Both the position numbers and the translations under genes were made by a program. Shown in pieces: positions 1-64,000 of a stretch of DNA of 64,000 nucleotides. Source of the DNA: Planctomycetota bacterium (GTDB taxonomy: Bacteria > Planctomycetota > Phycisphaerae > Phycisphaerales > SM1A02); assembly GCA_003671025.1 (NCBI GenBank), contig QWPW01000010.1, positions 19,052-83,051 of the forward strand, read 5' to 3'. Each line of letters begins with the position of its first letter. Positions within the stretch are counted from its first letter, which is position 1. The notes under the pieces are model-generated. The model searched no databases. It was not told the DNA's origin and saw only the letters and a program-made list of their open reading frames with translations.

Positions 1-2
1 GC

Positions 3-968
3 AGTCTTGCGGGACGCGCGTTTGCGCGCGTCGAATCAAGTGACGCCGCGTCGCGCAGCGCAAACGATTTCGCCGTGGTCAACGCAGGACTGCACGAGTT
101 TGCCATTGATCGCGAAGTGCATGAGTTTCGCCGTCGCGAGTTGTTTGTCGATCTGGGCGAAGTCGATCGCGTCGAGTTTTCCAGCGGAGACAAACGCACC
201 GAATTGGTGCGTAAGGGACGGACGTTTCGCGTCGAGTCTCCCGTGCAAGCGCGCGCCGATCGAGCGCAGGCCGAAGAGTTGGTCGATGCGTTGCGTCGCG
301 CGCGTTCGTCGGGATTCGTCACCGATGCGCCCACGGATCTTGCGGTGTATGGCTTGGCACCTCCGGCCGCGATGATCACCGTGTGGTCGGGCAACACGCA
401 GACCAACGTGTTGATTGGCGATCCCGTTTCGATTGGCGCACAGGATCGATTCGGTCTCGTCGAAGGGACGAGCACGGTGTTGCGATTGAGCGCAACCATA
501 TTGGCCACTGCCTTGCCGCGCGTCGAGCGCTTGGTCGATGCGATCGCCAGCGGTGTGCGCGCCGCTGATGTCGGCGCGTTGGAGATCGCGTTGACATCGG
601 GCCAACGAATCACGCTGCGTCGCGAAGTGAACAAATGGACCGCGACCGTTTCCGAGCAAGGAGCAACCACCGAGCCGCGCGTGTTGGCGGTGGACTCAAA
701 CGCAGTCGAACGACTGCTCGCGGCGCTCACTCAAACTCGCGCGGCAAGCCTTGAAATCGCGGCATTTCCCGCACAAGACGCGGTGGGACTGGTGACGTTT
801 TTCGGCTTCGGCAACGAGCCCATCGACACCGTGCGTGTTGCGCGCCGACAAGAGCAGGGCGCAACCAAAACGATTCTCGAGAATGGCGACGGAGTCTTGC
901 GCGTGCATGGCGCGATCGATCTCCCGTTGAGCGCGGATGAACTTGCGCTCGGCGTCACCCAGCCGTGA
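3..968 (+). CDS. DUF4340 domain-containing protein, 5'-truncated at window edge
   Basis: Frame open to the window start; repeated 'V..I.......LVRKGRTFRVESPVQARADRAQAEELVDALRRARSSGFV..' architecture typical of DUF4340 proteins next to ABC/Gld-type transporters. Confidence 0.6.
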   Translation, partial: SLAGRAFARVESSDAASRSANDFAVVNAGLHEFAIDREVHEFRRRELFVDLGEVDRVEFSSGDKRTELVRKGRTFRVESPVQARADRAQAEELVDALRRARSSGFVTDAPTDLAVYGLAPPAAMITVWSGNTQTNVLIGDPVSIGAQDRFGLVEGTSTVLRLSATILATALPRVERLVDAIASGVRAADVGALEIALTSGQRITLRREVNKWTATVSEQGATTEPRVLAVDSNAVERLLAALTQTRAASLEIAAFPAQDAVGLVTFFGFGNEPIDTVRVARRQEQGATKTILENGDGVLRVHGAIDLPLSADELALGVTQP

Positions 969-969
969 G

Positions 970-1006
970 CGCATCGCATCGCGTCGCATCGCATGGCATC
1001 GCGTCG
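970..1006. repeat. 5-bp/15-bp imperfect tandem repeat (GCATC)n right after a stop codon
   Basis: gcatc gcatc gcgtc gcatc gcatg gcatc gcgtc directly after TGA at 966-968, between convergent genes. Confidence 0.8.
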
Positions 1007-1027
1007 TTGAGAGGCGCCTCGATGGCG

Positions 1028-2161
1028 TCACTCTCGCAAGGCGTGATACTCATCCTGTTGCCGCCAGCGATAGTGGAGCAACACATCGGCGCCGCGCATG
1101 CGCGCAGCGAGCGATCGTGCGCGGGGAATGTCGGCGAGAACTTGCGGATTCAGTTTGCGCACGCCTCGCGCTGCGTCATCGTCGCCCACGAGAAACGGAG
1201 CGATGAACACAAACGCTTCGTCGAGCAAATCTTCACGCAGTAGTCGAGCGATCACGCCGCCGCCTGATTCCACCATCACGTTGGCGATGCCGGATGCGGC
1301 CAACGCGCGCATGCAATCGGTGAGCGTGTCCTGCGCGCCGAGTTCCATCGCGCGCACGCCCACGCGCGCGAGTGCCGCGACGCGTTCATCGAACTCTTGA
1401 TCATGAGTTGCTTCGCGTCGCGCGCGAACCAATATCACAGTGGGCGCGCTGTTGTCGCAGAGGTGCGCCGTGAGCGGCAACTGGGCATCGGGATCAAACA
1501 CAATGCGCCATGGTGTCCGCATCGCGCGCGCGTTGCGCACCGTGAGTCGCGGATTGTCTGCCAGAACAGTGCCGATTCCGGTGAGGATCGCGTCGACGCG
1601 CCCGCGTTCACGATGAACCATCGCGCGACTGCGTGCACCTGAAATCCATTGGCTTTCCCCTGAAGCAAGCGCAATCGCGCCATCGATCGATTGCGCCCAT
1701 TTCGCGGTGATCCACGGCAGTTTCGTGGCGACACGTTTGCGAAAGGGCAGCGTGAGCTCGCTCGCCAATGCGTGCGGAAAGTGGCGCACGATCATGCCTG
1801 CCGCGCGCAGCCGCGCGGCGCCGCCTTGAGCAATCGCGTTGGGATCCGCGACCGCGTAGATGAGTTGGGTGATGCCCGCCGCAAGCAGTGCGTCACAACA
1901 CGGTCCAGTGCGACCACGATGCGCGCATGGTTCAAGCGTGACGATCGCGGTCGCTCCGCGTGCGCGGGTGCCCGCTGCGTTGAGCGCTTCAATCTCCGCG
2001 TGTGCTTCGCCGCAACGACGGTGATATCCCTGCGCGATTGTGTCGCCGCGCGCGCTCACGATCACGCATCCGACCATCGGATTTGGTTCGACGCCGCCGT
2101 GTCCGCGCGCGGCGAGACGCACGGCGCGATCAAGATGGGCGCGAATCGCGGCGTCGTTCAT
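1028..2161 (-). CDS. ribD: Bifunctional diaminohydroxyphosphoribosylaminopyrimidine deaminase / 5-amino-6-(5-phosphoribosylamino)uracil reductase
   Basis: N-terminal cytidine deaminase-like motifs 'GEAHAEIEAL', 'TLEPCAHRGRTGPCCDALL'; C-terminal RibD reductase 'WITAKWAQSIDGAIA'. Confidence 0.95.
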   Translation of the reverse strand: MNDAAIRAHLDRAVRLAARGHGGVEPNPMVGCVIVSARGDTIAQGYHRRCGEAHAEIEALNAAGTRARGATAIVTLEPCAHRGRTGPCCDALLAAGITQLIYAVADPNAIAQGGAARLRAAGMIVRHFPHALASELTLPFRKRVATKLPWITAKWAQSIDGAIALASGESQWISGARSRAMVHRERGRVDAILTGIGTVLADNPRLTVRNARAMRTPWRIVFDPDAQLPLTAHLCDNSAPTVILVRARREATHDQEFDERVAALARVGVRAMELGAQDTLTDCMRALAASGIANVMVESGGGVIARLLREDLLDEAFVFIAPFLVGDDDAARGVRKLNPQVLADIPRARSLAARMRGADVLLHYRWRQQDEYHALRE

Positions 2162-4044
2162 AGCGCGCTCTGGGCGTAGATGAGCGAATTACTCGGCGGC
2201 GCATCACCGGTGATTCCCGAGAACACCGAGCGTCGCGAGAGAAACACGATTTCCGCGATGAGCAAGTCGTCTTCGGTCATGCCCGCTTCAAACGTTTCGA
2301 TGAGGCGCATGAGATAGGTCGGCCAACTGGTTGGGCCCGTCGGTCGACGCATCAGTTCACGCAATCGATCGAGTCCGAAGCGTTCGCCGCGAGGACTCTT
2401 CGCGTCATAGGCGCCGTCAGTGAGTAACACCATGGTGTCGCCCTCGTTGAGCAGGAGCGAAGCCTCTTCTTGTCCGAAGGTCTCGCTGTCGACGGCCCCG
2501 AGCAAGAATGTCGTCGACTCCAATTCACGCAATTTTCCGCGGGAACGCAGGAAAATCGGCGGATGTCCCGCACTGGCGTAGCGCAATTCGCCCGAGCGTG
2601 AATCAAGCGTGAGGATCAAGCCCGTGGCGTAGAGTTGATGGCGCGCAAGCAGTCGGTGGAAGTATCGATTGAGTCGCGCCAGCAATCGCGCGGGACCTTC
2701 CTCAGGATGCTCGTCACGCAGTCGTTCGATTTCGCCGTGGATACGCGCCACCGTCATCGCGCTGGCGAGTCCATGTCCCGTGACATCGAGCAGCATGAGA
2801 TGGAATCGCTCTTGATCATCCATCCACGCGTGAATGAAGTCGCCACCGATGTCTGCAGCAGGGCGATAGCCGAAGTCAAAGCGCATCCAACCGGCATCGA
2901 GCGGTTTAGGAAAGAGCGACTCATGCACGGCGCGTGCTTGCATAAATTCGCGGCGCATCGCCAGAAAGCGTCGTCCCACGAAACCAGACTTGAATCGATT
3001 GCGATGCCAACGCAAGCGCGCGTAACAGAGAAACAGCGCGGGCGCGAAGAGAAATGGAACCGCGATCACCGTGAAGAGGAGCGAAATCCATTCGTGATTT
3101 GAGACGGCCAATCCCAATCGCAGCAACAACCAACAGGCCAACAATGGAAGGATTGGCTTGAGCGATTCGCGCCACGTCCACGGCAAGAACAACGAGGCCG
3201 TGAGATGCCAGAAGAAAATCGTGAGCAGCGGAGTCACGGCGGTGTCCGTGATCAAGAGCATCATCGTGGTCTCGAGCGCGAAGCTCACGAAGCCGATGAG
3301 CAAGATCATCCGCGTAGCGGCGCGGACGAATTCGCTGCGCGTGTACAGCCGCGCGCGCACATAGATTCCGAAGTACGCGACCACCGCGAAGAAGGGAAGC
3401 GACGCGAGTACCCAAATCCACCATGCGACGTACGTTGCGGTTTCGGCGAGTGTTTCGATGGATTGCAGCGGCGCGCGGCTGATTTCGCGAGTGAGTTGCG
3501 TGCCGATGTTGGGCGGTGTTTCGGCGCCCGACTCGTTGGTGTCCTGCGCGAGTTGCGTGTCGCCGCCATCAGTGACCGTGTCGCTGACCTCGGCGCGCGG
3601 TGCAGAAGTCTTTGGCTCAACGACTTTCTCCACCACGCGCTGCGCGATGGTTCCCAGCGCATCAAGCGTCGAGACGACGGGCTCGTCGCGGCTGTCGCGT
3701 GCGTCTCGTTGTGCTTGGCGTTGTTCGATTCTGTCTGCTGCTGCAATCGCCGCGGCATCACCTGGTCGAGGCGGAAGTCCCGCATCGGCGCGCTGCTCGG
3801 CGCGTTCAGCGCGCATCTCGATGGGCGTCGGTGGAGCGATCGAAATCGCGGATTCATTCGCAGAGGCGCTCCACACCGAACCGAGAATCAGCACCGTGGT
3901 GGAGACCACTTGAAACAGTGCGTAGGCGATGCACAGCATTCCGAGTCTGCGACGCAGCCACTGGCCGAGCTCGCGCTCATACTCGGCGCGAAACACACCT
4001 TGCTCGCCGGAAATCTCAACTGGTTCACCTGTCGGATCTGTCAT
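2158..4044 (-). CDS. Membrane-anchored SpoIIE/PP2C-type serine phosphatase
   Basis: N-terminal TM region, C-terminal 'GYRPAADIGGDFIHAW...LLDVTGHGLASAMTVARI...YATGLILTLDSRSGELRYASAGHPP...LLTDGAYDA'. Start chosen at MTDPTGEP. Confidence 0.88.
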   Translation of the reverse strand: MTDPTGEPVEISGEQGVFRAEYERELGQWLRRRLGMLCIAYALFQVVSTTVLILGSVWSASANESAISIAPPTPIEMRAERAEQRADAGLPPRPGDAAAIAAADRIEQRQAQRDARDSRDEPVVSTLDALGTIAQRVVEKVVEPKTSAPRAEVSDTVTDGGDTQLAQDTNESGAETPPNIGTQLTREISRAPLQSIETLAETATYVAWWIWVLASLPFFAVVAYFGIYVRARLYTRSEFVRAATRMILLIGFVSFALETTMMLLITDTAVTPLLTIFFWHLTASLFLPWTWRESLKPILPLLACWLLLRLGLAVSNHEWISLLFTVIAVPFLFAPALFLCYARLRWHRNRFKSGFVGRRFLAMRREFMQARAVHESLFPKPLDAGWMRFDFGYRPAADIGGDFIHAWMDDQERFHLMLLDVTGHGLASAMTVARIHGEIERLRDEHPEEGPARLLARLNRYFHRLLARHQLYATGLILTLDSRSGELRYASAGHPPIFLRSRGKLRELESTTFLLGAVDSETFGQEEASLLLNEGDTMVLLTDGAYDAKSPRGERFGLDRLRELMRRPTGPTSWPTYLMRLIETFEAGMTEDDLLIAEIVFLSRRSVFSGITGDAPPSNSLIYAQSAL

Positions 4045-4118
4045 GGGGTTGCCCATCGTAGAAGCGGAAATCAAGAATGTCGCGCCGCTGCGTCGCGAGT
4101 TCATCAAAGTAGGAAAGC

Positions 4119-4149
4119 GCAACCGCCACCGAAAGTCGGTGGCGGTTGC
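4119..4149 (-). terminator. Hairpin terminator candidate downstream of fusA
   Basis: Perfect 14-bp stem gcaaccgccaccga/tcggtggcggttgc with GAAA-type loop, between the fusA stop and the next start; T-rich tract on the minus strand is weak. Confidence 0.65.
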
Positions 4150-4195
4150 GGGGTTTGTTGGAGAGTCACCGCGCGTTGACGCGGTGAGTCGCGAC

Positions 4196-6313
4196 TCACT
4201 TGTTGCTTGCGAGCACGAGTTCCTTGAGCTTCTCAGGCATGATGCGGTACATGCTTGGTTCCATCGAGCTGGTGGCGCGACCTTGGGTCATCGAGCGCAG
4301 CGTGGTGGTGTAACCAAAGAGCTCGCTCAGCGGAACTTCACAGGTCAGCAGACGCGCATTGCCGCGCATTTCGCTGTCGATGATGGAACCGCGTCGCGAG
4401 GCGATGTCGCCGGAAACGTTGCCGAAGAATTCATCAGGAGTGGTGACCACGAGCTTCATGATGGGCTCGAGCAACGCAGGACGCGCCTTCATGACCGCTT
4501 CGCGCAGCGCCAACATGCCCGCTTGTTCGAAGGCGATCTGGCTCGAGTCAACATCGTGATACGAACCGAAGACCAACTGCACACGGACGTTGATCAGCGG
4601 GTAACCGCCGAGCACGCCCGAGGCCGCAGCTTGACGCACGCCGTATTCGATCGACGGAATGAACTCGCGCGGAACCACGCCGCCCGCGATCTTGTCTTCG
4701 AACACGATGCCGTTCTTCATGGGCAACTTGAGCTCATCCGCCTCGGCCTGCGTGCAGGGGAGAACGGTGAGCACCGCGTCGCCGAACTGACCGCGTCCAC
4801 CGGACTGCTTCTTGAACAGACCGCGAACGTCCTTGGCCACGGCAGTGATGGTTTCGCGATAAGAAACGCGCGGCTTGCCCACGTTCACGCCGACCTTCAT
4901 GTCGCGCACCAACTTGTTCTTGATGATCTCAAGGTGAAGTTCACCCATGCCCGCGATGATGGTCTCGCCGGTTTCATCGTTGTAGTTGGAGCGGAACGAA
5001 GGATCCTCACGACGGATGGTGGTGAGCGCGTCGCCGAGCTTCTTCTTGTCGTCCGAGGTGATCGGCTCGATCGACATCGAGATGACCGGTTCAGGGAAGG
5101 TCATGCGCTCAAGGATGATCGGATGATCAGGGTCGCAGATGGTGTCGCCGGTGTACGAACTCTTGAGTCCGATGACCGCGACGATGTTGCCCGAACGCAC
5201 TTCGTCGAGAGCATTGCGATCGCGCGCATGCATCTCGAAGATGCGGCTGACGTTTTCCTTCTTGCCGTTGCCAGGGTTGAGCACGCGGCTGCCCTTCTCG
5301 AGCGTGCCGGAATACACGCGGATGTAGGTGAGGTCGCCGTGCGTGTCCGAAACCACTTTGAACACGAGCGCGGAGAACGGCGCCGACGCATCATGGGGAC
5401 GACTCAACTTCTGATTGATGTCGTCAGGGTTGACGCCCATGGTGTCGGGACGCTCGGTTGGATTGGGGAGATAGTCGACTGCAGCGTCGAGCACCTTCTG
5501 CACGCCGGTGTTCTTGAGCGCGCTTCCGCAGAGAACTGGGAAACCCTTCTGCTCAATGCAACCCTTGCGGATCGCAGCCTTGATCTGCTCGTTGGTGATC
5601 TTGCTCGGATCGGTGATGAACACCTCGGCGAGCGTGTCATCCATTTCCGCGGCCTTCTCGATGAGTTCGCTGCGCCAGTACTCGGCGCTGTCGCGCAATT
5701 CCGCAGGAATCTCGGTCTCGGTGAAGGTCACGCCTTGATCTTCGGGCGACCAGTAGGTGGCGGTCATGGTCACGAGATCGATGACGCCCTTGAAGGTCTC
5801 GCCCTTACCGATGGGGAGCTGAATCGCAATCGCGTTCGCGCCCAAGCGCGTCTTCATCGAGTTGAAGCTGAACTCCCAATCCGCGCCCATCTTGTCCATC
5901 TTGTTGATGAAGCAGCAACGTGGAACGCCGTAACGATCCGCTTGACGCCACACGGTTTCCGACTGCGCTTCCACGCCTTCTTTGCCGTCGAACACTGCGA
6001 TGGCGCCGTCGAGCACGCGCAGCGAACGCTCGACTTCAATGGTGAAGTCCACGTGGCCGGGGGTGTCGATGAGATTGACTTTGTATTCGATGCCGTCCTT
6101 GGTCCAAGGGCAGGTCGTCGCGGCCGACTGAATGGTGATGCCGCGCTCTTGCTCTTCCTGGAGGAAGTCCATGGTCGCCGTGCCTTGATGCACTTCACCG
6201 ATCTTGTAGTTGCGACCGGTGTAATACAAAATGCGCTCGGTGACGGTGGTCTTGCCCGCGTCGATGTGAGCGCAGATGCCGATGTTGCGGACGTGCTGGA
6301 GTTCGTTAGCCAT
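4196..6313 (-). CDS. fusA: Translation elongation factor G
   Basis: '[24 protein letters not shown]', '[23 protein letters not shown]', 'NKMDK'; full length 705 aa. Confidence 0.97.
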
Positions 6314-6519
6314 GGAAGTAATCCTGCGAAAGTGCTGCGCGTAACAGCGCGGCGTGGGGAGCGGTCAAGTCACCCAAGTAGAGCCAGAATGGCACCGAGT
6401 TTGGGCGGGTGAATGGACAAGTTTTCGTTTGTTTGCGCGGCGAGTGTCGCGCGTCTTAGCGAACGCGCGACGATGCGCTCCTCAACCAGTCGCGCGGGCG
6501 TGAACCCGTGCATGATCGC

Positions 6520-6541
6520 GTGCATGCTCGAGGGCATGCAC
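6520..6541. repeat. Perfect inverted repeat GTGCATGC-TCGAGG-GCATGCAC upstream of fusA
   Basis: 8-bp perfect arms about 210 bp upstream of the fusA start. Confidence 0.6.
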
Positions 6542-6881
6542 AGTCGGTAGAGGTTGAGTCGTCAGCGTGAGTCAAGTAAGTTCTCGCGATCGCCGAATTT
6601 TCGGCGAGCCGCGCAGTCTAGAACTTCCCTCGAGTGAATGCAACAGCGTTGATCGTGAGAAGGATGGACTCGAGCACAGGGGTGTTGTCCTTGTATCGAG
6701 GCTCGCTCGCCCTATGCGTTCTTAGAGGCGGACTCATCGGGCGCAGTGGAGGGGGAATCGCTCAACACCGGCGGTTCACTGCGGTTCACTGCGGGAATCG
6801 CCATCAAACCGCGTCTCCCATAACAGGTGGCGATCCGTTGCCTAACTGCGGCAGCGCGGCGCCTAGAGCCAGAAATGCGCC

Positions 6882-7874
6882 TCAGACCGAACGCACAAAG
6901 TCGCGTTGCGGAATGTCGGTGGCCGCAAGAATGGTGGTGACTTCGGCGAGGAAGCGGCGGCCGTCTTCGACATAGCCCGCGGTCGGAGCGAGCGCGGGCA
7001 TGTGTCCGATGAAGAACGCGTTGAGGCGACGCATGAAGAGTTCGCGCACGTACTTCGCGCCCATCGACGCGAGTGCTACTGGAAGATGACGTTCTTCAGC
7101 ACCGACCTCGAACGAGATGATGAGTCCTTCGCCGATCTCGTAGGTCGATTGATCTTCACTCTCGCTGATGGTGCGCACCGGCGCGCCGCGCGCAATGTGC
7201 GTCTCGAGTTCTTCCGCGTATTGCGCGCGTCCACCTTGGCGATCGACGGCGATGAACGCGGGTTCGTCGCCGCGCAGCAAATCAACCGTGCGCACCGCGT
7301 CAAAGATGAGTGACATGTTCACCAGGGCTTTGTTGCGCAGCGTTGCGTAGAGCGCGTTGAATGCGGGAGCATCAAGCGCAGCAACACCAAGGTGCGCGAG
7401 CGAGGCACCGCTGTGCGCATAAGCGCGCGCGACCATGTTGCGCGCAATGGTGACATCGAATGGACTGAGTGAAACAGGGAGCGCAAGCGCAGTCGCGTGC
7501 CACGGAGTCGCGGCACTGATGCGCGTGTGCACGCCGAGTTCGTCGAACAACGCGCGATCATCGGCGAGAGAATTTTCGCTGCAAAACGCGAGGACTCCGC
7601 GCTCGAGATGAATGAGCGGATCTTCTCCCGCGCGCTTGAGTTTCTTGCTGTCGCTGATAGGAATGCGTCGCCGCGAGTCTTTCACTTTGCGACACACCGC
7701 GCGATCAAAGAGCTTCCACAAGTCGGGCGGAGTTGCGATGTCGCGGTGATCGTTCACGCGAAACGCGCTCGCGCCAATGCACAGCGGACCAAGAAGGGGG
7801 CCGTATCCAGCTTCGTCGACGCCTGCGTAAATCACGCGGGGATAGTAGTGGCTCCGCGCGTCTCGCTGATCCAT
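6882..7874 (-). CDS. RNase HII-like protein (divergent)
   Basis: 'VIYAGVDEAGYGPLLGPLCIGASAF' resembles the RNase HII DEAGRGPLAGP signature; 'FIAVDRQGGRAQYAEEL' later. Extended length (330 aa). Confidence 0.7.
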   Translation of the reverse strand: MDQRDARSHYYPRVIYAGVDEAGYGPLLGPLCIGASAFRVNDHRDIATPPDLWKLFDRAVCRKVKDSRRRIPISDSKKLKRAGEDPLIHLERGVLAFCSENSLADDRALFDELGVHTRISAATPWHATALALPVSLSPFDVTIARNMVARAYAHSGASLAHLGVAALDAPAFNALYATLRNKALVNMSLIFDAVRTVDLLRGDEPAFIAVDRQGGRAQYAEELETHIARGAPVRTISESEDQSTYEIGEGLIISFEVGAEERHLPVALASMGAKYVRELFMRRLNAFFIGHMPALAPTAGYVEDGRRFLAEVTTILAATDIPQRDFVRSV

Positions 7875-9004
7875 CCGCCGCCGAGGATGCGCTCCTCTTG
7901 GTCGTAACAGACCACTGCTTGCCCAGGAGCAACGCCAGGCTCTGCGTTGTCAAACGCAACGGACAGGATGCGCACACCGTCGCGCGAGGTGATGGTCGCG
8001 CGTGCGGGGATGGCTCGTCCGTGCGAGCGCACTTGCGCGGTGCACACGATCGTTGCGTCGCTGGTCGCGTCATTGGTGTCGTCGATGGCGCCATCAACCG
8101 CGCCATACCACACGACTTCTGCAGCCTCGACGCCGTGCACATCAAGCGACTCACGCGGACCAACCACCACCGTGTTGCGCGCCGTGTCTTTACGAATCAC
8201 GTAGAGCGGAATCGATGCCGAGACGCGAAGTCCCTTGCGTTGACCGACGGTGAAATGCTGATGTCCCTCGTGACGACCGAGCTCGTGCCCTGACTCGTCT
8301 TCAATCGCGCCCTCGCTGAATCGCGTGGGCGCGCGACGCTCGAGGAACGCGGCGTAGTCATCGGGAACGAAGCAAATCTCCTGCGAATCAGGCTTGTCGA
8401 ACACAGGCAACCCGAGCTCGCGCGCGACTTCGCGCACCGCGGGTTTTTCCATCTCGCCAATGGGCAACATCATTTTGGAAAGCGCTTCGCGGCCGATTCC
8501 AAACAGAACATACGACTGATCTTTGGCAACATCGAGTCCGCGACGAATGCGCGCGCCGTACGCAGAATGCTCAACCCGCGCGTAGTGGCCGGTCGCGACG
8601 GCGGCGCAACCGAGTTGTTCGGCGTACTGGCGCAGCTTGCCAAACTTCAGCCAATCGTTGCAACGCACGCAGGGATTGGGCGTGCGGCCCGCGTGGTACT
8701 CCTCTTCGAAGTAGGAAATGATGCGACCGAAGTCGTTGCGAAAATTCACGACGTAGAAGGGGACATCAAGTTTGGCCGCGACCAAGCGCGCGTCCGCGGC
8801 GTCGTTGATTGAGCAACAACCTTGATGGCCAATCTTGGCCGCGCTACCGAATCGGCACTGCGAACCTTCAATCGGCGTCTCGAGTTCTTCGCCCGGACTT
8901 CCCAGTCGCATGAAGCAACCGATGACCTCATGGCCATCGCGTTTGAGCAGCGCCGCCGCGACAGAACTGTCGACGCCGCCGGACATGGCCAAGAGGATCT
9001 TCAC
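7832..9004 (-). CDS. mnmA: tRNA 2-thiouridylase
   Basis: 'ILLAMSGGVDSSVAAALLKRDGHEVIGCFM', 'GRTPNPCVRCNDWLKFG', 'ATGHYAR', 'DQSYVLFGI', 'SQEICFVPDDYAAFL'. Confidence 0.95.
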   Translation of the reverse strand: MKILLAMSGGVDSSVAAALLKRDGHEVIGCFMRLGSPGEELETPIEGSQCRFGSAAKIGHQGCCSINDAADARLVAAKLDVPFYVVNFRNDFGRIISYFEEEYHAGRTPNPCVRCNDWLKFGKLRQYAEQLGCAAVATGHYARVEHSAYGARIRRGLDVAKDQSYVLFGIGREALSKMMLPIGEMEKPAVREVARELGLPVFDKPDSQEICFVPDDYAAFLERRAPTRFSEGAIEDESGHELGRHEGHQHFTVGQRKGLRVSASIPLYVIRKDTARNTVVVGPRESLDVHGVEAAEVVWYGAVDGAIDDTNDATSDATIVCTAQVRSHGRAIPARATITSRDGVRILSVAFDNAEPGVAPGQAVVCYDQEERILGGGWISETRGATTIPA

Positions 9005-9036
9005 GATGGCACTCTATCGCGCGCGTTCATGCGCGC

Positions 9037-9073
9037 ACCTTGCGCATCACCTTGCGCATCACCTTGCGCATCA
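9037..9073. repeat. 12-bp tandem repeat x3 that includes the fba stop codon
   Basis: accttgcgcatc x3 on +; on the minus strand TGATGCGCAAGG x3, the first TGA being the aldolase stop (9073-9071). Confidence 0.95.
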
Positions 9074-10141
9074 CGCGACGGTGACTTGTGGACAGAGGTA
9101 AACGTCTTGAATCGCGTTGAGCAACTTTACGCCATCGGCAAATGGCTTTTGGAAGGCTTTTCGGCCTGATATCAGACCGGTTCCGCCTGCGCGCTTGTTG
9201 ATGACCGCGGTGCGCACCGCGTCCGCGAGATCGTTCGCGCCGCTCGCTCCACCAGAGTTGATCAGTCCCGCTCGACCGCAGTAGCAGTTGAGCAACTGAT
9301 AGCGGCAGAGGTCAATCGGATGATCGCTGGCAAGATCGCTGTACATGCGCTTGTCGAGTTTGCCGTAGCTTGAATCACCCGAGTTGAGCGCGAGGAAACC
9401 GCCGTTGAGTTCAGGCAACTTCTGTTTGATGATGTCGGCCTTGATGGTGACACCAAGATGATTCGCTTGTCCGGTGAGGTCAGCGGACGTGTGATAGTCC
9501 TTGCCATCAATCTTGAATGAGTTGTTGCGCAGGTAGCACCACAACACAGTGGCCATGCCCAGCTCATGCGCTTCATCGAATGCGCGCGCGACTTCCACGA
9601 TCTGTCGCGCTGATTGATCGCTGCCGAAATAAATCGTGGCACCCACTGCAGTGGCGCCGAGATTCCACGCTTCGCGCACCGAGCCAAACATAATCTGATC
9701 GAACTTGTTGGGGTAGGTCATCAACTCGTTGTGATTGAGCTTGACCAGAAACGGGATCTGATGCGCGTACTTGCGCGACACCGAAGAGAGCACGCCAAAG
9801 GTTGAGGCGACTGCGTTGCAACCGCCCGCGATGGCGAGCTTGACGATGTTCTCGCCGTCGAAGTACGCGGGGTTCTTCGCGAAGCTCGCGCCCGCGGAGT
9901 GTTCGATTCCCTGATCGACGGGGAGGATGGACATGTATCCCGAGTTGGCCAATCGTCCCGTGCCGTAGAGCGCGGCCAGACTGCGCAACACTTGTGGGTT
10001 GCGATCGGTTGGGCCAAAGATGTCGTTCACAAACGTCGGCCGCGGCAGATGCAGCAAGTCCTTGGTGACCTTCGCTTGATGCGTCAGGAGCGTGTCGGCG
10101 TCAGTACCAAGGAGCGATTGAATCGAGCTGAATGTCGACAT
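9071..10141 (-). CDS. fbaB: Class I fructose-bisphosphate aldolase
   Basis: '[32 protein letters not shown]', '[13 protein letters not shown]', '[16 protein letters not shown]', 'LINSGGASG'. Confidence 0.9.
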
Positions 10142-10230
10142 GTAATTTCCTGCAACAAGTTCGAGTGGGATCAAGTGATGTGGACGCGCAAGACAAATTC
10201 ATCCTGATCGTCGCGCGCGAAATGTAACAG

Positions 10231-10254
10231 GCTCGCGCGAAGCAACGCGCGAGC
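10231..10254 (-). terminator. Possible hairpin between P-type ATPase and aldolase genes
   Basis: gctcgcgcg-aagcaa-cgcgcgagc, 9-bp perfect stem; no strong U-tract, so terminator function uncertain. Confidence 0.35.
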
Positions 10255-10326
10255 AATCGTGGCGCAAACAGTGTGTGCGAAACGATGCAACGCGTCACCC
10301 GTCGCACCCACACATCCTCGCGCAAG

Positions 10327-12354
10327 TCACTGAGGAAGCGTGAGCATCTTGCGCCCAGGCTTGGCCGCAGCGACCGATTCGTGCTGACGACGAATCTCTT
10401 CGCTCGCGGCGAATTCTTCGCCAAACCGCACCAAACGCAGCGAATTGGCGATGACAAAGATGTACGCGGCCGCTTGATAGAAAGGCGTGACCCAGATGTA
10501 CAAGCGACCTGTTGCCGCGAGCGCGAGGCCAACCACGGCCAAGAGAATCGCCACACCAATGTTGAGTGCGATGACCGACTTGGTCTTGCGCGCGATCTCG
10601 AGCAAGAAGGGAACCGTGCGCAAATCGTCGTTCATCAACGCCACGCCCGCGCTGTTGGTGGCGATGTCGGAACCGGAAAGTCCCATGGCCACACCGACAT
10701 CGGCGGTGGCGAGCATCGGTCCGTCGTTGATTCCGTCGCCGACCACCAAGGTGCGATGTCCCTTGCTCATGAGGTACTTGAGTTCTTCGTGTTTCTCTTC
10801 GGGCAAGCACTCGGCTTCGATCGAATCGACGCCGACCGCTTGTCCCACGCGCGTGGCCACGGCGAGTCGATCGCCAGTGAAGATCGCCACGCGGCGCACA
10901 CCGAGTTCGCGCAGTTTGCTCACGACTTCGGCGGCGTTGCGGCGCAACTTGTCTTCGAGTCCGACCGCGCCGAGATAGCGTCCATACGCCATGACGTGCA
11001 CGCTCGACATGCCGTCGATTTTTTCTTCGACGGCTTTGATTTGCGCTGCGGCGTCTGGATTGAGTTCAAGAATCCACGCGCCACGCCCTGCGAAAATCTC
11101 GCCTTCCGCCGTGGTGGCCACTACGCCGCGTCCATGCAATTCGCGGTAGGCGAGCACAGGATTGGCCACGATGCGCGCGCGTTGTGCAGTCTCGAGAATC
11201 GAACGTGCCAGCGGATGATTCGATGAACGTTCCGCATCCGTCGCCGCTTGCAACAACGTCGCGCCATCAACGCCATCGGCGGGCGCGAGGCGACTCACTG
11301 CAAACTTGCCCGTGGTGAGCGTTCCAGTTTTGTCCATCACCACGGTGTCGATGTCGGCGGCGCTCTCGAGAGTGCGCGTCGCTTTGATCATGACTCCTAA
11401 GCGCGCAGCAGCCGCAAACGCCGCGACCATCGCGGTGGGATAGGCGATGAGCAACGCGCCCGGACAAGTCACCACCAAGACGGTGATGGCGCGCTCAGCG
11501 GCAACGGCCTTCGCATCTGGAGAGCCTGATTTTGCCGTGAAAAACCACACAATGAGCGCGACCATCAACACGATGGGAACGTAGTACGCAGAGATGCGTT
11601 CGATGAGTTCTTGCTTGCGCCCCTTGGCGCTCTCCGCTTCGCGAATGAGTTTTTCCACCTTGCCGATGGTGGTGTCGCCTTTGACCGCGGTGACCTCAAC
11701 ATCAATCTGTCCCGTGAGATTCGTGGTACCCGCGTACACGCTCACACCGGGTTGCACTTCGATGGGAACCGCTTCACCAGTGAGCGACGCTTGATTGATG
11801 TTGGAAGTACCCGCGCGCACGATGCCGTCGGCGGGGAGGTTTTCACCAGGACGAATACGCACGGTGGCGCCGCGCGTGAGCTGCGCCAGCGAGACTTCGC
11901 GCTCGGCTCCGGCGCTGTCAACGACGCGGGCGATGTCAGGAGTGAGTTCGATGAGTTCGCGAATCGCACGTTGCGCGCCCCACGCCGTGCGTGAGAGCAC
12001 GAGCTCGCTGAACCACAGAAAAAAGGCCAAGAAACCGGCGGCGAGATAGAGCTCGTTGGCGATGGCGGCAAACACCGCGAGGCTCGCGAGACTGTCGCTC
12101 GAGGCGCGGCCTTCGCGCAATTCTTCAAACGCGCCCTTGGCCAGCGGCACGACGAGGATCAATGCGCCCAGCAACGCAGGGATGTCGCTGACCGTGCTCT
12201 CGATGCCAAACAACTTGGCAACCCACGCGGCCAGCAGCAGCATGCCGCCCAACAGCGCGATGAACAGCTGTCGCTCGAGGCGGATTGCGCCGTCGGCATC
12301 ATCGGCGTGTCGACTGATTGAGGATTCGGGCGGGGTCGAAGTGAGTGTCGACAT
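10327..12354 (-). CDS. Heavy-metal-type (P1B-like) P-type ATPase with CPG motif
   Basis: 'DKTGTLTTGKFAV', 'LTGEAVPIEV', 'SSNHPLARSI', 'GDGINDGPMLATADVGVAMG'; TM motif 'VTCPGALLIAYPTAM'. Confidence 0.9.
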   Translation of the reverse strand: MSTLTSTPPESSISRHADDADGAIRLERQLFIALLGGMLLLAAWVAKLFGIESTVSDIPALLGALILVVPLAKGAFEELREGRASSDSLASLAVFAAIANELYLAAGFLAFFLWFSELVLSRTAWGAQRAIRELIELTPDIARVVDSAGAEREVSLAQLTRGATVRIRPGENLPADGIVRAGTSNINQASLTGEAVPIEVQPGVSVYAGTTNLTGQIDVEVTAVKGDTTIGKVEKLIREAESAKGRKQELIERISAYYVPIVLMVALIVWFFTAKSGSPDAKAVAAERAITVLVVTCPGALLIAYPTAMVAAFAAAARLGVMIKATRTLESAADIDTVVMDKTGTLTTGKFAVSRLAPADGVDGATLLQAATDAERSSNHPLARSILETAQRARIVANPVLAYRELHGRGVVATTAEGEIFAGRGAWILELNPDAAAQIKAVEEKIDGMSSVHVMAYGRYLGAVGLEDKLRRNAAEVVSKLRELGVRRVAIFTGDRLAVATRVGQAVGVDSIEAECLPEEKHEELKYLMSKGHRTLVVGDGINDGPMLATADVGVAMGLSGSDIATNSAGVALMNDDLRTVPFLLEIARKTKSVIALNIGVAILLAVVGLALAATGRLYIWVTPFYQAAAYIFVIANSLRLVRFGEEFAASEEIRRQHESVAAAKPGRKMLTLPQ

Positions 12355-12872
12355 AGTGGTTTCCAAGGTGAGTGGTGAAAGGTAGCAGAGGGCTTGCCGC
12401 TGCGAGTTGGTCGCAGAGGGCCGAGTGCATCGATGCGTCAATCACTTGTTGGTGCGCGGCGCGCGACTCGGTACTGCGCGTCGCATCGGCGCGATCATGA
12501 CTGCGATCGCCAAGAACCCGATCTTGCTGACCCATCCGCTCGGCGGGAGCAGCGACATTCTCAGCGCATGGAGTATTCGCAAGGTCACGCTGGCTGAAGC
12601 GGATGCGCTGCTTAACCAGGCGTTTCATGAGGGTGACCGTGTTGGGGACGGTCGCACGGGTGAGCAGTTCGTGTTTCAGTGGGAACGCTCAAGCCGGTGG
12701 AATCACCGAAGTTGCCAATCGAGAATGGGGGGGAAACCTGCAGCCGCGCAGTGACCGAACATGTCGTCATCGGCGGGCTGGCTAAACGGTGAGGCTCGCT
12801 TGGTGCGGCGCTTGTTTCATGGTGCAGCGTTGTGCGCATCAGTGTCGTTGCTGATGACACGATTGCGATCGG

Positions 12873-12905
12873 CGAACGCGCATCGAACGCGCATCGAACC
12901 TGCGT
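12873..12905. repeat. 11-bp tandem repeat (cgaacgcgcat, about 2.7 copies) upstream of gpsA
   Basis: cgaacgcgcat cgaacgcgcat cgaacctgcgt. Confidence 0.7.
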
Positions 12906-12924
12906 GACGGGATATGCTCCGTTG

Positions 12925-14001
12925 GTGCAAGCATCCGCCACGCAACAACACTCCGAACACATCGTGATCGTTGGTGATGGGCAGATGGCGCTGGTGCTTG
13001 CCGATGTACTTGCGTATCGATTGGGTGACGCGTCGAGCAAGCAGCGCGCGGACATGCTCGGCTCTGTCGCAATTCTCTCGCCCTTTGCACAAGCCGCGAC
13101 GGAACTCGCGGCGACTCGCAAGAGTCCGCGACTTGCGCATTTCACGCTCAGTGAAAACGTGCGCGTGACTGCGGATCCGTCGGTGCTCGCGACGGCCACG
13201 ATGGTGGTGTGCGCGATTCCCACGCAGTTCATTCGTGCGACCTTCACGCGCTTCGCTGATGCGCTGCCTCGTGGAGTGCCCGTGGTCAGCGTGGCCAAAG
13301 GAATCGAAGTCGAAACATTTCGCGTGCCGTGTGACATCATTGGTGAAACGCTGGGCGAAACGCACGCGCTTGCCGCACTGAGCGGCCCGTCGATTGCGGC
13401 GGAACTCGCGCGGCGATTGCCCGCAGCACTAGTGGCTGCGAGCAGCGACGAGGCATTGGCGATGCGGGTGCAAGCGGCGTTCACTTCGCCATGGACCAAG
13501 ATCTACACCTCGGATGATGTGGTGGGAGTCGAGCTCGCTGGTGCGTGCAAGAATGTGATCGCCATCGCAGCGGGTGTCGCCGATGGACTCGGACTGGGCG
13601 CGAATGCGAAGAGCGCGTTGCTCGCGCGCGGACTCGCGGAGATGGCTCGCGTCGGTGTCGCGCTCGGTGGACGCGTGGAAACATTTTTCGGCGTCGCAGG
13701 CGCGGGCGATTTGGCGACGACATGCTTCGCGCCGGAAGGGCGCAATCGCAGTTTCGGCGAGCGTCTTGCGCGTGCCACCGAGGGTGATGCCTCGGCGCGT
13801 GTGCAGATGGCATTGGCCGCGTCAAACTCAGTGGTCGAAGGAGTTCCCACCGCACAAGCGTTGGTGCGATTGGCGCGTGAGCGCAATCTCGATCTGCCGA
13901 TCTGCTCCGCGGTCGCGGCGATGGTGTTCGATGGACTCGACCCGCGTCAAGCGCTGGCGCAACTGATGGCGCGTGCGTCCACGACCGAGCGCATCAGTTA
14001 G
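12925..14001 (+). CDS. gpsA: NAD(P)-dependent glycerol-3-phosphate dehydrogenase
   Basis: 'SVAKGIEVETF', 'ALSGPSIAAELARRLPAALVAAS', 'VVGVELAGACKNVIAIAAGVADGLGLGANAKSALLARGLAEMARVG', 'GVAGAGDLATTC'. Start uncertain (ORF reaches 12832). Confidence 0.92.
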   Translation: MQASATQQHSEHIVIVGDGQMALVLADVLAYRLGDASSKQRADMLGSVAILSPFAQAATELAATRKSPRLAHFTLSENVRVTADPSVLATATMVVCAIPTQFIRATFTRFADALPRGVPVVSVAKGIEVETFRVPCDIIGETLGETHALAALSGPSIAAELARRLPAALVAASSDEALAMRVQAAFTSPWTKIYTSDDVVGVELAGACKNVIAIAAGVADGLGLGANAKSALLARGLAEMARVGVALGGRVETFFGVAGAGDLATTCFAPEGRNRSFGERLARATEGDASARVQMALAASNSVVEGVPTAQALVRLARERNLDLPICSAVAAMVFDGLDPRQALAQLMARASTTERIS

Positions 14002-14026
14002 CGCAACAGTTAGCGCAACAGTTCCG
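13995..14026. repeat. 12-bp tandem repeat spanning the gpsA stop codon
   Basis: cagtTAGcgcaa cagtTAGcgcaa cagttccg; first TAG is the gpsA stop (13999-14001). Confidence 0.9.
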
Positions 14027-14045
14027 GTGCGAGAATTCGCGCGCG

Positions 14046-14357
14046 TCACTCCTCTTCGCCGAATTTCGCTTCAACCAATTTGAGCAGCGTGGCCAACGCA
14101 TCTCGCTCATCGCTGCCATCGACTTCGATCTCGATCACGCTTCCGCAGGTTCCCGCGAGCATGAGCATTTGCAAGATCGACTTGCCATCGACGACTTCGC
14201 CATCGCCGAGTTTGCGCACCAAGATGGCCGCAGAAAAACGCGATGCCTCTTCAACGAAGGTCATCGCGGGACGCGCGTGCAATCCCAGTCGGTTCACGAT
14301 GGTCGCTTGTGCGCGGATCATTCGATCACGCGCCAACTTGTCCGGCGTCTGCTTCAT
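14046..14357 (-). CDS. ptsH: HPr family phosphocarrier
   Basis: 'NRLGLHARPAMTFVE' active-site His, 'VDGKSILQMLMLAGTCGSVIEIEV' with the Ser46 region. Confidence 0.93.
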   Translation of the reverse strand: MKQTPDKLARDRMIRAQATIVNRLGLHARPAMTFVEEASRFSAAILVRKLGDGEVVDGKSILQMLMLAGTCGSVIEIEVDGSDERDALATLLKLVEAKFGEEE

Positions 14358-14802
14358 CTAGCAGCGTGAGCACTTCCTTCACGCTGCTCGCTTGACGCAG
14401 GAAACGACGAAACTGATCTTTCGAGAGATGCGAAAAAATCGCTTGAATCGCATCGAGGTGCAGTTCCGGTTTCTCTTCGGGCGAAAGCAGCAGGAAGATC
14501 GAATAGACCGGCTGCTTGTCGAGCGAATTGAAATCGACTCCGCCGCGACTCACACCAATCGCGGCCATCGGCGTGTGCACCGCCGCGGACTTGGTGTGGG
14601 GAATCGCGACGCCGTGATTGAGTCCCGTGGAACCCTTGTTTTCACGCGCGATGATCGCCTTGGCAAACTGGTCGCGCATGTCCGCCGAAACTTTGCCACT
14701 AGCAACCAATGCGTCGAGCAGTTCCTTCACCACATCCTCGCGCTTGACCGCGACAAGGTTGGGAATGATGGCTTTCTCGACGACGATTTCTCGGAGTTTC
14801 AT
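14326..14802 (-). CDS. ptsN: PTS IIA (PtsN/fructose type) component
   Basis: 'GSTGLNHGVAIPHTKSAAVHTPMAAIGVSRGGVDFNSLDKQPVYSIFLLLSPEEKPELHLDAIQAI'. Start at MKLREIVVEK; ORF extends further over a repeat. Confidence 0.9.
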   Translation of the reverse strand: MKLREIVVEKAIIPNLVAVKREDVVKELLDALVASGKVSADMRDQFAKAIIARENKGSTGLNHGVAIPHTKSAAVHTPMAAIGVSRGGVDFNSLDKQPVYSIFLLLSPEEKPELHLDAIQAIFSHLSKDQFRRFLRQASSVKEVLTLLDEADAGQVGA

Positions 14803-14883
14803 AGAGTGGCGTGCCTGCGTTTTTCCGTAAGTGGTGAAGTGGTGGTCAGTGCGATCGATGGCGAATCCACGTTGGGAAACGCG

Positions 14884-14955
14884 CCCGTGCGCCATTGCGT
14901 GCGCCATTGCGCGCGCCATTACGCGCGCCATTACGCGCGCCATTACGCGCGCCAT
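14884..14955. repeat. 12-bp tandem repeat, about 6 copies, between hpf and ptsN
   Basis: On minus: ATGGCGCGCGTA x3 followed by ATGGCGCGCGCA, ATGGCGCACGCA, ATGGCGCACGGG; junctions read TAATG. Confidence 0.95.
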
Positions 14956-14978
14956 TTACTGAATTGATCGGTCGGCTC

Positions 14979-15281
14979 TTATTGTCCGTGCTTGTGGTCG
15001 CGCACGCGTGACTTGTGATCAGTGAGTTGTCGTGCTTCGCGATCGATGGCAAGGTCAATCGCCGCGTACAGATCTTGGTCTCGGTAGTTCACAATGAAGT
15101 CGTCGTGATGCTCGACATCCACGATGAATTCGACATGGAAACCGTTGGCCTCCTTCTCGATGACGCAGTCGATCGACAGCACCTTGTCGAAGTAGCGCAC
15201 CAGCTTCGCAGCCTTGGTGCGAACATAGGTGTCGATGGCCTCGGTGATCTCGATGTGCTTGCCCTTGACATTGATCTGCAT
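14979..15281 (-). CDS. hpf: Ribosome hibernation promoting factor / sigma-54 modulation protein (short form)
   Basis: 'MQINVKGKHIEITEAIDTYVRTKAAKLVRYFDKVLSIDCVIEKEANGFHVEFIVDVEHHDDFIVNYRDQDLYAAIDLAIDREARQL'. Confidence 0.93.
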   Translation of the reverse strand: MQINVKGKHIEITEAIDTYVRTKAAKLVRYFDKVLSIDCVIEKEANGFHVEFIVDVEHHDDFIVNYRDQDLYAAIDLAIDREARQLTDHKSRVRDHKHGQ

Positions 15282-15382
15282 AATGAACTCGCTTTCAAAT
15301 ACGGCCGCTCAACAAGCGCCGTCGATTGGTGTTGCAATTTGGGAAGAGTCGGAACGCTCGCTCTTCTGCTTCTTGGTGTGGC

Positions 15383-16315
15383 TCACAATTTCACACTTAA
15401 CTCTGACGCCGTCTTCTCGCTTTGATTGATGGTGGTTGCAGGTGTTTCGCGCGCGCTTGGGCGCGCTTGCGGGACAACAACACCCGCAGACACAAGGTAG
15501 CGAAGTGCCTCGTCGATCGTGAGGTCAACTTCGCGGACTTGCGACTTGGGTACTGAGACGATCCAACCGGTGAAGGGAGTGGGGGAACTCGGCACGAAAA
15601 CAGTGAGGCTATCGCCCACCGTTGCCACTAGTTGCGGCGCGGTCTCGCCTGTGACCAAGCCCACGCTCCACACGCCGGCGCGCGGATATTCGATCATGAC
15701 TACGCGATTGAAATCGAGGCGTTTCTTGGTGCCGCCAAAGAGAAACTCGACCACTTGCTTCAACGCGGGATAGACCTGGCGAATCCCCGGGACCGTGAGT
15801 AATCCCGCTTCGAACGCCGCGAGCAATGTTCGTCCTAAGAAGCCGCCCACCAATCGGCCGAGCGCATACACGGCAACGACGGCGATGACGAGACCAACAA
15901 GATCGAGATACCAGCGCGCGTTCCACCACGCGCTGATGTGTTCGCGCACGAGCGTCCAGCGTGCCGAGGATGTAGACGCGTCGAGTCGCAGTTGCAGCGC
16001 GCGCGTTTGTTCCGCGGCCACCTCGGCTTCAGTGGGAAGAAATTGTTCGAGTGGGATTGATTCTGCGCTCAACGCCACAACTAAGCGCAGGCCAGAGTTG
16101 ATCGGCTCGGCGATGTTGCTGTCAACGAAGCGATAGGCCGCAACGAAGATCCACAACATCAACACGCTCGGAAGCACCACGCCCATGCCGCGCAGAAAAA
16201 ACTGTCCGCGCGGAGATTTCGAAACAACAGGATGCGCGAGTGGCTCGTGGGAGTGCATAGAGCGGATCGAGTGTAGGGAGTCGGTCGCGCATTGTCGCGT
16301 GATGAATTGCGACAT
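15383..16315 (-). CDS. DUF502 family membrane protein
   Basis: 'VPGIRQVYPALKQVVEFLFGGTKK..FNRVVMIEYPRAGVWSVGLVTG...VFVPSSPTPFTGWIVSVPKSQVREVDLTIDEALRYLVSAGVV'. Confidence 0.9.
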   Translation of the reverse strand: MSQFITRQCATDSLHSIRSMHSHEPLAHPVVSKSPRGQFFLRGMGVVLPSVLMLWIFVAAYRFVDSNIAEPINSGLRLVVALSAESIPLEQFLPTEAEVAAEQTRALQLRLDASTSSARWTLVREHISAWWNARWYLDLVGLVIAVVAVYALGRLVGGFLGRTLLAAFEAGLLTVPGIRQVYPALKQVVEFLFGGTKKRLDFNRVVMIEYPRAGVWSVGLVTGETAPQLVATVGDSLTVFVPSSPTPFTGWIVSVPKSQVREVDLTIDEALRYLVSAGVVVPQARPSARETPATTINQSEKTASELSVKL

Positions 16316-16339
16316 CGAAACGAGTGCGCGCCACCGTCG

Positions 16340-17836
16340 CTATTGCCCCAGCGGACGAGGCACGATTTGCACTGCCAACTCAACCGCATCACGGCGATAG
16401 CGCACTTCGATCGCGCGCCCGAGAGCCAATCGCGCGACCGCGAGCATCAACTCATCGCGGTTGCGCACGGGCACGCCATCGATGGAGAGAATGACATCAT
16501 TCACGCGGATTCCTGCGGCTTTTGCCGCCGAACGCGCCACGAACGAGCGGACTTTGACGCCATCCACCGCTTCATCGGCGGTGAATCCCAGCGACGCATC
16601 GCCACGCGTGACCGAGTCATCCACGGCGCCGCGCTCGATCATCCATTTGCGCCAACGTGCCTCGACCTTGGACAGCGGTTCGCCGAACGCGCGTTCAATC
16701 GCGCTCGACCCGTCGGGATCCGCGGCGAAGGTGTCACACAGCGCGCGGTAAAAATCCTCGAGCTTGCGTTCGCGTGCGAAGAACTCAAACATCGCGCGCG
16801 TCTGCGGATAGAGGCGTTCGGCATCCTCCATGAAACTCTCGCTGCTCAGCGAGACGAGATCTTTCCACGCGCGCGCCGTGTTCGAAGTCACTTGCTTGCG
16901 CGCGAGATTGAACCGAATGTTGGGATGAAACTCGATCCGTCCGTCGGCTTTGAGTTCGTAGTCTTCGTAGAGACTGGCCAGTCCTTCTTGCACCCACATC
17001 GGATGACGTTGACCGAGGCGATCCATGTGCGCGTAGTGCGCGAGGTGGACAAACTCGTGTTGCAAACTTTGTCCGGTGTCGCGCGCGACCAGTCGTCGCT
17101 CGCGATGTAAATACATGCCCTTGATCTCAGGGCGATCGAGATACGCCTTCGCATCTTCCGGTCGCACAATGGCGACGAGCACGGGCGTGGTTGACGGTTT
17201 GAGGAAGTACGCCTTGAGCAAATGCCGTTGCAGTTCGCTCAGCATCGCCTTCATGCGCGCGTGCGCTTGCGGCTCCAAGATTGTCGCGTACACCAAGTTG
17301 CCGTCTTCATCGCGGTCGTAGCGATAGTTGTCGCCGTGCGCGGCTTTCCACTGCACGAGCGGATCGGGAGCGCTGCGTCGTGAGCGATTGGCGCCAGGCG
17401 CCCGCGGAGTTTTGCTTTCGACGCGTTCGCGCGCTTCAAAGATCGCTTCGTAGGTGGTGGAGGCACGAATCGGTTCGAGGTCTGGGTCCGCTTCCATCAA
17501 ATCAAAGTCGCGAAATCCTGCGGAAACACAGGCCAAAAGTCGACGCTCGGCTTCGGGCAACTCGCCCAACTGCGCGAGGCAACACGCGGCGTTGTAGTGG
17601 AGCAGCGGGTCGGTCACGCCTGACGCAAGCCGTCCGTCGATGAGCGCCAACGCTTCGTGAAATTTGCGTGCGTGGAGCGCGCTGTCGATCTCACCTTGCG
17701 TGGCGACCGGTGTTGGCTTGATGATTGGCGGAGCGTCGCGCAGCGTTTGCGCCTGCGCGAGCGGGGGACATGTCGTGAGCAGGAGAACGCAACTCCACCG
17801 CGCAACTCTGCGAAATTGTTGCGTCACATGCGTCAT
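16340..17836 (-). CDS. Secreted gluzincin-like metallopeptidase with C-terminal PDZ domain
   Basis: Signal peptide-like N-term, HExxH motif in 'SLQHEFVHLAHYAHM..HPMWVQEGLASLYEDYE', C-terminal PDZ 'GFTADEAVDGVKVRSFVARSAAKAAGIRVNDVILSIDGVPVRNRDEL'. Confidence 0.8.
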   Translation of the reverse strand: MTHVTQQFRRVARWSCVLLLTTCPPLAQAQTLRDAPPIIKPTPVATQGEIDSALHARKFHEALALIDGRLASGVTDPLLHYNAACCLAQLGELPEAERRLLACVSAGFRDFDLMEADPDLEPIRASTTYEAIFEARERVESKTPRAPGANRSRRSAPDPLVQWKAAHGDNYRYDRDEDGNLVYATILEPQAHARMKAMLSELQRHLLKAYFLKPSTTPVLVAIVRPEDAKAYLDRPEIKGMYLHRERRLVARDTGQSLQHEFVHLAHYAHMDRLGQRHPMWVQEGLASLYEDYELKADGRIEFHPNIRFNLARKQVTSNTARAWKDLVSLSSESFMEDAERLYPQTRAMFEFFARERKLEDFYRALCDTFAADPDGSSAIERAFGEPLSKVEARWRKWMIERGAVDDSVTRGDASLGFTADEAVDGVKVRSFVARSAAKAAGIRVNDVILSIDGVPVRNRDELMLAVARLALGRAIEVRYRRDAVELAVQIVPRPLGQ

Positions 17837-18435
17837 GTTGCGCGCGCCAGTTGCGTTGATGCGAGTCGCGCGGCCATGATCGCGATCGCTTGCGGGTACG
17901 CAATGCATTCTTCGTCGAAGACGCGTGCGGCGAGGGTGTGCGCGGTGTCGTCGCGATGCACTGCGCAACGGCGCTCTAGTACGAACGCGCCGTGGTCGTA
18001 CTCTTCGTCGACTTCATGAACAGTGCAGCCTGATTCCTGCACGCCCGCGGCAATCACCGCGCGATGGACATGAAGTCCATACATGCCTTGTCCGCCAAAC
18101 TGCGGCAGGAGTCCCGGATGAATGTTGAGGCAACGATCAGCCCAACGCGTGCCCACACGAAACTTGCGCAGATAGCCGGCGAGACAGACGAGATCAACGC
18201 GCGCCGCGTCCAACACCGCATCGATGCGCGTGTCGACATCGTGACCAAGCGGGACACTCGCGACACGCACGCCCGAGTCGCGGCATCGCTGCACACCTTC
18301 GCCATCCATGCGATGCGTGATCACGATTGCGACATGCGCGTCCAGCGCAGAATTCGCTGGCGCACGGCAAAAAGCGTCGAGATTGATCGCGGTGCGTCCA
18401 CCGCCAGAGATCAGGATTCCCAGGCGCAGCGTCAC
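17833..18435 (-). CDS. purN: Phosphoribosylglycinamide formyltransferase
   Basis: 'LGILISGGGRTAINL', 'NIHPGLLPQFGGQGMYGLHVHRAVIAAGVQESGCTVHEVDEEYDHG'. Confidence 0.92.
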   Translation of the reverse strand: MTLRLGILISGGGRTAINLDAFCRAPANSALDAHVAIVITHRMDGEGVQRCRDSGVRVASVPLGHDVDTRIDAVLDAARVDLVCLAGYLRKFRVGTRWADRCLNIHPGLLPQFGGQGMYGLHVHRAVIAAGVQESGCTVHEVDEEYDHGAFVLERRCAVHRDDTAHTLAARVFDEECIAYPQAIAIMAARLASTQLARAT

Positions 18436-18881
18436 GCGCTTGTCCCGTCCCGCGGAGTTTCATCGCGCGCAATGGTGTTTAACGGCGCGGTGCGAAAATC
18501 AATCGAGTGTCCCTGCGCATCCACCGCCACCATCGTCAACTGCGCCTCGGTGACGCGCGCCCACGAACCGTCGAGCCGCTGTGCATCGACCACCACTTGC
18601 ACGCACGCCGAGCTGCGACCGAGGCGAATGGTGCGCGAACGAAACTCAACTACTTCGCCCACGTCCACCGGCGCTTTGAAATCGACGCGATCCACCGATG
18701 CGGTGACCCAACGATGCAAGCCGTGACGGCGCGCCTCGACGTATCCCGCTTGATCGATGTAGGCCAAGATGATTCCGCCGAAGATCGTGCCCTGATGATT
18801 GGTGTCGCGCGGCATCATCAGCACGCGCAGTGCAAGTTGAGGGGCGTCCACAGCGGGTAATTCGGCGGGCATGCACACCAA
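18432..18881 (-). CDS. Acyl-CoA thioesterase (hotdog fold)
   Basis: 'MMPRDTNHQGTIFGGIILAYIDQAGYVEARRH...VTASVDRVDFKAPVDVGEVVEF'. Confidence 0.9.
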   Translation of the reverse strand: MVCMPAELPAVDAPQLALRVLMMPRDTNHQGTIFGGIILAYIDQAGYVEARRHGLHRWVTASVDRVDFKAPVDVGEVVEFRSRTIRLGRSSACVQVVVDAQRLDGSWARVTEAQLTMVAVDAQGHSIDFRTAPLNTIARDETPRDGTSA

Positions 18882-18943
18882 TGGTAGCGATGCACATGCG
18901 CCGTCAATGCAGCAGTTCGCGCAAGAACGCCGATCTTCAGCAC

Positions 18944-20503
18944 ATGCCCTTAGCGACGGTGATCATTCCCAACTTCAACAACGGACGTGCAAGTTCGCGC
19001 GACGGTGCACACGATTTTCTCGGCGATTTGCTGGCAAATCTCGAGCTCACGTTGCGTGATGATCCCACCGAACTTGAGATTGTCGTCGCCGATGATGGTT
19101 CGTCCGACGACAGTTTGGCCACGGCGCGCGCATGGTCGCAGCGCGTGTGGAGCACCGACTCACGTCGCGCGGGGCAACCATTTTTGCGCCTCATCGAACT
19201 CCCGCACAGCGGCGTTTTGTCCCATGTGCTCAACGCGCTACATCAACAAACAGAGGGCGAGTTCATCTGTCGTCTCGACGGCGACGTGATCATCGACACG
19301 CCGCGATGGGTCGAGCGGTGCATCGCGCTGATGGGGCGTCATCCAAACGCCGCGGTGATGACTGGTCTGCAAAAACTTCCCGATGGCCGCAACCATGCGT
19401 TCGGCGATGCGATCCTGAGTCCGCTGGGCTACCACCATCTCGGTCAAGGACTGCGTGACGATGAGTTGCCACCCGAACTTGAAGTCGAACATGTGATGGG
19501 GTGTTTTCATGTTTCGCGCCGCGCCGCAATCGCAGCGGTCGGTGGCTACGACGAAGAAGTGTTGCGCGGTCAAACGGAAGAACTAGCCATGCGTCTTAAT
19601 CTCGCGGGCTTTACCGCCTTCGCGACCACTAGTGTGGTGTTTCGACATTTTCATATGCAACGTAATTGGCGCGCGAATGCCGCCGACACTAGTGAGGGCT
19701 TGGGGCGAAGTCTTGACACATTCGCACGCAAGTGGGGTTGTGACCGGCTCGCGCCCGATTTGCGTGAGGTGTGGCAGCGTTGGCAGGGCACGCCGTTGGT
19801 CCAGCGGGCAAGTTTGACCGCGCCCACCGCGTGGAATCCCTTGGAAACAGGGGATTTCACGCAGGATCAGGAGTGGTCGCGCTTTGGTCACGACCCCTCC
19901 GTGACCGCGTCAGTTGCTGCCGAACTGGCCATGTTGCGCTCGGCTCCCGGTCCATTGGCGATCCTTGGTGCGCGCAGCGGACTTACCGCAATGTTGCGCG
20001 CGCGTGATGGCGTCGAAGTGCACGCACTCGAAGAAAATGCAGCGCTTGTTGCCGCGGGGATGACTAAATTTCTGACAATGGCAACGCCGGTTCCATCACT
20101 CAACTTCACACAGGTAAAGACGCTTGAGCAGAGCGGGTTGGCAGAGGATTCGTTTGCCTGCGTTGCGTTGCTTGACAGCATCGAGCGTTTGTGGAATCCT
20201 GTCGGAGTCCTAAGGGAAGCGAGACGCTTGCTCAAACTCAATGGGTTTCTCCTCGTGAGAACTCGAGCGCGGGTAGCGGGAATGGAAAGTCGCGGGGCCG
20301 CGCTGCATCCGTTTGCGGCGCACGAATTGATTCAGATTGTCCGGCATGTTGGTGGCTTCGAGCTTTTGCTCTCGCCATCGGACGCTTCCTCGCTTGATAC
20401 GAGTGGGCGTTGGAACCTTGTCGCACGAAAGTCTGAGTTGGGTACCCGCAGTGTTCACTTTGGCGTCTCGCCGATCGAGCCGACCGCCGCAAATCGAGAG
20501 TAA
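18944..20503 (+). CDS. Glycosyltransferase family 2 fused to class I SAM methyltransferase-like domain
   Basis: 'ATVIIPNFNN...LEIVVADDGSSDDSLATA...FICRLDGDVIID' (GT-A); C-term 'LAILGARSGLTAMLRARDGVEVHALEENAALVAAG...FACVALLDSIERLWNPVGVLREARRLLKLNGFLLVRTR'. Confidence 0.8.
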   Translation: MPLATVIIPNFNNGRASSRDGAHDFLGDLLANLELTLRDDPTELEIVVADDGSSDDSLATARAWSQRVWSTDSRRAGQPFLRLIELPHSGVLSHVLNALHQQTEGEFICRLDGDVIIDTPRWVERCIALMGRHPNAAVMTGLQKLPDGRNHAFGDAILSPLGYHHLGQGLRDDELPPELEVEHVMGCFHVSRRAAIAAVGGYDEEVLRGQTEELAMRLNLAGFTAFATTSVVFRHFHMQRNWRANAADTSEGLGRSLDTFARKWGCDRLAPDLREVWQRWQGTPLVQRASLTAPTAWNPLETGDFTQDQEWSRFGHDPSVTASVAAELAMLRSAPGPLAILGARSGLTAMLRARDGVEVHALEENAALVAAGMTKFLTMATPVPSLNFTQVKTLEQSGLAEDSFACVALLDSIERLWNPVGVLREARRLLKLNGFLLVRTRARVAGMESRGAALHPFAAHELIQIVRHVGGFELLLSPSDASSLDTSGRWNLVARKSELGTRSVHFGVSPIEPTAANRE

Positions 20504-20511
20504 GACTGGCC

Positions 20512-21135
20512 ATGAGCGATCCCGTTACCGAAGCCCCTGTTCTACAAATCACCAAGGCCTCCACGTGGCAAGCAGTTCGACTGCCACTACGCCTGCGCAT
20601 CTTCGAGACTGCTCGTCGCCTCGGCGAAGCATCAGTCACCGAACTCGCGTTGGCGGTTGGACTCAATCGAACCGCGCTCTATTTCCATTTGCGCCAACTC
20701 GAGAAGGCCGGTCTGCTGGTCTCGCGCAGCGGCGCGCCAACTCCAGGACGCCGCGGCAAGCGTCCGCGTTACTACCGCGCGACTGCGCAGGAGATCGCGT
20801 TCCCCCTCGATAAAGATGGCAAGCGCGATACCCAGAAGGCCTGCGATTTCTGGCGCCCTTGGCTCACCGAGAGCCGCGGCGTGGTGCTCGATCCCAAGAG
20901 TCCTGGTGGAACCTCGGCCAAGCGCGTGCTCATGTCATGGGAAAATCTCACCGAGGACGAAGCGGGACGCGTGCGTTCGCTGGCCAACGAACTCGAAGAC
21001 ATCGTTCGTCGCGCGCGCAATCGTGCGAACATGATGCGCAAGGCACCGTGCGCCAATTACCACGTGGGCATGATCATGGTTCCTCTCGAAGGCCAAACCA
21101 TGCCTGGACCAGAGATCAAGTTCAAGTCCAAGTGA
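20512..21135 (+). CDS. Winged-helix (ArsR-like) transcriptional regulator
   Basis: 'RLRIFETARRLGEASVTELALAVGLNRTALYFHLRQLEKAGLLVSRSG'. Confidence 0.8.
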   Translation: MSDPVTEAPVLQITKASTWQAVRLPLRLRIFETARRLGEASVTELALAVGLNRTALYFHLRQLEKAGLLVSRSGAPTPGRRGKRPRYYRATAQEIAFPLDKDGKRDTQKACDFWRPWLTESRGVVLDPKSPGGTSAKRVLMSWENLTEDEAGRVRSLANELEDIVRRARNRANMMRKAPCANYHVGMIMVPLEGQTMPGPEIKFKSK

Positions 21136-21169
21136 TCAATACGCACCGATGAGGCGCGTCTAAACACAA

Positions 21170-21210
21170 GCCGCCGACCCTTCGCATTGCGAGGGGTCGG
21201 CGGCGTTTTT
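21170..21210 (+). terminator. Rho-independent terminator
   Basis: GCCGCCGACCC...GGGTCGGCGGC 11-bp perfect stem (extended by near-perfect inner pairing) followed by GTTTTT, between convergent CDSs. Confidence 0.93.
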
Positions 21211-21239
21211 CATAGATCGTGTTGCGTGATGCGATGCGC

Positions 21240-24161
21240 TTACTTCGGGGCGAGCATGGTCTTGAGCCACTTGCCCGTCCAACTGCTGCGATGTTTGGCG
21301 AGCTGTTCAGGTGTTCCCGTGGCAACGAGTTTGCCGCCGCGATCGCCGCCTTCAGGCCCGAGGTCGATGATCCAATCCGCGCACTTGACCACGTCGAGGT
21401 TGTGTTCGATGACGACCAGCGTGTGACCTTTGTCGGCAAGTCGCTGCAAGACCTCGAGCAAGCGCGCGACATCGGCGAAGTGCAGTCCAGTCGTCGGTTC
21501 GTCGAGCACGTACAGCGTGGGCGCATCGGTGGCGTTACCGAGCTCGGTAGCCAGTTTGACACGCTGCGCCTCGCCGCCGGAAAGAGTTGTCGATGCTTGT
21601 CCAAGTTGCACATAGCCAAGTCCAACATCGCACAGGCACGTGAGCATGCGGTGGATCTTGGGGTGCGCGTCGAAGAACTGCGATGCCTCCTCGATGGTGG
21701 CTTCAAGCACATCGGCGATGCTTCGTCCGCGATACTTGATTTCCAGCGTTTCGCGGGAATAACGGCGACCACGACAGACTTCGCACGACACAAACACATC
21801 GGGCAAGAAATGCATTTCGATGCGCTTGGTTCCTTGGCCTTGGCACTCTTCGCAGCGGCCGCCTTTGACATTAAATGAGAAACGCCCTGGCTCATATCCG
21901 CGAATTTTTGATTCAGGAACAAGCGCCCAAATGCGGCGAATTTCATCGAAGATTCCCGTGTACGTCGCGGGGTTTGATCGTGGCGTCCGCCCGATGGGAG
22001 ATTGATCGACCTCGATGACGCGTTCGATCTTGTTCAGTCCGGTGACGCGTCCGTGCGCACCAGTCGGGGCGGATTCGCCGAGCACATGCTTGCGCGCGGC
22101 GGGCAGGAGAATGTCGTTGACCAACGTGGACTTGCCCGAACCGGAAACGCCAGTCACGCACACGATGCCGTTGAGTGGAAATGCGACATCGATCGATTGC
22201 AAGTTGTGCTCGCACGCGCCCTTGATCGAAATCGCGCGCGACTCGCTGACCGCGCGACGCGTTGTGGGAATCTCAATGCGCTTGCGTCCCGAGAGATACT
22301 CACCCGTGAGACTGGTTGGATGTGTCGCGATGGTCTGGAAGTTTCCCTGCGCAACCAACGTGCCGCCGTACTTTCCGGGTCCTGGCCCAATGTCAACGAT
22401 CCAATCGGCCGCGCGCATCATGTCTTCGTCGTGTTCAACGACGAGCACACTGTTGCCGATGTCACACAACCGACGCAGGGTGGCGATGAGTCGATCATTG
22501 TCGCGTTGATGCAAACCAATCGTTGGTTCATCGAGCACGTAGCACACGCCAACCAGTCCGCTGCCCACTTGGGTCGCGAGTCGAATGCGTTGCGCTTCCC
22601 CGCCCGAGAGCGTGGAACTGGTGCGATCGAGTGACAAGTAATCGAGTCCCACCGAAGAGAGAAATCCCAAGCGCGCCTGAATCTCTTTGAGGATCGGTGC
22701 TGCGATTTGCCTTGATTCCTCGCTCAATTCGAGCGATTGCATCACCGCCAACGCGCGCGCCACGGTCATGGCCGCGATGTCCGCGATGGAAAGTTTCAGG
22801 GTGCCGCTGTGCAACTTCACCGCGAGCGCTTCGACGCGCAGTCGTGTGCCGTGACAGGTCTCACATGGCGCCTGACTCATGTAGGCGATGAGTCGTTGCT
22901 TGACGCTGTCGCTCTCCGTGTTCTCCATCAACCGAGTGAGATGTGGCATCACACCTTCCCACTTGAAGAGTGGCTTGCCGCTCTCGCTCGCGCTTCCGTG
23001 CATGAGCAGGTTGCGAAGCTTCGCGGGCACATCGGCATACGGAGTGTCGAGACTGATCGCAGCAGCTTTGGCAAAGCCGCGCAATTGCTTGGAGTAGAAG
23101 TGAATCTTGCGCCACGGAGCGATCGCTTCGCGCAGCGGCTTGGTTTGATCGGGCACGCACAACGCTTCGTCAAACTCATTCACATTCCCCAGTCCAGCGC
23201 AGGCGGGACAGGCGCCGTGGGGAGAGTTGAAACTGAACAGTCGCGGCTCGAGTTCTTCGAGAGCGCATTCGGGATGGGTGGGGCAGGCGAACTTCTCGCT
23301 GAAGGGATGCGCTTCCCATGTCTCGCTTCCCGTGTCACCGCTGGCGATGAGCACCACCAGCGAACCGCCCGCGAGTTTCAGCGCCGTCTCGACGCTTTCG
23401 TGAATGCGTTGTCGCGCGGAGTCTTCGATCACGATGCGATCGACGACCGCTTCGATGTCGTGCAGTTCGTAGCGCCCCAAGTTCAGCGGGTTTTCGCCCG
23501 CGTGCTTGAGCACGTCGCGCAGATCAATCACCACGCCGTTGACGCGCGCGCGCACGAGTCCCTGTTTTTGCAGGGATTCCAGCACTTCGCGATGAAATCC
23601 TTTTTTGCCTCGCACCACCGGCGCGCACAACATCGCGCGCTTTGATGCGAACTTCTTCAGCAACGTCTCCACGACCTGGCTCGGGTTCGAAGCAGTGATG
23701 CGCTTGCCGCAGACGTGTGGTGCTTTCGTCTTGCTCGCGCTCTTCGTGGATGCTTTGCTTGATGATTCACTCGCGGCAGTCTTGTGCCAACACGTCGGCG
23801 TGCCGCATCGCGCACACAGCAGTCGCAGGTAATCCCAAATCTCGGTGGTGGTGGCCACGATTGAACGCGGACTGTGACTGCCCGATCGTTGCTCGATCGC
23901 GATCGTCGGAGGGAGTCCGTCGATCGCTTCGACATTCGGTTTCTGCATCTGATCGAGAAACTGGCGCGCGTACGCGGAGAGCGACTCCATGTACTTGCGC
24001 TGGCCCTCCGCGAAAATCGTGTCGAATGCGAGCGAACTCTTGCCGCTGCCAGAAACGCCAGTGATCACCACGAGCTTGTCTCGTGGAAGCTCGAGTGTGA
24101 GGTTCTTCAGGTTGTGTTCGCGTGCACCGCGAACACTGATGGACTTCTCGGGCGTAATCAT
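21240..24161 (-). CDS. uvrA: Excinuclease ABC subunit A
   Basis: '[65 protein letters not shown]', '[41 protein letters not shown]', second ABC signature '[15 protein letters not shown]'. Confidence 0.97.
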
Positions 24162-24226
24162 GGGGCACAGATGATAGGGTCCTCCTCGCTCGGTTCTCAC
24201 ACTCATCAGCGCGCGTCTCTCGAAGA

Positions 24227-24766
24227 ATGCGACCTCCGCGCCACGCGATTGTGGGGATTCAGGGAGTTTTTACGATCTCGAGTCGCTCCGAGCCGAAAGA
24301 AACAGTAGAAATTAAGTTCTCCGTGGCATCAATTCAACCAATCCTCGCTTCTCCCGCTCTTGGTGCGCCCACCCCCGCGTGTGGCGTGCAGGGAATTGCG
24401 GTCTCGCCGTTGGCGATTCATAACTTGGTTGTGATGGAAACGGTGTTGCGAGCGGATGGGTGCGTCGCAGCAGGCGCATCGATGCCCAGCGGGACAATTG
24501 CGGCGGCGCAGGTGCCGTGTACGCCGGTCAAACCGACGACACCGACAACCACTGCGACAACCACTGCGACAACAACTGCGACAACAACTGCGACAACCAC
24601 GATTCCGGCGTACACGCACGCCTCGCCCTCAAATGTCGTGCTTCCACGACTTCACGAGGGCAAGACCATCCCAGGACCTGCCGAATGGCGCGCGCTCGAA
24701 CAGCGCGCGTCTTCTTTTAGGTTGCGTGGAAGTGGTGGCTGCATTGGCCGACCAGGCGAGCGCTGA
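24227..24766 (+). CDS. Hypothetical ORF with Thr-rich repeat
   Basis: Open frame with (TTTA)n low-complexity; no recognised domain; may be spurious. Confidence 0.25.
   Translation: MRPPRHAIVGIQGVFTISSRSEPKETVEIKFSVASIQPILASPALGAPTPACGVQGIAVSPLAIHNLVVMETVLRADGCVAAGASMPSGTIAAAQVPCTPVKPTTPTTTATTTATTTATTTATTTIPAYTHASPSNVVLPRLHEGKTIPGPAEWRALEQRASSFRLRGSGGCIGRPGER
24535..24600. repeat. 12-bp tandem repeat (gacaacMactgc), about 5 copies
   Basis: gacaaccactgc gacaaccactgc gacaacaactgc gacaacaactgc gacaaccac. Confidence 0.9.
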
Positions 24767-24825
24767 GCGCGCCGTTGACTCTAGTTAATTGATGATCGCG
24801 TCCTCCGTGCGCCGAACATCAGTTC

Positions 24826-25143
24826 ATGAACCAACCCATCAACCAAATCGGGTGCACCAGCGAAGAACTGCGCACGCTTTCAGCTGAATTCGCAGCGAGC
24901 CGAGCGTCTGCGTCACGTTGGCGACTCATCGCCGTGGGCACCATCGCCTGCGCTGGCGGCATCGTGCTCGGCGGAATGCAGCAAGTGTCCACCCGCAAGA
25001 TGCAAGCCATCGTGCTTGACCCTTCGCGCAGCTCGGGCCGATGGAACTCCACTCTGCTCGCGGTCGATGAGTCGGGCAAAGTGTATTCGCTGAACACTTC
25101 CAAACCGCAGACGGTGTGGGAAGCGTTCATGTACTCGCCGTGA
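24826..25143 (+). CDS. Small single-TM hypothetical protein
   Basis: ORF 105 aa with one TM segment 'LIAVGTIACAGGIVLGGM'; located in the gap upstream of the nrf genes' 3' end. Confidence 0.5.
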   Translation: MNQPINQIGCTSEELRTLSAEFAASRASASRWRLIAVGTIACAGGIVLGGMQQVSTRKMQAIVLDPSRSSGRWNSTLLAVDESGKVYSLNTSKPQTVWEAFMYSP

Positions 25144-25164
25144 GTGCTTCTCGCATCGAGTGAA

Positions 25165-26658
25165 TCATTCGTCCTTCGCGAGCCGTGCACTCTCGGCGAT
25201 GACCGTCGTTCCTTGACGCGCGAGATCGATGCATTCGGCGAGCACGCGCGCCGCTTCTTGCGGCGCGTGGAATCCCATCGAGTTCTCAGCGCTCACCCAG
25301 TCGAGGCGAAACTGTGCGCCGCGCTGCAGCGCGCGTGCCTTGTCGAGGTCTACCTCAGCGACGCCATCGCCTTTCGCTTGCGCGATACGCGTGATGAGTT
25401 CGCTCACCGCCGCCTCACCACGATGCAGCAGTCCTGCAGTCGTGTCTTGAATCGTCTGCACGCGCGCGAGCAGCACGTTTTCATCGGTGGGATGGCAGTT
25501 CAAACACGCGCCCGCAATGTTGAGCAGCGGACTGCGCACGTGGTGACTGGAGATTTTCACTGCGCCGACGCGTTCGTAGGGCATGTGGCAATCCGCGCAT
25601 GAAACACCCATTTGCGCGTGAACTCCCTGCGACCACATTTCAAACTCTGGATGTTGCGCTTTCAACGCGGGTGCGCCCGAAACCGCATGCGTCCAATCGC
25701 TGAAACCGATCGAGTTGTAGTACGCCTCTTGCGACTCAACTTTGAGTCCGTTCATCCACGGATAGGTGAGTCGCTTGGTTTCGGGAGCGAAGTAATACTC
25801 GACATGACATTGACCGCACACGAGTGAACGCATCTCTTGACGCGACGCGAGTGCGTTGGGGTTGTAGGGAACTTTCTTGTCACCTTGACGCCATCGCTCG
25901 ATGCTCGGCAGATGCGCTTGCGGCGCAGAGCTCGCCGCAAGCGCGGCCATTCCTTCCAGCATGGCAGGACGCGACACGCGTAGCGAGAGCGTCTTGGGAT
26001 CGTGGCAATCCAAGCACGCGACCGGATGACTCACCAGCGCAGTCGCTTCTGCGTAGGGAAGTTTGCACACCTCGGAAAATCCTGCGAGCAACTGCGCTTG
26101 ACCGTTGGGCGAGAGCAGGGGATCGGTGGGAACACCGACGGCTCCGGCTTCGAGACCCTTGGCGCGGTACGCAGGAATCACGCTCGCGTGACAGTGAAGA
26201 CACGCGCCCGGTTGCTTCTTCTGCTTGACGCGTTCGGTCTCGCGTTGGTCTTGCAACATGTAGCTGTGACCGCGGTCTTCGCGAAAGTCGATGGCGAAGG
26301 CGTATCCCGCCCAAATGTTGCGCCACACGGGGTTTTCATCGAGTTTTTGAAACCCGTCGCTTCCGCCATAGCGGGTTCGCTCGGTGTCGACAGTGCGCTT
26401 GTAGCTGTCGTACTGATGCGGGAAGTCGCGCCCCCACGTCGCGGGATCCACGGTGGTTTCGTTGAGATCGACGGTGCGATACGCGACTTGCAACGCTTCT
26501 GCTTTGCGATCGCTGATGTTGGTGAGCAACGCCGCAACACCGAAGGTTCCGCCCGCAGCGGCGACCGCGGTGACGACCCACAGTCGTCGCGAAGAGCGAG
26601 GAGGAGCTGCGAGTGCGGACGTGTTCTTGTTCGTGTTGTCATGCATGTTGTCGTTCAT
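25165..26658 (-). CDS. nrfA: Pentaheme cytochrome c nitrite reductase catalytic subunit
   Basis: Five CxxCH motifs: CLHCH, CLDCH, CGQCH (in 'VCGQCHVEYYF'), CADCH, CLNCH; 'AFSDWT..', 'LKAQHPEFEMWSQGVHAQMGVSCADCHMPY', 'MGFHAPQEAARVL'. Confidence 0.95.
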   Translation of the reverse strand: MNDNMHDNTNKNTSALAAPPRSSRRLWVVTAVAAAGGTFGVAALLTNISDRKAEALQVAYRTVDLNETTVDPATWGRDFPHQYDSYKRTVDTERTRYGGSDGFQKLDENPVWRNIWAGYAFAIDFREDRGHSYMLQDQRETERVKQKKQPGACLHCHASVIPAYRAKGLEAGAVGVPTDPLLSPNGQAQLLAGFSEVCKLPYAEATALVSHPVACLDCHDPKTLSLRVSRPAMLEGMAALAASSAPQAHLPSIERWRQGDKKVPYNPNALASRQEMRSLVCGQCHVEYYFAPETKRLTYPWMNGLKVESQEAYYNSIGFSDWTHAVSGAPALKAQHPEFEMWSQGVHAQMGVSCADCHMPYERVGAVKISSHHVRSPLLNIAGACLNCHPTDENVLLARVQTIQDTTAGLLHRGEAAVSELITRIAQAKGDGVAEVDLDKARALQRGAQFRLDWVSAENSMGFHAPQEAARVLAECIDLARQGTTVIAESARLAKDE

Positions 26659-27155
26659 GGCGCGATTCCTCGTTGCTCGAAACGATCTGGAATGTGTGTG
26701 TGCTCAGCCGCGTGTGCAACGCCGGGATGGCAACGCACACATCCGTCGTCGATCACGTTTTGTGCGTGGCTCGCCGACGGCTGATGAAAGAGTTGTCCAT
26801 GGCAACGAACGCAATTGGCTTCGACCACCGCGAGTCCAGGTTCATGGATGCGAATGTGTTCGGGGAATCCACCGAGCGTGAAGGCTTTGGAGTGGTGCCA
26901 TCCGTTGAGACTTTTGGTGAGCCACTTGCCCACAAGGTCGTGCGGGACATGGCAATCGTTGCAAGTGGTGACCGCATGATGACGGCCGCGCTCCCATGCA
27001 GTGAATTGAGGTCGCATGACGTGGCAATTCAAACACGCCGAAGGATCATCGGACATGTACGCCGTTCCCTCGGCGTAGTGAAACGTGAAGGCGCCGACTC
27101 CGAGGGTCACACCCACCAAGATCACTGTGACGATGCGTAGCTTGCTGTGCCTCAT
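26655..27155 (-). CDS. nrfH: Cytochrome c nitrite reductase small subunit (NapC/NirT type tetraheme)
   Basis: N-terminal TM plus CLNCH, CNDCH, CVRCH, CVRCH; overlaps nrfA by ATGA. Confidence 0.93.
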   Translation of the reverse strand: MRHSKLRIVTVILVGVTLGVGAFTFHYAEGTAYMSDDPSACLNCHVMRPQFTAWERGRHHAVTTCNDCHVPHDLVGKWLTKSLNGWHHSKAFTLGGFPEHIRIHEPGLAVVEANCVRCHGQLFHQPSASHAQNVIDDGCVRCHPGVAHAAEHTHIPDRFEQRGIAP

Positions 27156-27288
27156 AGAGAACTCTCCATACGGGAGGGCACTCTATCATGTAATCTGGAT
27201 CTTGATATCCGTATTGCGCGGTCGCGCCGAGAAATCGTGGTTTTTCCTTTTCGACTTTGGATCGCTGTCCCCGGCGGTCATGCACGTG

Positions 27289-29382
27289 TCATCGATCGGA
27301 ACGCGCCGAAGATACGTGCGTCAGCGCTTGCGTCCGCGACCGGCGCGCGTGCCCGGCATGCCTGCCTTCGATGGGCGCGGGGCTTCTTCGTCGGGCTTGG
27401 GCCGTCGCGCATTGGCAGGAAGTGATTTCAGTTTCGAGATCTCGTCGCGCAGTCGCGCGGCCTTCTGTGTCTTCTTCGTTGCCGTTGACATCGTCAACGA
27501 CATGTGGGTCGCGCGCGTCGGCTCCGCGTTTGGCAGTGCGATGCGCGGCAAGCTCGAGTTCGATGCCGCGACGAATCGCTTTCTGAATCGTGGTGGGCAC
27601 CACGCCATGTTCTGCGTTGTACGCGAGTTGCTTCACGCGACGACGCTCGACCTCGAGCATGGCCTTGTGCATTTCCGGCGTGACTTCGTCGGCGTAGAGC
27701 AGCGCCAACGAGTTCGCGTTGCGCGCGGCGCGTCCCATGGTTTGGATGAGCGCCGATTGACTGCGCAAGAAACCTTGCTTGTCCGCGTCGAGAATGCACA
27801 CCAGCGAAACCTCAGGTAAATCGAGGCCTTCACGCAAGAGGTTCACGCCGACGAGCACATCGAAGCCGCCTTCGCGCAACTCGCGCAGCAGTTCGAGTCG
27901 GTCCAGCGTTTCGATATCGCTGTGCAAGTAGCGCGCGCGCATTCCTTCACGGTGGAGATACGCGGTGAGGTCTTCACACAACCGTTTGGTGAGCGCGGTG
28001 ACCAAGGTGCGCTCGCCTTTCTCGGCGCGCAGCCGAGCTTCGCGCAAGAGGTCAGGAACTTGCGTGCGCGCGGGGCGCACTTCAATTGGAGGGTCGACCA
28101 ATCCAGTGGGACGAATCACTTGCTCGACGATGAGGCCGAGTGCTTGCTCGAGTTCCCACGGTCCTGGCGTGGCCGACACGTGAATCACTTGCGGGATGAG
28201 TTCGATGAACTCGTCAAACTTGAGTGGCCGATTGTCCAGCGCGCTGGGAAGTCGAAACCCGTGGTCGATCAGCGTCTGCTTGCGCGCGCGATCGCCGAAG
28301 TACATCCCACGAATCTGCGGCAGCGTGACGTGCGACTCATCGATGATGCACAGCCAGTCGTTCTCGTCGCCGCCGGGCGACGCGCGAAAGTAATCGAGCA
28401 GCGTCCACGCGCGTTCGCCCTCGGCGCGGCCATCAAAGTGACGTGAGTAGTTTTCGATGCCGTTGCAGAAACCGGTTTCTTGTAACAACTCAAGATCGTG
28501 TCTCGTGCGCGAAAGCAATCGCTGCGCTTCGAGCAGTTTGCTTTCGCTGCGCAGTTGAATCACGCGCTCGTCGAGTTCGAGACGAATCGAAGCGATGGCC
28601 TTCAACTTCTGTTCCTCGGGCATCACGTAATGCACGGCAGGGAAGATGAGCGCCTTCGATTCGTCGGCAAGAATCTCGCCCGTGAGCGGATCGAATAGTT
28701 GGATCGAATCCACGGTGTCGCCAAAGAGATCGATTCGAATCGCGTACTTCTCGTATGCGGGATAGATCTCGATGCAATCGCCGCGCACACGAAAATCACC
28801 GCGTTCAGGCGCGATTTCGTTGCGTTTGTATTGCATCGCGGAGAGGCCGAGCAAGAAGTCGCGTCGCGCGATGGGTTCTCCGCGCGTGACCAGCAACGTC
28901 TTGTTGCGATACTCGTTGGGCGAACCCAGTCCGTACAAGCATGACACGCTGGCCACGACGATGGCATCGCGCCGTGAGAGCAATTGACTCGTCGCCGCGA
29001 GACGCAAACGATCGAGATCGGCGTTGCGCGACGCATCTTTCTCGATGTAGATGTCGCGCTGCGGGATGTAGGCTTCGGGCTGGTAGTAGTCGTAGAAACT
29101 GACGAAGTAACTCACCGCGTTTTTGGGAAAGAGTTCCTTCATCTCTTCGTACAACTGCGCCGCGAGCGTCTTGTTGTGCGAGACGATCAGCGTGGGCCGA
29201 TTCACTTGCGTGATCACGTTGGCCATGGTGAACGTCTTGCCCGTTCCCGTCGCACCCAACAACACGAGATGCTTGCGCTGGTCGTGAATGCCCGCGACCA
29301 ACTCTTCGATCGCCACGGGCTGATCGCCCATCGGCGCATACGGACTCTGAAGAAGGAAGGGGATTTCCGACATGTCGCGCAC
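27289..29382 (-). CDS. uvrB: Excinuclease ABC subunit B (C-terminus possibly frameshifted)
   Basis: 'SPYAPMGDQPVAIEELVAGI', 'LLGATGTGKTFTMANVI', 'FVSFYDYYQPEAYIP', 'IDESHVTLPQIRGMY', 'LREGLDLPEVSLVCILDADKQGFLRSQSALIQTMGRAARN'. UVR-like helix lies in another frame. Confidence 0.95.
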   Translation of the reverse strand: MRDMSEIPFLLQSPYAPMGDQPVAIEELVAGIHDQRKHLVLLGATGTGKTFTMANVITQVNRPTLIVSHNKTLAAQLYEEMKELFPKNAVSYFVSFYDYYQPEAYIPQRDIYIEKDASRNADLDRLRLAATSQLLSRRDAIVVASVSCLYGLGSPNEYRNKTLLVTRGEPIARRDFLLGLSAMQYKRNEIAPERGDFRVRGDCIEIYPAYEKYAIRIDLFGDTVDSIQLFDPLTGEILADESKALIFPAVHYVMPEEQKLKAIASIRLELDERVIQLRSESKLLEAQRLLSRTRHDLELLQETGFCNGIENYSRHFDGRAEGERAWTLLDYFRASPGGDENDWLCIIDESHVTLPQIRGMYFGDRARKQTLIDHGFRLPSALDNRPLKFDEFIELIPQVIHVSATPGPWELEQALGLIVEQVIRPTGLVDPPIEVRPARTQVPDLLREARLRAEKGERTLVTALTKRLCEDLTAYLHREGMRARYLHSDIETLDRLELLRELREGGFDVLVGVNLLREGLDLPEVSLVCILDADKQGFLRSQSALIQTMGRAARNANSLALLYADEVTPEMHKAMLEVERRRVKQLAYNAEHGVVPTTIQKAIRRGIELELAAHRTAKRGADARDPHVVDDVNGNEEDTEGRATARRDLETEITSCQCATAQARRRSPAPIEGRHAGHARRSRTQALTHVSSARSDR

Positions 29383-29385
29383 AGG

Positions 29386-31989
29386 TTACGCGCAGGCAAG
29401 CAGCGCGCGCGCGTGCATGCGCGCAAGTCGGATCACCGAAGGAAGTGCGGCCAAGAGTGCGACCAACACAATCGTCGCCGCGCCGAACAACATTGGCGCG
29501 AAGGGGATCACCCATTGCAACGCTAAGCCTGCGAAATCGCGATAGAGCGAGACGCCCATCCACGCGAGTTGCAATCCCAACATCGTGCCTGAGCAGATTC
29601 CTGCAAGAGCCATGATGATCGTCTCGCCCAAGACCAGTGCGACCAACGTGTGCGTCGAGCCACCGACCGCGCGCAGCACACCGAACTCACGACTGCGCGC
29701 GGCGATTCCTGCGGCAACCACGCTGCCCACGCCGATCGCGGCCAAGCACAACGCCGCGAGTGCGACGGCGGAAGTGATGCGCAAGATGCTCGCGCCGATC
29801 TCGTCAACCAATGCGCGAATCGCGCGACCGCTCGAAAACACCGCGCCAGGAACGGCATCTTCGACAGCGATGCGCAACGCGTCGTCGATTGCGGCCGCCT
29901 CGGTCTGCGTTGTGGTTTGCGGTGCAGTGCGCAAACGCAGCTGCATCATGTACGCGTCGCTGGTGTTGAAATGGCGCTTCACCGCGGCGAAGTCCATGAA
30001 GATGCAACTCACGGCTTGTTCCATGTAGATCTGTCGCATGCCAAATGTCTGCGTGGCGATGTCGAGTCCCGCCGCGGTCACCACGCCGACAATCTCAAAT
30101 TCCGCTTCGTTGCTGCCCGAACCCAAACGCAATTTGGATCCGACGCCTTTGTTGCGCGCGATGAGAAACTCGGGCGCGACCAGAATCGCATCGCCTTGCT
30201 CGAGTCGTGGGATCGCCGTCTCGGGCGAGCCTTGCAACCAATCGAGTCGGTTCATCTCGAGGAACGGTCGCGGCTCGAAGCCCACACAAACCACGCTCGT
30301 CGGTCCCATTCCATCGACGCCGAAGACTTGTTCGCCCGCGATGCGTAGCGGGAGATAGCCGATGGGCAGCGCTTGTTCGACTTGGGGCAACGAACGAATG
30401 CGTGTTTGTTCCTCGGCGCTGAGTCCCGAAGTTGCGAAGATAAATCCATCGGCAAAACGCACGCGTTCGCGCAAGTCGCGAATGATCGCGTCGCCGTTGG
30501 AACGCGTGCTCACCAGCACCGACATGGCGACCATCAACGCGCCCGCGGTGCATCCCAATCGCCAAGGCATGCGCGCAATACTGTCGCGCAAGAGTCCGCG
30601 CGGAAGTCGCAGCACCACTTCGAGTGCGCGGCTCGACGCGAACGAAACCACCAGCAAAATCGGCACCGAGAGCAAGAACCACCCGACGTGCAGCAGTGGC
30701 AGTCCACCGAAGATGTACAACCAGAAGCGCGTATCGCGCGAGCTCGGCGTGAGGAACATCGCCCACAACGCGAAGCAGAGCAACGCGATCAAGACCGCGA
30801 TCGCGACATGCCCGCGTTGCGGAACACGCGCGCGCACGGCCAGTGCTTCGAGTGGAGAAATGCGTGCCGCACGCAGCGCAGGAAAGAGCGCGCCGCACAG
30901 GCCCGCGGCAAATGCGCCGGCGAACGCGATGAGTATGCCTTGCACATCAATCGCCATTCCGCCCGTGAGATACTCGCTGTAGTACGCGACGAGCAGCGAC
31001 ACGATGCCGATGCCCAGCGGCGCGCCCAACACGCCGCCGAGAAGACCGATCACTCCACCGACGATCAACTGCGCGCCAAAGAGTTGTGCGCGCGAGGCAC
31101 CGATCGCGCGCGCGACGCCCATCTCGCGCAGCTCTTCGAGCACCGCAGTGGTCATGCCCGTGGCGATGATCGCCGCGCACGAGAGAAACGCGATCATGGT
31201 CGCGATCAGCGTCGACAAACGGCTCGCGGCAATTTGTTTGTCCATGCCCGTGCGCACGCGTTCGGCGGGTTCGCACAACATCGGCTCTTGCACGCGCGAT
31301 GCATTTGTCTCGCTCCACTGCGTCACGTCGATTCCTTCGTCGAGCGCGATGGCGATGCCGGTGATCTTGAGCTCGCGCTTGGTCGCGGTGGCCAACGTCT
31401 GCATGTCGATTTCGATGAGCGGTCGTTGCAGCGCGCCTAAACGCGGTCGTTGATAGATGCCCACCACGCGCACCGTCATCGGCGCACCAAAGCGCGCAAT
31501 ACGCAGTGAATCCCCAGGTTTTGCTGCGAGTGCTTGCGCTGTTTGCGGATCAAGCACGACTTCGCCCGCGTTGCTCACGCGCGTGCCTGATTCGATTTCG
31601 ACTTCGCGAAAGAATGCGTCTTCGCGCGGATCAATGCCGCGTGCTTGCACAGTGCATCGACGCGCTCGTCCCTCTGAATCCAACGCACCCTCATGCACCA
31701 ACGTGAGCGATCCCGCCAAGCGCGCCGTCGCACGCGCAACTCCCGGCCACGTGCGCACGTCGTCCAACAACGCGCCGTCGAACGCTTCGGCGTAGCGATG
31801 CACAATGCGCGCATCGGTCGCGCCCAGCGCGCGCACGATGGATGATTCGAGGGTCATCTGCGCCGTGCGCATGCCGCTGGTGACAGCGACCACGAGACTC
31901 GTGGCCAACGCGGCAGCGGCGATGAGCAGCGCAGTTCTACTGCTCTTGCCGAGCAAGCTCTTGCGCGCGAAGGGCCAGAGTGCCCGCAT
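29386..31989 (-). CDS. ABC transporter permease, FtsX/MacB type (two FtsX domains)
   Basis: 'REMGVARAIGASRAQLFGAQLIVGGVIGLLGGVLGAPLGIG' and 'SREFGVLRAVGGSTHTLVALVLGETIIMALAG'. Start uncertain; overlaps the ATPase gene. Confidence 0.85.
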   Translation of the reverse strand: MRALWPFARKSLLGKSSRTALLIAAAALATSLVVAVTSGMRTAQMTLESSIVRALGATDARIVHRYAEAFDGALLDDVRTWPGVARATARLAGSLTLVHEGALDSEGRARRCTVQARGIDPREDAFFREVEIESGTRVSNAGEVVLDPQTAQALAAKPGDSLRIARFGAPMTVRVVGIYQRPRLGALQRPLIEIDMQTLATATKRELKITGIAIALDEGIDVTQWSETNASRVQEPMLCEPAERVRTGMDKQIAASRLSTLIATMIAFLSCAAIIATGMTTAVLEELREMGVARAIGASRAQLFGAQLIVGGVIGLLGGVLGAPLGIGIVSLLVAYYSEYLTGGMAIDVQGILIAFAGAFAAGLCGALFPALRAARISPLEALAVRARVPQRGHVAIAVLIALLCFALWAMFLTPSSRDTRFWLYIFGGLPLLHVGWFLLSVPILLVVSFASSRALEVVLRLPRGLLRDSIARMPWRLGCTAGALMVAMSVLVSTRSNGDAIIRDLRERVRFADGFIFATSGLSAEEQTRIRSLPQVEQALPIGYLPLRIAGEQVFGVDGMGPTSVVCVGFEPRPFLEMNRLDWLQGSPETAIPRLEQGDAILVAPEFLIARNKGVGSKLRLGSGSNEAEFEIVGVVTAAGLDIATQTFGMRQIYMEQAVSCIFMDFAAVKRHFNTSDAYMMQLRLRTAPQTTTQTEAAAIDDALRIAVEDAVPGAVFSSGRAIRALVDEIGASILRITSAVALAALCLAAIGVGSVVAAGIAARSREFGVLRAVGGSTHTLVALVLGETIIMALAGICSGTMLGLQLAWMGVSLYRDFAGLALQWVIPFAPMLFGAATIVLVALLAALPSVIRLARMHARALLACA

Positions 31990-32743
31990 CAAGATTCTCC
32001 GTAGTGAAAGATCCCGCAACCAATCCATCGCGCAGCACAGTGACGCGTTCACAATGCGCCGCGGCGGCGGGTTCATGGGTGATCATGATCAACAGCGTTT
32101 CATGAGTCCGCGCAATGCTGGCCAACAGCGCAAACAATCGTTGCGACGCAGCGCTGTCGAGATTTCCCGTCGGTTCATCCGCGAGAATCACCGCAGGTTT
32201 GAAGTAGAGCGCGCGCGCAATCGCGACGCGCTGTTGCTCGCCGCCGGAAAGTGCGTCGGGTCGATGATGCGCGCGTTCGAGCACACCGAGTTGTTCGAGC
32301 AGTTCACTGGCGCGTGTCTCGCACTCGCGTCGCGGACGACCGTCGAGTTGCGCGGGCAACATGACGTTGTCGAGCGCGGTCATCGCGGGCAACAAATTGA
32401 AGTTCTGAAAGATGATGCCCACTGCGCGCCGTCGATAGAGCGTGAGCGCGCGTTCATTCATGCTGTCGACGCGCGCGCCGGCGACGGTGATCGTGCCCGC
32501 AGTGGGGCGATCGAGTCCCGCGATGAGATGAAGCAGGCTGCTCTTGCCGCTGCCCGACGCGCCCATGATGCAGTGCATCCCTGCGCCGTTGATTTCGAGA
32601 TCAACGCCGCGCAACGCTTCGACGTAACGCGTGTTGCCCGCGGAGCGAAGTTCGTAGTGCTTCACCACCCCGCGACAGGAAATGCTTGGCGTGGCGCGTT
32701 GCAAAGGTGATCCTTCCATCAGCGCGCGGAGTGCATCCGTCAC
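31937..32743 (-). CDS. ABC transporter ATP-binding protein (LolD/MacB type)
   Basis: '[24 protein letters not shown]', 'GIIFQNFNLLPAMTALDNVMLP', 'LSGGEQQRVAIARALYFKPAVILADEPTGNLD'. Confidence 0.95.
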   Translation of the reverse strand: MTDALRALMEGSPLQRATPSISCRGVVKHYELRSAGNTRYVEALRGVDLEINGAGMHCIMGASGSGKSSLLHLIAGLDRPTAGTITVAGARVDSMNERALTLYRRRAVGIIFQNFNLLPAMTALDNVMLPAQLDGRPRRECETRASELLEQLGVLERAHHRPDALSGGEQQRVAIARALYFKPAVILADEPTGNLDSAASQRLFALLASIARTHETLLIMITHEPAAAAHCERVTVLRDGLVAGSFTTENLDAGTLALRAQELARQEQ

Positions 32744-32765
32744 GCATCAGACTCCCGCTCATCGC

Positions 32766-33146
32766 TCAGTGGCCGTGCGTTTGGTCGTACGCGCTGCCAT
32801 TGGGAAGTGCCAGAATCGCCGAGGTATCCGCGACATCAAGCTTCACCAGCCAGCCCTTGCCAAAGGGATCGCTGTTGAGCAGCGACGGGTCCTTGGCCGC
32901 ATCGGCGTTCACCGCAACGATGGTGCCCGCGACCACCGAGTAAATCTCGCTGGTGGTCTTCACGCTCTCCACTTCACCGACGGGTTTGCCCGCGGCGACT
33001 GCGGTTCCCACCGATTTCATCCCGACATAGGTGATGTCGGTGAGCGCATCGGCAGCGTGTTGGGTGATGCCCATGGTCACGGTCTTGCCGTCCACGCGGA
33101 ACCATTCGTGAGTTTCAGAAACGCGGCAATCGGTAGGAGTCGACAT
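32766..33146 (-). CDS. gcvH: Glycine cleavage system H protein
   Basis: 'ETHEWFRVDGKTVTMGITQHAADALTDITYV...GEVESVKTTSEIYSVVAGTIVAVNADAAKDPSLLNSDPFGKGWLVKL' with lipoyl-Lys region. Confidence 0.95.
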   Translation of the reverse strand: MSTPTDCRVSETHEWFRVDGKTVTMGITQHAADALTDITYVGMKSVGTAVAAGKPVGEVESVKTTSEIYSVVAGTIVAVNADAAKDPSLLNSDPFGKGWLVKLDVADTSAILALPNGSAYDQTHGH

Positions 33147-33671
33147 GGTTGCTCTTTGAAGTAGGAACCCAACACGACGGCGGTCGTCAGGGCGGGGGGG
33201 CACAATGGTAACGACGGCTTGCGTGGTCGCGCACCATTTGCGACCGCCTCCATGACTCGGTCGATTCGTCGGTTGTTGGTAGTGGATTTCGTGAGCAGCC
33301 GCGACCGCGATTGCCTTCGGCGAACTCGCGCGTACGGCGCCTGCGTTATCAGGAGGAAGACCACGCGCGCGCACTGTCCATTGGAACTCCGATTAGTCAA
33401 TCGGCGAGTTCTTTGAGTGGCGTGCTTCGCGCGCAGAGTCGTTTGTTAGACTCCTTGAGTGATGGGCGGTTCGATCTGGGAGTCAGGCTTTTGCTCAATG
33501 GTGATCTAAGGTCATCGGGGCAAGGGTGGGCGCCGCAGGGCTTGCGATGAGTCGGTCAAGAGTGCGTGGCTAGCGCGATGTATGCAATCCCAATGCGCCG
33601 AGAGGCAGCAGTGATACGGCAGGTTTTTTAGTCAGGACGACTTAAGGTCGTCCAACCTTCAAGGCTCATTT

Positions 33672-34664
33672 GTGCAACCAGAAATTCTGCTCGCGCTTTC
33701 CGCATCGTCCGTTCGACCGCTCTTGGCGGCGAAGGATCCGCGCTGCCCTGATATTTATTCGCTGCCGCAGTTCGTCGCCACCGATTTGCAGTTGCGCGGA
33801 CTGAATCTCCCCACGGATTTGCTCGTCGGTTTCGGATTGCCTGCGATCGATCGCCTGCGCGATGAAGCGGATCGCGCGCACTGCCCCGTGCTCTTGCTCA
33901 CCGAAGAAACCCCCATCGATTTCACCGATCGCGGTCCGGGTTGGCTGCGTTCGCTTGATCGACTCAAGCGCTTGGGCACAGCCGCGAATCGACTCGGTTG
34001 CCCTTCGATTGCGCTCCGTGCATCCGGCCCCGCGACCGACGCGGCGTTCGAGGCGACTGCCGCGGGAATCAAGATTGCGCTGCGCGAACTCGATCGCTTC
34101 GAACTCATGCTTTTACTGGCGCCCACCGAAGGACTTACCTTCGAGGCCGCCAAGATGACCGAGCTGATCAAGAAGATCGGCGGCTTTCGCATCGGAAGTT
34201 TCCCAAGCTTCGCGCACGCGCATGCGACGGGGAATCTCGACAAAACGCTGCGCACATTGGCGCCCTACGCGTCGGCGATTTCCGCGAGCATCCGCGGCTT
34301 CGAGAAAGATGGAGTGCACGACGGATTCAGTCTCGAGGAGTGCATGGATAGCATTCGTCGCGTTGGCTTTGTGAACACGCTCACGCTTGAATTTGTGGGT
34401 CGCGGCGAATGGGGTGCGACGAACCAGGTTGCGCTCGCGAGCAACGTGCCGTCGAGCGAACCTGTTGCGGTTGAAGTTGGCGCAACGAAATCGTCGAGCA
34501 AGAAGTCGACCGCCAAGACCGCAACGAAAACGGCAGGCAAGTCCGCAGGCAAGTCCGCAGGCAAGCCCGCCGTCGATGTCATCGCCGAGTTGGAAACTGC
34601 GCGTCGCATCCTGAGTGCGTCAATCGTCGAGCCCGAGTTGGCGTTTGATGAAGAGGAGGAGTGA
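33672..34664 (+). CDS. Sugar phosphate isomerase/epimerase-like TIM barrel with Lys/Ala-rich tail
   Basis: 'LDRLKRLGTAANRLGCPSIALRASG...LALR..DRFELMLLLAPTEGLTFEAAKMTELIKKIGGFRIGSFPSFAHAH'; C-term 'KSSSKKSTAKTATKTAGKSAGKSAGKPA'. Confidence 0.6.
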   Translation: MQPEILLALSASSVRPLLAAKDPRCPDIYSLPQFVATDLQLRGLNLPTDLLVGFGLPAIDRLRDEADRAHCPVLLLTEETPIDFTDRGPGWLRSLDRLKRLGTAANRLGCPSIALRASGPATDAAFEATAAGIKIALRELDRFELMLLLAPTEGLTFEAAKMTELIKKIGGFRIGSFPSFAHAHATGNLDKTLRTLAPYASAISASIRGFEKDGVHDGFSLEECMDSIRRVGFVNTLTLEFVGRGEWGATNQVALASNVPSSEPVAVEVGATKSSSKKSTAKTATKTAGKSAGKSAGKPAVDVIAELETARRILSASIVEPELAFDEEEE

Positions 34665-35453
34665 TTGCCTGTCGTGTCGGCCACCGCTGAATTCATCGTC
34701 ACCATCGACGGGCCCGCAGGTACGGGCAAGTCGACCGTGGCTCATCGTCTCGCACGACGACTCGGTCTCGAGTTTCTCGACACGGGCGCGATGTATCGCG
34801 CCGCCGCGCTCGAAGCGATCGATCGCGGCATTTCGTTGTCCGATGGCGAGAGCGTGGCCACGCTGGTGCGCACCATGGAATTGCGTTTCGATTGGCGACG
34901 CGATCCTCCGGAAATGCTTGTGGACGGCCGCGCCGTGGGCGAGCGCATTCGCACGCAGGAAGTCACTCGCGCGGTGTCCATCGTCGCGTCGAACTCAGCG
35001 GTGCGCGCGGCGATGGTTGAATCGCAACGACTCATCGCGTCGCTGCATCCGCGCTTGGTTACCGAAGGACGCGATCAAGGATCGCTGGTTTTTCCCGACG
35101 CAGACGTGCGCATCTATCTCGACGCGCGCCCCGAAATCCGCGCGCGTCGTCGCGTCGATCAATTGCGCGTGAAAGGCATCGAGACCACCGAAGCCGAAGT
35201 GTTGGCGCAAATCATCGAGCGCGATGCGATGGATTCATCGCGACGCGATGGTCCGCTCATTTGTCCGCGCGGCGCTGATGTTGTGGAAACCAGCGACATG
35301 CATATCGATGCGGTCGTCGATGCGTTGGTGGCGATCGTCAAGAAGCGCGCGGGCAAGGCGCTGGTGCAAAGTGCGCGTGAGCGCGACGAGTTGAACGCCG
35401 ATCGCAGCATGCATGGCGACAGCGACGGGACCCACGCGGACGGTCGCGCGTGA
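34665..35453 (+). CDS. cmk: Cytidylate kinase
   Basis: 'FIVTIDGPAGTGKSTVAHRLARRLGLEFLDTGAMYRAAAL', 'LVTEGRDQGSLVFPDADVRIYLDARPEIRARRR'. Confidence 0.95.
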   Translation: MPVVSATAEFIVTIDGPAGTGKSTVAHRLARRLGLEFLDTGAMYRAAALEAIDRGISLSDGESVATLVRTMELRFDWRRDPPEMLVDGRAVGERIRTQEVTRAVSIVASNSAVRAAMVESQRLIASLHPRLVTEGRDQGSLVFPDADVRIYLDARPEIRARRRVDQLRVKGIETTEAEVLAQIIERDAMDSSRRDGPLICPRGADVVETSDMHIDAVVDALVAIVKKRAGKALVQSARERDELNADRSMHGDSDGTHADGRA

Positions 35454-36151
35454 GGGCGTTGCCTAATTCGTTTGACTTCGATCGCCGAGTTCCTGGACGC
35501 GGATTTATTCGCGTCGCATGGTGGGACTTCTGCGCGTTTCTCTGTTGGTCGTGGCTAAAGATTTGCTTTCGTCTGCGACGACTCAAGCGCGAGCGTGTGC
35601 CCAAGACCGGCGCGATTCTGGTCATCTCCAATCATCAATCGTTTCTCGATCCGATGGTGAATGGCGTGACCGTCTGGGATCGCCAGTTCACTGCAATGGC
35701 GCGCGATTCGCTGTTCGTGTGGCCCTTCGGTTGGATTCTGCGCTCAGTGAGTGCGCGTCCGATTCGTCGTGAGGGCGGCGATCTCGAAGCGATGAAGACC
35801 GCGATCTCCGAACTGCAAGCAGGACGGGTGGTCATCATGTATCCCGAAGGCACGCGATCGCCGGACGGTTCATTGCAAGAATTCAAGCGCGGTGTGTTGC
35901 TGCTCATTCGTCGCTGCAAGCCCACGGTGCTGCCGATGGGTGTCGAAGGAAGTTTCGCCGCATGGCCCAAGGGTCGTCGCTTTCCTAAGTTGCGCGGACG
36001 TGTCGTGTGTCTTTGTGGCGAGCCGATGTCGGGCGAAGAACTGGCCAAGCTCGATGGCGATCAAGCGCTCGCCGCGATGCGTGCAGCGGTCAACGTCGTG
36101 CATCAAGAGGCGATCGTCGAACACCGACGTTGGTGCGGAGAATCCGCGTGA
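35450..36151 (+). CDS. plsC: 1-acyl-sn-glycerol-3-phosphate acyltransferase
   Basis: 'ILVISNHQSFLDPM' (NHxSxxD) and 'VVIMYPEGTRSPDGSLQEFKRGVLLLI'. Confidence 0.92.
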   Translation: MRALPNSFDFDRRVPGRGFIRVAWWDFCAFLCWSWLKICFRLRRLKRERVPKTGAILVISNHQSFLDPMVNGVTVWDRQFTAMARDSLFVWPFGWILRSVSARPIRREGGDLEAMKTAISELQAGRVVIMYPEGTRSPDGSLQEFKRGVLLLIRRCKPTVLPMGVEGSFAAWPKGRRFPKLRGRVVCLCGEPMSGEELAKLDGDQALAAMRAAVNVVHQEAIVEHRRWCGESA

Positions 36152-37398
36152 CAGGTGCGCCGTGCCCGAGTGCCGGGGCGCCGTGTCCGTTGAACAACGA
36201 GATGCGCGCCGCAGCACGCGCGGTTGCATCGCGCCTCACCGACAAGGGGTTCACCGCACTTTTCGCTGGCGGATGTGTGCGTGATTGGTTGCTCGGACAT
36301 GTTCCCGACGACTACGACATCGCGACCGATGCGGTGCCTGATCGCATCAGAGAAATTTTTCCTTCGGCGCGCAGCGTGGGCGAATCGTTTGGCGTGATGT
36401 TGGTGCGTCACGCGCGTCACACGTTTGAGGTGGCGACGTTTCGCAAAGATGGCCCGTATCACGATGGCCGTCGTCCGAGCTCAGTGGAGTTTTCCGATCG
36501 CGATGCCGACGCCGCGCGACGCGACTTCACCGTCAACGGAATATTTCAGGATCCACGCGACGACTCGATCATCGACTTGTGGAATGGCCGCGGCGATCTC
36601 GCGGCTCGACTCATTCGCGCCATTGGTGATCCACACGCGCGCATCGCCGAGGATCGATTGCGCATGTTGCGCGCGGTGCGCTTTGCCGCGCGACTGGGCT
36701 TCACCATCGAGCCAGCCACGGCCGCGGCGATCACGGCCCACGCACGCGAACTCGCGTCGGTGAGCGCGGAACGCGTGGGCGAAGAACTGCGCAAGATGCT
36801 CGCGCATCCGTCGCGCGCGGATGCCGCGCACTCCTGCGAGACTCTCGGACTTGACCGCGCGGTGTTTGCGAGCGCGGCAATCGTCGGAGAACTCACGCGT
36901 CTGCGCGCGCTTGCGGCACAATCCGAATCGATGACCGCGTTGGCCGCGTGGTGGCTCGATCGCGCTGCGCGAGGCGGCGAAGAGAGCATCTTGCAGGCGA
37001 CCGCGCACGCGCGGACAGCGCTCAAACTATCCAACGCCGAGACGACGCTGTTCGAGGCCACACTCACCGCGCGCGAGCGAATTTGCCGCGATTTTGCGGG
37101 ATATTCGCTGGCCGCGCGCAAGCGGCTCGCCGCATCGCTGGGCTTTGATGCGGCCTTGGACATCGTGGCCGCAGAAGACCTGGACAGCGCCGATCGCTGG
37201 CGTCGCATGGCCGATATAGAGCTTCCCTCGCGCATGCTTCCCACGGCGCTGGTCAACGGAGAATCGCTGCTGCGCGAGGGGTATCGCGCCGGTCCGTCGT
37301 TCAAGGTGCTGCTCGATTTGGCGATGGATGCGCAGCTCGAGCGGCGCATCATGAGCGAAGCCGAGGGCCTCGCGTTGGTGCGTCAGTCGTCGAAGTGA
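36148..37398 (+). CDS. cca: CCA tRNA nucleotidyltransferase / poly(A) polymerase family
   Basis: 'ALFAGGCVRDWLLGHVPDDYDIATDAVPDRI', 'RRDFTVNGIFQDP', 'EDRLRMLRAVRFAARLGFTIEPATAAAI'. Confidence 0.92.
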   Translation: MTGAPCPSAGAPCPLNNEMRAAARAVASRLTDKGFTALFAGGCVRDWLLGHVPDDYDIATDAVPDRIREIFPSARSVGESFGVMLVRHARHTFEVATFRKDGPYHDGRRPSSVEFSDRDADAARRDFTVNGIFQDPRDDSIIDLWNGRGDLAARLIRAIGDPHARIAEDRLRMLRAVRFAARLGFTIEPATAAAITAHARELASVSAERVGEELRKMLAHPSRADAAHSCETLGLDRAVFASAAIVGELTRLRALAAQSESMTALAAWWLDRAARGGEESILQATAHARTALKLSNAETTLFEATLTARERICRDFAGYSLAARKRLAASLGFDAALDIVAAEDLDSADRWRRMADIELPSRMLPTALVNGESLLREGYRAGPSFKVLLDLAMDAQLERRIMSEAEGLALVRQSSK

Positions 37399-37458
37399 TT
37401 CGCGCAATTCGTTGCATCCCGCGAGCGTTTGCGTCGTTCCATCGATGCCGACCGAACG

Positions 37459-37513
37459 GTCAGACATGAGTCAGACGCGGGTCAGACGCGGGTCAGACAC
37501 AGGTCAGAACACT
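37459..37513. repeat. 11-bp tandem repeat (gtcagacgcgg) x5 downstream of cca
   Basis: gtcagacatga gtcagacgcgg gtcagacgcgg gtcagacacag gtcagaacact. Confidence 0.92.
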
Positions 37514-37641
37514 GCTTCGATGCCTCTCTGAATTTGCCACCCACGGCGGTTTCAATGCGCAACCATCTGCGCGCCGACCGTAAGATGGCAAGTCTTCTCC
37601 GCGCAGGGACTCACCTGCGCATTCCTTCTCGCGAGACCACC

Positions 37642-38826
37642 ATGCGCCACGCAGCTACCGTCACATCCGTCGTCACACGCGCCGCAGCATCGATCTTGTT
37701 CGCAGGCGCCGCAGCGACGACCGCGACCGCCGACACCACGGGTGCGGCACTTCCGTCGACGCTCACCGCGCCAAAGGTCTACGTGTTCCCGCTCACGGGA
37801 CAGATGGGCACCGATATCTCGCCGCAACTCTTCGACATCATCGTCGAAGACATCAAGAAGCAGAAGCCAGACATCGTGGTGATGCAACTCAAGAGCGCGG
37901 ACAAAGATCGCAACGACTATTTGCAGAACGACGACAGGATGGAATTCGGTATGCCCCAAGTGGAGCAGTACCGCGACATGGTGAAGAAGGTCCACGAAGA
38001 ACTCCCCAAGATTCCGCAGATCATGTGGGTCGAAGATTCAGTGGGTTTCGCCACGCTCATCGCGCTCGGTTGGCCTGATCTCTACATGAAGAGCGATGCG
38101 CGCATGTCGGGTTTGCAAGGCGTTGCCGCGATGGCGCAGGGTTGGCAGGATCCCGATGTTGCCGCCAAGATGCTCGCGGCGTGGACCGGCATCGGCAAGG
38201 GAATTCTGCAGCAGGGCGGCTACCGACTCGAACTTGGCGACGCGATGATTTTCCCAGAGCAAACGCTTTCGGTGAATTTCGATGGACGCAAAGTGACATG
38301 GTTGCTCGACACCGCGGGCGTGTGGATCGTCGACAGCAGCAAGGAAGTCACCGCGCACTTTGATGCGACTCTCGCAGAAGACACTGGTCTCGCCGACGGC
38401 ATCGCGGACTCGCTTGATGATCTGATGTTCTTGCTCGGCTACCGCGAATTCACGCAGGTTGAGAGCGGTCCCAAACTCGCCAAGCAATACGTTGAGGACT
38501 GGCGCCGCAGCATGGATCGCTGCGTCGAGTGGATGGCTGATGCGAAGGATGTTGATTCGACCGTCGCGGGATTGGGCAAGGCTAAGACGCTGTACGAGAA
38601 GGTTCTCGCGGCGATGAAGCAATTCCCCGCACTCGAATTGCGTCTTGGTCGTATGGGTATTCCAAGCAAGGGACAACTCGAAATCGAGATCGACAACATC
38701 AAGAAAGAAATCCAGCGCGCGCGCGAAGCTGAGAAGGGCAATCGTGGCGGCGGCAGCGGATCGGGGAGCACTGGTCGCGGCCTCGGCGGCGGCGGCGGTC
38801 TCGGTGGCGGCAAGCGCGGCAGCTGA
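37642..38826 (+). CDS. Secreted ClpP/NfeD-like protein, predicted inactive paralog, Gly-rich tail
   Basis: Signal peptide; 'KVYVFPLTGQMGTDISPQLFDIIVEDIKKQKPDIVVMQLKSAD' aligns with the downstream paralog; nucleophile-equivalent position is Gly. Confidence 0.6.
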   Translation: MRHAATVTSVVTRAAASILFAGAAATTATADTTGAALPSTLTAPKVYVFPLTGQMGTDISPQLFDIIVEDIKKQKPDIVVMQLKSADKDRNDYLQNDDRMEFGMPQVEQYRDMVKKVHEELPKIPQIMWVEDSVGFATLIALGWPDLYMKSDARMSGLQGVAAMAQGWQDPDVAAKMLAAWTGIGKGILQQGGYRLELGDAMIFPEQTLSVNFDGRKVTWLLDTAGVWIVDSSKEVTAHFDATLAEDTGLADGIADSLDDLMFLLGYREFTQVESGPKLAKQYVEDWRRSMDRCVEWMADAKDVDSTVAGLGKAKTLYEKVLAAMKQFPALELRLGRMGIPSKGQLEIEIDNIKKEIQRAREAEKGNRGGGSGSGSTGRGLGGGGGLGGGKRGS

Positions 38827-38882
38827 GTATTTGTCGCAAGTTTCAAGTCGGGCGTGCAGTGATTCCCGCGCGCCTAAGGGAA

Positions 38883-38918
38883 GTCTGATCGCAAGACTGA
38901 TCGCAAGCCTGATCGCAA
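38883..38918. repeat. 12-bp tandem repeat (gNctgatcgcaa) x3 upstream of a start codon
   Basis: gtctgatcgcaa gactgatcgcaa gcctgatcgcaa, 14 bp before ATG at 38933. Confidence 0.92.
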
Positions 38919-38932
38919 ACTACGAACTGATC

Positions 38933-40297
38933 ATGAAACATAACACTGTTCTTCGCTCGCTCACGGTTTCAACTCTGGCACTCGGGCTTTCGTTGGGCGC
39001 CCTGTCGAGTGCGACGGCTGCGTTTCCCAACGCGCCACGCATGGGAGATGTCAAGCTCGCCAACGGCGGAGTGTGGAAGGGCGATGTGGGCGCGCAAGTT
39101 CGTGCGACCTTCATGGTCAATGGAAAAGAAGTCATCGTTGAAGGCAAAGTCACCAAGCTCGACAAGAGCCTCGTCGTGATTGAGGTCACAGAGGGCGGCA
39201 AGTTGGTCAAGAAGACCATCCTCTCGCTCGATCTGAAAAAGATGGAGACGCTCGCGGCAGCTGCTGCTGGCGCATCCACTCCTGGCGTCGCGACGACAAC
39301 CATTGCGAGCGGAGCGGGCGCCAAAACCGCAAGCACCGCGACCACCGCTGCAACGACCACGACTGATGCCACTGCCGCGAAGATCCCCAGCGTGTTCGTG
39401 CTTCCATGGGAAGGCACCGTCGGCATCGGCGCGCGTCACGACGAAATCGAAATGATCGCCAAGGAAGCGGACAAGCTCGGTCCTGGCCAGATCATCGTGC
39501 TCGAAGTCAACAGTCCCGGTGGACTGGTGACCGAAGGCGACAAGATCAACGTCACGCTTACCGAACTGAAGAAGCGTCATCGCGTCGTCGCGTGGATCAA
39601 GAAGGCGATCTCCGCGGCGGCGTTCACCAGCCTGCACTGCGACGAGATTTACTTCATGCGCGTTGGCGCGCTCGGTTCGATCACGATGTTCGCGGGACAG
39701 ACCGCGATCTCCGGCGCTGAGCTGCAAGCTTGGCTCAAGATGCTCGGCGAAGTGTGCGAACTCGGCGGCCGTCCCGCGATCGTTGGTCAAGCGATGGTCA
39801 CCAATCCGGTTCTGTGCAGTTACGACCGCGACGACGATGGCAACATCACGTGGTATTCGACACTCGAGGGCAAGTACGACCTCTCCGACGAGAAGCAGAA
39901 TCTCACCCTCAACTGCGACAACGCGCTGCATTGCAAGTTTTCGGATGGGACTGCGGACACCGTCGAAGAACTCGCCGCGTGCATGCAGTTGAAGGAATGG
40001 AAAGAAGCGAGCGATGTCGGCCGCAAGATCCACGAGGATTGGCAGCGCACGCTCAAGCAGTGTGCGGAAATCAAACCGCTGCTGCTCAACGACTATCAGA
40101 ATCCCGGTGGCGCCGATGCAGTTGCGCAGATCGGTAATCAGATCAAGGCCATCACTGAGATCTTGAAGTGGTACGACCGTTGCTATCCCGGCATGGTCTA
40201 CGAAGCGCCCAATCTCCCACCAGATAAGAAGCCGCTGCAAGATGAGCTCGAAGCGTTGAAGAAGCGCTTGGGAAATATCAAGCGCAACCAGCGCTGA
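38933..40297 (+). CDS. Secreted ClpP/crotonase-fold (NfeD/S49-like) serine peptidase
   Basis: Signal peptide; 'VFVLPWEGTVGIGARHDEIEMIAKEADKLGPGQIIVLEVNSPGGLVTEGDKINVTLTELKKRHRVVAWIKKAISAAAFTSLHCDEIYFMRVGALGSI'. Confidence 0.7.
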   Translation: MKHNTVLRSLTVSTLALGLSLGALSSATAAFPNAPRMGDVKLANGGVWKGDVGAQVRATFMVNGKEVIVEGKVTKLDKSLVVIEVTEGGKLVKKTILSLDLKKMETLAAAAAGASTPGVATTTIASGAGAKTASTATTAATTTTDATAAKIPSVFVLPWEGTVGIGARHDEIEMIAKEADKLGPGQIIVLEVNSPGGLVTEGDKINVTLTELKKRHRVVAWIKKAISAAAFTSLHCDEIYFMRVGALGSITMFAGQTAISGAELQAWLKMLGEVCELGGRPAIVGQAMVTNPVLCSYDRDDDGNITWYSTLEGKYDLSDEKQNLTLNCDNALHCKFSDGTADTVEELAACMQLKEWKEASDVGRKIHEDWQRTLKQCAEIKPLLLNDYQNPGGADAVAQIGNQIKAITEILKWYDRCYPGMVYEAPNLPPDKKPLQDELEALKKRLGNIKRNQR

Positions 40298-40344
40298 CGC
40301 AACACAAGCACGCGCTGACGCAACACAAGCACGCGCTGACGACG
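40291..40344. repeat. 21-bp tandem repeat including a stop codon (2 full copies + partial)
   Basis: gcgcTGAcgcaacacaagcac x2 then gcgcTGAcgacg; first TGA is the CDS stop (40295-40297). Confidence 0.93.
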
Positions 40345-40375
40345 CGAGCCGTTCACGCGAAACATTTCAATCAAC

Positions 40376-40406
40376 AACGCCCTGCGTATTTCGCAGGGCG
40401 TTTTCC
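40376..40406 (+). terminator. Rho-independent terminator
   Basis: aacgccctgcg-tattt-cgcagggcgttttcc, 11-bp perfect stem plus T tract. Confidence 0.9.
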
Positions 40407-40460
40407 TAGGTGAGTTGTCGCGTACTTGCGCGGTGACATCATCCACATGAGGATGCATTC

Positions 40461-41108
40461 ATGTCGACGCAACCTTCCGATCCTGAACTGCCTAGTGAAC
40501 CGTACGCGCCCTATCCCGACGATCTCGCGGCACGTCGCGCGACATGGCCGACGGCGTTTGGCGTCGTCTCGCTCGTCGTCGGTGTGCTGGGAATGTGCAT
40601 GCAAGGCGCGGCTGTGGGCATGTCGCTCGGAGGCGACAAGATCATGGGACTCGCGGGCATGTCGATTTCGCCAGCACCGCGCATCGTGCAAATCGTTGGC
40701 GGCACACAGGCGATAATTTGCACGATGCTCGGAGTGATGCTGATCATCGGCTCGCGGCTGCTCATCATGCGCAAGCCGCTGGGCGCGCAACTGGTGAAGT
40801 GGTGGGCGATCACGCGTTTGATCATGGTGGTCTTTGGTCTCGGCGCTGTGGTGTTCACGCTGCGCGCGCAAGTCGAATGGCAGATCACCATGTCGAGCGA
40901 GATGCGCGAATTTGCTCGCGGCAAGGGGATCAAAGAAGCGGACTTGCCGCCGATTGCTGATCGCGAAGTCCTCGAGAAGCAAGCGATGTGGGGCGTCGGA
41001 ATCGCGAGTGTGGGGTTTTCGGTGTGGCCATTCGTGATGGCCATCGTGCTCACGGGACGCAAGGGACGCGAAGACATCGCCACGTGGTCAGCTCCGCCGA
41101 CTGCATGA
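40461..41108 (+). CDS. Multi-TM hypothetical membrane protein
   Basis: Four predicted hydrophobic segments; starts with ATG; isolated by terminator upstream. Confidence 0.65.
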   Translation: MSTQPSDPELPSEPYAPYPDDLAARRATWPTAFGVVSLVVGVLGMCMQGAAVGMSLGGDKIMGLAGMSISPAPRIVQIVGGTQAIICTMLGVMLIIGSRLLIMRKPLGAQLVKWWAITRLIMVVFGLGAVVFTLRAQVEWQITMSSEMREFARGKGIKEADLPPIADREVLEKQAMWGVGIASVGFSVWPFVMAIVLTGRKGREDIATWSAPPTA

Positions 41109-41177
41109 GTGAGCGTGTGATGTGTGATGCGATGGGATCGTGATTGCGCCCGCGGGTCGCGATACGACGCGACCAAC

Positions 41178-42215
41178 TCATCCCACTTCGCGACGCTGAA
41201 ACAACATCGCAGCAACCGAGAGCATCGCCGTCACCAACGCGAGCGAATAGGGGATCGCGTACATGATGTAGTCCAGCGGAATCTCTTTTTTCTGCGTGAG
41301 CGTGTCGGAGAGCCAGAACAATTGGAAGTTCGGCAGTGCCGCGCGGCAGAACCAGAAGAAGCCATAACTCGCACTCTGCGCCGTGGTCATCACCGCTTCG
41401 CCTGCCGAGGCTTTGCGCGCCAATTCGGCGGCGTCAAGCAACGCGCGTCCCAACATCCAATCGGAAAGCAGTCCGAGGACAAACACGCCAAACACGATGG
41501 TGAGCGTGAGCACTTGTCCTAAGCGCGTGCTCGCAGCGATGGCGATGGCGTTGAGCACGAATGTCGCGAGCGCCATCAAGAACAGCGCCTTCCACATTTG
41601 CGGCTCGAACTGTTGCGCCAGTGGGACAGAGTTCCATTCCGCGTCAAAGAACAACGAGAGCAAGTAGGCGAAGCCCAAGAAGGGAACGCCGAGCACAATC
41701 GTCCACGCGGCGAAACTCTTGCCGTAGAAAAAGTTCATCCACGCGCCGACCGCGATGGAGACGAGCATTGCGCCCGTGCCAAAGACGATCACGGGAATAT
41801 GCAGCGGATCGCGTGCGGTTTGCAGAGTTCCATGCACTTCGACCAGCATGAACACCAGCCCTAAGTAGAGCAACGCCACCAGCATTGCCACCGAGACTCC
41901 GAGAAACTTGCCCACCACAAACACCGGGCGCGGCACAGGCTTGGAGATGACGGTGAGCACGGTGCGATTTTCGATTTCGCGCGCGAGCACGTTGGTGGCG
42001 ATGAACGCGGCCAGCACGGTGGTCGCGAGAAACACAGTCGACAATCCGATGTCGACAAACATGCGCTGATCGTCGGTCATGGTCCACGCGCTGAAGGGGT
42101 TGCTCATCACGATCAGAATCGTGGCCGCCACGCACACAATCAGCACGATGGGCTGGCGGATCGACTCAAGGAAGGTGTTGCGCGCGATGGCGAGAAGCTG
42201 CTCAAAAAGGGACAT
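41178..42215 (-). CDS. ABC-2 type transporter permease
   Basis: 'QLLAIARNTFLESIRQPIVLIVCV...LAREIENRTVLTVISKPVPRPVFVVGKFLGV'. Confidence 0.85.
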   Translation of the reverse strand: MSLFEQLLAIARNTFLESIRQPIVLIVCVAATILIVMSNPFSAWTMTDDQRMFVDIGLSTVFLATTVLAAFIATNVLAREIENRTVLTVISKPVPRPVFVVGKFLGVSVAMLVALLYLGLVFMLVEVHGTLQTARDPLHIPVIVFGTGAMLVSIAVGAWMNFFYGKSFAAWTIVLGVPFLGFAYLLSLFFDAEWNSVPLAQQFEPQMWKALFLMALATFVLNAIAIAASTRLGQVLTLTIVFGVFVLGLLSDWMLGRALLDAAELARKASAGEAVMTTAQSASYGFFWFCRAALPNFQLFWLSDTLTQKKEIPLDYIMYAIPYSLALVTAMLSVAAMLFQRREVG

Positions 42216-42515
42216 GCGTGGGCTTTGGTTTCAGGTGAAACGTGTCATGAGCATCGCGGGCATCGGTCGAGCGCGCCGCGTCTTGCGCCGTTGTCGTCGC
42301 GCTTGGAAGGCGACCCGAATTGTTTCGCAGCGAGGAGAAATGTCCGAGTGCGAAAGCGATGAGAACTCACCCCTGCACACTCGACGCGCGTACCTTACAG
42401 TACCAATCCATCCGTTGAGGATGGATCCATTTCTTGCCCGCGAGGGCGTGTCAAGGCCTTGCGTGCGCCTCGCGTGCGCGGGACCACAACCTGTTCGAAC
42501 CAATTCCACGCACCG

Positions 42516-44720
42516 ATGCGCATTGACCACCACGCCTACCAGCGGGCCACGGGCGTCGCCGCCTCAGGCTTCTTCACACAGCTCGTCATCGCGCTGTTGC
42601 TCCTCGTTTTTGGAAAGTCGACCGGCGATTCGGCGAGCGTCATCGCGTCCTCATGGGCGTTCTGCGGCCTGGTCGTATGGCTTGGCTTGGTGTTGGTCTT
42701 TCATCAACATCGACTCGAGCGTCTTGAGAATTTGGAGATGGACGCGGGCACGCGCCTCGATGACTCGGGACGTTTGTTCACTCCCGATGAAGCGCGCGTA
42801 GCCAAGCGACGTCTCGGCTTGATGCACTCGGTGCTCATGCCGATCGCGAGTTGCCTCTACGCGATGCTCTTGGTGGGAATGGCGTGGGGCGTGCTGTTGT
42901 GGTTCAGCCGCGTCGATGAAGCGAATGCCGATCTTGGACAATTCACCACCACATCAGCCGCCGGTTGGCAATTGGCAGTCGCCTTCGGTTGCGCTCTCGC
43001 GTCGTTCATCTTCTCGCGATTTCTCGCGGGAATGAGCGTGCAACCAGCGTGGAGCAATCTGCGCGGCGGCGCCGCGGTGATGGTGGGAAATGCGTTGGTC
43101 TCGATGGCCGTCGGTGTGGGCACGATCTTCACGATGCTCGCCGACGATAAGAAGGAAGGCGTTGCCGTTCTCGAGGGCATCTCCTACGGCATCGCGATCT
43201 TCATGATGGTGGTCGCTGCCGAAACCACGCTGAACTTTCTGCTCAACCTCTATCGACCACGACGCGCCGGCGAAACGGCGCGTCCTGCTTTTGATTCGCG
43301 TCTGCTCAGTTTGTTTGCTGCGCCCGATTCCATCGTGCGTTCCATCAACGAAGCGGTGAACTACCAGTTCGGTTTCGACATCACCAGTTCGTGGGGCTAT
43401 CAACTGCTGCTGCGCAACTTCGTGCGCTTGCTTGCAGTGGGCGTGGTGGTGGTGTTTGCGCTCACTACGTTGGTGGTGGTTCAACCGCAAGAGCAAGCGT
43501 TGCGCTTGCGCTTTGGTCGGCCTATCGGCGAGGTCTATCAAGGCTCGCCCATGTCCAAGTTGCCTTGGCCCATCGACACCGCGATTGTGCGCGACGTGAA
43601 TCGCGTGCGTGAGTTGCCGCTGGGACTCGTGCGTCCCGTGCGCGCGGGCGACGTGATCGTCTGGGGCGAAGAAACGATCGAGATCGATCAGATCACGAAT
43701 CTGTTCTTAGTCGCCGCGGGTTCGCGCGCGGCCGATGCGCAAGCCGCGCAACGCGCCGCAGGATCATTGCTCGCTCCCAACGCGACGTTTGCGGGAAACG
43801 CAGCATTGGGGTCTGGCAGCGATCGCAGTTCTGAGCAAGGCGTTGCGCTCGCCACTGATCAATTCGCAGTGGTCGAAGCGGACATCGTGTTGCAGTATCG
43901 CGTGCGTGATCGCGAGCTCACCAAGTTCCTTGAGTTCTCCAACGACACTAAGAGTCGACGCACTGCGCTCGATATGCGCGAGCGTGCGATGAAGGCGATC
44001 GCGTTGCGTGAAGTCACGCGCGCGTTGAGTGTGCGCACGCTTGACGAAGTGCTTTCGCCGCCGATTGACGCGCCGCTGGTCGATGCGTTGGCGCAGGGAA
44101 TTCAGCAGGCATTTGATGCATATGACTGTGGCGTTGAAGTGGTGGGACTGAGCATTCCGCGACTGCGCCCGCCGGGAAAAGACGGCGGCAAGTTCGAAGA
44201 ACTTTCGGTCGCGCGTCAGAACGGCCGTCGTCAATTGGAAATGGAAACCAGCACCGTCAACACGACCATGAGTCTCATCATTGGCAGCGCCGCCGCCGCC
44301 GACGAGATGGTCAAGGGTATTGAAGAACTCGCACGCTTGGAGTCGGCCGCGAAGTTGCCTGACGGAGCCAACGCGCGTGTGGCCGCCGATGCGTTGCGCA
44401 ACAAACTCGAGCAGCAATTGCTCGACTCACGCGCGCAAGCGGCGAGCGTGATTTCGGGCGCGCGCGCCATGCGTTGGACCGCGCTGATGGATGCGCAAGC
44501 GATTGCCCAAGATGTCCTCGGTCAAGCGCCTGCGTGGGAAGTTGACCCTGAGCTCTATCGCACGCGTCGCACGATGGAGGCGCTCGCCGATGCGCTGTCG
44601 AGTGTGCGCATCAAGTACATGTTGTTGCCCGATGCCGCGCGTGTGCGTGTCGACATCGACATGCAAGAGCCTTCGGCGGGACTCAACCTCGGCGACTATC
44701 TCGAGAAGAAACAAGAGTGA
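42516..44720 (+). CDS. SPFH/Band-7 protein, HflK-like, with multi-TM N-terminal extension
   Basis: 'TTLVVVQPQEQALRLRFGRPIGEVYQGSPMSKLPWPIDTAIVRDVNRVRELPLG...VEADIVLQYRVRD...LREVTRALSVRTLDEVLSPP'. Confidence 0.85.
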   Translation: MRIDHHAYQRATGVAASGFFTQLVIALLLLVFGKSTGDSASVIASSWAFCGLVVWLGLVLVFHQHRLERLENLEMDAGTRLDDSGRLFTPDEARVAKRRLGLMHSVLMPIASCLYAMLLVGMAWGVLLWFSRVDEANADLGQFTTTSAAGWQLAVAFGCALASFIFSRFLAGMSVQPAWSNLRGGAAVMVGNALVSMAVGVGTIFTMLADDKKEGVAVLEGISYGIAIFMMVVAAETTLNFLLNLYRPRRAGETARPAFDSRLLSLFAAPDSIVRSINEAVNYQFGFDITSSWGYQLLLRNFVRLLAVGVVVVFALTTLVVVQPQEQALRLRFGRPIGEVYQGSPMSKLPWPIDTAIVRDVNRVRELPLGLVRPVRAGDVIVWGEETIEIDQITNLFLVAAGSRAADAQAAQRAAGSLLAPNATFAGNAALGSGSDRSSEQGVALATDQFAVVEADIVLQYRVRDRELTKFLEFSNDTKSRRTALDMRERAMKAIALREVTRALSVRTLDEVLSPPIDAPLVDALAQGIQQAFDAYDCGVEVVGLSIPRLRPPGKDGGKFEELSVARQNGRRQLEMETSTVNTTMSLIIGSAAAADEMVKGIEELARLESAAKLPDGANARVAADALRNKLEQQLLDSRAQAASVISGARAMRWTALMDAQAIAQDVLGQAPAWEVDPELYRTRRTMEALADALSSVRIKYMLLPDAARVRVDIDMQEPSAGLNLGDYLEKKQE

Positions 44721-44740
44721 CGGCGCGGATCCTAGAGATC

Positions 44741-44800
44741 AATCAACACAACGATCAACACAACGATCAACGCAACGATCAACGCAACGATCAACGACCT
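44741..44800. repeat. 12-bp tandem repeat (gatcaacRcaac) x5 between SPFH genes
   Basis: aatcaacacaac gatcaacacaac gatcaacgcaac gatcaacgcaac gatcaacgacct. Confidence 0.95.
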
Positions 44801-44853
44801 GCAGCATCAACGACGCTCACACGCGTCATGAAGAACAAACGACGGAATCAGCT

Positions 44854-45843
44854 ATGAACAAGCGATCATCAGCCATTGCCCTTGGACTTGCCATCGTGGC
44901 CGTGCTCGTGCTTTACAGCACGACTTACAGCGTGAACTTCCATGAGATCGCGATTCGTACCCGCTTTGGAGTTCCCGCGGGAGTCGAGCGCGACGCAGGT
45001 TTGCACTTCAAACTTCCCTTCTTCATCGACGCGGTCACCAAGATCGATCGGCGCAAGCAACTCGTCGAGAGTCCGCTGGTGCAGGCCTCGACGCGCGATG
45101 GTTTGCAAGTGGTGGTGCAGGCGTATCTCTTCTGGCAAGTGAAGTCCACCGACGCGGATGCGCAGGCGTTCTTCGTGAGTTACGGAGGTTCGCTCGAAGA
45201 CGCTTCGAAGGATCTCGAGCAAGCGCTCTCGGGCGCGGTGAAGGCTGTGGCGAGTTTTGATTTCGATGAACTCGTCGGTCCGCGCGCGCGCTTGGCCGAT
45301 GCCGAGAAAGCGATTCTCGCGGGCATCGAAGGCGCGAAGAAGACTGGTGTCGAACCGATCGCAGTGGGCTTGTCGCAAGTGGTTCTGCCGCAGAAGACCA
45401 CGGTGAGCGTGCTCTCGCGCATGGCCGAAGTGCAGAACACGTTGGCCAAGGTTGAATCCGCCAAAGCGAACTCGCAGGCCGAGGCGCTCAAGAGTCAAGC
45501 GAACAGTCAAGCCGACACCATTCGCGCGTTCGCCGCGCAGTGGGCCGCGCGCATCGAAGCGAAGGGCAATGAAGAAGCCGCGAGCTACTACAAGCGCATG
45601 AACGAACACGCGGAACTCGCGACGTTTCTCGCATGGATTGATGCGATGAAGGCGGGACTGCGCGGTTCCACGACATTCGTCGGTGACACCACGCGCGCGC
45701 CGTTCCATCTGCTCAACACTGATTCCAAACTTGACGCGAGCGGAATTCCCCAGCCGAGCGCGGGCGCGAGCGCCGAAACTTCGCCGAGCGCGGGCGCCGA
45801 AACTTCGCCGAACGCGAACACGAACGCGAGCGCGCAACCATGA
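44854..45843 (+). CDS. SPFH/Band-7 protein, HflC-like
   Basis: 'LVLYSTTYSVNFHEIAIRTRFGVPAGVERDAGLHFKLPFFIDAVTKIDRRKQLVESPLVQASTRDGLQVVVQAYLFWQV'. Confidence 0.85.
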   Translation: MNKRSSAIALGLAIVAVLVLYSTTYSVNFHEIAIRTRFGVPAGVERDAGLHFKLPFFIDAVTKIDRRKQLVESPLVQASTRDGLQVVVQAYLFWQVKSTDADAQAFFVSYGGSLEDASKDLEQALSGAVKAVASFDFDELVGPRARLADAEKAILAGIEGAKKTGVEPIAVGLSQVVLPQKTTVSVLSRMAEVQNTLAKVESAKANSQAEALKSQANSQADTIRAFAAQWAARIEAKGNEEAASYYKRMNEHAELATFLAWIDAMKAGLRGSTTFVGDTTRAPFHLLNTDSKLDASGIPQPSAGASAETSPSAGAETSPNANTNASAQP

Positions 45844-47306
45844 GCAGCGATTCTTCTGATCCGAGTGATCCAACAGATCCACTGAACGGACTCGCAGGCC
45901 GCGAAAGCGAGCATCGTCGTGCCGCGAGCGCGCGATTCGATGTCGCGAAAAAAGGCGGCACGGGTGACGCGATGGACATGCGCGACGCGCTCGATCCCGC
46001 GACGCACTCGTTGGGCGAGGCGCTCAAACTTTCCTATCGCATTCTCCAGTTGGGCATCGTCGCCCTCGTCGTGATGTTCCTCTTCTCTGGTGTGCAGTCG
46101 GTGCAAGAAGGTGACACGGGCGTGAAGACACTCTTCGGCGCCATCGCTGGTGCTGAAGGCGACGAACAACTCACGCCGGGGCTGCAGCCGTTCTGGCCCT
46201 ATCCCGTGGGCGATTTGGTGGTGTTCCCATCGCGGCACACGCTCTCGATGCATCGCGAGTTCTGGCCCGCGTCGCGCAGTCGCGGCGACATGCGTCCGCC
46301 GACCTTGCAAGAACAAATTGACGCGGCCGATCCCAATGCGGGACTCGCGCCGGGCGCCGACTTCTCGTTGCTCACGCGCGACGGCGACATTGCCCACGCG
46401 CAGTTTGAAGTGGAATACGTCGTCAGCGACGCGGTGAAGTTTCTCGAGATGACCGAGCCCACGAAGGCCGATCGCATCGTTGCGGCAGTGATGCGCCAAG
46501 GCGCCGTCGAAGCGGCGAGTTCGCTCACGCTCGCGGAGATCACCGACACGCGTGATCAACTCGGCCCCGCGGTGCGCGAGAGTGCGCAGCGTGTGCTTGA
46601 CCGTTTGGACTCGGGCATCGAGATCATGGCCGTGCGCGCGATTGAGCGCGTCGCGCCGCTGGCGGTGATGAATCGCTTTCGTGAAGTGCAGACCAGTCGC
46701 GAGAACTCGAAAACGTTTGTCGAAGTGGCGCGTCAAGCCGCGATCACTGAACTCACATCGATCGCGGGCGGCGAGGTCTATCTGGAGTTGTTGACGCTCA
46801 TTCGCCAATACGAAACCGCGTTGGATTCGAGCAATCCACTCGACTCGGAGAAGGTGTTGCTCGCGATCGGTGAACGCATGTCCGCGCCCGATGTCGGCGG
46901 CGAGATTGCGCGCACGGTGTTGCGCGCGAAAGCATCGGAGTCATCGATGTTGGCTCGCCTTGAGCGCGAGACGCAGCGCATCGATGGACTCGCGGCGAGC
47001 TTCCGCGACTCCAACGCGCAGATCGTGCAGCAACTCTGGCTCGATGCAGTGCGCGAGGTTTATCTCAATCCGCAAGCGGAAGTCTTCGCCGCGCCAAACG
47101 CGCTGGGCATGCTCAATCTGCGGATGGCGAGCTCGTCCGACATCATGCAGGACCGCCGCAATTCGGAGATCCAACGCAAGAAGGCGATCGAAGCCGCGCG
47201 CGCCGCCGGTGGGTACTACGCGCCGGGCACTGAGCAGATTTCCATCGGCAAGGGTGGCGGTCGCCGACTCAATCGCGACGCTCAAACAGGCTTCGGTCGA
47301 GACTGA
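45840..47306 (+). CDS. Third SPFH/Band-7-like membrane protein
   Basis: 'LVVMFLFSGVQSVQEGDTGVKTLFGAI..LTPGLQPFWPYPVGDLVVFPSRH...IAHAQFEVEYVVSDAVKFLEM'; overlaps previous stop by ATGA. Confidence 0.75.
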   Translation: MSSDSSDPSDPTDPLNGLAGRESEHRRAASARFDVAKKGGTGDAMDMRDALDPATHSLGEALKLSYRILQLGIVALVVMFLFSGVQSVQEGDTGVKTLFGAIAGAEGDEQLTPGLQPFWPYPVGDLVVFPSRHTLSMHREFWPASRSRGDMRPPTLQEQIDAADPNAGLAPGADFSLLTRDGDIAHAQFEVEYVVSDAVKFLEMTEPTKADRIVAAVMRQGAVEAASSLTLAEITDTRDQLGPAVRESAQRVLDRLDSGIEIMAVRAIERVAPLAVMNRFREVQTSRENSKTFVEVARQAAITELTSIAGGEVYLELLTLIRQYETALDSSNPLDSEKVLLAIGERMSAPDVGGEIARTVLRAKASESSMLARLERETQRIDGLAASFRDSNAQIVQQLWLDAVREVYLNPQAEVFAAPNALGMLNLRMASSSDIMQDRRNSEIQRKKAIEAARAAGGYYAPGTEQISIGKGGGRRLNRDAQTGFGRD

Positions 47307-47388
47307 CGAACTTGCATGTCGTCGCGCACGCACGATGCGTACAAAGACGCGCGTCGTTGCGCGCGACGCGCGATCTGGCTGAGATGTG

Positions 47389-47424
47389 AGATGTGAGACG
47401 TGATGTGAGACGTGATGTGAGACG
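47389..47424. repeat. 12-bp tandem repeat (gtgatgtgagac) x3
   Basis: gagatgtgagac gtgatgtgagac gtgatgtgagac between SPFH-3 and the ABC ATPase. Confidence 0.92.
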
Positions 47425-47453
47425 TTGAATCGGAAACTTTGAGGCCCGCAGAT

Positions 47454-48737
47454 ATGAGCACGAATTCTTCGCGATCAGAAACCGACTCGCACCGCATCGT
47501 CGAGGCGACGGGACTCACCAAGACCTTCAGCGATTTCTGGATGCGCGCCACTGCGCGTGCTGTCGATGGCATCGACTTTCACATTGATCGTCACGAGATC
47601 TTTGGATTGCTCGGTCCCAACGGCTCGGGCAAGTCGACCACGATCAAGATGATTCTCGGATTGCTGCGCCGCACGCGCGGTCGATTGATTGTGTTTGGTC
47701 GCGATCCCTCCGATGTCTCGGTGAAGCGCCGCATCGGCTATCTGCCCGAAGAAACGTATCTCTATCGCTTTCTCAATCCCACAGAAACGCTCGACTACTA
47801 CGGCAAACTCTTTGGACTCGATCGCCGCATTCGTCGTCGTCGCACCGAAGAGTTGTTGGAAATGGTGGGACTCACGCAAGTCGCGCATCGACCTGCGGGC
47901 GAGTTTTCCAAAGGCATGGCGCGCCGCTTAGGACTCGCGCAAGCGTTGGTCAACGATCCCGAGTTACTCATTCTTGACGAGCCCACTTCGGGACTCGATC
48001 CCATCGGCACCAAGCAAGTCAAGGATCTCATTCTCGAACTCGGTCGTCGCGGCAAGACGATTTTGTTGACCTCGCACTTGCTCGCAGACGTCGAGCATGT
48101 GTGTGATCGCATGGTGATTCTCTACGGCGGAAAGGTTCGCGCGCAGGGCACAGGCGACGAGTTGCTTTCCGACAGCACGCAGACGCTCATTCGCACACCA
48201 CGACTCAACGACGCCACCATTCGCGCGGTCGAAGCAACCCTGCATCGCATGCAGAATGTTGCGATTGAGCGCGTCGATTCTCCGCGTCAAACGCTGGAAG
48301 AACTCTTTCTCGACATCGTCGAGCGCGCACGCGTCGAGCAGTTGGCCACCAGCGGCGCGCAGTCGGGCGGACGCATCGCATCCTTCTTGCAAGGCGATGG
48401 CACGAGCGCTACGGATGGCGAAGCAGGCACGGTGGTTGCGGATCTCATGAAGGATGTTGCGGCGAGTTCGAGTGCGTCAACGCTGGTGAACGCGAAGTCG
48501 CGCGACATCGCCAGTGCGGCGACTGATGCGAAGGCAGATGCGGCAGTGTTGGATGCATTGCTGCAGCCGCGCGCGCCTACGACCAGCAACGCGCCCGTCG
48601 TTCCAACTTCGAACACTCCAGCAAAGCCGACGAGTGCGGATCTCGATCGCGGCGTGATCGATTCGTTGCTCGGCGACGTGCAATCTTCGAACGACAAGCA
48701 GCACAACCAGAACGACAGCAACGGAGACAAGAAGTGA
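47454..48737 (+). CDS. ABC transporter ATP-binding protein (CcmA/ABC-2 type) with long C-terminal extension
   Basis: 'LLGPNGSGKSTTIKMILGLLRRTRG', 'GYLPEETYLYRFLNPTETLDYYG', 'LGLAQALVNDPELLILDEPTSGLDP'. Confidence 0.93.
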   Translation: MSTNSSRSETDSHRIVEATGLTKTFSDFWMRATARAVDGIDFHIDRHEIFGLLGPNGSGKSTTIKMILGLLRRTRGRLIVFGRDPSDVSVKRRIGYLPEETYLYRFLNPTETLDYYGKLFGLDRRIRRRRTEELLEMVGLTQVAHRPAGEFSKGMARRLGLAQALVNDPELLILDEPTSGLDPIGTKQVKDLILELGRRGKTILLTSHLLADVEHVCDRMVILYGGKVRAQGTGDELLSDSTQTLIRTPRLNDATIRAVEATLHRMQNVAIERVDSPRQTLEELFLDIVERARVEQLATSGAQSGGRIASFLQGDGTSATDGEAGTVVADLMKDVAASSSASTLVNAKSRDIASAATDAKADAAVLDALLQPRAPTTSNAPVVPTSNTPAKPTSADLDRGVIDSLLGDVQSSNDKQHNQNDSNGDKK

Positions 48738-50803
48738 GCGAAGGCGTGAGCGCATTCTCGCGTCTTCAAACGCGCGTCAGTGATCTCGGTCGCAACCGCC
48801 GATTTTGCATCGCCGTGGCCAGCGTGTTTGCACTCGTGCTCATCACCGTGGGCGCGCTCGTGTATCGCGAAGCCGCGCGCATGCATCACTTCACCCAGGT
48901 CGTGCCGCCGTTGCTCAAGCAAGCGAATCTCCTCACCAAAGAGGCAGTCGCGCTTGAGCTCACCGAGAAGGGCACGCTCACCGTCGCGGGTGAAACCATC
49001 GGTGACATCGCGTTGCAGGCGCGCTTGCAACGACTCTTCAACGAAGCGGGCACCATCGACGGCATCGCCGAAGCCGCGAGCATCTTGGTGAGCAGCGCGC
49101 GACCGCAATGGTTGCCCGGCGCGTTTGTGGATGAGCCATGGCTCGTGATCGCAGGAATCACCATCGCGGTGGCGATCGTGTCGTTCGCATGCGCGAGCGA
49201 GCTCGCCATCGCGCTCATTGGAGTCACGCTCGCGAGTGCGATGTTGTGGTGGATCGGTATCGCTGCGGATCGCCCGAGTTTGGCGATTAGTCTCACCAGC
49301 ATTCCCTTGTTTCTCTTCGCCTTCGCGGTGTGCGTGCATGGGTGTCTGACGCTGCTCGATCGCGCGAGCCCGATCTTCGCCATCGCGGGCGGCGTTGTTC
49401 GTGAAGCAATGCGCATGAAGATCGCCGTGGCATTCGCGGCGGTCGCGCTCATCACCATTCCGCTGCTGCCGCAATGGATCGATCCCACGCAGCCGCTGCG
49501 CTATCAAGTGCAGACTTATCTCTCACGCTCGATGGACGTGATGTACCTCGTGTGTACGTTTCTTACTGTGTTTCTCGGATGCGCCACGGTTGCGTTTGAG
49601 ATTCGCGATCGTCAAGCATGGCTCACGCTGACCAAGCCGGTGTCGCGCCTTTCGTGGTTGGTGGGAAAGTGGCTGGGACTGCTGATGATCAACGCGGCGA
49701 TTCTCGCGGTGGCGACGTTGGCCATGTACGCGTTCTTGGTTCAAGTGCGATCACGCCCCGCGCAAGACATTCTCGATGCACTCGCGGTTGAAGATGAAGT
49801 GTTGGTCGCGCGCATCGGCGGTGTCCCCGACTTCACGCGCATGGCGGGCGAGGAATTGCAGGCCGCAGTTGAAGCGGAGATGAAGTCGGACCCGAACATC
49901 CGCGCCGATCTCGCCGACGGAACGCGCACAGAAATCGAAGTCAAGAAACAACTCGCGCGCACCATCATCGAATCGAACCTCAAATCACAGCGCTCCATTT
50001 CGCCAGGCTCAGAGCGCGTGTACACATTTACCGGCCTCGGTGACTCGCGAACAAGCGGCGCCAATCTCGCGCTGCGCTACAAGTTTTTCTCTGGCGAGAG
50101 TGATCCCAACGAAAGCTACCCCGTCATCTTTGTGTTCGGCGAAGGCGAAGAGGAGAGTTGGTCCGATCGCAAGTTCATCGCCGCGCAGACCAACGTCATC
50201 GCGGTGCCCGGCGCATGCGTTACCGCCAATGGAACCATCAAGATCAAGATCATCAACGCGGGCTTCAACCAAGAAGCGCGCGAAGGGCAGAATCCGTATT
50301 ACCCGGGAAACAGCACGATTGCGTTTGATCCCGATGGACTCGAGTTGCTCTATCGCGTCGGTGGCTTTGGCGAAAATCTTCTTCGCGCGCAGTGCGTGAA
50401 CCTGCTCAAGATTTCATTCTTGGCCATGCTCGCGGTGACCTGCGCGTCGATCCTCAATTTCCCTGTCGCATGCTTGGTGGTGTTCTCAGTGTTCGCGGCA
50501 GGATCCATCGGTCCGTTCCTCGCGACCAGCGTTGACGAGTATCACATCCGCACCGAGAGCGTGGGCCTCAAGGTGTTCGAGTTCATCATCCGCAGCGTGG
50601 CGGGCGCGACCGAATTTTCCGTGCGCGCCTTCGGTGAAGCGCGCGCCAATGGACCACTGGTCGAAGGTCGTTTGATCTCGTGGTGGGATGTGGGGCGCAC
50701 CTTCATACTTATTGGTGTCGCGTGGTCAGGTGTGCTGCTCGTGCTTGGTTTCACCGCGTTCCGCCGCAAAGAATTGGCCATCTACAGCGGGCAGGGAGGT
50801 TGA
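48734..50803 (+). CDS. ABC-2 type permease with large extracytoplasmic insertion
   Basis: 'TVFLGCATVAFEIRDRQAWLTLTKPVSRLSWLVGKWLGLLMINAAILAVATLAMYAFL' plus multiple TM segments; GTGA overlap with the ATPase gene. Confidence 0.85.
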   Translation: MSEGVSAFSRLQTRVSDLGRNRRFCIAVASVFALVLITVGALVYREAARMHHFTQVVPPLLKQANLLTKEAVALELTEKGTLTVAGETIGDIALQARLQRLFNEAGTIDGIAEAASILVSSARPQWLPGAFVDEPWLVIAGITIAVAIVSFACASELAIALIGVTLASAMLWWIGIAADRPSLAISLTSIPLFLFAFAVCVHGCLTLLDRASPIFAIAGGVVREAMRMKIAVAFAAVALITIPLLPQWIDPTQPLRYQVQTYLSRSMDVMYLVCTFLTVFLGCATVAFEIRDRQAWLTLTKPVSRLSWLVGKWLGLLMINAAILAVATLAMYAFLVQVRSRPAQDILDALAVEDEVLVARIGGVPDFTRMAGEELQAAVEAEMKSDPNIRADLADGTRTEIEVKKQLARTIIESNLKSQRSISPGSERVYTFTGLGDSRTSGANLALRYKFFSGESDPNESYPVIFVFGEGEEESWSDRKFIAAQTNVIAVPGACVTANGTIKIKIINAGFNQEAREGQNPYYPGNSTIAFDPDGLELLYRVGGFGENLLRAQCVNLLKISFLAMLAVTCASILNFPVACLVVFSVFAAGSIGPFLATSVDEYHIRTESVGLKVFEFIIRSVAGATEFSVRAFGEARANGPLVEGRLISWWDVGRTFILIGVAWSGVLLVLGFTAFRRKELAIYSGQGG

Positions 50804-50804
50804 T

Positions 50805-52763
50805 ATGAGCGACCGACTTGTTCAAACAATTGCGTTGTGCACCTTGGCCGCTGGCATCACCGCCGCGGGTTTGCTGCAGCCAAAGATGATGGCGATTTCC
50901 GATCGCGATCAGTTGCGCTACACCGACATCTCGGTGGACGGCGCTCCTCCGATCGTGGCCATCGGCACGGCCATCGGCGCACTGCGCGGATTGATCGTCG
51001 ACTACTTGTGGATCAAGGTCACCATCCAAAAGGAAAAAGGACTGCTCTACGAAGTGATGGCCGATGCCGATCTCATCACCAAGTTGCAGCCGCGCTTTCC
51101 TGAAGTGTGGTCCTTCCATGGCCACAACATGGCCTACAACATTTCGGTGATGACCAACACGCCCGAAGAGCGTTGGTCCTGGGTCAACGCGGGTATCAAT
51201 TTGGTGCGCGATAAGGGGATTCGTTACAACCCCAACGACTTGGTGCTGCACAAGGAACTTGCGTTCTGGTTCTCGCACAAGATCGATGGACTCGCCGACG
51301 ACGCGCATCTCTATTACAAGCGACAGTTCGCGCGCGAGTGGCACTACCTCTTGGGTCCAGTTCCGTTTGACTACGAGCAGCGCAAGACGTGGATCAAAGA
51401 CATCGCCGATGCGCCAGGCACGCTCGCAGAGCTGTACGTGAAAGTGCCTGGAACCGAGGCGTTTCTCGCTGATTTGCAAGCGCGCCTCGCGCCGCTGGGC
51501 CCGCGCTACGCCTTCGCGATGGACAAACGTTTCTTGATGCTCGAGGGTGAATGGGCGTCGCGACAAGCATCGCCCTACGCGCAGTTGCTCGGCATCAAAG
51601 CGATGAACGAAGAGGCGGCGTCGCTCGTCGGTGTGTTTGATGCGACCTTCGGTGATGTTGCGCGCAAGCCGCTCGCCGACGCGCTCATCGCCACCGTGCG
51701 CAAACGCGTGTTGCTCGATTCATACAACATGGATCCGCAACTGATGTACGAGTACACCCGCGACACGGGGCCACTCGATTGGCGTCATGCTGCGTCGCAC
51801 GCGCTGTATTGGGCGCGTCGCGGCAACGAACTCGGTGCTCATCGCATCACGCAAGACAAGGACATCTACAAAGCGATCAACAACGATCGCATCGAAATCC
51901 AGGCGATGCAGGCGTTGGGCCGTTCGGGGTTGGTGAACTTCGATCCCTTCAGCGGCGACAACGTGACGCGACTCAACGACTCGCGTTGGATCAAGTCCGT
52001 CGATCGATATTTCCAAACGCTGTACGACCGTCATTTCGAAGTGCGCGGCGGTGGCGCGGACACGTTCACTGACTTCCATGAGAACTTCATGAAGGGCGCG
52101 GTGCGCGAGCTCTATCACGCGGGAGATGTTGACGGCGCGCAGTTGGTGCTCGAACGTCTCGACCGACTTTACGGCAGCGGTGGTGCGGTGCCGAACGCGA
52201 CGTACCAGCGCCCACTGCGGGATTTCGTGCAGGAAATCACCTACGGCGAATACGAGATGCAGCCCGAAGTCGCGCGCAGCGATGTGTTCTCTGTGCTTGA
52301 GCGTGGCTTCCGTGAAGGACTGCTGCTCGAGAACGAGCAGGTGCTCAAAGAAGCACTCGAGTTCGCGCGCGATCTCACGAAGTACTTCCGCGAAGCGCGC
52401 TACAACGACTTCGTCAACAAGTTTGGCGAAGGGCGCATGAAGGATCTCTTAGGCGAGTTGGACGATTCAATTCCTGCAGTGCTCAAGAAGGTCGTGCTCG
52501 AAACTTCGCAACCGTTGCTTGATCGCATGGTCATCTACCGCAAGGCTCCCGAAGATTTGCGCGCGCTCATCTACGACGAAGTGATGCCGATTCTCAAACA
52601 AGAGTTTGAGCAGAGCCGACTCGTGGGAATGGGTCGCACCTTTGACGACATCATGCCCGCGCCTCCTGGTCTTGAAGAAGCACGCCAAGCACGCGCCGAA
52701 AAAGTCAAAGCGCGCGAAGCCGCACGCGAGGCCGAAGGTCGTTCGAACGCGGAGACAAAATAG
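50805..52763 (+). CDS. Large conserved hypothetical membrane-anchored protein of the SPFH-ABC cluster
   Basis: Follows the permease by 1 bp; N-terminal TM; 'GLIVDYLWIKVTIQKEKGLLYEVMADADLITKLQPRFPEVWSFHGHNMAYNISVMT'. Confidence 0.8.
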   Translation: MSDRLVQTIALCTLAAGITAAGLLQPKMMAISDRDQLRYTDISVDGAPPIVAIGTAIGALRGLIVDYLWIKVTIQKEKGLLYEVMADADLITKLQPRFPEVWSFHGHNMAYNISVMTNTPEERWSWVNAGINLVRDKGIRYNPNDLVLHKELAFWFSHKIDGLADDAHLYYKRQFAREWHYLLGPVPFDYEQRKTWIKDIADAPGTLAELYVKVPGTEAFLADLQARLAPLGPRYAFAMDKRFLMLEGEWASRQASPYAQLLGIKAMNEEAASLVGVFDATFGDVARKPLADALIATVRKRVLLDSYNMDPQLMYEYTRDTGPLDWRHAASHALYWARRGNELGAHRITQDKDIYKAINNDRIEIQAMQALGRSGLVNFDPFSGDNVTRLNDSRWIKSVDRYFQTLYDRHFEVRGGGADTFTDFHENFMKGAVRELYHAGDVDGAQLVLERLDRLYGSGGAVPNATYQRPLRDFVQEITYGEYEMQPEVARSDVFSVLERGFREGLLLENEQVLKEALEFARDLTKYFREARYNDFVNKFGEGRMKDLLGELDDSIPAVLKKVVLETSQPLLDRMVIYRKAPEDLRALIYDEVMPILKQEFEQSRLVGMGRTFDDIMPAPPGLEEARQARAEKVKAREAAREAEGRSNAETK

Positions 52764-52844
52764 CGGAGCGTGAGAGGTACGTAGCGGAGCGTGAAAGGTA
52801 CGTAGCGCAGCGTGAAAGCTACGTAGCGCAGCGCAAAAGCTACG
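52761..52844. repeat. 21-bp tandem repeat x4, each unit beginning with the stop codon TAG
   Basis: TAGcggagcgtgagaggtacg TAGcggagcgtgaaaggtacg TAGcgcagcgtgaaagctacg TAGcgcagcgcaaaagctacg; first TAG is the CDS stop. Confidence 0.97.
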
Positions 52845-52964
52845 CGCAAGTCGGTGACCACTGCCTGCGCGGTGCGCCTGAACAAACTCAGAGCGCATCG
52901 CGTCATGCGTGCATGATCTGTGTCGATGCTGCACTGTTCGCAGTGCGTGCGTTAGAGTGCGTCG

Positions 52965-53621
52965 ATGCGCATTCCTCCTGCAATTCTCGCCATTGGACGC
53001 AACTACGCCGATCACGCCGCTGAGATGGGCGGCAAGACCGACGAGCGTCCGATGATGTTCATGAAGAACCCAGCGTGCGTCTGTGGCAACGGCGACATCA
53101 TTCGCATTCCCACGATTTGCCTCGAGAACGGGCCGCAAGTTGATTACGAAGGTGAACTCGCGGTGGAGATCGCGCGCGACTGCCGTGATGTCGCGCAGAG
53201 CGACGCGGCGAGCGTGATCGCGGGATATCGCGTGGCCAATGATGTGAGCGCGCGTTGGTGGCAGAAGTCTGGTTCAGGCGGACAGTTCTCGCGCGGCAAG
53301 AGCTTCGACACGTTTTGTCCCATGTCGGAGTTGGTGCCCACTAAGGCTGTTGGCGATGTGCAAGACCTCGACATCGAAACGATTCTCAACGGCACCCGCG
53401 TGCAACACGCGAACACTCGCTTGATGGTGTTTTCGGTGCACTTTCTGATCGCGGAACTTTCGCGCTCGATGACGTTGCTCGCTGGAACCATCATCCTCAC
53501 GGGAACTCCAGCAGGAGTTGGCGCGGGTCGTACGCCGCCGCTCTTCCTCAAAGATGGCGACACCATCGAAGTGCGCATCGCGCGCGTCGGACACTTGGTG
53601 AACACTGTGCGGCAAGAGTGA
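52965..53621 (+). CDS. Fumarylacetoacetate hydrolase family protein
   Basis: 'AIGRNYADHAAEMG', 'VDYEGELAVEIARDC', 'GYRVANDVSARWWQ', 'FDTFCPMSELVP', 'ILTGTPAGVGAGRTPPLFLKDGDTIEVRI'. Confidence 0.93.
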   Translation: MRIPPAILAIGRNYADHAAEMGGKTDERPMMFMKNPACVCGNGDIIRIPTICLENGPQVDYEGELAVEIARDCRDVAQSDAASVIAGYRVANDVSARWWQKSGSGGQFSRGKSFDTFCPMSELVPTKAVGDVQDLDIETILNGTRVQHANTRLMVFSVHFLIAELSRSMTLLAGTIILTGTPAGVGAGRTPPLFLKDGDTIEVRIARVGHLVNTVRQE

Positions 53622-53632
53622 CGCGGCAGTTC

Positions 53633-53953
53633 TCAGCGCGACGGCACCGGATCATCGCCCTGACCGCCCCACGGATGGCAGCGGATGAGACGACGCAATG
53701 TGAGCGCGCTGCCGCGCCAAGCGCCATGCACACGCAGCGCTTCGATGCCATAGAACGAGCAACTCGGAGTGAATCGACACTGTCCGCCGAGCAGCGGACC
53801 GAGCACGATTTGATATCCGCGCACTGACGCAATCAGTGCGCGCGCGGCGAGTCCGGTGCGTCGGGCGTCGTCGTGCTCGGCGTTGCTGACGGCATCGCTG
53901 CACGCGCATCCGCGTCGCTGGCATTGATCTTTCGATGCATTCGTTTCATCCAT
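53633..53953 (-). CDS. yidD: Membrane protein insertion efficiency factor
   Basis: 'YQIVLGPLLGGQCRFTPSCSFYGIEALRVHGAWRGSALTLRRLIRCHPWGGQGDDPVP'; start uncertain. Confidence 0.93.
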   Translation of the reverse strand: MDETNASKDQCQRRGCACSDAVSNAEHDDARRTGLAARALIASVRGYQIVLGPLLGGQCRFTPSCSFYGIEALRVHGAWRGSALTLRRLIRCHPWGGQGDDPVPSR

Positions 53954-54330
53954 ATCGCGTGCAGCCTTTGCAGTGCGTCGAGCAAGTGCGCGCGATATTG
54001 CGCGAGAGTCAATTCATCGTGAGCGCGCACGATGACCATCAGATCGTACGGCGCGGGAGCGGCAGTCGGATGCTCATGTTGCGAGAGGCGAAATGCTTCG
54101 CGCAGCAAACGCTTGAAGCGATTGCGCACAGCGGCACCGCCCGCGCGGCGACCGATGGAGATGCCCATGCGCGTGAGGTCGTTGGTGCGCGCAACCGCGG
54201 CATCGCGAGGAATCGCATGGAACGAGATCGCGCCGCAATCAATGCGCGCGCGTCCGTCGATGACACGCTTGAACGCGCCGTTTCCTTGCAAGCGTTGCGA
54301 GGCACGAAACGTATTGCGTGGTGCGCTCAT
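53833..54330 (-). CDS. rnpA: Ribonuclease P protein component
   Basis: 'LTRMGISIGRRAGGAAVRNRFKRLLREAFRL...YDLMVIVRAHDELTLAQY'. Confidence 0.92.
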   Translation of the reverse strand: MSAPRNTFRASQRLQGNGAFKRVIDGRARIDCGAISFHAIPRDAAVARTNDLTRMGISIGRRAGGAAVRNRFKRLLREAFRLSQHEHPTAAPAPYDLMVIVRAHDELTLAQYRAHLLDALQRLHAIWMKRMHRKINASDADARAAMPSATPSTTTPDAPDSPRAH

Positions 54331-56186
54331 TGATCGCGCTCCATCGATTTGCGCCACGCACGAGTGACGCGCGCACGCGTGAGCACGCCCGCGATTTCAC
54401 CGCGAGCATTCCGCACCGGCAACGGACCGTTCTCGAGAAGATCGAGCGCATGATCAAGCGGAAGATCAAAGTCCAGCGCGCGAATTCCCGTGCGCGCGAT
54501 GTCGCGTACTTGCAAGAGCGGCAACGCTTCGCGATTGATCAGCGCAATGCGCAAATCGCGCGGACCGATCATGCCTTCGAGTTTTCCGGCCTCATCGAGT
54601 ACCACGAAATCCTCGTTTTTCTGGGCGAGTTCGAGCAAACTGGCGGCGTTGTCACTGCCTTGCACAAAGATCGGTGCGCGCAGTGAAGCGTCACGCACGC
54701 GCAATCGTCGCAACGATGTCATGTCCGAAGTCGAACCTAAGCGCACGCCCATGGTGGCGAGTTCAGCGGTGTAGATACTGTGTCGCTCGAGCAAGCGCGC
54801 GACGATGGTTGAGAGCGCGGCCACCAAGATGACGGGCAACAGGATGCTCGGTTCGCGCGAGAGTTCGTAGACCAACATCGCGCCTGCAAGTGGTGCGTGC
54901 GTCGTGCCCGCGACCATTCCCGCCATGCCTGCGAGTGCCAAGCGCGGCGCGCCGACTTCGCCAATCAGCGGAACGTATTCGCCCAAACTTCCAAACGCGC
55001 CACCGACAAGCGCACCAACCAAAAGTGAAGGCGCGAAGAGTCCGCCGATACCGCCTGAGCCCAGCGTCAAACTCGTGGCCACACACTTCACCACCGCGAG
55101 GCCCAGCAGCAATCCACTCACGGCGAGCGCGGCATCCGTCGCGTAAAAGTCTGCGCTCAGCACGGTCTTGGCGAGCGGATATCCGTTGCCATAGAAGGGA
55201 GGAAACGCGCCTTGACCGAAGTCGAGCAAGTCCGCGGCAAACGCGACATGGAGAAGTCCCAGCAACGCGAGCAACGCCGCGCCGATAGCGGGGGACATCC
55301 AACGCGGAACAGGAAGGCGCGCGAACGCGGCCTCAGTCGATTGCAACGTGCGCACGAAAAACACACTGGCCACGCCGCAGAGAATTCCTAAGAGTGCGAA
55401 GGTGGGCGTGGTGCTGATGGAGAGCGCGTCACCGGCCGCGGCGTTGCGCGCGCTGTTGAACACTTCGGCGCCAACGCCAAAGAGCGGCTCTTGCGTGCCC
55501 AGAATTGTTTGCACAGTTGCCGCGGCAAACACAGCGGAAATCACGATGGGGGTAAACGTGCGCAGCGAAAAATCGCGCAGCAGCACTTCGAGCACGAAGA
55601 AGATTCCCGTGATCGGCGCGTTGAACACCGCCGCCAAACCCGCCGCTGCTCCGCAACCCACCAGCGTGGTCGCAGTGCGCGGATCAGCGCGCAAGAACCG
55701 TGAAATCAGTGAGCCGAGCGTCGCGCCAATGGTGACGATTGGCCCTTCTGGTCCCGCGGAACCGCCGCTGGAAATGATCGCAGTGGCACCGAGCCAAGTG
55801 CGCGCCGCCAACGCCGCCGGAAGTTCCGAGCGTCGCCGATGGATCGCGTAGAGCACGCTGGCCACACCATGCGCGCGGACCTTTACGCGGAAGATCATCT
55901 GCACGCCGCCGCACGCGAGTGCTCCGAGAACTGGCACCACGGCGATTGCAAGCGGAAGACGATCGGGATGCAGGCGCGCCCACTCGACCGCCGACGATTC
56001 GGCCCATTGGATCGGTCGGATAAATGCAAGCGCGATCACCGCGAGCGCCATTCCCGTCGCCGCCGCCCACAGCAGGAGTCGACGGTCGCGGTTGAGGCCG
56101 ACGCGGGCTAGGAGCCGAGAGGCGGCGCGGCGCGCTCGTTCGAGTGAATGGAGGCCGATCGAATGGGACATCGAATGAGGAGGCAT
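54327..56186 (-). CDS. ClC family chloride channel/antiporter with C-terminal CBS domains
   Basis: 'SSGGSAGPEGPIVTIGATLGS', 'GSGGIGGLFAPSLLVGALVGGAFG', C-terminal CBS-like pair. Confidence 0.92.
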   Translation of the reverse strand: MPPHSMSHSIGLHSLERARRAASRLLARVGLNRDRRLLLWAAATGMALAVIALAFIRPIQWAESSAVEWARLHPDRLPLAIAVVPVLGALACGGVQMIFRVKVRAHGVASVLYAIHRRRSELPAALAARTWLGATAIISSGGSAGPEGPIVTIGATLGSLISRFLRADPRTATTLVGCGAAAGLAAVFNAPITGIFFVLEVLLRDFSLRTFTPIVISAVFAAATVQTILGTQEPLFGVGAEVFNSARNAAAGDALSISTTPTFALLGILCGVASVFFVRTLQSTEAAFARLPVPRWMSPAIGAALLALLGLLHVAFAADLLDFGQGAFPPFYGNGYPLAKTVLSADFYATDAALAVSGLLLGLAVVKCVATSLTLGSGGIGGLFAPSLLVGALVGGAFGSLGEYVPLIGEVGAPRLALAGMAGMVAGTTHAPLAGAMLVYELSREPSILLPVILVAALSTIVARLLERHSIYTAELATMGVRLGSTSDMTSLRRLRVRDASLRAPIFVQGSDNAASLLELAQKNEDFVVLDEAGKLEGMIGPRDLRIALINREALPLLQVRDIARTGIRALDFDLPLDHALDLLENGPLPVRNARGEIAGVLTRARVTRAWRKSMERDQ

Positions 56187-56266
56187 TGGAAATGCGCGAA
56201 TTCGCTATAGTAACCGCTTCCCCTTCGACTCCTCGAAGGCGACTTCACACCACGCAGGGACTATCC

Positions 56267-56506
56267 ATGATCGAAGCATTGAAGAGTGACGCAATCGTCG
56301 AAAAGCTCGGCGGCCGATTCAAGTTGACCGCGCTCATCCAGCGCCGTCTCGGCGAGATCATGGAAGGCGCGCGTCCGCTCGTCGACCGCAACGGCCGCTC
56401 CGACCTCGAGTTGGTGATCGAAGAAATCGTGCAAGACAAGATCACGTTGGAGATGGATCCTGCGCTCGTCGAGAAGATGCGCGGCGTGCCGAGCAAGAAG
56501 CGCTGA
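56267..56506 (+). CDS. rpoZ: DNA-directed RNA polymerase omega subunit
   Basis: 'VEKLGGRFKLTALIQRRLGEIMEGARPLVDRNGRSDLELVIEEIVQDKITLE'; upstream of coaC. Confidence 0.8.
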   Translation: MIEALKSDAIVEKLGGRFKLTALIQRRLGEIMEGARPLVDRNGRSDLELVIEEIVQDKITLEMDPALVEKMRGVPSKKR

Positions 56507-56664
56507 ACGCGTCTGCTTAGCCATCGGTGCGAGGGTGCGATTGCGCGCGAACGCCTAGTTTTCTAGCGCTTTCGACGACTATCGTCGCTCATCGCGGTGG
56601 CTCGTGGTTCGGTCGGTGCACTCGACGCGAGAGCGTCTCGCGACACGCGCCACACCAGATAAAC

Positions 56665-57270
56665 ATGTACTCAGGCGACCCCACCAACCTCGCGATCCTC
56701 AAGGACCGTAAGGTCGGCGTTGCCGTGTGCGCGGGAATCGCGTCGTACAAAGTGTGCTCGGTGGTGAGCACACTCGCGCAAGCGGGAGCGGTGGTGACCG
56801 TGGCCATGACCAGCGACGCGACGCGCTTCGTGACGCCGCTCGTGTTCCAATCGCTCAGCGGCAACGCGGTGCTCGACAGCGTGTGGAGCTCGACGGAGCC
56901 CGCTGACCCGCAACACATTCGAACGGCCTCGGCTCTTGACATCCTGCTCATCGCGCCATGCACGATGGACATGTTGGCCAAGCTCGCCACTGGTCGCGCG
57001 GATGACATGGTCTCGCTCTTGGCCGCGTCGATTGATCGCGCCCACACACCAGTGTTGCTCGCGCCGAGCATGAACGAAACGATGTGGCGTCAACCCGCGA
57101 CGCAGCGCAATCTCGTGGCGTTGCGCAGCGATGGATTCACCATCGTCGATCCCGCGCACGGTTGGCAAGCATGTCGCGCCGTCGGTCCGGGTCGACTGCC
57201 TGAGGCGGACGAACTCGTCGATGCGATCGTGCTCGCGCTGCAAAGCCGCACGGGCGCGACACGGGTCTGA
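56665..57270 (+). CDS. coaC: Phosphopantothenoylcysteine decarboxylase flavoprotein
   Basis: 'VGVAVCAGIASYKVCSVVSTLAQAGAVVTVAMTSDATRFVTPLVFQSLSG', 'APCTMDMLAKLATGRADDMVS', 'LAPSMNETMWRQPATQRNL'. Confidence 0.9.
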   Translation: MYSGDPTNLAILKDRKVGVAVCAGIASYKVCSVVSTLAQAGAVVTVAMTSDATRFVTPLVFQSLSGNAVLDSVWSSTEPADPQHIRTASALDILLIAPCTMDMLAKLATGRADDMVSLLAASIDRAHTPVLLAPSMNETMWRQPATQRNLVALRSDGFTIVDPAHGWQACRAVGPGRLPEADELVDAIVLALQSRTGATRV

Positions 57271-57496
57271 GAGATGTGCGCATCACCGCTTCGCAGCACG
57301 CGCATAAAACTCAAACTGTCCATATCGCTCGAGGAGTCCTGAAACCGTTTGGAAACGGCGCGGGCTGTGCTAGTGTTTAATTGCGAGTCCATCTTTGAGC
57401 GTGCCTGCATCGTTCGTTCGACGCTATCGCTCAGGCCTCTCCACACAGAGCATCAACGCAACAACGCCCCAACGCACCAACGCAACAAAGCACACC

Positions 57497-59071
57497 ATGA
57501 AGACCACGAAGACCACGACAATCGCGTCGAACCGCCGCTTCCTTCTTGCGGCTCTTCTCTTGGCTCTCCCTTGCGCGCTACCGGCGTTCGCGGACAAGTT
57601 GGACAAGCAGGGCGCATCCGAGCGCGGCAGCAAACTCAATCAAGCTCCCGCGCGCGAGACACGATTGGCCGAAGAAGCAGTGGCGATGAAGGAAACTCCG
57701 CTGATGCTCGCGCAGCCTCCGCAAAGTGGCGAAGGATCCGAAGGCGGCGTCGCAGGTGCGTGCCCGCAAGTGATCTCGACCTACACCAACGCAAGTTTTG
57801 AAGGCGGTCAGTTCATCGCGCAAGGTGGTTTCGCCGAGCAAGAAATCGCCGCGTGTTCGTACACCGTTGCCGCGAGCGACTTCCCAATTCGCCTTGATCT
57901 CACCGAGATGATCTTCGCGACGAGCGCGAGCACAGTGAACACCACGACCAAGTGGACCGTGATGATTTGGCACGGCACGCCCGCGACGGGTCAGCTGGTG
58001 TACTCGGCTTCATCCGATGGAAAAATCTTGCCTCACCTCGTGATTCCTGCGGGAACCAACGGCGTGAACATCGCATTCGGTATCGATCCTGGTGACCCCG
58101 AGCAGATCATTCTGCAGGACAACGGATCGCACATGTTCAGCATTGGTTACCGCATCGACGATCACAACAATCAAGTGTCGAATCCATGCTTGGTCGCGCC
58201 GCCTTCGGGCTCCAATGCGTTTCCTTGCACCGACGTCGGCGGACTCGCGGCACCAACGACCAACTGGCTGTACATGCTCGATTGCGGCGCGTTTGGTTGC
58301 GGCGCGGGATGGAAGCGCTTCTCCGAAATCCCTGCGCTCTGCCGCCCTACAGGCGACTGGGTCATGCGCGCATCATGGACCTCGGTGAATTGTGTGCTGC
58401 CCGGCGCGTGCTGCTTGGCCAACGGAACATGCCAGTCAACCACTGAAGCCGCGTGTCTCACTGCGGGCGGAGATTTCAACGGCGCAGGCTCGACATGCAC
58501 GGCGCAAAGCTGCAGCTCGGGTCAAGGTCCATGCTGCTTCGCCGCGACGGGCGGATGCGTCACGCTTCCCTCCGCGAGCTGCTTGGCTGCGGGCGGCATC
58601 CCTGGGCCTAGCGGACAAACGTGTGCGGGCTACGTCTGTTTCCCCGAAGGCGCGTGCTGCCTGCCAAACGGAAGTTGCCTCCCATCTCTCACGCCGAGCG
58701 AATGCACCGCGGTAGGCGGCGTGTTCCAAGGCAACGCGACCACCTGTGTCGCTGGTCTCTGCCCCGAGCCCATGGGCGCGTCGTGCTTCCCCAACGGATT
58801 CTGCTTGACGCTCACGCAGGCCCAAGCGGTTGCCTCGGGTGCGACGTGGGCGGGCGCGGGAACCAATTGCGCGGACGGCAACGGCAACGGCACCGCCGAC
58901 GCGTGCGAAGTCTCTGATCCCGCCGACATCAACAACGACGGCTCAGTCGACGCCGCGGACCTCACGATTCTGCTGAACGCGTGGGGCACCTCGGGTGGAC
59001 CCGCCGATGTCAACGGCGATGGAACGGTTGACGCTGTCGATATCGCGCAGTTGCTCGCGTCGTGGGGATAA
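57497..59071 (+). CDS. Secreted protein with tandem Cys-rich GACCL repeats and C-terminal dockerin-like domain
   Basis: Signal peptide; repeats 'PGACCLANGTCQSTTEAACLTAGG', 'GPCCFAATGGCVTLPSASCLAAGG', 'GACCLPNGSCLPSLTPSECTAVGG'; 'ADINNDGSVDAADLTILLNAWGTSGGPADVNGDGTVDAVDIAQLLASWG'. Confidence 0.85.
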   Translation: MKTTKTTTIASNRRFLLAALLLALPCALPAFADKLDKQGASERGSKLNQAPARETRLAEEAVAMKETPLMLAQPPQSGEGSEGGVAGACPQVISTYTNASFEGGQFIAQGGFAEQEIAACSYTVAASDFPIRLDLTEMIFATSASTVNTTTKWTVMIWHGTPATGQLVYSASSDGKILPHLVIPAGTNGVNIAFGIDPGDPEQIILQDNGSHMFSIGYRIDDHNNQVSNPCLVAPPSGSNAFPCTDVGGLAAPTTNWLYMLDCGAFGCGAGWKRFSEIPALCRPTGDWVMRASWTSVNCVLPGACCLANGTCQSTTEAACLTAGGDFNGAGSTCTAQSCSSGQGPCCFAATGGCVTLPSASCLAAGGIPGPSGQTCAGYVCFPEGACCLPNGSCLPSLTPSECTAVGGVFQGNATTCVAGLCPEPMGASCFPNGFCLTLTQAQAVASGATWAGAGTNCADGNGNGTADACEVSDPADINNDGSVDAADLTILLNAWGTSGGPADVNGDGTVDAVDIAQLLASWG

Positions 59072-59387
59072 TCGCGGCGCCGAGGTTGCGTTAACGAAGA
59101 TTGCTCCTGACTCACCGCGACGGCCGTTTTCGCTGCGTTCGCAGCGATGACGTTGGCGCGGCAATGATGGCATAACTGTGCGATCCCTCTGAACTCTCGT
59201 CGACATTGAATCGTCGGATCCACCCACGACGGTTGTGACGCCGCCGTCTTGTGATTGCGTCTGTTTTTCGCAGACCGAGGTGGAATATCTTTGCGGATAA
59301 AGTAGGTTCTTGTCGGACGCGGTGTGTGCGGCGTGTGTACGCGAGTCATGCACGAGGCGTGTTTGAGGTGTTGAAAAGGGAATTCAT

Positions 59388-60611
59388 ATGAAGATCCGGG
59401 CGATTCGTTCAGCACTTATTCACGGCACGTCCATCGCGACGATGTCGCTTCTCGCACTCTCGAGCAGCTCGCTGTTCGCGGGAGAAGTCTGCGGCAACTC
59501 GGCGGGCGGAAGTTGCTTTGAGGTTCACGAGACCGCGGCGTGCGCCGATGCGGCGTGTTGCAGCACGGTCTGCGCGCTCGACCCGTTCTGTTGCGAAACC
59601 GAATGGGATTTCATCTGCCGTCAGTTGGCGGTGGATCAATGCAATCCTCCCATTCCCAGCAACGACACTCCCGCGGGCGCGACGTTCATCACCAATGCGG
59701 TGGTGCCGTTTAACACCGTCGGTGCCACCAATTCGATCGACACCGAAATTCCAGTGGGATGCGCAGGCATCTTCGGCAACCAGATTCTTCACGATGTCTG
59801 GTTTGAGTTCCGTGCATCGCGCACCGGCGGCGCCGAGTTCTCAACCTGTCCTCTCGCCGGAAGCTCCGCGCGCTCCGAGATCGACACGATCATCATGGTC
59901 CGCGACGCGGCCACGCTCGACATCATCGCGTGCGCCGATGAAGGGCCCCTGTGCGCCGGATACGCGGTCGCGAATTTCCCCACGGTGGCGGGCACACGCT
60001 ACCTGGTGCAAATTGGCGGACACGATTTGTATGTCGGTGTCGGCGTGATGGAAGTCAGCGAATGGGGGACGCCTGCGACGCCGAGCGCGAACAATCTGTG
60101 CGCGGCGGCAACAGCGATTGAACTGGACACAATCACCGCGTTTGATTTACTTGGCAGCACGCGCGACAACGCGACTTGCGCCGATATCGGTGTCGATGTG
60201 TGGTTCGAACTTGCCGCGGCTCCGAGCGATGGCGTGCTCGCGCTCAAAGCGTGCAGCAGCGAGGGCAACGTCTCGATGGAATGCGTGCTCGGTGATTGCA
60301 ACGGCGAGCGACTGTGCGCCGGCGATGCGACATGCGTTGATCCCGGCATCCTCATCGATGTGAACGAAGGGCAGACGATCTTCGTGCGCATCTCTGGACC
60401 GTCGGTCATCACGGGCACGTTCGAGAGCACCTTCACGGTTGCGAAGAATCCATGTCCCGCTGACCTTAATCACGACTCGAATGTGAACGCAAAGGACATC
60501 ACCACGCTGCTGGTGAACTGGGGCACGGTTGGTGCAGATGTCAACGGTGACGGACTCACCGACGCCGCCGATCTCACCGTCATTCTTTCGTCGTGGGGAT
60601 TCTGTCCGTAA
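59388..60611 (+). CDS. Secreted protein with C-terminal dockerin-like domain
   Basis: Signal peptide; 'PADLNHDSNVNAKDITTLLVNWGTVGADVNGDGLTDAADLTVILSSWGFCP'; two DVWFE-type repeats. Confidence 0.85.
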   Translation: MKIRAIRSALIHGTSIATMSLLALSSSSLFAGEVCGNSAGGSCFEVHETAACADAACCSTVCALDPFCCETEWDFICRQLAVDQCNPPIPSNDTPAGATFITNAVVPFNTVGATNSIDTEIPVGCAGIFGNQILHDVWFEFRASRTGGAEFSTCPLAGSSARSEIDTIIMVRDAATLDIIACADEGPLCAGYAVANFPTVAGTRYLVQIGGHDLYVGVGVMEVSEWGTPATPSANNLCAAATAIELDTITAFDLLGSTRDNATCADIGVDVWFELAAAPSDGVLALKACSSEGNVSMECVLGDCNGERLCAGDATCVDPGILIDVNEGQTIFVRISGPSVITGTFESTFTVAKNPCPADLNHDSNVNAKDITTLLVNWGTVGADVNGDGLTDAADLTVILSSWGFCP

Positions 60612-60707
60612 TCGCATACGAGCGCTGACAATTGCAGTGAACTCGTTCGCGCGCGCCGGCTGCACGCACCGTGCCCGCACGCCGCGCGCGTTTGGCACAA
60701 TGCGCCG

Positions 60708-61205
60708 ATGAACGCAGCACTTCTCGCAGTGGCCGCAGGGCTTTGTTGGGGTATCGGTGAAGTGTGTACGCGCAGCGCGTTACATGCGGGAAAGATCGGG
60801 CCACTGAGCGCGATCACGATTCGCTCGCTGGTGGCCATCCCGATTCTTGTCGGCGTGTATTGGCTGATGACACGCGGCGCCGCGGGACTACGCGTCGAAC
60901 CATCACTCACACAGACGGACAGCGCGACATGGTTCAAAGTGATTCTGGGTTCAGGCATCGTCGCGGGCGCGCTCGCGATGGTGTGTTTCTACAGCGCACT
61001 TTCGTTGGGCGAAGTTTCGGTGGTGAAGCCGATCGCATTTTCCATCGCGCCCGCAGTGGGCGTGCTCTTAGGTTGGCTGGTGTTAGGCGAGGAGATGAAT
61101 TTGCGCAAGGCGATTGCGGTGACGCTGATTCTTGCGGGTGTGTTGGTGCTGACGACAGGGACTCCCGCGCGCAAAGTGGTGGAGGCAAGTGAGGCTGCGC
61201 AGTGA
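60708..61205 (+). CDS. EamA/DMT-family transporter, single-repeat size
   Basis: 'LLAVAAGLCWGIGEVCTRSAL...FYSALSLGEVSVVKPIAFSIAPAVGVLLGWLVLGEEMNLRKAIAVTLILAGVLVLT'. Confidence 0.85.
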   Translation: MNAALLAVAAGLCWGIGEVCTRSALHAGKIGPLSAITIRSLVAIPILVGVYWLMTRGAAGLRVEPSLTQTDSATWFKVILGSGIVAGALAMVCFYSALSLGEVSVVKPIAFSIAPAVGVLLGWLVLGEEMNLRKAIAVTLILAGVLVLTTGTPARKVVEASEAAQ

Positions 61206-61316
61206 TGGTGATAGCGCAGGTGATGGATCGTGAAGACGATGAATGTGAAGGGGTGGACAAGCAGCGCCAATTGGGCGATACTCCGAAATCAATTCACCGG
61301 AAACGGTGAGACATCT

Positions 61317-61404
61317 GGAGAGGTGTCCGAGTGGTTGAAGGACCTAGTCTCGAAAACTAGTAGTGGGTTTATCCTGCTCGTGGGTTCGAATCCCACCCTC
61401 TCCG
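61317..61404 (+). tRNA. tRNA-Ser (anticodon CGA)
   Basis: Acceptor GGAGAGG/CCTCTCC, D arm GTCC..GGAC, anticodon stem CTAGT-CTCGAAA-ACTAG, long variable arm, T arm GTGGG-TTCGAAT-CCCAC, discriminator G; CCA not encoded. Confidence 0.95.
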
Positions 61405-61470
61405 TTAACAACCGCGCCGTGGTCGCCCTTATCAGGTCGAGCACGGCGCGGTTGTTTACGGAGAGGGTGG
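61393..61470. repeat. 29-bp near-perfect inverted repeat overlapping the tRNA-Ser 3' end
   Basis: ccaccctctccgttaacaaccgcgccgtg (61393-61421) vs reverse complement of 61442-61470: 28/29 identical, 20-nt spacer. Confidence 0.97.
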
Positions 61471-61588
61471 CGCTTGGCGCGCGCGAGCTCGACGCGATGT
61501 GCACGCGTGTCGCGGGCGCGCGCCAATCGCAGCAGCCGCAGCGCGGGACATTTGTCGTGTGCACGTTTGTCGTGCCAGCGCTGCGTCT

Positions 61589-61752
61589 GCGGATTGCGGA
61601 CTTCCAGCGGGGGATGTGGCGTGCGATGGCGTTTGAGGTTGACCGCTGGAAGTTCGAATCTTCCCGCGTGGGTTGGCTCGGGTGGAGATTGCGTTTGACG
61701 TGGAGTTGGGTGGGGGGCGCGGCGCTGCGCGCGCGGATTGCCGACTTCCAGC
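61589..61752. repeat. Direct repeat pair GCGGATTGCSGACTTCCAGC
   Basis: 61589-61608 and 61733-61752, 19/20 identical, in non-coding sequence. Confidence 0.85.
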
Positions 61753-62136
61753 AGTGGTAGCGTCGTGCGCGCTCGTGCCGATGTACACGCTTGGCTTGGG
61801 CGCGCAGACTGCCTGTCTTGTGTTGGTTGTCCAGGGAGCGTTCCCGGCGAGCATCCTCGCCGCGTTGTGTGTCCACGATCGTCGGGTAAGTTCACGAGGC
61901 AGACGACGGGGAGCAGCGCTGGGTCGCGGCGCGACAGTTAAGACTGCTTGAACTCACCGCTCAGGAGCCAATGCTCACCTTCGGCAACGACAAACGACAA
62001 AAACCGTCGCGATTTCGCGCAGCAGCTGGTCTGTATTGGCTATTCCCTGATGGCAGCGCAAGATGGACCTCCGGCGATTGGATAGCGCTCCACAACAACG
62101 GCAATGACCTGGAACTCAACACAAAGGGAGTGAAGA

Positions 62137-62910
62137 ATGATCTGCACGCCGACCAAGTGGGGCAGCCGAAAGTCGATGCAAGTTCTTGCGCCCCTATGTG
62201 CCTCTTGCTTCCTCGTGGCCGACGCAGACGCAGGGATCATTGATTTCGGGGGTAGGGTTCCGCTCGCATCCTTCGAGGTCGAGGATCTTGTCGACATCTC
62301 ACAGTTGGGGTCGTGGAATGGTGCGCCTGTTACGCCCGACAATCAGCCGAGCGCGTATCACCGTCGCTTGCACGCGTCGTTGGATTTTTTCTCTGACGAG
62401 ACCGATGCATCGCAAGTCTTCCTTCGAGTGAGCAACGTGGTGAGTACGCAAGGTGCGTGGTGGGGGGGCAGTGCGTTCATTAACACGCTCCTCACGAGCA
62501 TCGATCTCGCGCTGGCGGCAGGGGATGGAGAGGTTGGTATCACGGGAGTGAATTTTGACTATGCCAATCCAGGACAGTCCTTGCTTGGAACAGAGGTCGG
62601 GTCTCTCGAAAGTACGCTTGGATGGCAGTACGGAACTGGTCGCCTCTCGACGGCTTCTTCATGGACGTACGCCTTCGCGGAGTTCGGAGGGGTGACCGGC
62701 GGGACGATCCAAGAGGGCGGTGGTGTGTTCCTTCTTGGACTAGATCACTATGCATCCTCACTCGATTGGTCTGCCGCATCACTCACTCTCGGCTATGGCC
62801 TAGGGAACCAATTTCTGGTCGCGCAGAACACTGGAGTGCCCGCACCCGCAGCGGCCCTGATCGCACTGGCAGCTCCGATGTTTGCAACGCATCGTCGTCG
62901 GCGCGCGTGA
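62137..62910 (+). CDS. Secreted protein with PEP-CTERM-like (VPAP) C-terminal sorting signal
   Basis: N-terminal hydrophobic segment; C-term 'VPAPAAALIALAAPMFATHRRRRA'. Confidence 0.75.
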   Translation: MICTPTKWGSRKSMQVLAPLCASCFLVADADAGIIDFGGRVPLASFEVEDLVDISQLGSWNGAPVTPDNQPSAYHRRLHASLDFFSDETDASQVFLRVSNVVSTQGAWWGGSAFINTLLTSIDLALAAGDGEVGITGVNFDYANPGQSLLGTEVGSLESTLGWQYGTGRLSTASSWTYAFAEFGGVTGGTIQEGGGVFLLGLDHYASSLDWSAASLTLGYGLGNQFLVAQNTGVPAPAAALIALAAPMFATHRRRRA

Positions 62911-63185
62911 ATCGAGTTGATCGATCGAGAACTCACGCCTCGTCGTTTGTATCGAAATCGTACGAGTGACTTCCTGACACTCTAATTCGAGTCGCAAGCC
63001 CGATTAGTGCTAGTAGGACGCTGAACTAATCCTCGACGACCACCGAATTGGCTCGTGCCCGCCCCGGCCCACGAAGTTTTCTTCAACACTGCCGCCGACT
63101 CGATGTCGCGATCCGCACGGCTTGTTCAAGTCGCCCGCAGTGAGTCACGTCGCTGCTAGGGCATCGAGCGAGGCGGAGAAACCCA

Positions 63186-63371
63186 TCAGAGCGTAGTCCT
63201 CGCGGCACGGAACCCAATGTATGAGGGCATGAAGTCCGGATCGAATGCGTCGCGGAACGAGGAACGCAGGCTATTCGCGGTGTGCGCCGAGCGCACTTCG
63301 CTTGTCCGACCGGTGTTGCTTGCCGATGGAGCACTTCTGGCGAGCATCCTCGCCAAGTTTGGTGTAAACAA
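63186..63371 (-). pseudogene. Possible remnant of a formylglycine-generating-enzyme (SUMF1-like) C-terminus
   Basis: 'SLRSSFRDAFDPDFMPSYIGFRAARTTL' resembles the SUMF1-domain end; N-terminal part not recognisable. Confidence 0.35.
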
Positions 63372-63396
63372 ACTCGAGGCTGGCGCACTCCGATTG

Positions 63397-64000
63397 CTAG
63401 GCGCCTTCTTCTTGTTTCATGTCTGGTGCAGCCGTCTTGCGGACGGTCTCCCCTGCAACAACGACTGTCGCTTTGACTTCTTTGTTTGACTTCGTCCGTA
63501 GTGCGTTCTGGGAAACTCGCGCGATTTTCTTGCGGGCGTCGTCTGCCTTTTGGCCCTCCATAACTTCTCGCTTGAGTACTTCCGAGGCAAGTGCAAACTT
63601 AATTTCTTCAATGTCGATGCGCACGTCCGGAGAGACCCTGCGAAGTTCTCGCCGAATCACCTCAAGGACCGGATCAGTCAGCAGTGTTGCCCCGAGGAAG
63701 AAACGGCTCAATGCCTGCTTTTGGTTGTGGTACTCACCAAGCACCGACTTCATCCACCCTTCCTTGGCAAACAGGTACAGCGACTCGATGTCTTTCGCAC
63801 TCTTGGAAGTCAGAGCGGAGAAGTCGATCTCAAGCACCAATTCACATTCAATTGGCTTGGCAAAGGTGACTTTGTAAACCCGCCAAATCAGTCCGTTGGT
63901 AAGAACCACCCAATCGGTGCCTTGATTGGCGGCGTAATCGATCGCCTGTTTCACGTACTGGTCTTTGAGCTCGAGGCCGATTGCCTTTACCTCGATCAGC
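63397..64000 (-). CDS. HsdR_N-type (PD-(D/E)xK) nuclease-like protein, truncated at window edge
   Basis: Frame open to the edge: 'LIEVKAIGLELKDQYVKQAIDYAANQGTDWVVLTNGLIWRVYKV' with ExK motif and Q...YA...VVLTNG as in HSDR_N domains. Confidence 0.75.
   Translation of the reverse strand, partial: LIEVKAIGLELKDQYVKQAIDYAANQGTDWVVLTNGLIWRVYKVTFAKPIECELVLEIDFSALTSKSAKDIESLYLFAKEGWMKSVLGEYHNQKQALSRFFLGATLLTDPVLEVIRRELRRVSPDVRIDIEEIKFALASEVLKREVMEGQKADDARKKIARVSQNALRTKSNKEVKATVVVAGETVRKTAAPDMKQEEGA

Follow-up and report, generated by a model that had tools for sequence, protein, structure and literature searches.

The window, a stretch of 64,000 nucleotides of planctomycete DNA, carries on its forward strand a tRNA-Ser(CGA) gene at 61317–61404 (88 nt, without an encoded CCA; Rfam RF00005, 55.6 bits; placed at 61316–61405 by ARAGORN), the 3' end of which forms part of a long inverted repeat. 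The two arms (61393–61421 and 61442–61470) match at 28 of 29 positions, a match that is not expected at all in shuffled sequence, and their inward extension gives arms of 37 nt with 92% match around a 4-nt loop. The tRNA part of the left arm (61393–61404) consists of four of the five T-stem 3' bases, the acceptor 3' strand CCTCTCC and the discriminator G, and is followed by 17 nt of trailer (61405–61421); the anatomy given in the initial annotation, with its 29-bp arms, is thereby confirmed. Among all inverted repeats in the window this one ranks highest, with an ungapped score of 28 against 15 for the runner-up and no more than 13 in 20 shuffled windows, and folding of 61316–61480 yields a z-score of −8.7.

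The palindrome can be divided into an inner hairpin (61407–61457, forward strand), which ends in a weak U-tract, TTGTTT (61452–61457), and an outer right arm, ACGGAGAGGGTGG (61458–61470). The latter is the reverse complement of the tRNA 3' end and of a single base of the trailer; beginning in the T-stem, of whose 3' strand it complements the greater part, the pairing covers the acceptor 3' strand, the discriminator and the first base beyond it. This complementarity spans 13 nt, compared with at most 9 nt in shuffled trailers. A derivation of the arm from the tRNA 5' end was rejected, as the match is to the complement of the 3' end and includes T-stem and trailer bases. Rfam matches of the hairpin to microRNA families fell below the gathering scores and were judged to be due to chance. 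Directly 3' of the right arm lies a second GC-rich, imperfect inverted repeat (61470–61530, forward strand; 27-nt arms, 78% match). Farther downstream, 61578–61625 and 61722–61769 form a direct repeat of 48 nt with 79% identity, and a T-arm-like hairpin, GGAAGTTCGAATCTTCC, is found between its copies near 61648–61664. The tRNA-Ser(CGA) palindrome is real, exceeds what chance would produce and, as described below, is not unique.

The inner hairpin is GC-rich and immediately follows the tRNA gene, as in an intrinsic terminator, and we infer that it terminates transcription of tRNA-Ser(CGA), possibly in both directions. A hairpin is found at the equivalent position 3' of tRNA-Ser(CGA) in relatives from the same genus, where the stem sequences differ wholesale and still pair, a pattern that fits an intrinsic terminator. 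The U-tract is less persuasive: TTGTTT is interrupted, whereas relatives have TTTTT or TTTT, and the hairpin was not listed by a terminator scan. The suggestion of a terminator in the initial annotation is upheld for the inner hairpin by its position and pairing. A second suggestion, that the hairpin would compete with acceptor-stem folding, applies in part. In predicted folds of RNA running from the tRNA start to any end point up to 61463, all seven acceptor pairs are kept and the hairpin forms separately; with the end at 61466 the long hairpin is favoured by 7.8 kcal/mol and at 61470 by 16.6 kcal/mol. On these in silico folds, loss of the acceptor stem would be confined to read-through RNA, shorter transcripts adopting a normal cloverleaf plus hairpin. 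Since competition is predicted only in RNA that extends past ∼61463, the outer arm would act on read-through RNA alone.

Within the genus, a right arm pairing with 7–12 nt of the tRNA is present at seven of 12 loci, counting that of the window; among these tRNA-Ser arms that of G005 is the weakest and that of G010 is degenerate. No comparable arm occurs in G003 or in relatives with the T-stem sequence CTCACC; that several close relatives do without the arm speaks against its being essential. Next to the discriminator this locus has T, with A opposite it in the right arm, where relatives have C and G, indicating a coordinated change on the two sides of the stem.

As the initial annotation had recommended, the other tRNA genes of the genome were examined, on fetched loci, for the same arrangement, and two further cases emerged. 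Of the 44 distinct tRNA genes, three, Ser(CGA), Tyr(GTA) and Pro(GGG), are followed by palindromes that take in 8 nt or more of the tRNA, with scores of 28, 27 and 24; the remaining genes score 10 or less, like shuffled trailers. When scoring is limited to the tRNA part, Ser is the only one to rise above its null (13 versus 9). The Tyr and Pro hairpins extend 8–10 nt into the tRNA, and both open tandem trailer repeats. These long palindromes are features of the genome of the window (G000), most relatives in the genus having little or nothing of the kind and G004 a partial version at Pro. Each Pro unit, of ∼180 bp, opens at the T-loop with the 3' end of the tRNA, which is followed by the same hairpin and then by an inverted arm. 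The array is seen at 1575–1952 of L020 (G000:C35) and at 56550–56631 of G000:C15, with further copies at contig ends; it runs off these ends and is probably what interrupts the assembly. At tRNA-Tyr(GTA) (L195; G000:C14:1–800) a trailer segment is repeated ∼240 bp downstream and ends with the contig. The T-arm, acceptor and hairpin of tRNA-Gly(GCC) (L004) are directly duplicated 61 nt downstream, with 25 of 25 tRNA nucleotides retained.

Tandem or duplicated units were thus observed at Pro, Tyr and Gly in G000, at Ser in G006, where an array with a period of 246 bp makes up the trailer of tRNA-Ser(CGA), and at Cys in G004. In the last case (tRNA-Cys GCA; L263) a hairpin is followed by an inverted T-arm/acceptor copy and then by a direct T-arm/acceptor copy with the same hairpin again. 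Direct copies of the 3' end, starting in the T-loop, lie downstream of Ser in G006 and of Pro in G000. A search of the window for a direct downstream copy of the tRNA-Ser(CGA) 3' end gave a best match of 9 nt, which is not significant against a null of up to 10. A dispersed repeat of the REP or MITE type was also considered and rejected: the apex pattern GGTCGCC-NNN-GGCGAGC was searched for in the genome and the genus, and the matches examined outside tRNA-Ser and tRNA-Tyr trailers looked like unrelated sequences without the hairpin. Within the genome the pattern occurs once, at tRNA-Tyr, and the right-arm region gave no strong match elsewhere.

A scan of GTDB species genomes with a gapped pattern returned 79 stretches, and 32 of these contain a tRNA-Ser gene that continues into an ungapped, short-looped palindrome scoring 14 or more, a count that is not a frequency because the genomes concerned were selected by the pattern. 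These tRNA-Ser versions are near-perfect, 20–36 bp long and mostly proteobacterial; the carriers include Dyella, Rhodanobacter and other Lysobacterales, Pseudoduganella, Hydrogenophilales, Chromatiales, Woeseiaceae, Alcanivorax and one member of the Polyangiaceae. A shorter exact pattern was found in 32 of 98 genomes of the family Rhodanobacteraceae and in none with the reversed control, the tRNA context having been verified for the fetched loci only. In the order to which the window belongs, the exact palindrome pattern is present in three of 301 genomes, its own and two others (G210 and G177), neither of which has it at a recognized tRNA-Ser gene. In Dyella sp. SG609 three of the four tRNA-Ser genes (CGA, GCT and TGA) are followed by perfect 33-bp palindromes, the right arms follow each gene's own 3' sequence and none of the 45 other tRNAs has such a palindrome. 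Loci of Dyella and Rhodanobacter (L080–L156) also share a conserved, hairpin-rich segment of ∼130 nt after the right arm, GGTTCGACAAATTCG...ACAATCCCACC.

Covariation of the arms, another check proposed in the initial annotation, is evident in the Proteobacteria. Across 14 aligned palindromes both sides have changed in 18 of 33 pairs, a value reached in none of 500 shuffles, although the 14 sequences are related and the shuffle count is accordingly not a probability. In the tRNA region of matched arms all 496 of 496 pairs are Watson–Crick, with no G–U; a few G–U pairs occur in the trailer stem. In the Proteobacteria the upstream pairing is longer and takes in the CCA and the trailer.

Several known systems invite comparison. 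The rtT repeats that follow Escherichia coli tyrT and tyrV carry, as direct copies, 19 nt of the tRNA 3' end with their start in the T-loop, and RtT RNAs are described as being released from tRNA operon transcripts and as linked to the stringent response (PMC4986893). A weaker form of the arrangement recurs here: in the K-12 tyrT–tyrV region (L313) the rtT units also contain, in inverted orientation, the T-arm together with part of the acceptor, GGGGAAGGGTGAGAACCTTCG, matching at 18 of 21 positions at +56 and +59, with nothing as good in 2000 shuffles. Taking this inverted copy as a mark of rtT (RttR)-like trailers, a criterion that we propose here from E. coli tyrT, the window trailer resembles them in its 13-nt inverted T-arm/acceptor copy (null at most 9), and the Ser array of G006 and the Pro array of G000 do so also in their direct copies starting in the T-loop. 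The window locus differs in lacking direct copies, while the E. coli arm comprises only the T-stem and part of the acceptor, without a perfect terminator stem in between. An Rfam search of the window gave no RtT match, and a profile of the proteobacterial tRNA-Ser elements showed no significant match to E. coli tyrT rtT or to the planctomycete units, which limits the claim to a shared layout.

Another counterpart is Rfam RF02223 (sX4), reported as a trans-acting proteobacterial sRNA rather than a tRNA trailer (PMC6337395). Its consensus includes a tRNA-Ser sequence whose 3' end is paired, as here, with an arm farther downstream, and matches above the gathering score coincide with tRNA-Ser(CGA) plus palindrome at two loci (L115, 5546–5713; L086, 6041–6201). 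The window itself scores 42.8 bits, under the gathering score of 70. The locus also resembles the intrinsic bidirectional terminators of tRNA genes in that the hairpin directly follows the tRNA and is flanked, in the relatives, by A-rich sequence on the left and T-rich sequence on the right, but the stem here does not stop at the U-tract and takes in part of the tRNA itself. A literature search for terminator palindromes overlapping a tRNA found none. Finally, template switching has been described as creating and maintaining hairpins, mainly in rRNA and microRNA genes (PMC8794818); perfect reverse-complement arms and multi-base compensatory changes around a hairpin are common to those cases and to ours, which is distinguished by one arm lying in a functional tRNA that acts as a fixed template.

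We therefore favour, with a probability of around 60%, an origin in which template switching has lengthened a terminator stem on its outer side, the tRNA serving as the constrained template, in trailers related to rtT-type repeats. DNA synthesis would fold back at the inner hairpin and copy the flanking 3' end of the tRNA in inverted orientation. Because selection holds the tRNA side constant, copying would proceed from the tRNA to the right arm and keep the arm matched to its own tRNA. Terminated transcripts would lack the outer arm and, in the folding calculations, would form the tRNA normally; the long hairpin would lock up read-through RNA only, and the outer arm itself would have no function. 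The reverse-complement identity around a hairpin and the multi-base coordinated change agree with such an origin, and the hairpin-centred, near-perfect Watson–Crick arms, their sporadic occurrence and the tailoring of the Dyella arms to each gene count in favour of template switching. The relationship to rtT draws on the tandem or duplicated units in trailers of the genus and the inverted T-arm in E. coli rtT, and the window locus looks like a single-arm member of a wider rtT-type pattern of direct and inverted 3'-end copies around a hairpin. Counting against the proposal are the persistence of the arm across the Rhodanobacteraceae, in many of which it is found, and the tendency of its outer end to coincide with the T-stem boundary, which need not result from neutral copying, as well as the weak U-tract and the missing direct 3'-end copy at the window locus.

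The main rival is that the arm is a selected safeguard or folding switch, in which the outer right arm of a read-through transcript invades the acceptor stem, RNase III or decay enzymes destroy the resulting hairpin and only terminated precursors mature. The predicted preference of RNA ending at 61466 or 61470 for the hairpin, the match of arms to each gene's own 3' end, their recurrence in distant phyla and their usual end near the T-stem boundary are all in keeping with this, as is the excess of G–U over A–C departures in clean proteobacterial palindromes, although most of these lie in the terminator part. The absence of the arm from several close relatives, from most other tRNAs and from one Dyella tRNA-Ser leads us to consider the safeguard unlikely. 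Its generalization, that tailored inverted arms after tRNA genes, chiefly tRNA-Ser, constitute a recurrent, selected device destroying unterminated precursors by acceptor displacement, we hold to be less probable than the local version. Doubtful in still greater degree is a remnant of an rtT-type array, in which the right arm belongs, as 5' strand, to a structured RNA farther downstream that the next direct 3'-end copy closes, and the upstream palindrome is a by-product. The order of arm and then direct copy from the T-loop start, able to pair, at G006 Ser, G000 Pro and E. coli tyrT would suit a remnant, as would the termination of Dyella-type loci in AATCCCACC; the window retains no such downstream copy above the null, and the proteobacterial pairing is longer on the upstream side, where it includes CCA and trailer.

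The 3' ends of tRNA genes are standard integration sites, and the initial annotation had raised the possibility that an element using the tRNA-Ser 3' end left an inverted duplication behind. Direct 3'-end copies in the Pro, Gly and Cys trailers of the genus would be compatible with such a scar. Integration yields direct copies, not inverted ones, however; no integrase family was recognized among the seven neighbouring ORFs tested, the locus has no significant direct copy and the same hairpin-centred arrangement recurs in many genera, so that this origin now appears very improbable. Least probable of all is a function at the DNA level, through extrusion as a cruciform or recognition by a recombinase or transposase, which would agree with near-perfect palindromes, short loops and Watson–Crick rather than wobble pairing in the arms, but not with the lack of dispersed copies of the apex pattern and of the right-arm region in the genome.

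The arrangement connects intrinsic terminators that follow tRNA genes with Rfam sX4 and with the rtT repeats found at E. coli tyrT, three things that are usually treated separately and that all have inverted copies of a tRNA 3' end. Matches to sX4 should, it suggests, be checked as tRNA-Ser plus trailer before a regulatory RNA is called, as genomic sX4 calls may be tRNA-Ser genes. The pairing of a fixed tRNA template with a free right arm offers a natural test bed for the making and keeping of bacterial hairpins by template switching and, should the arms prove to be functional, they would represent a novel form of quality control in tRNA transcription.
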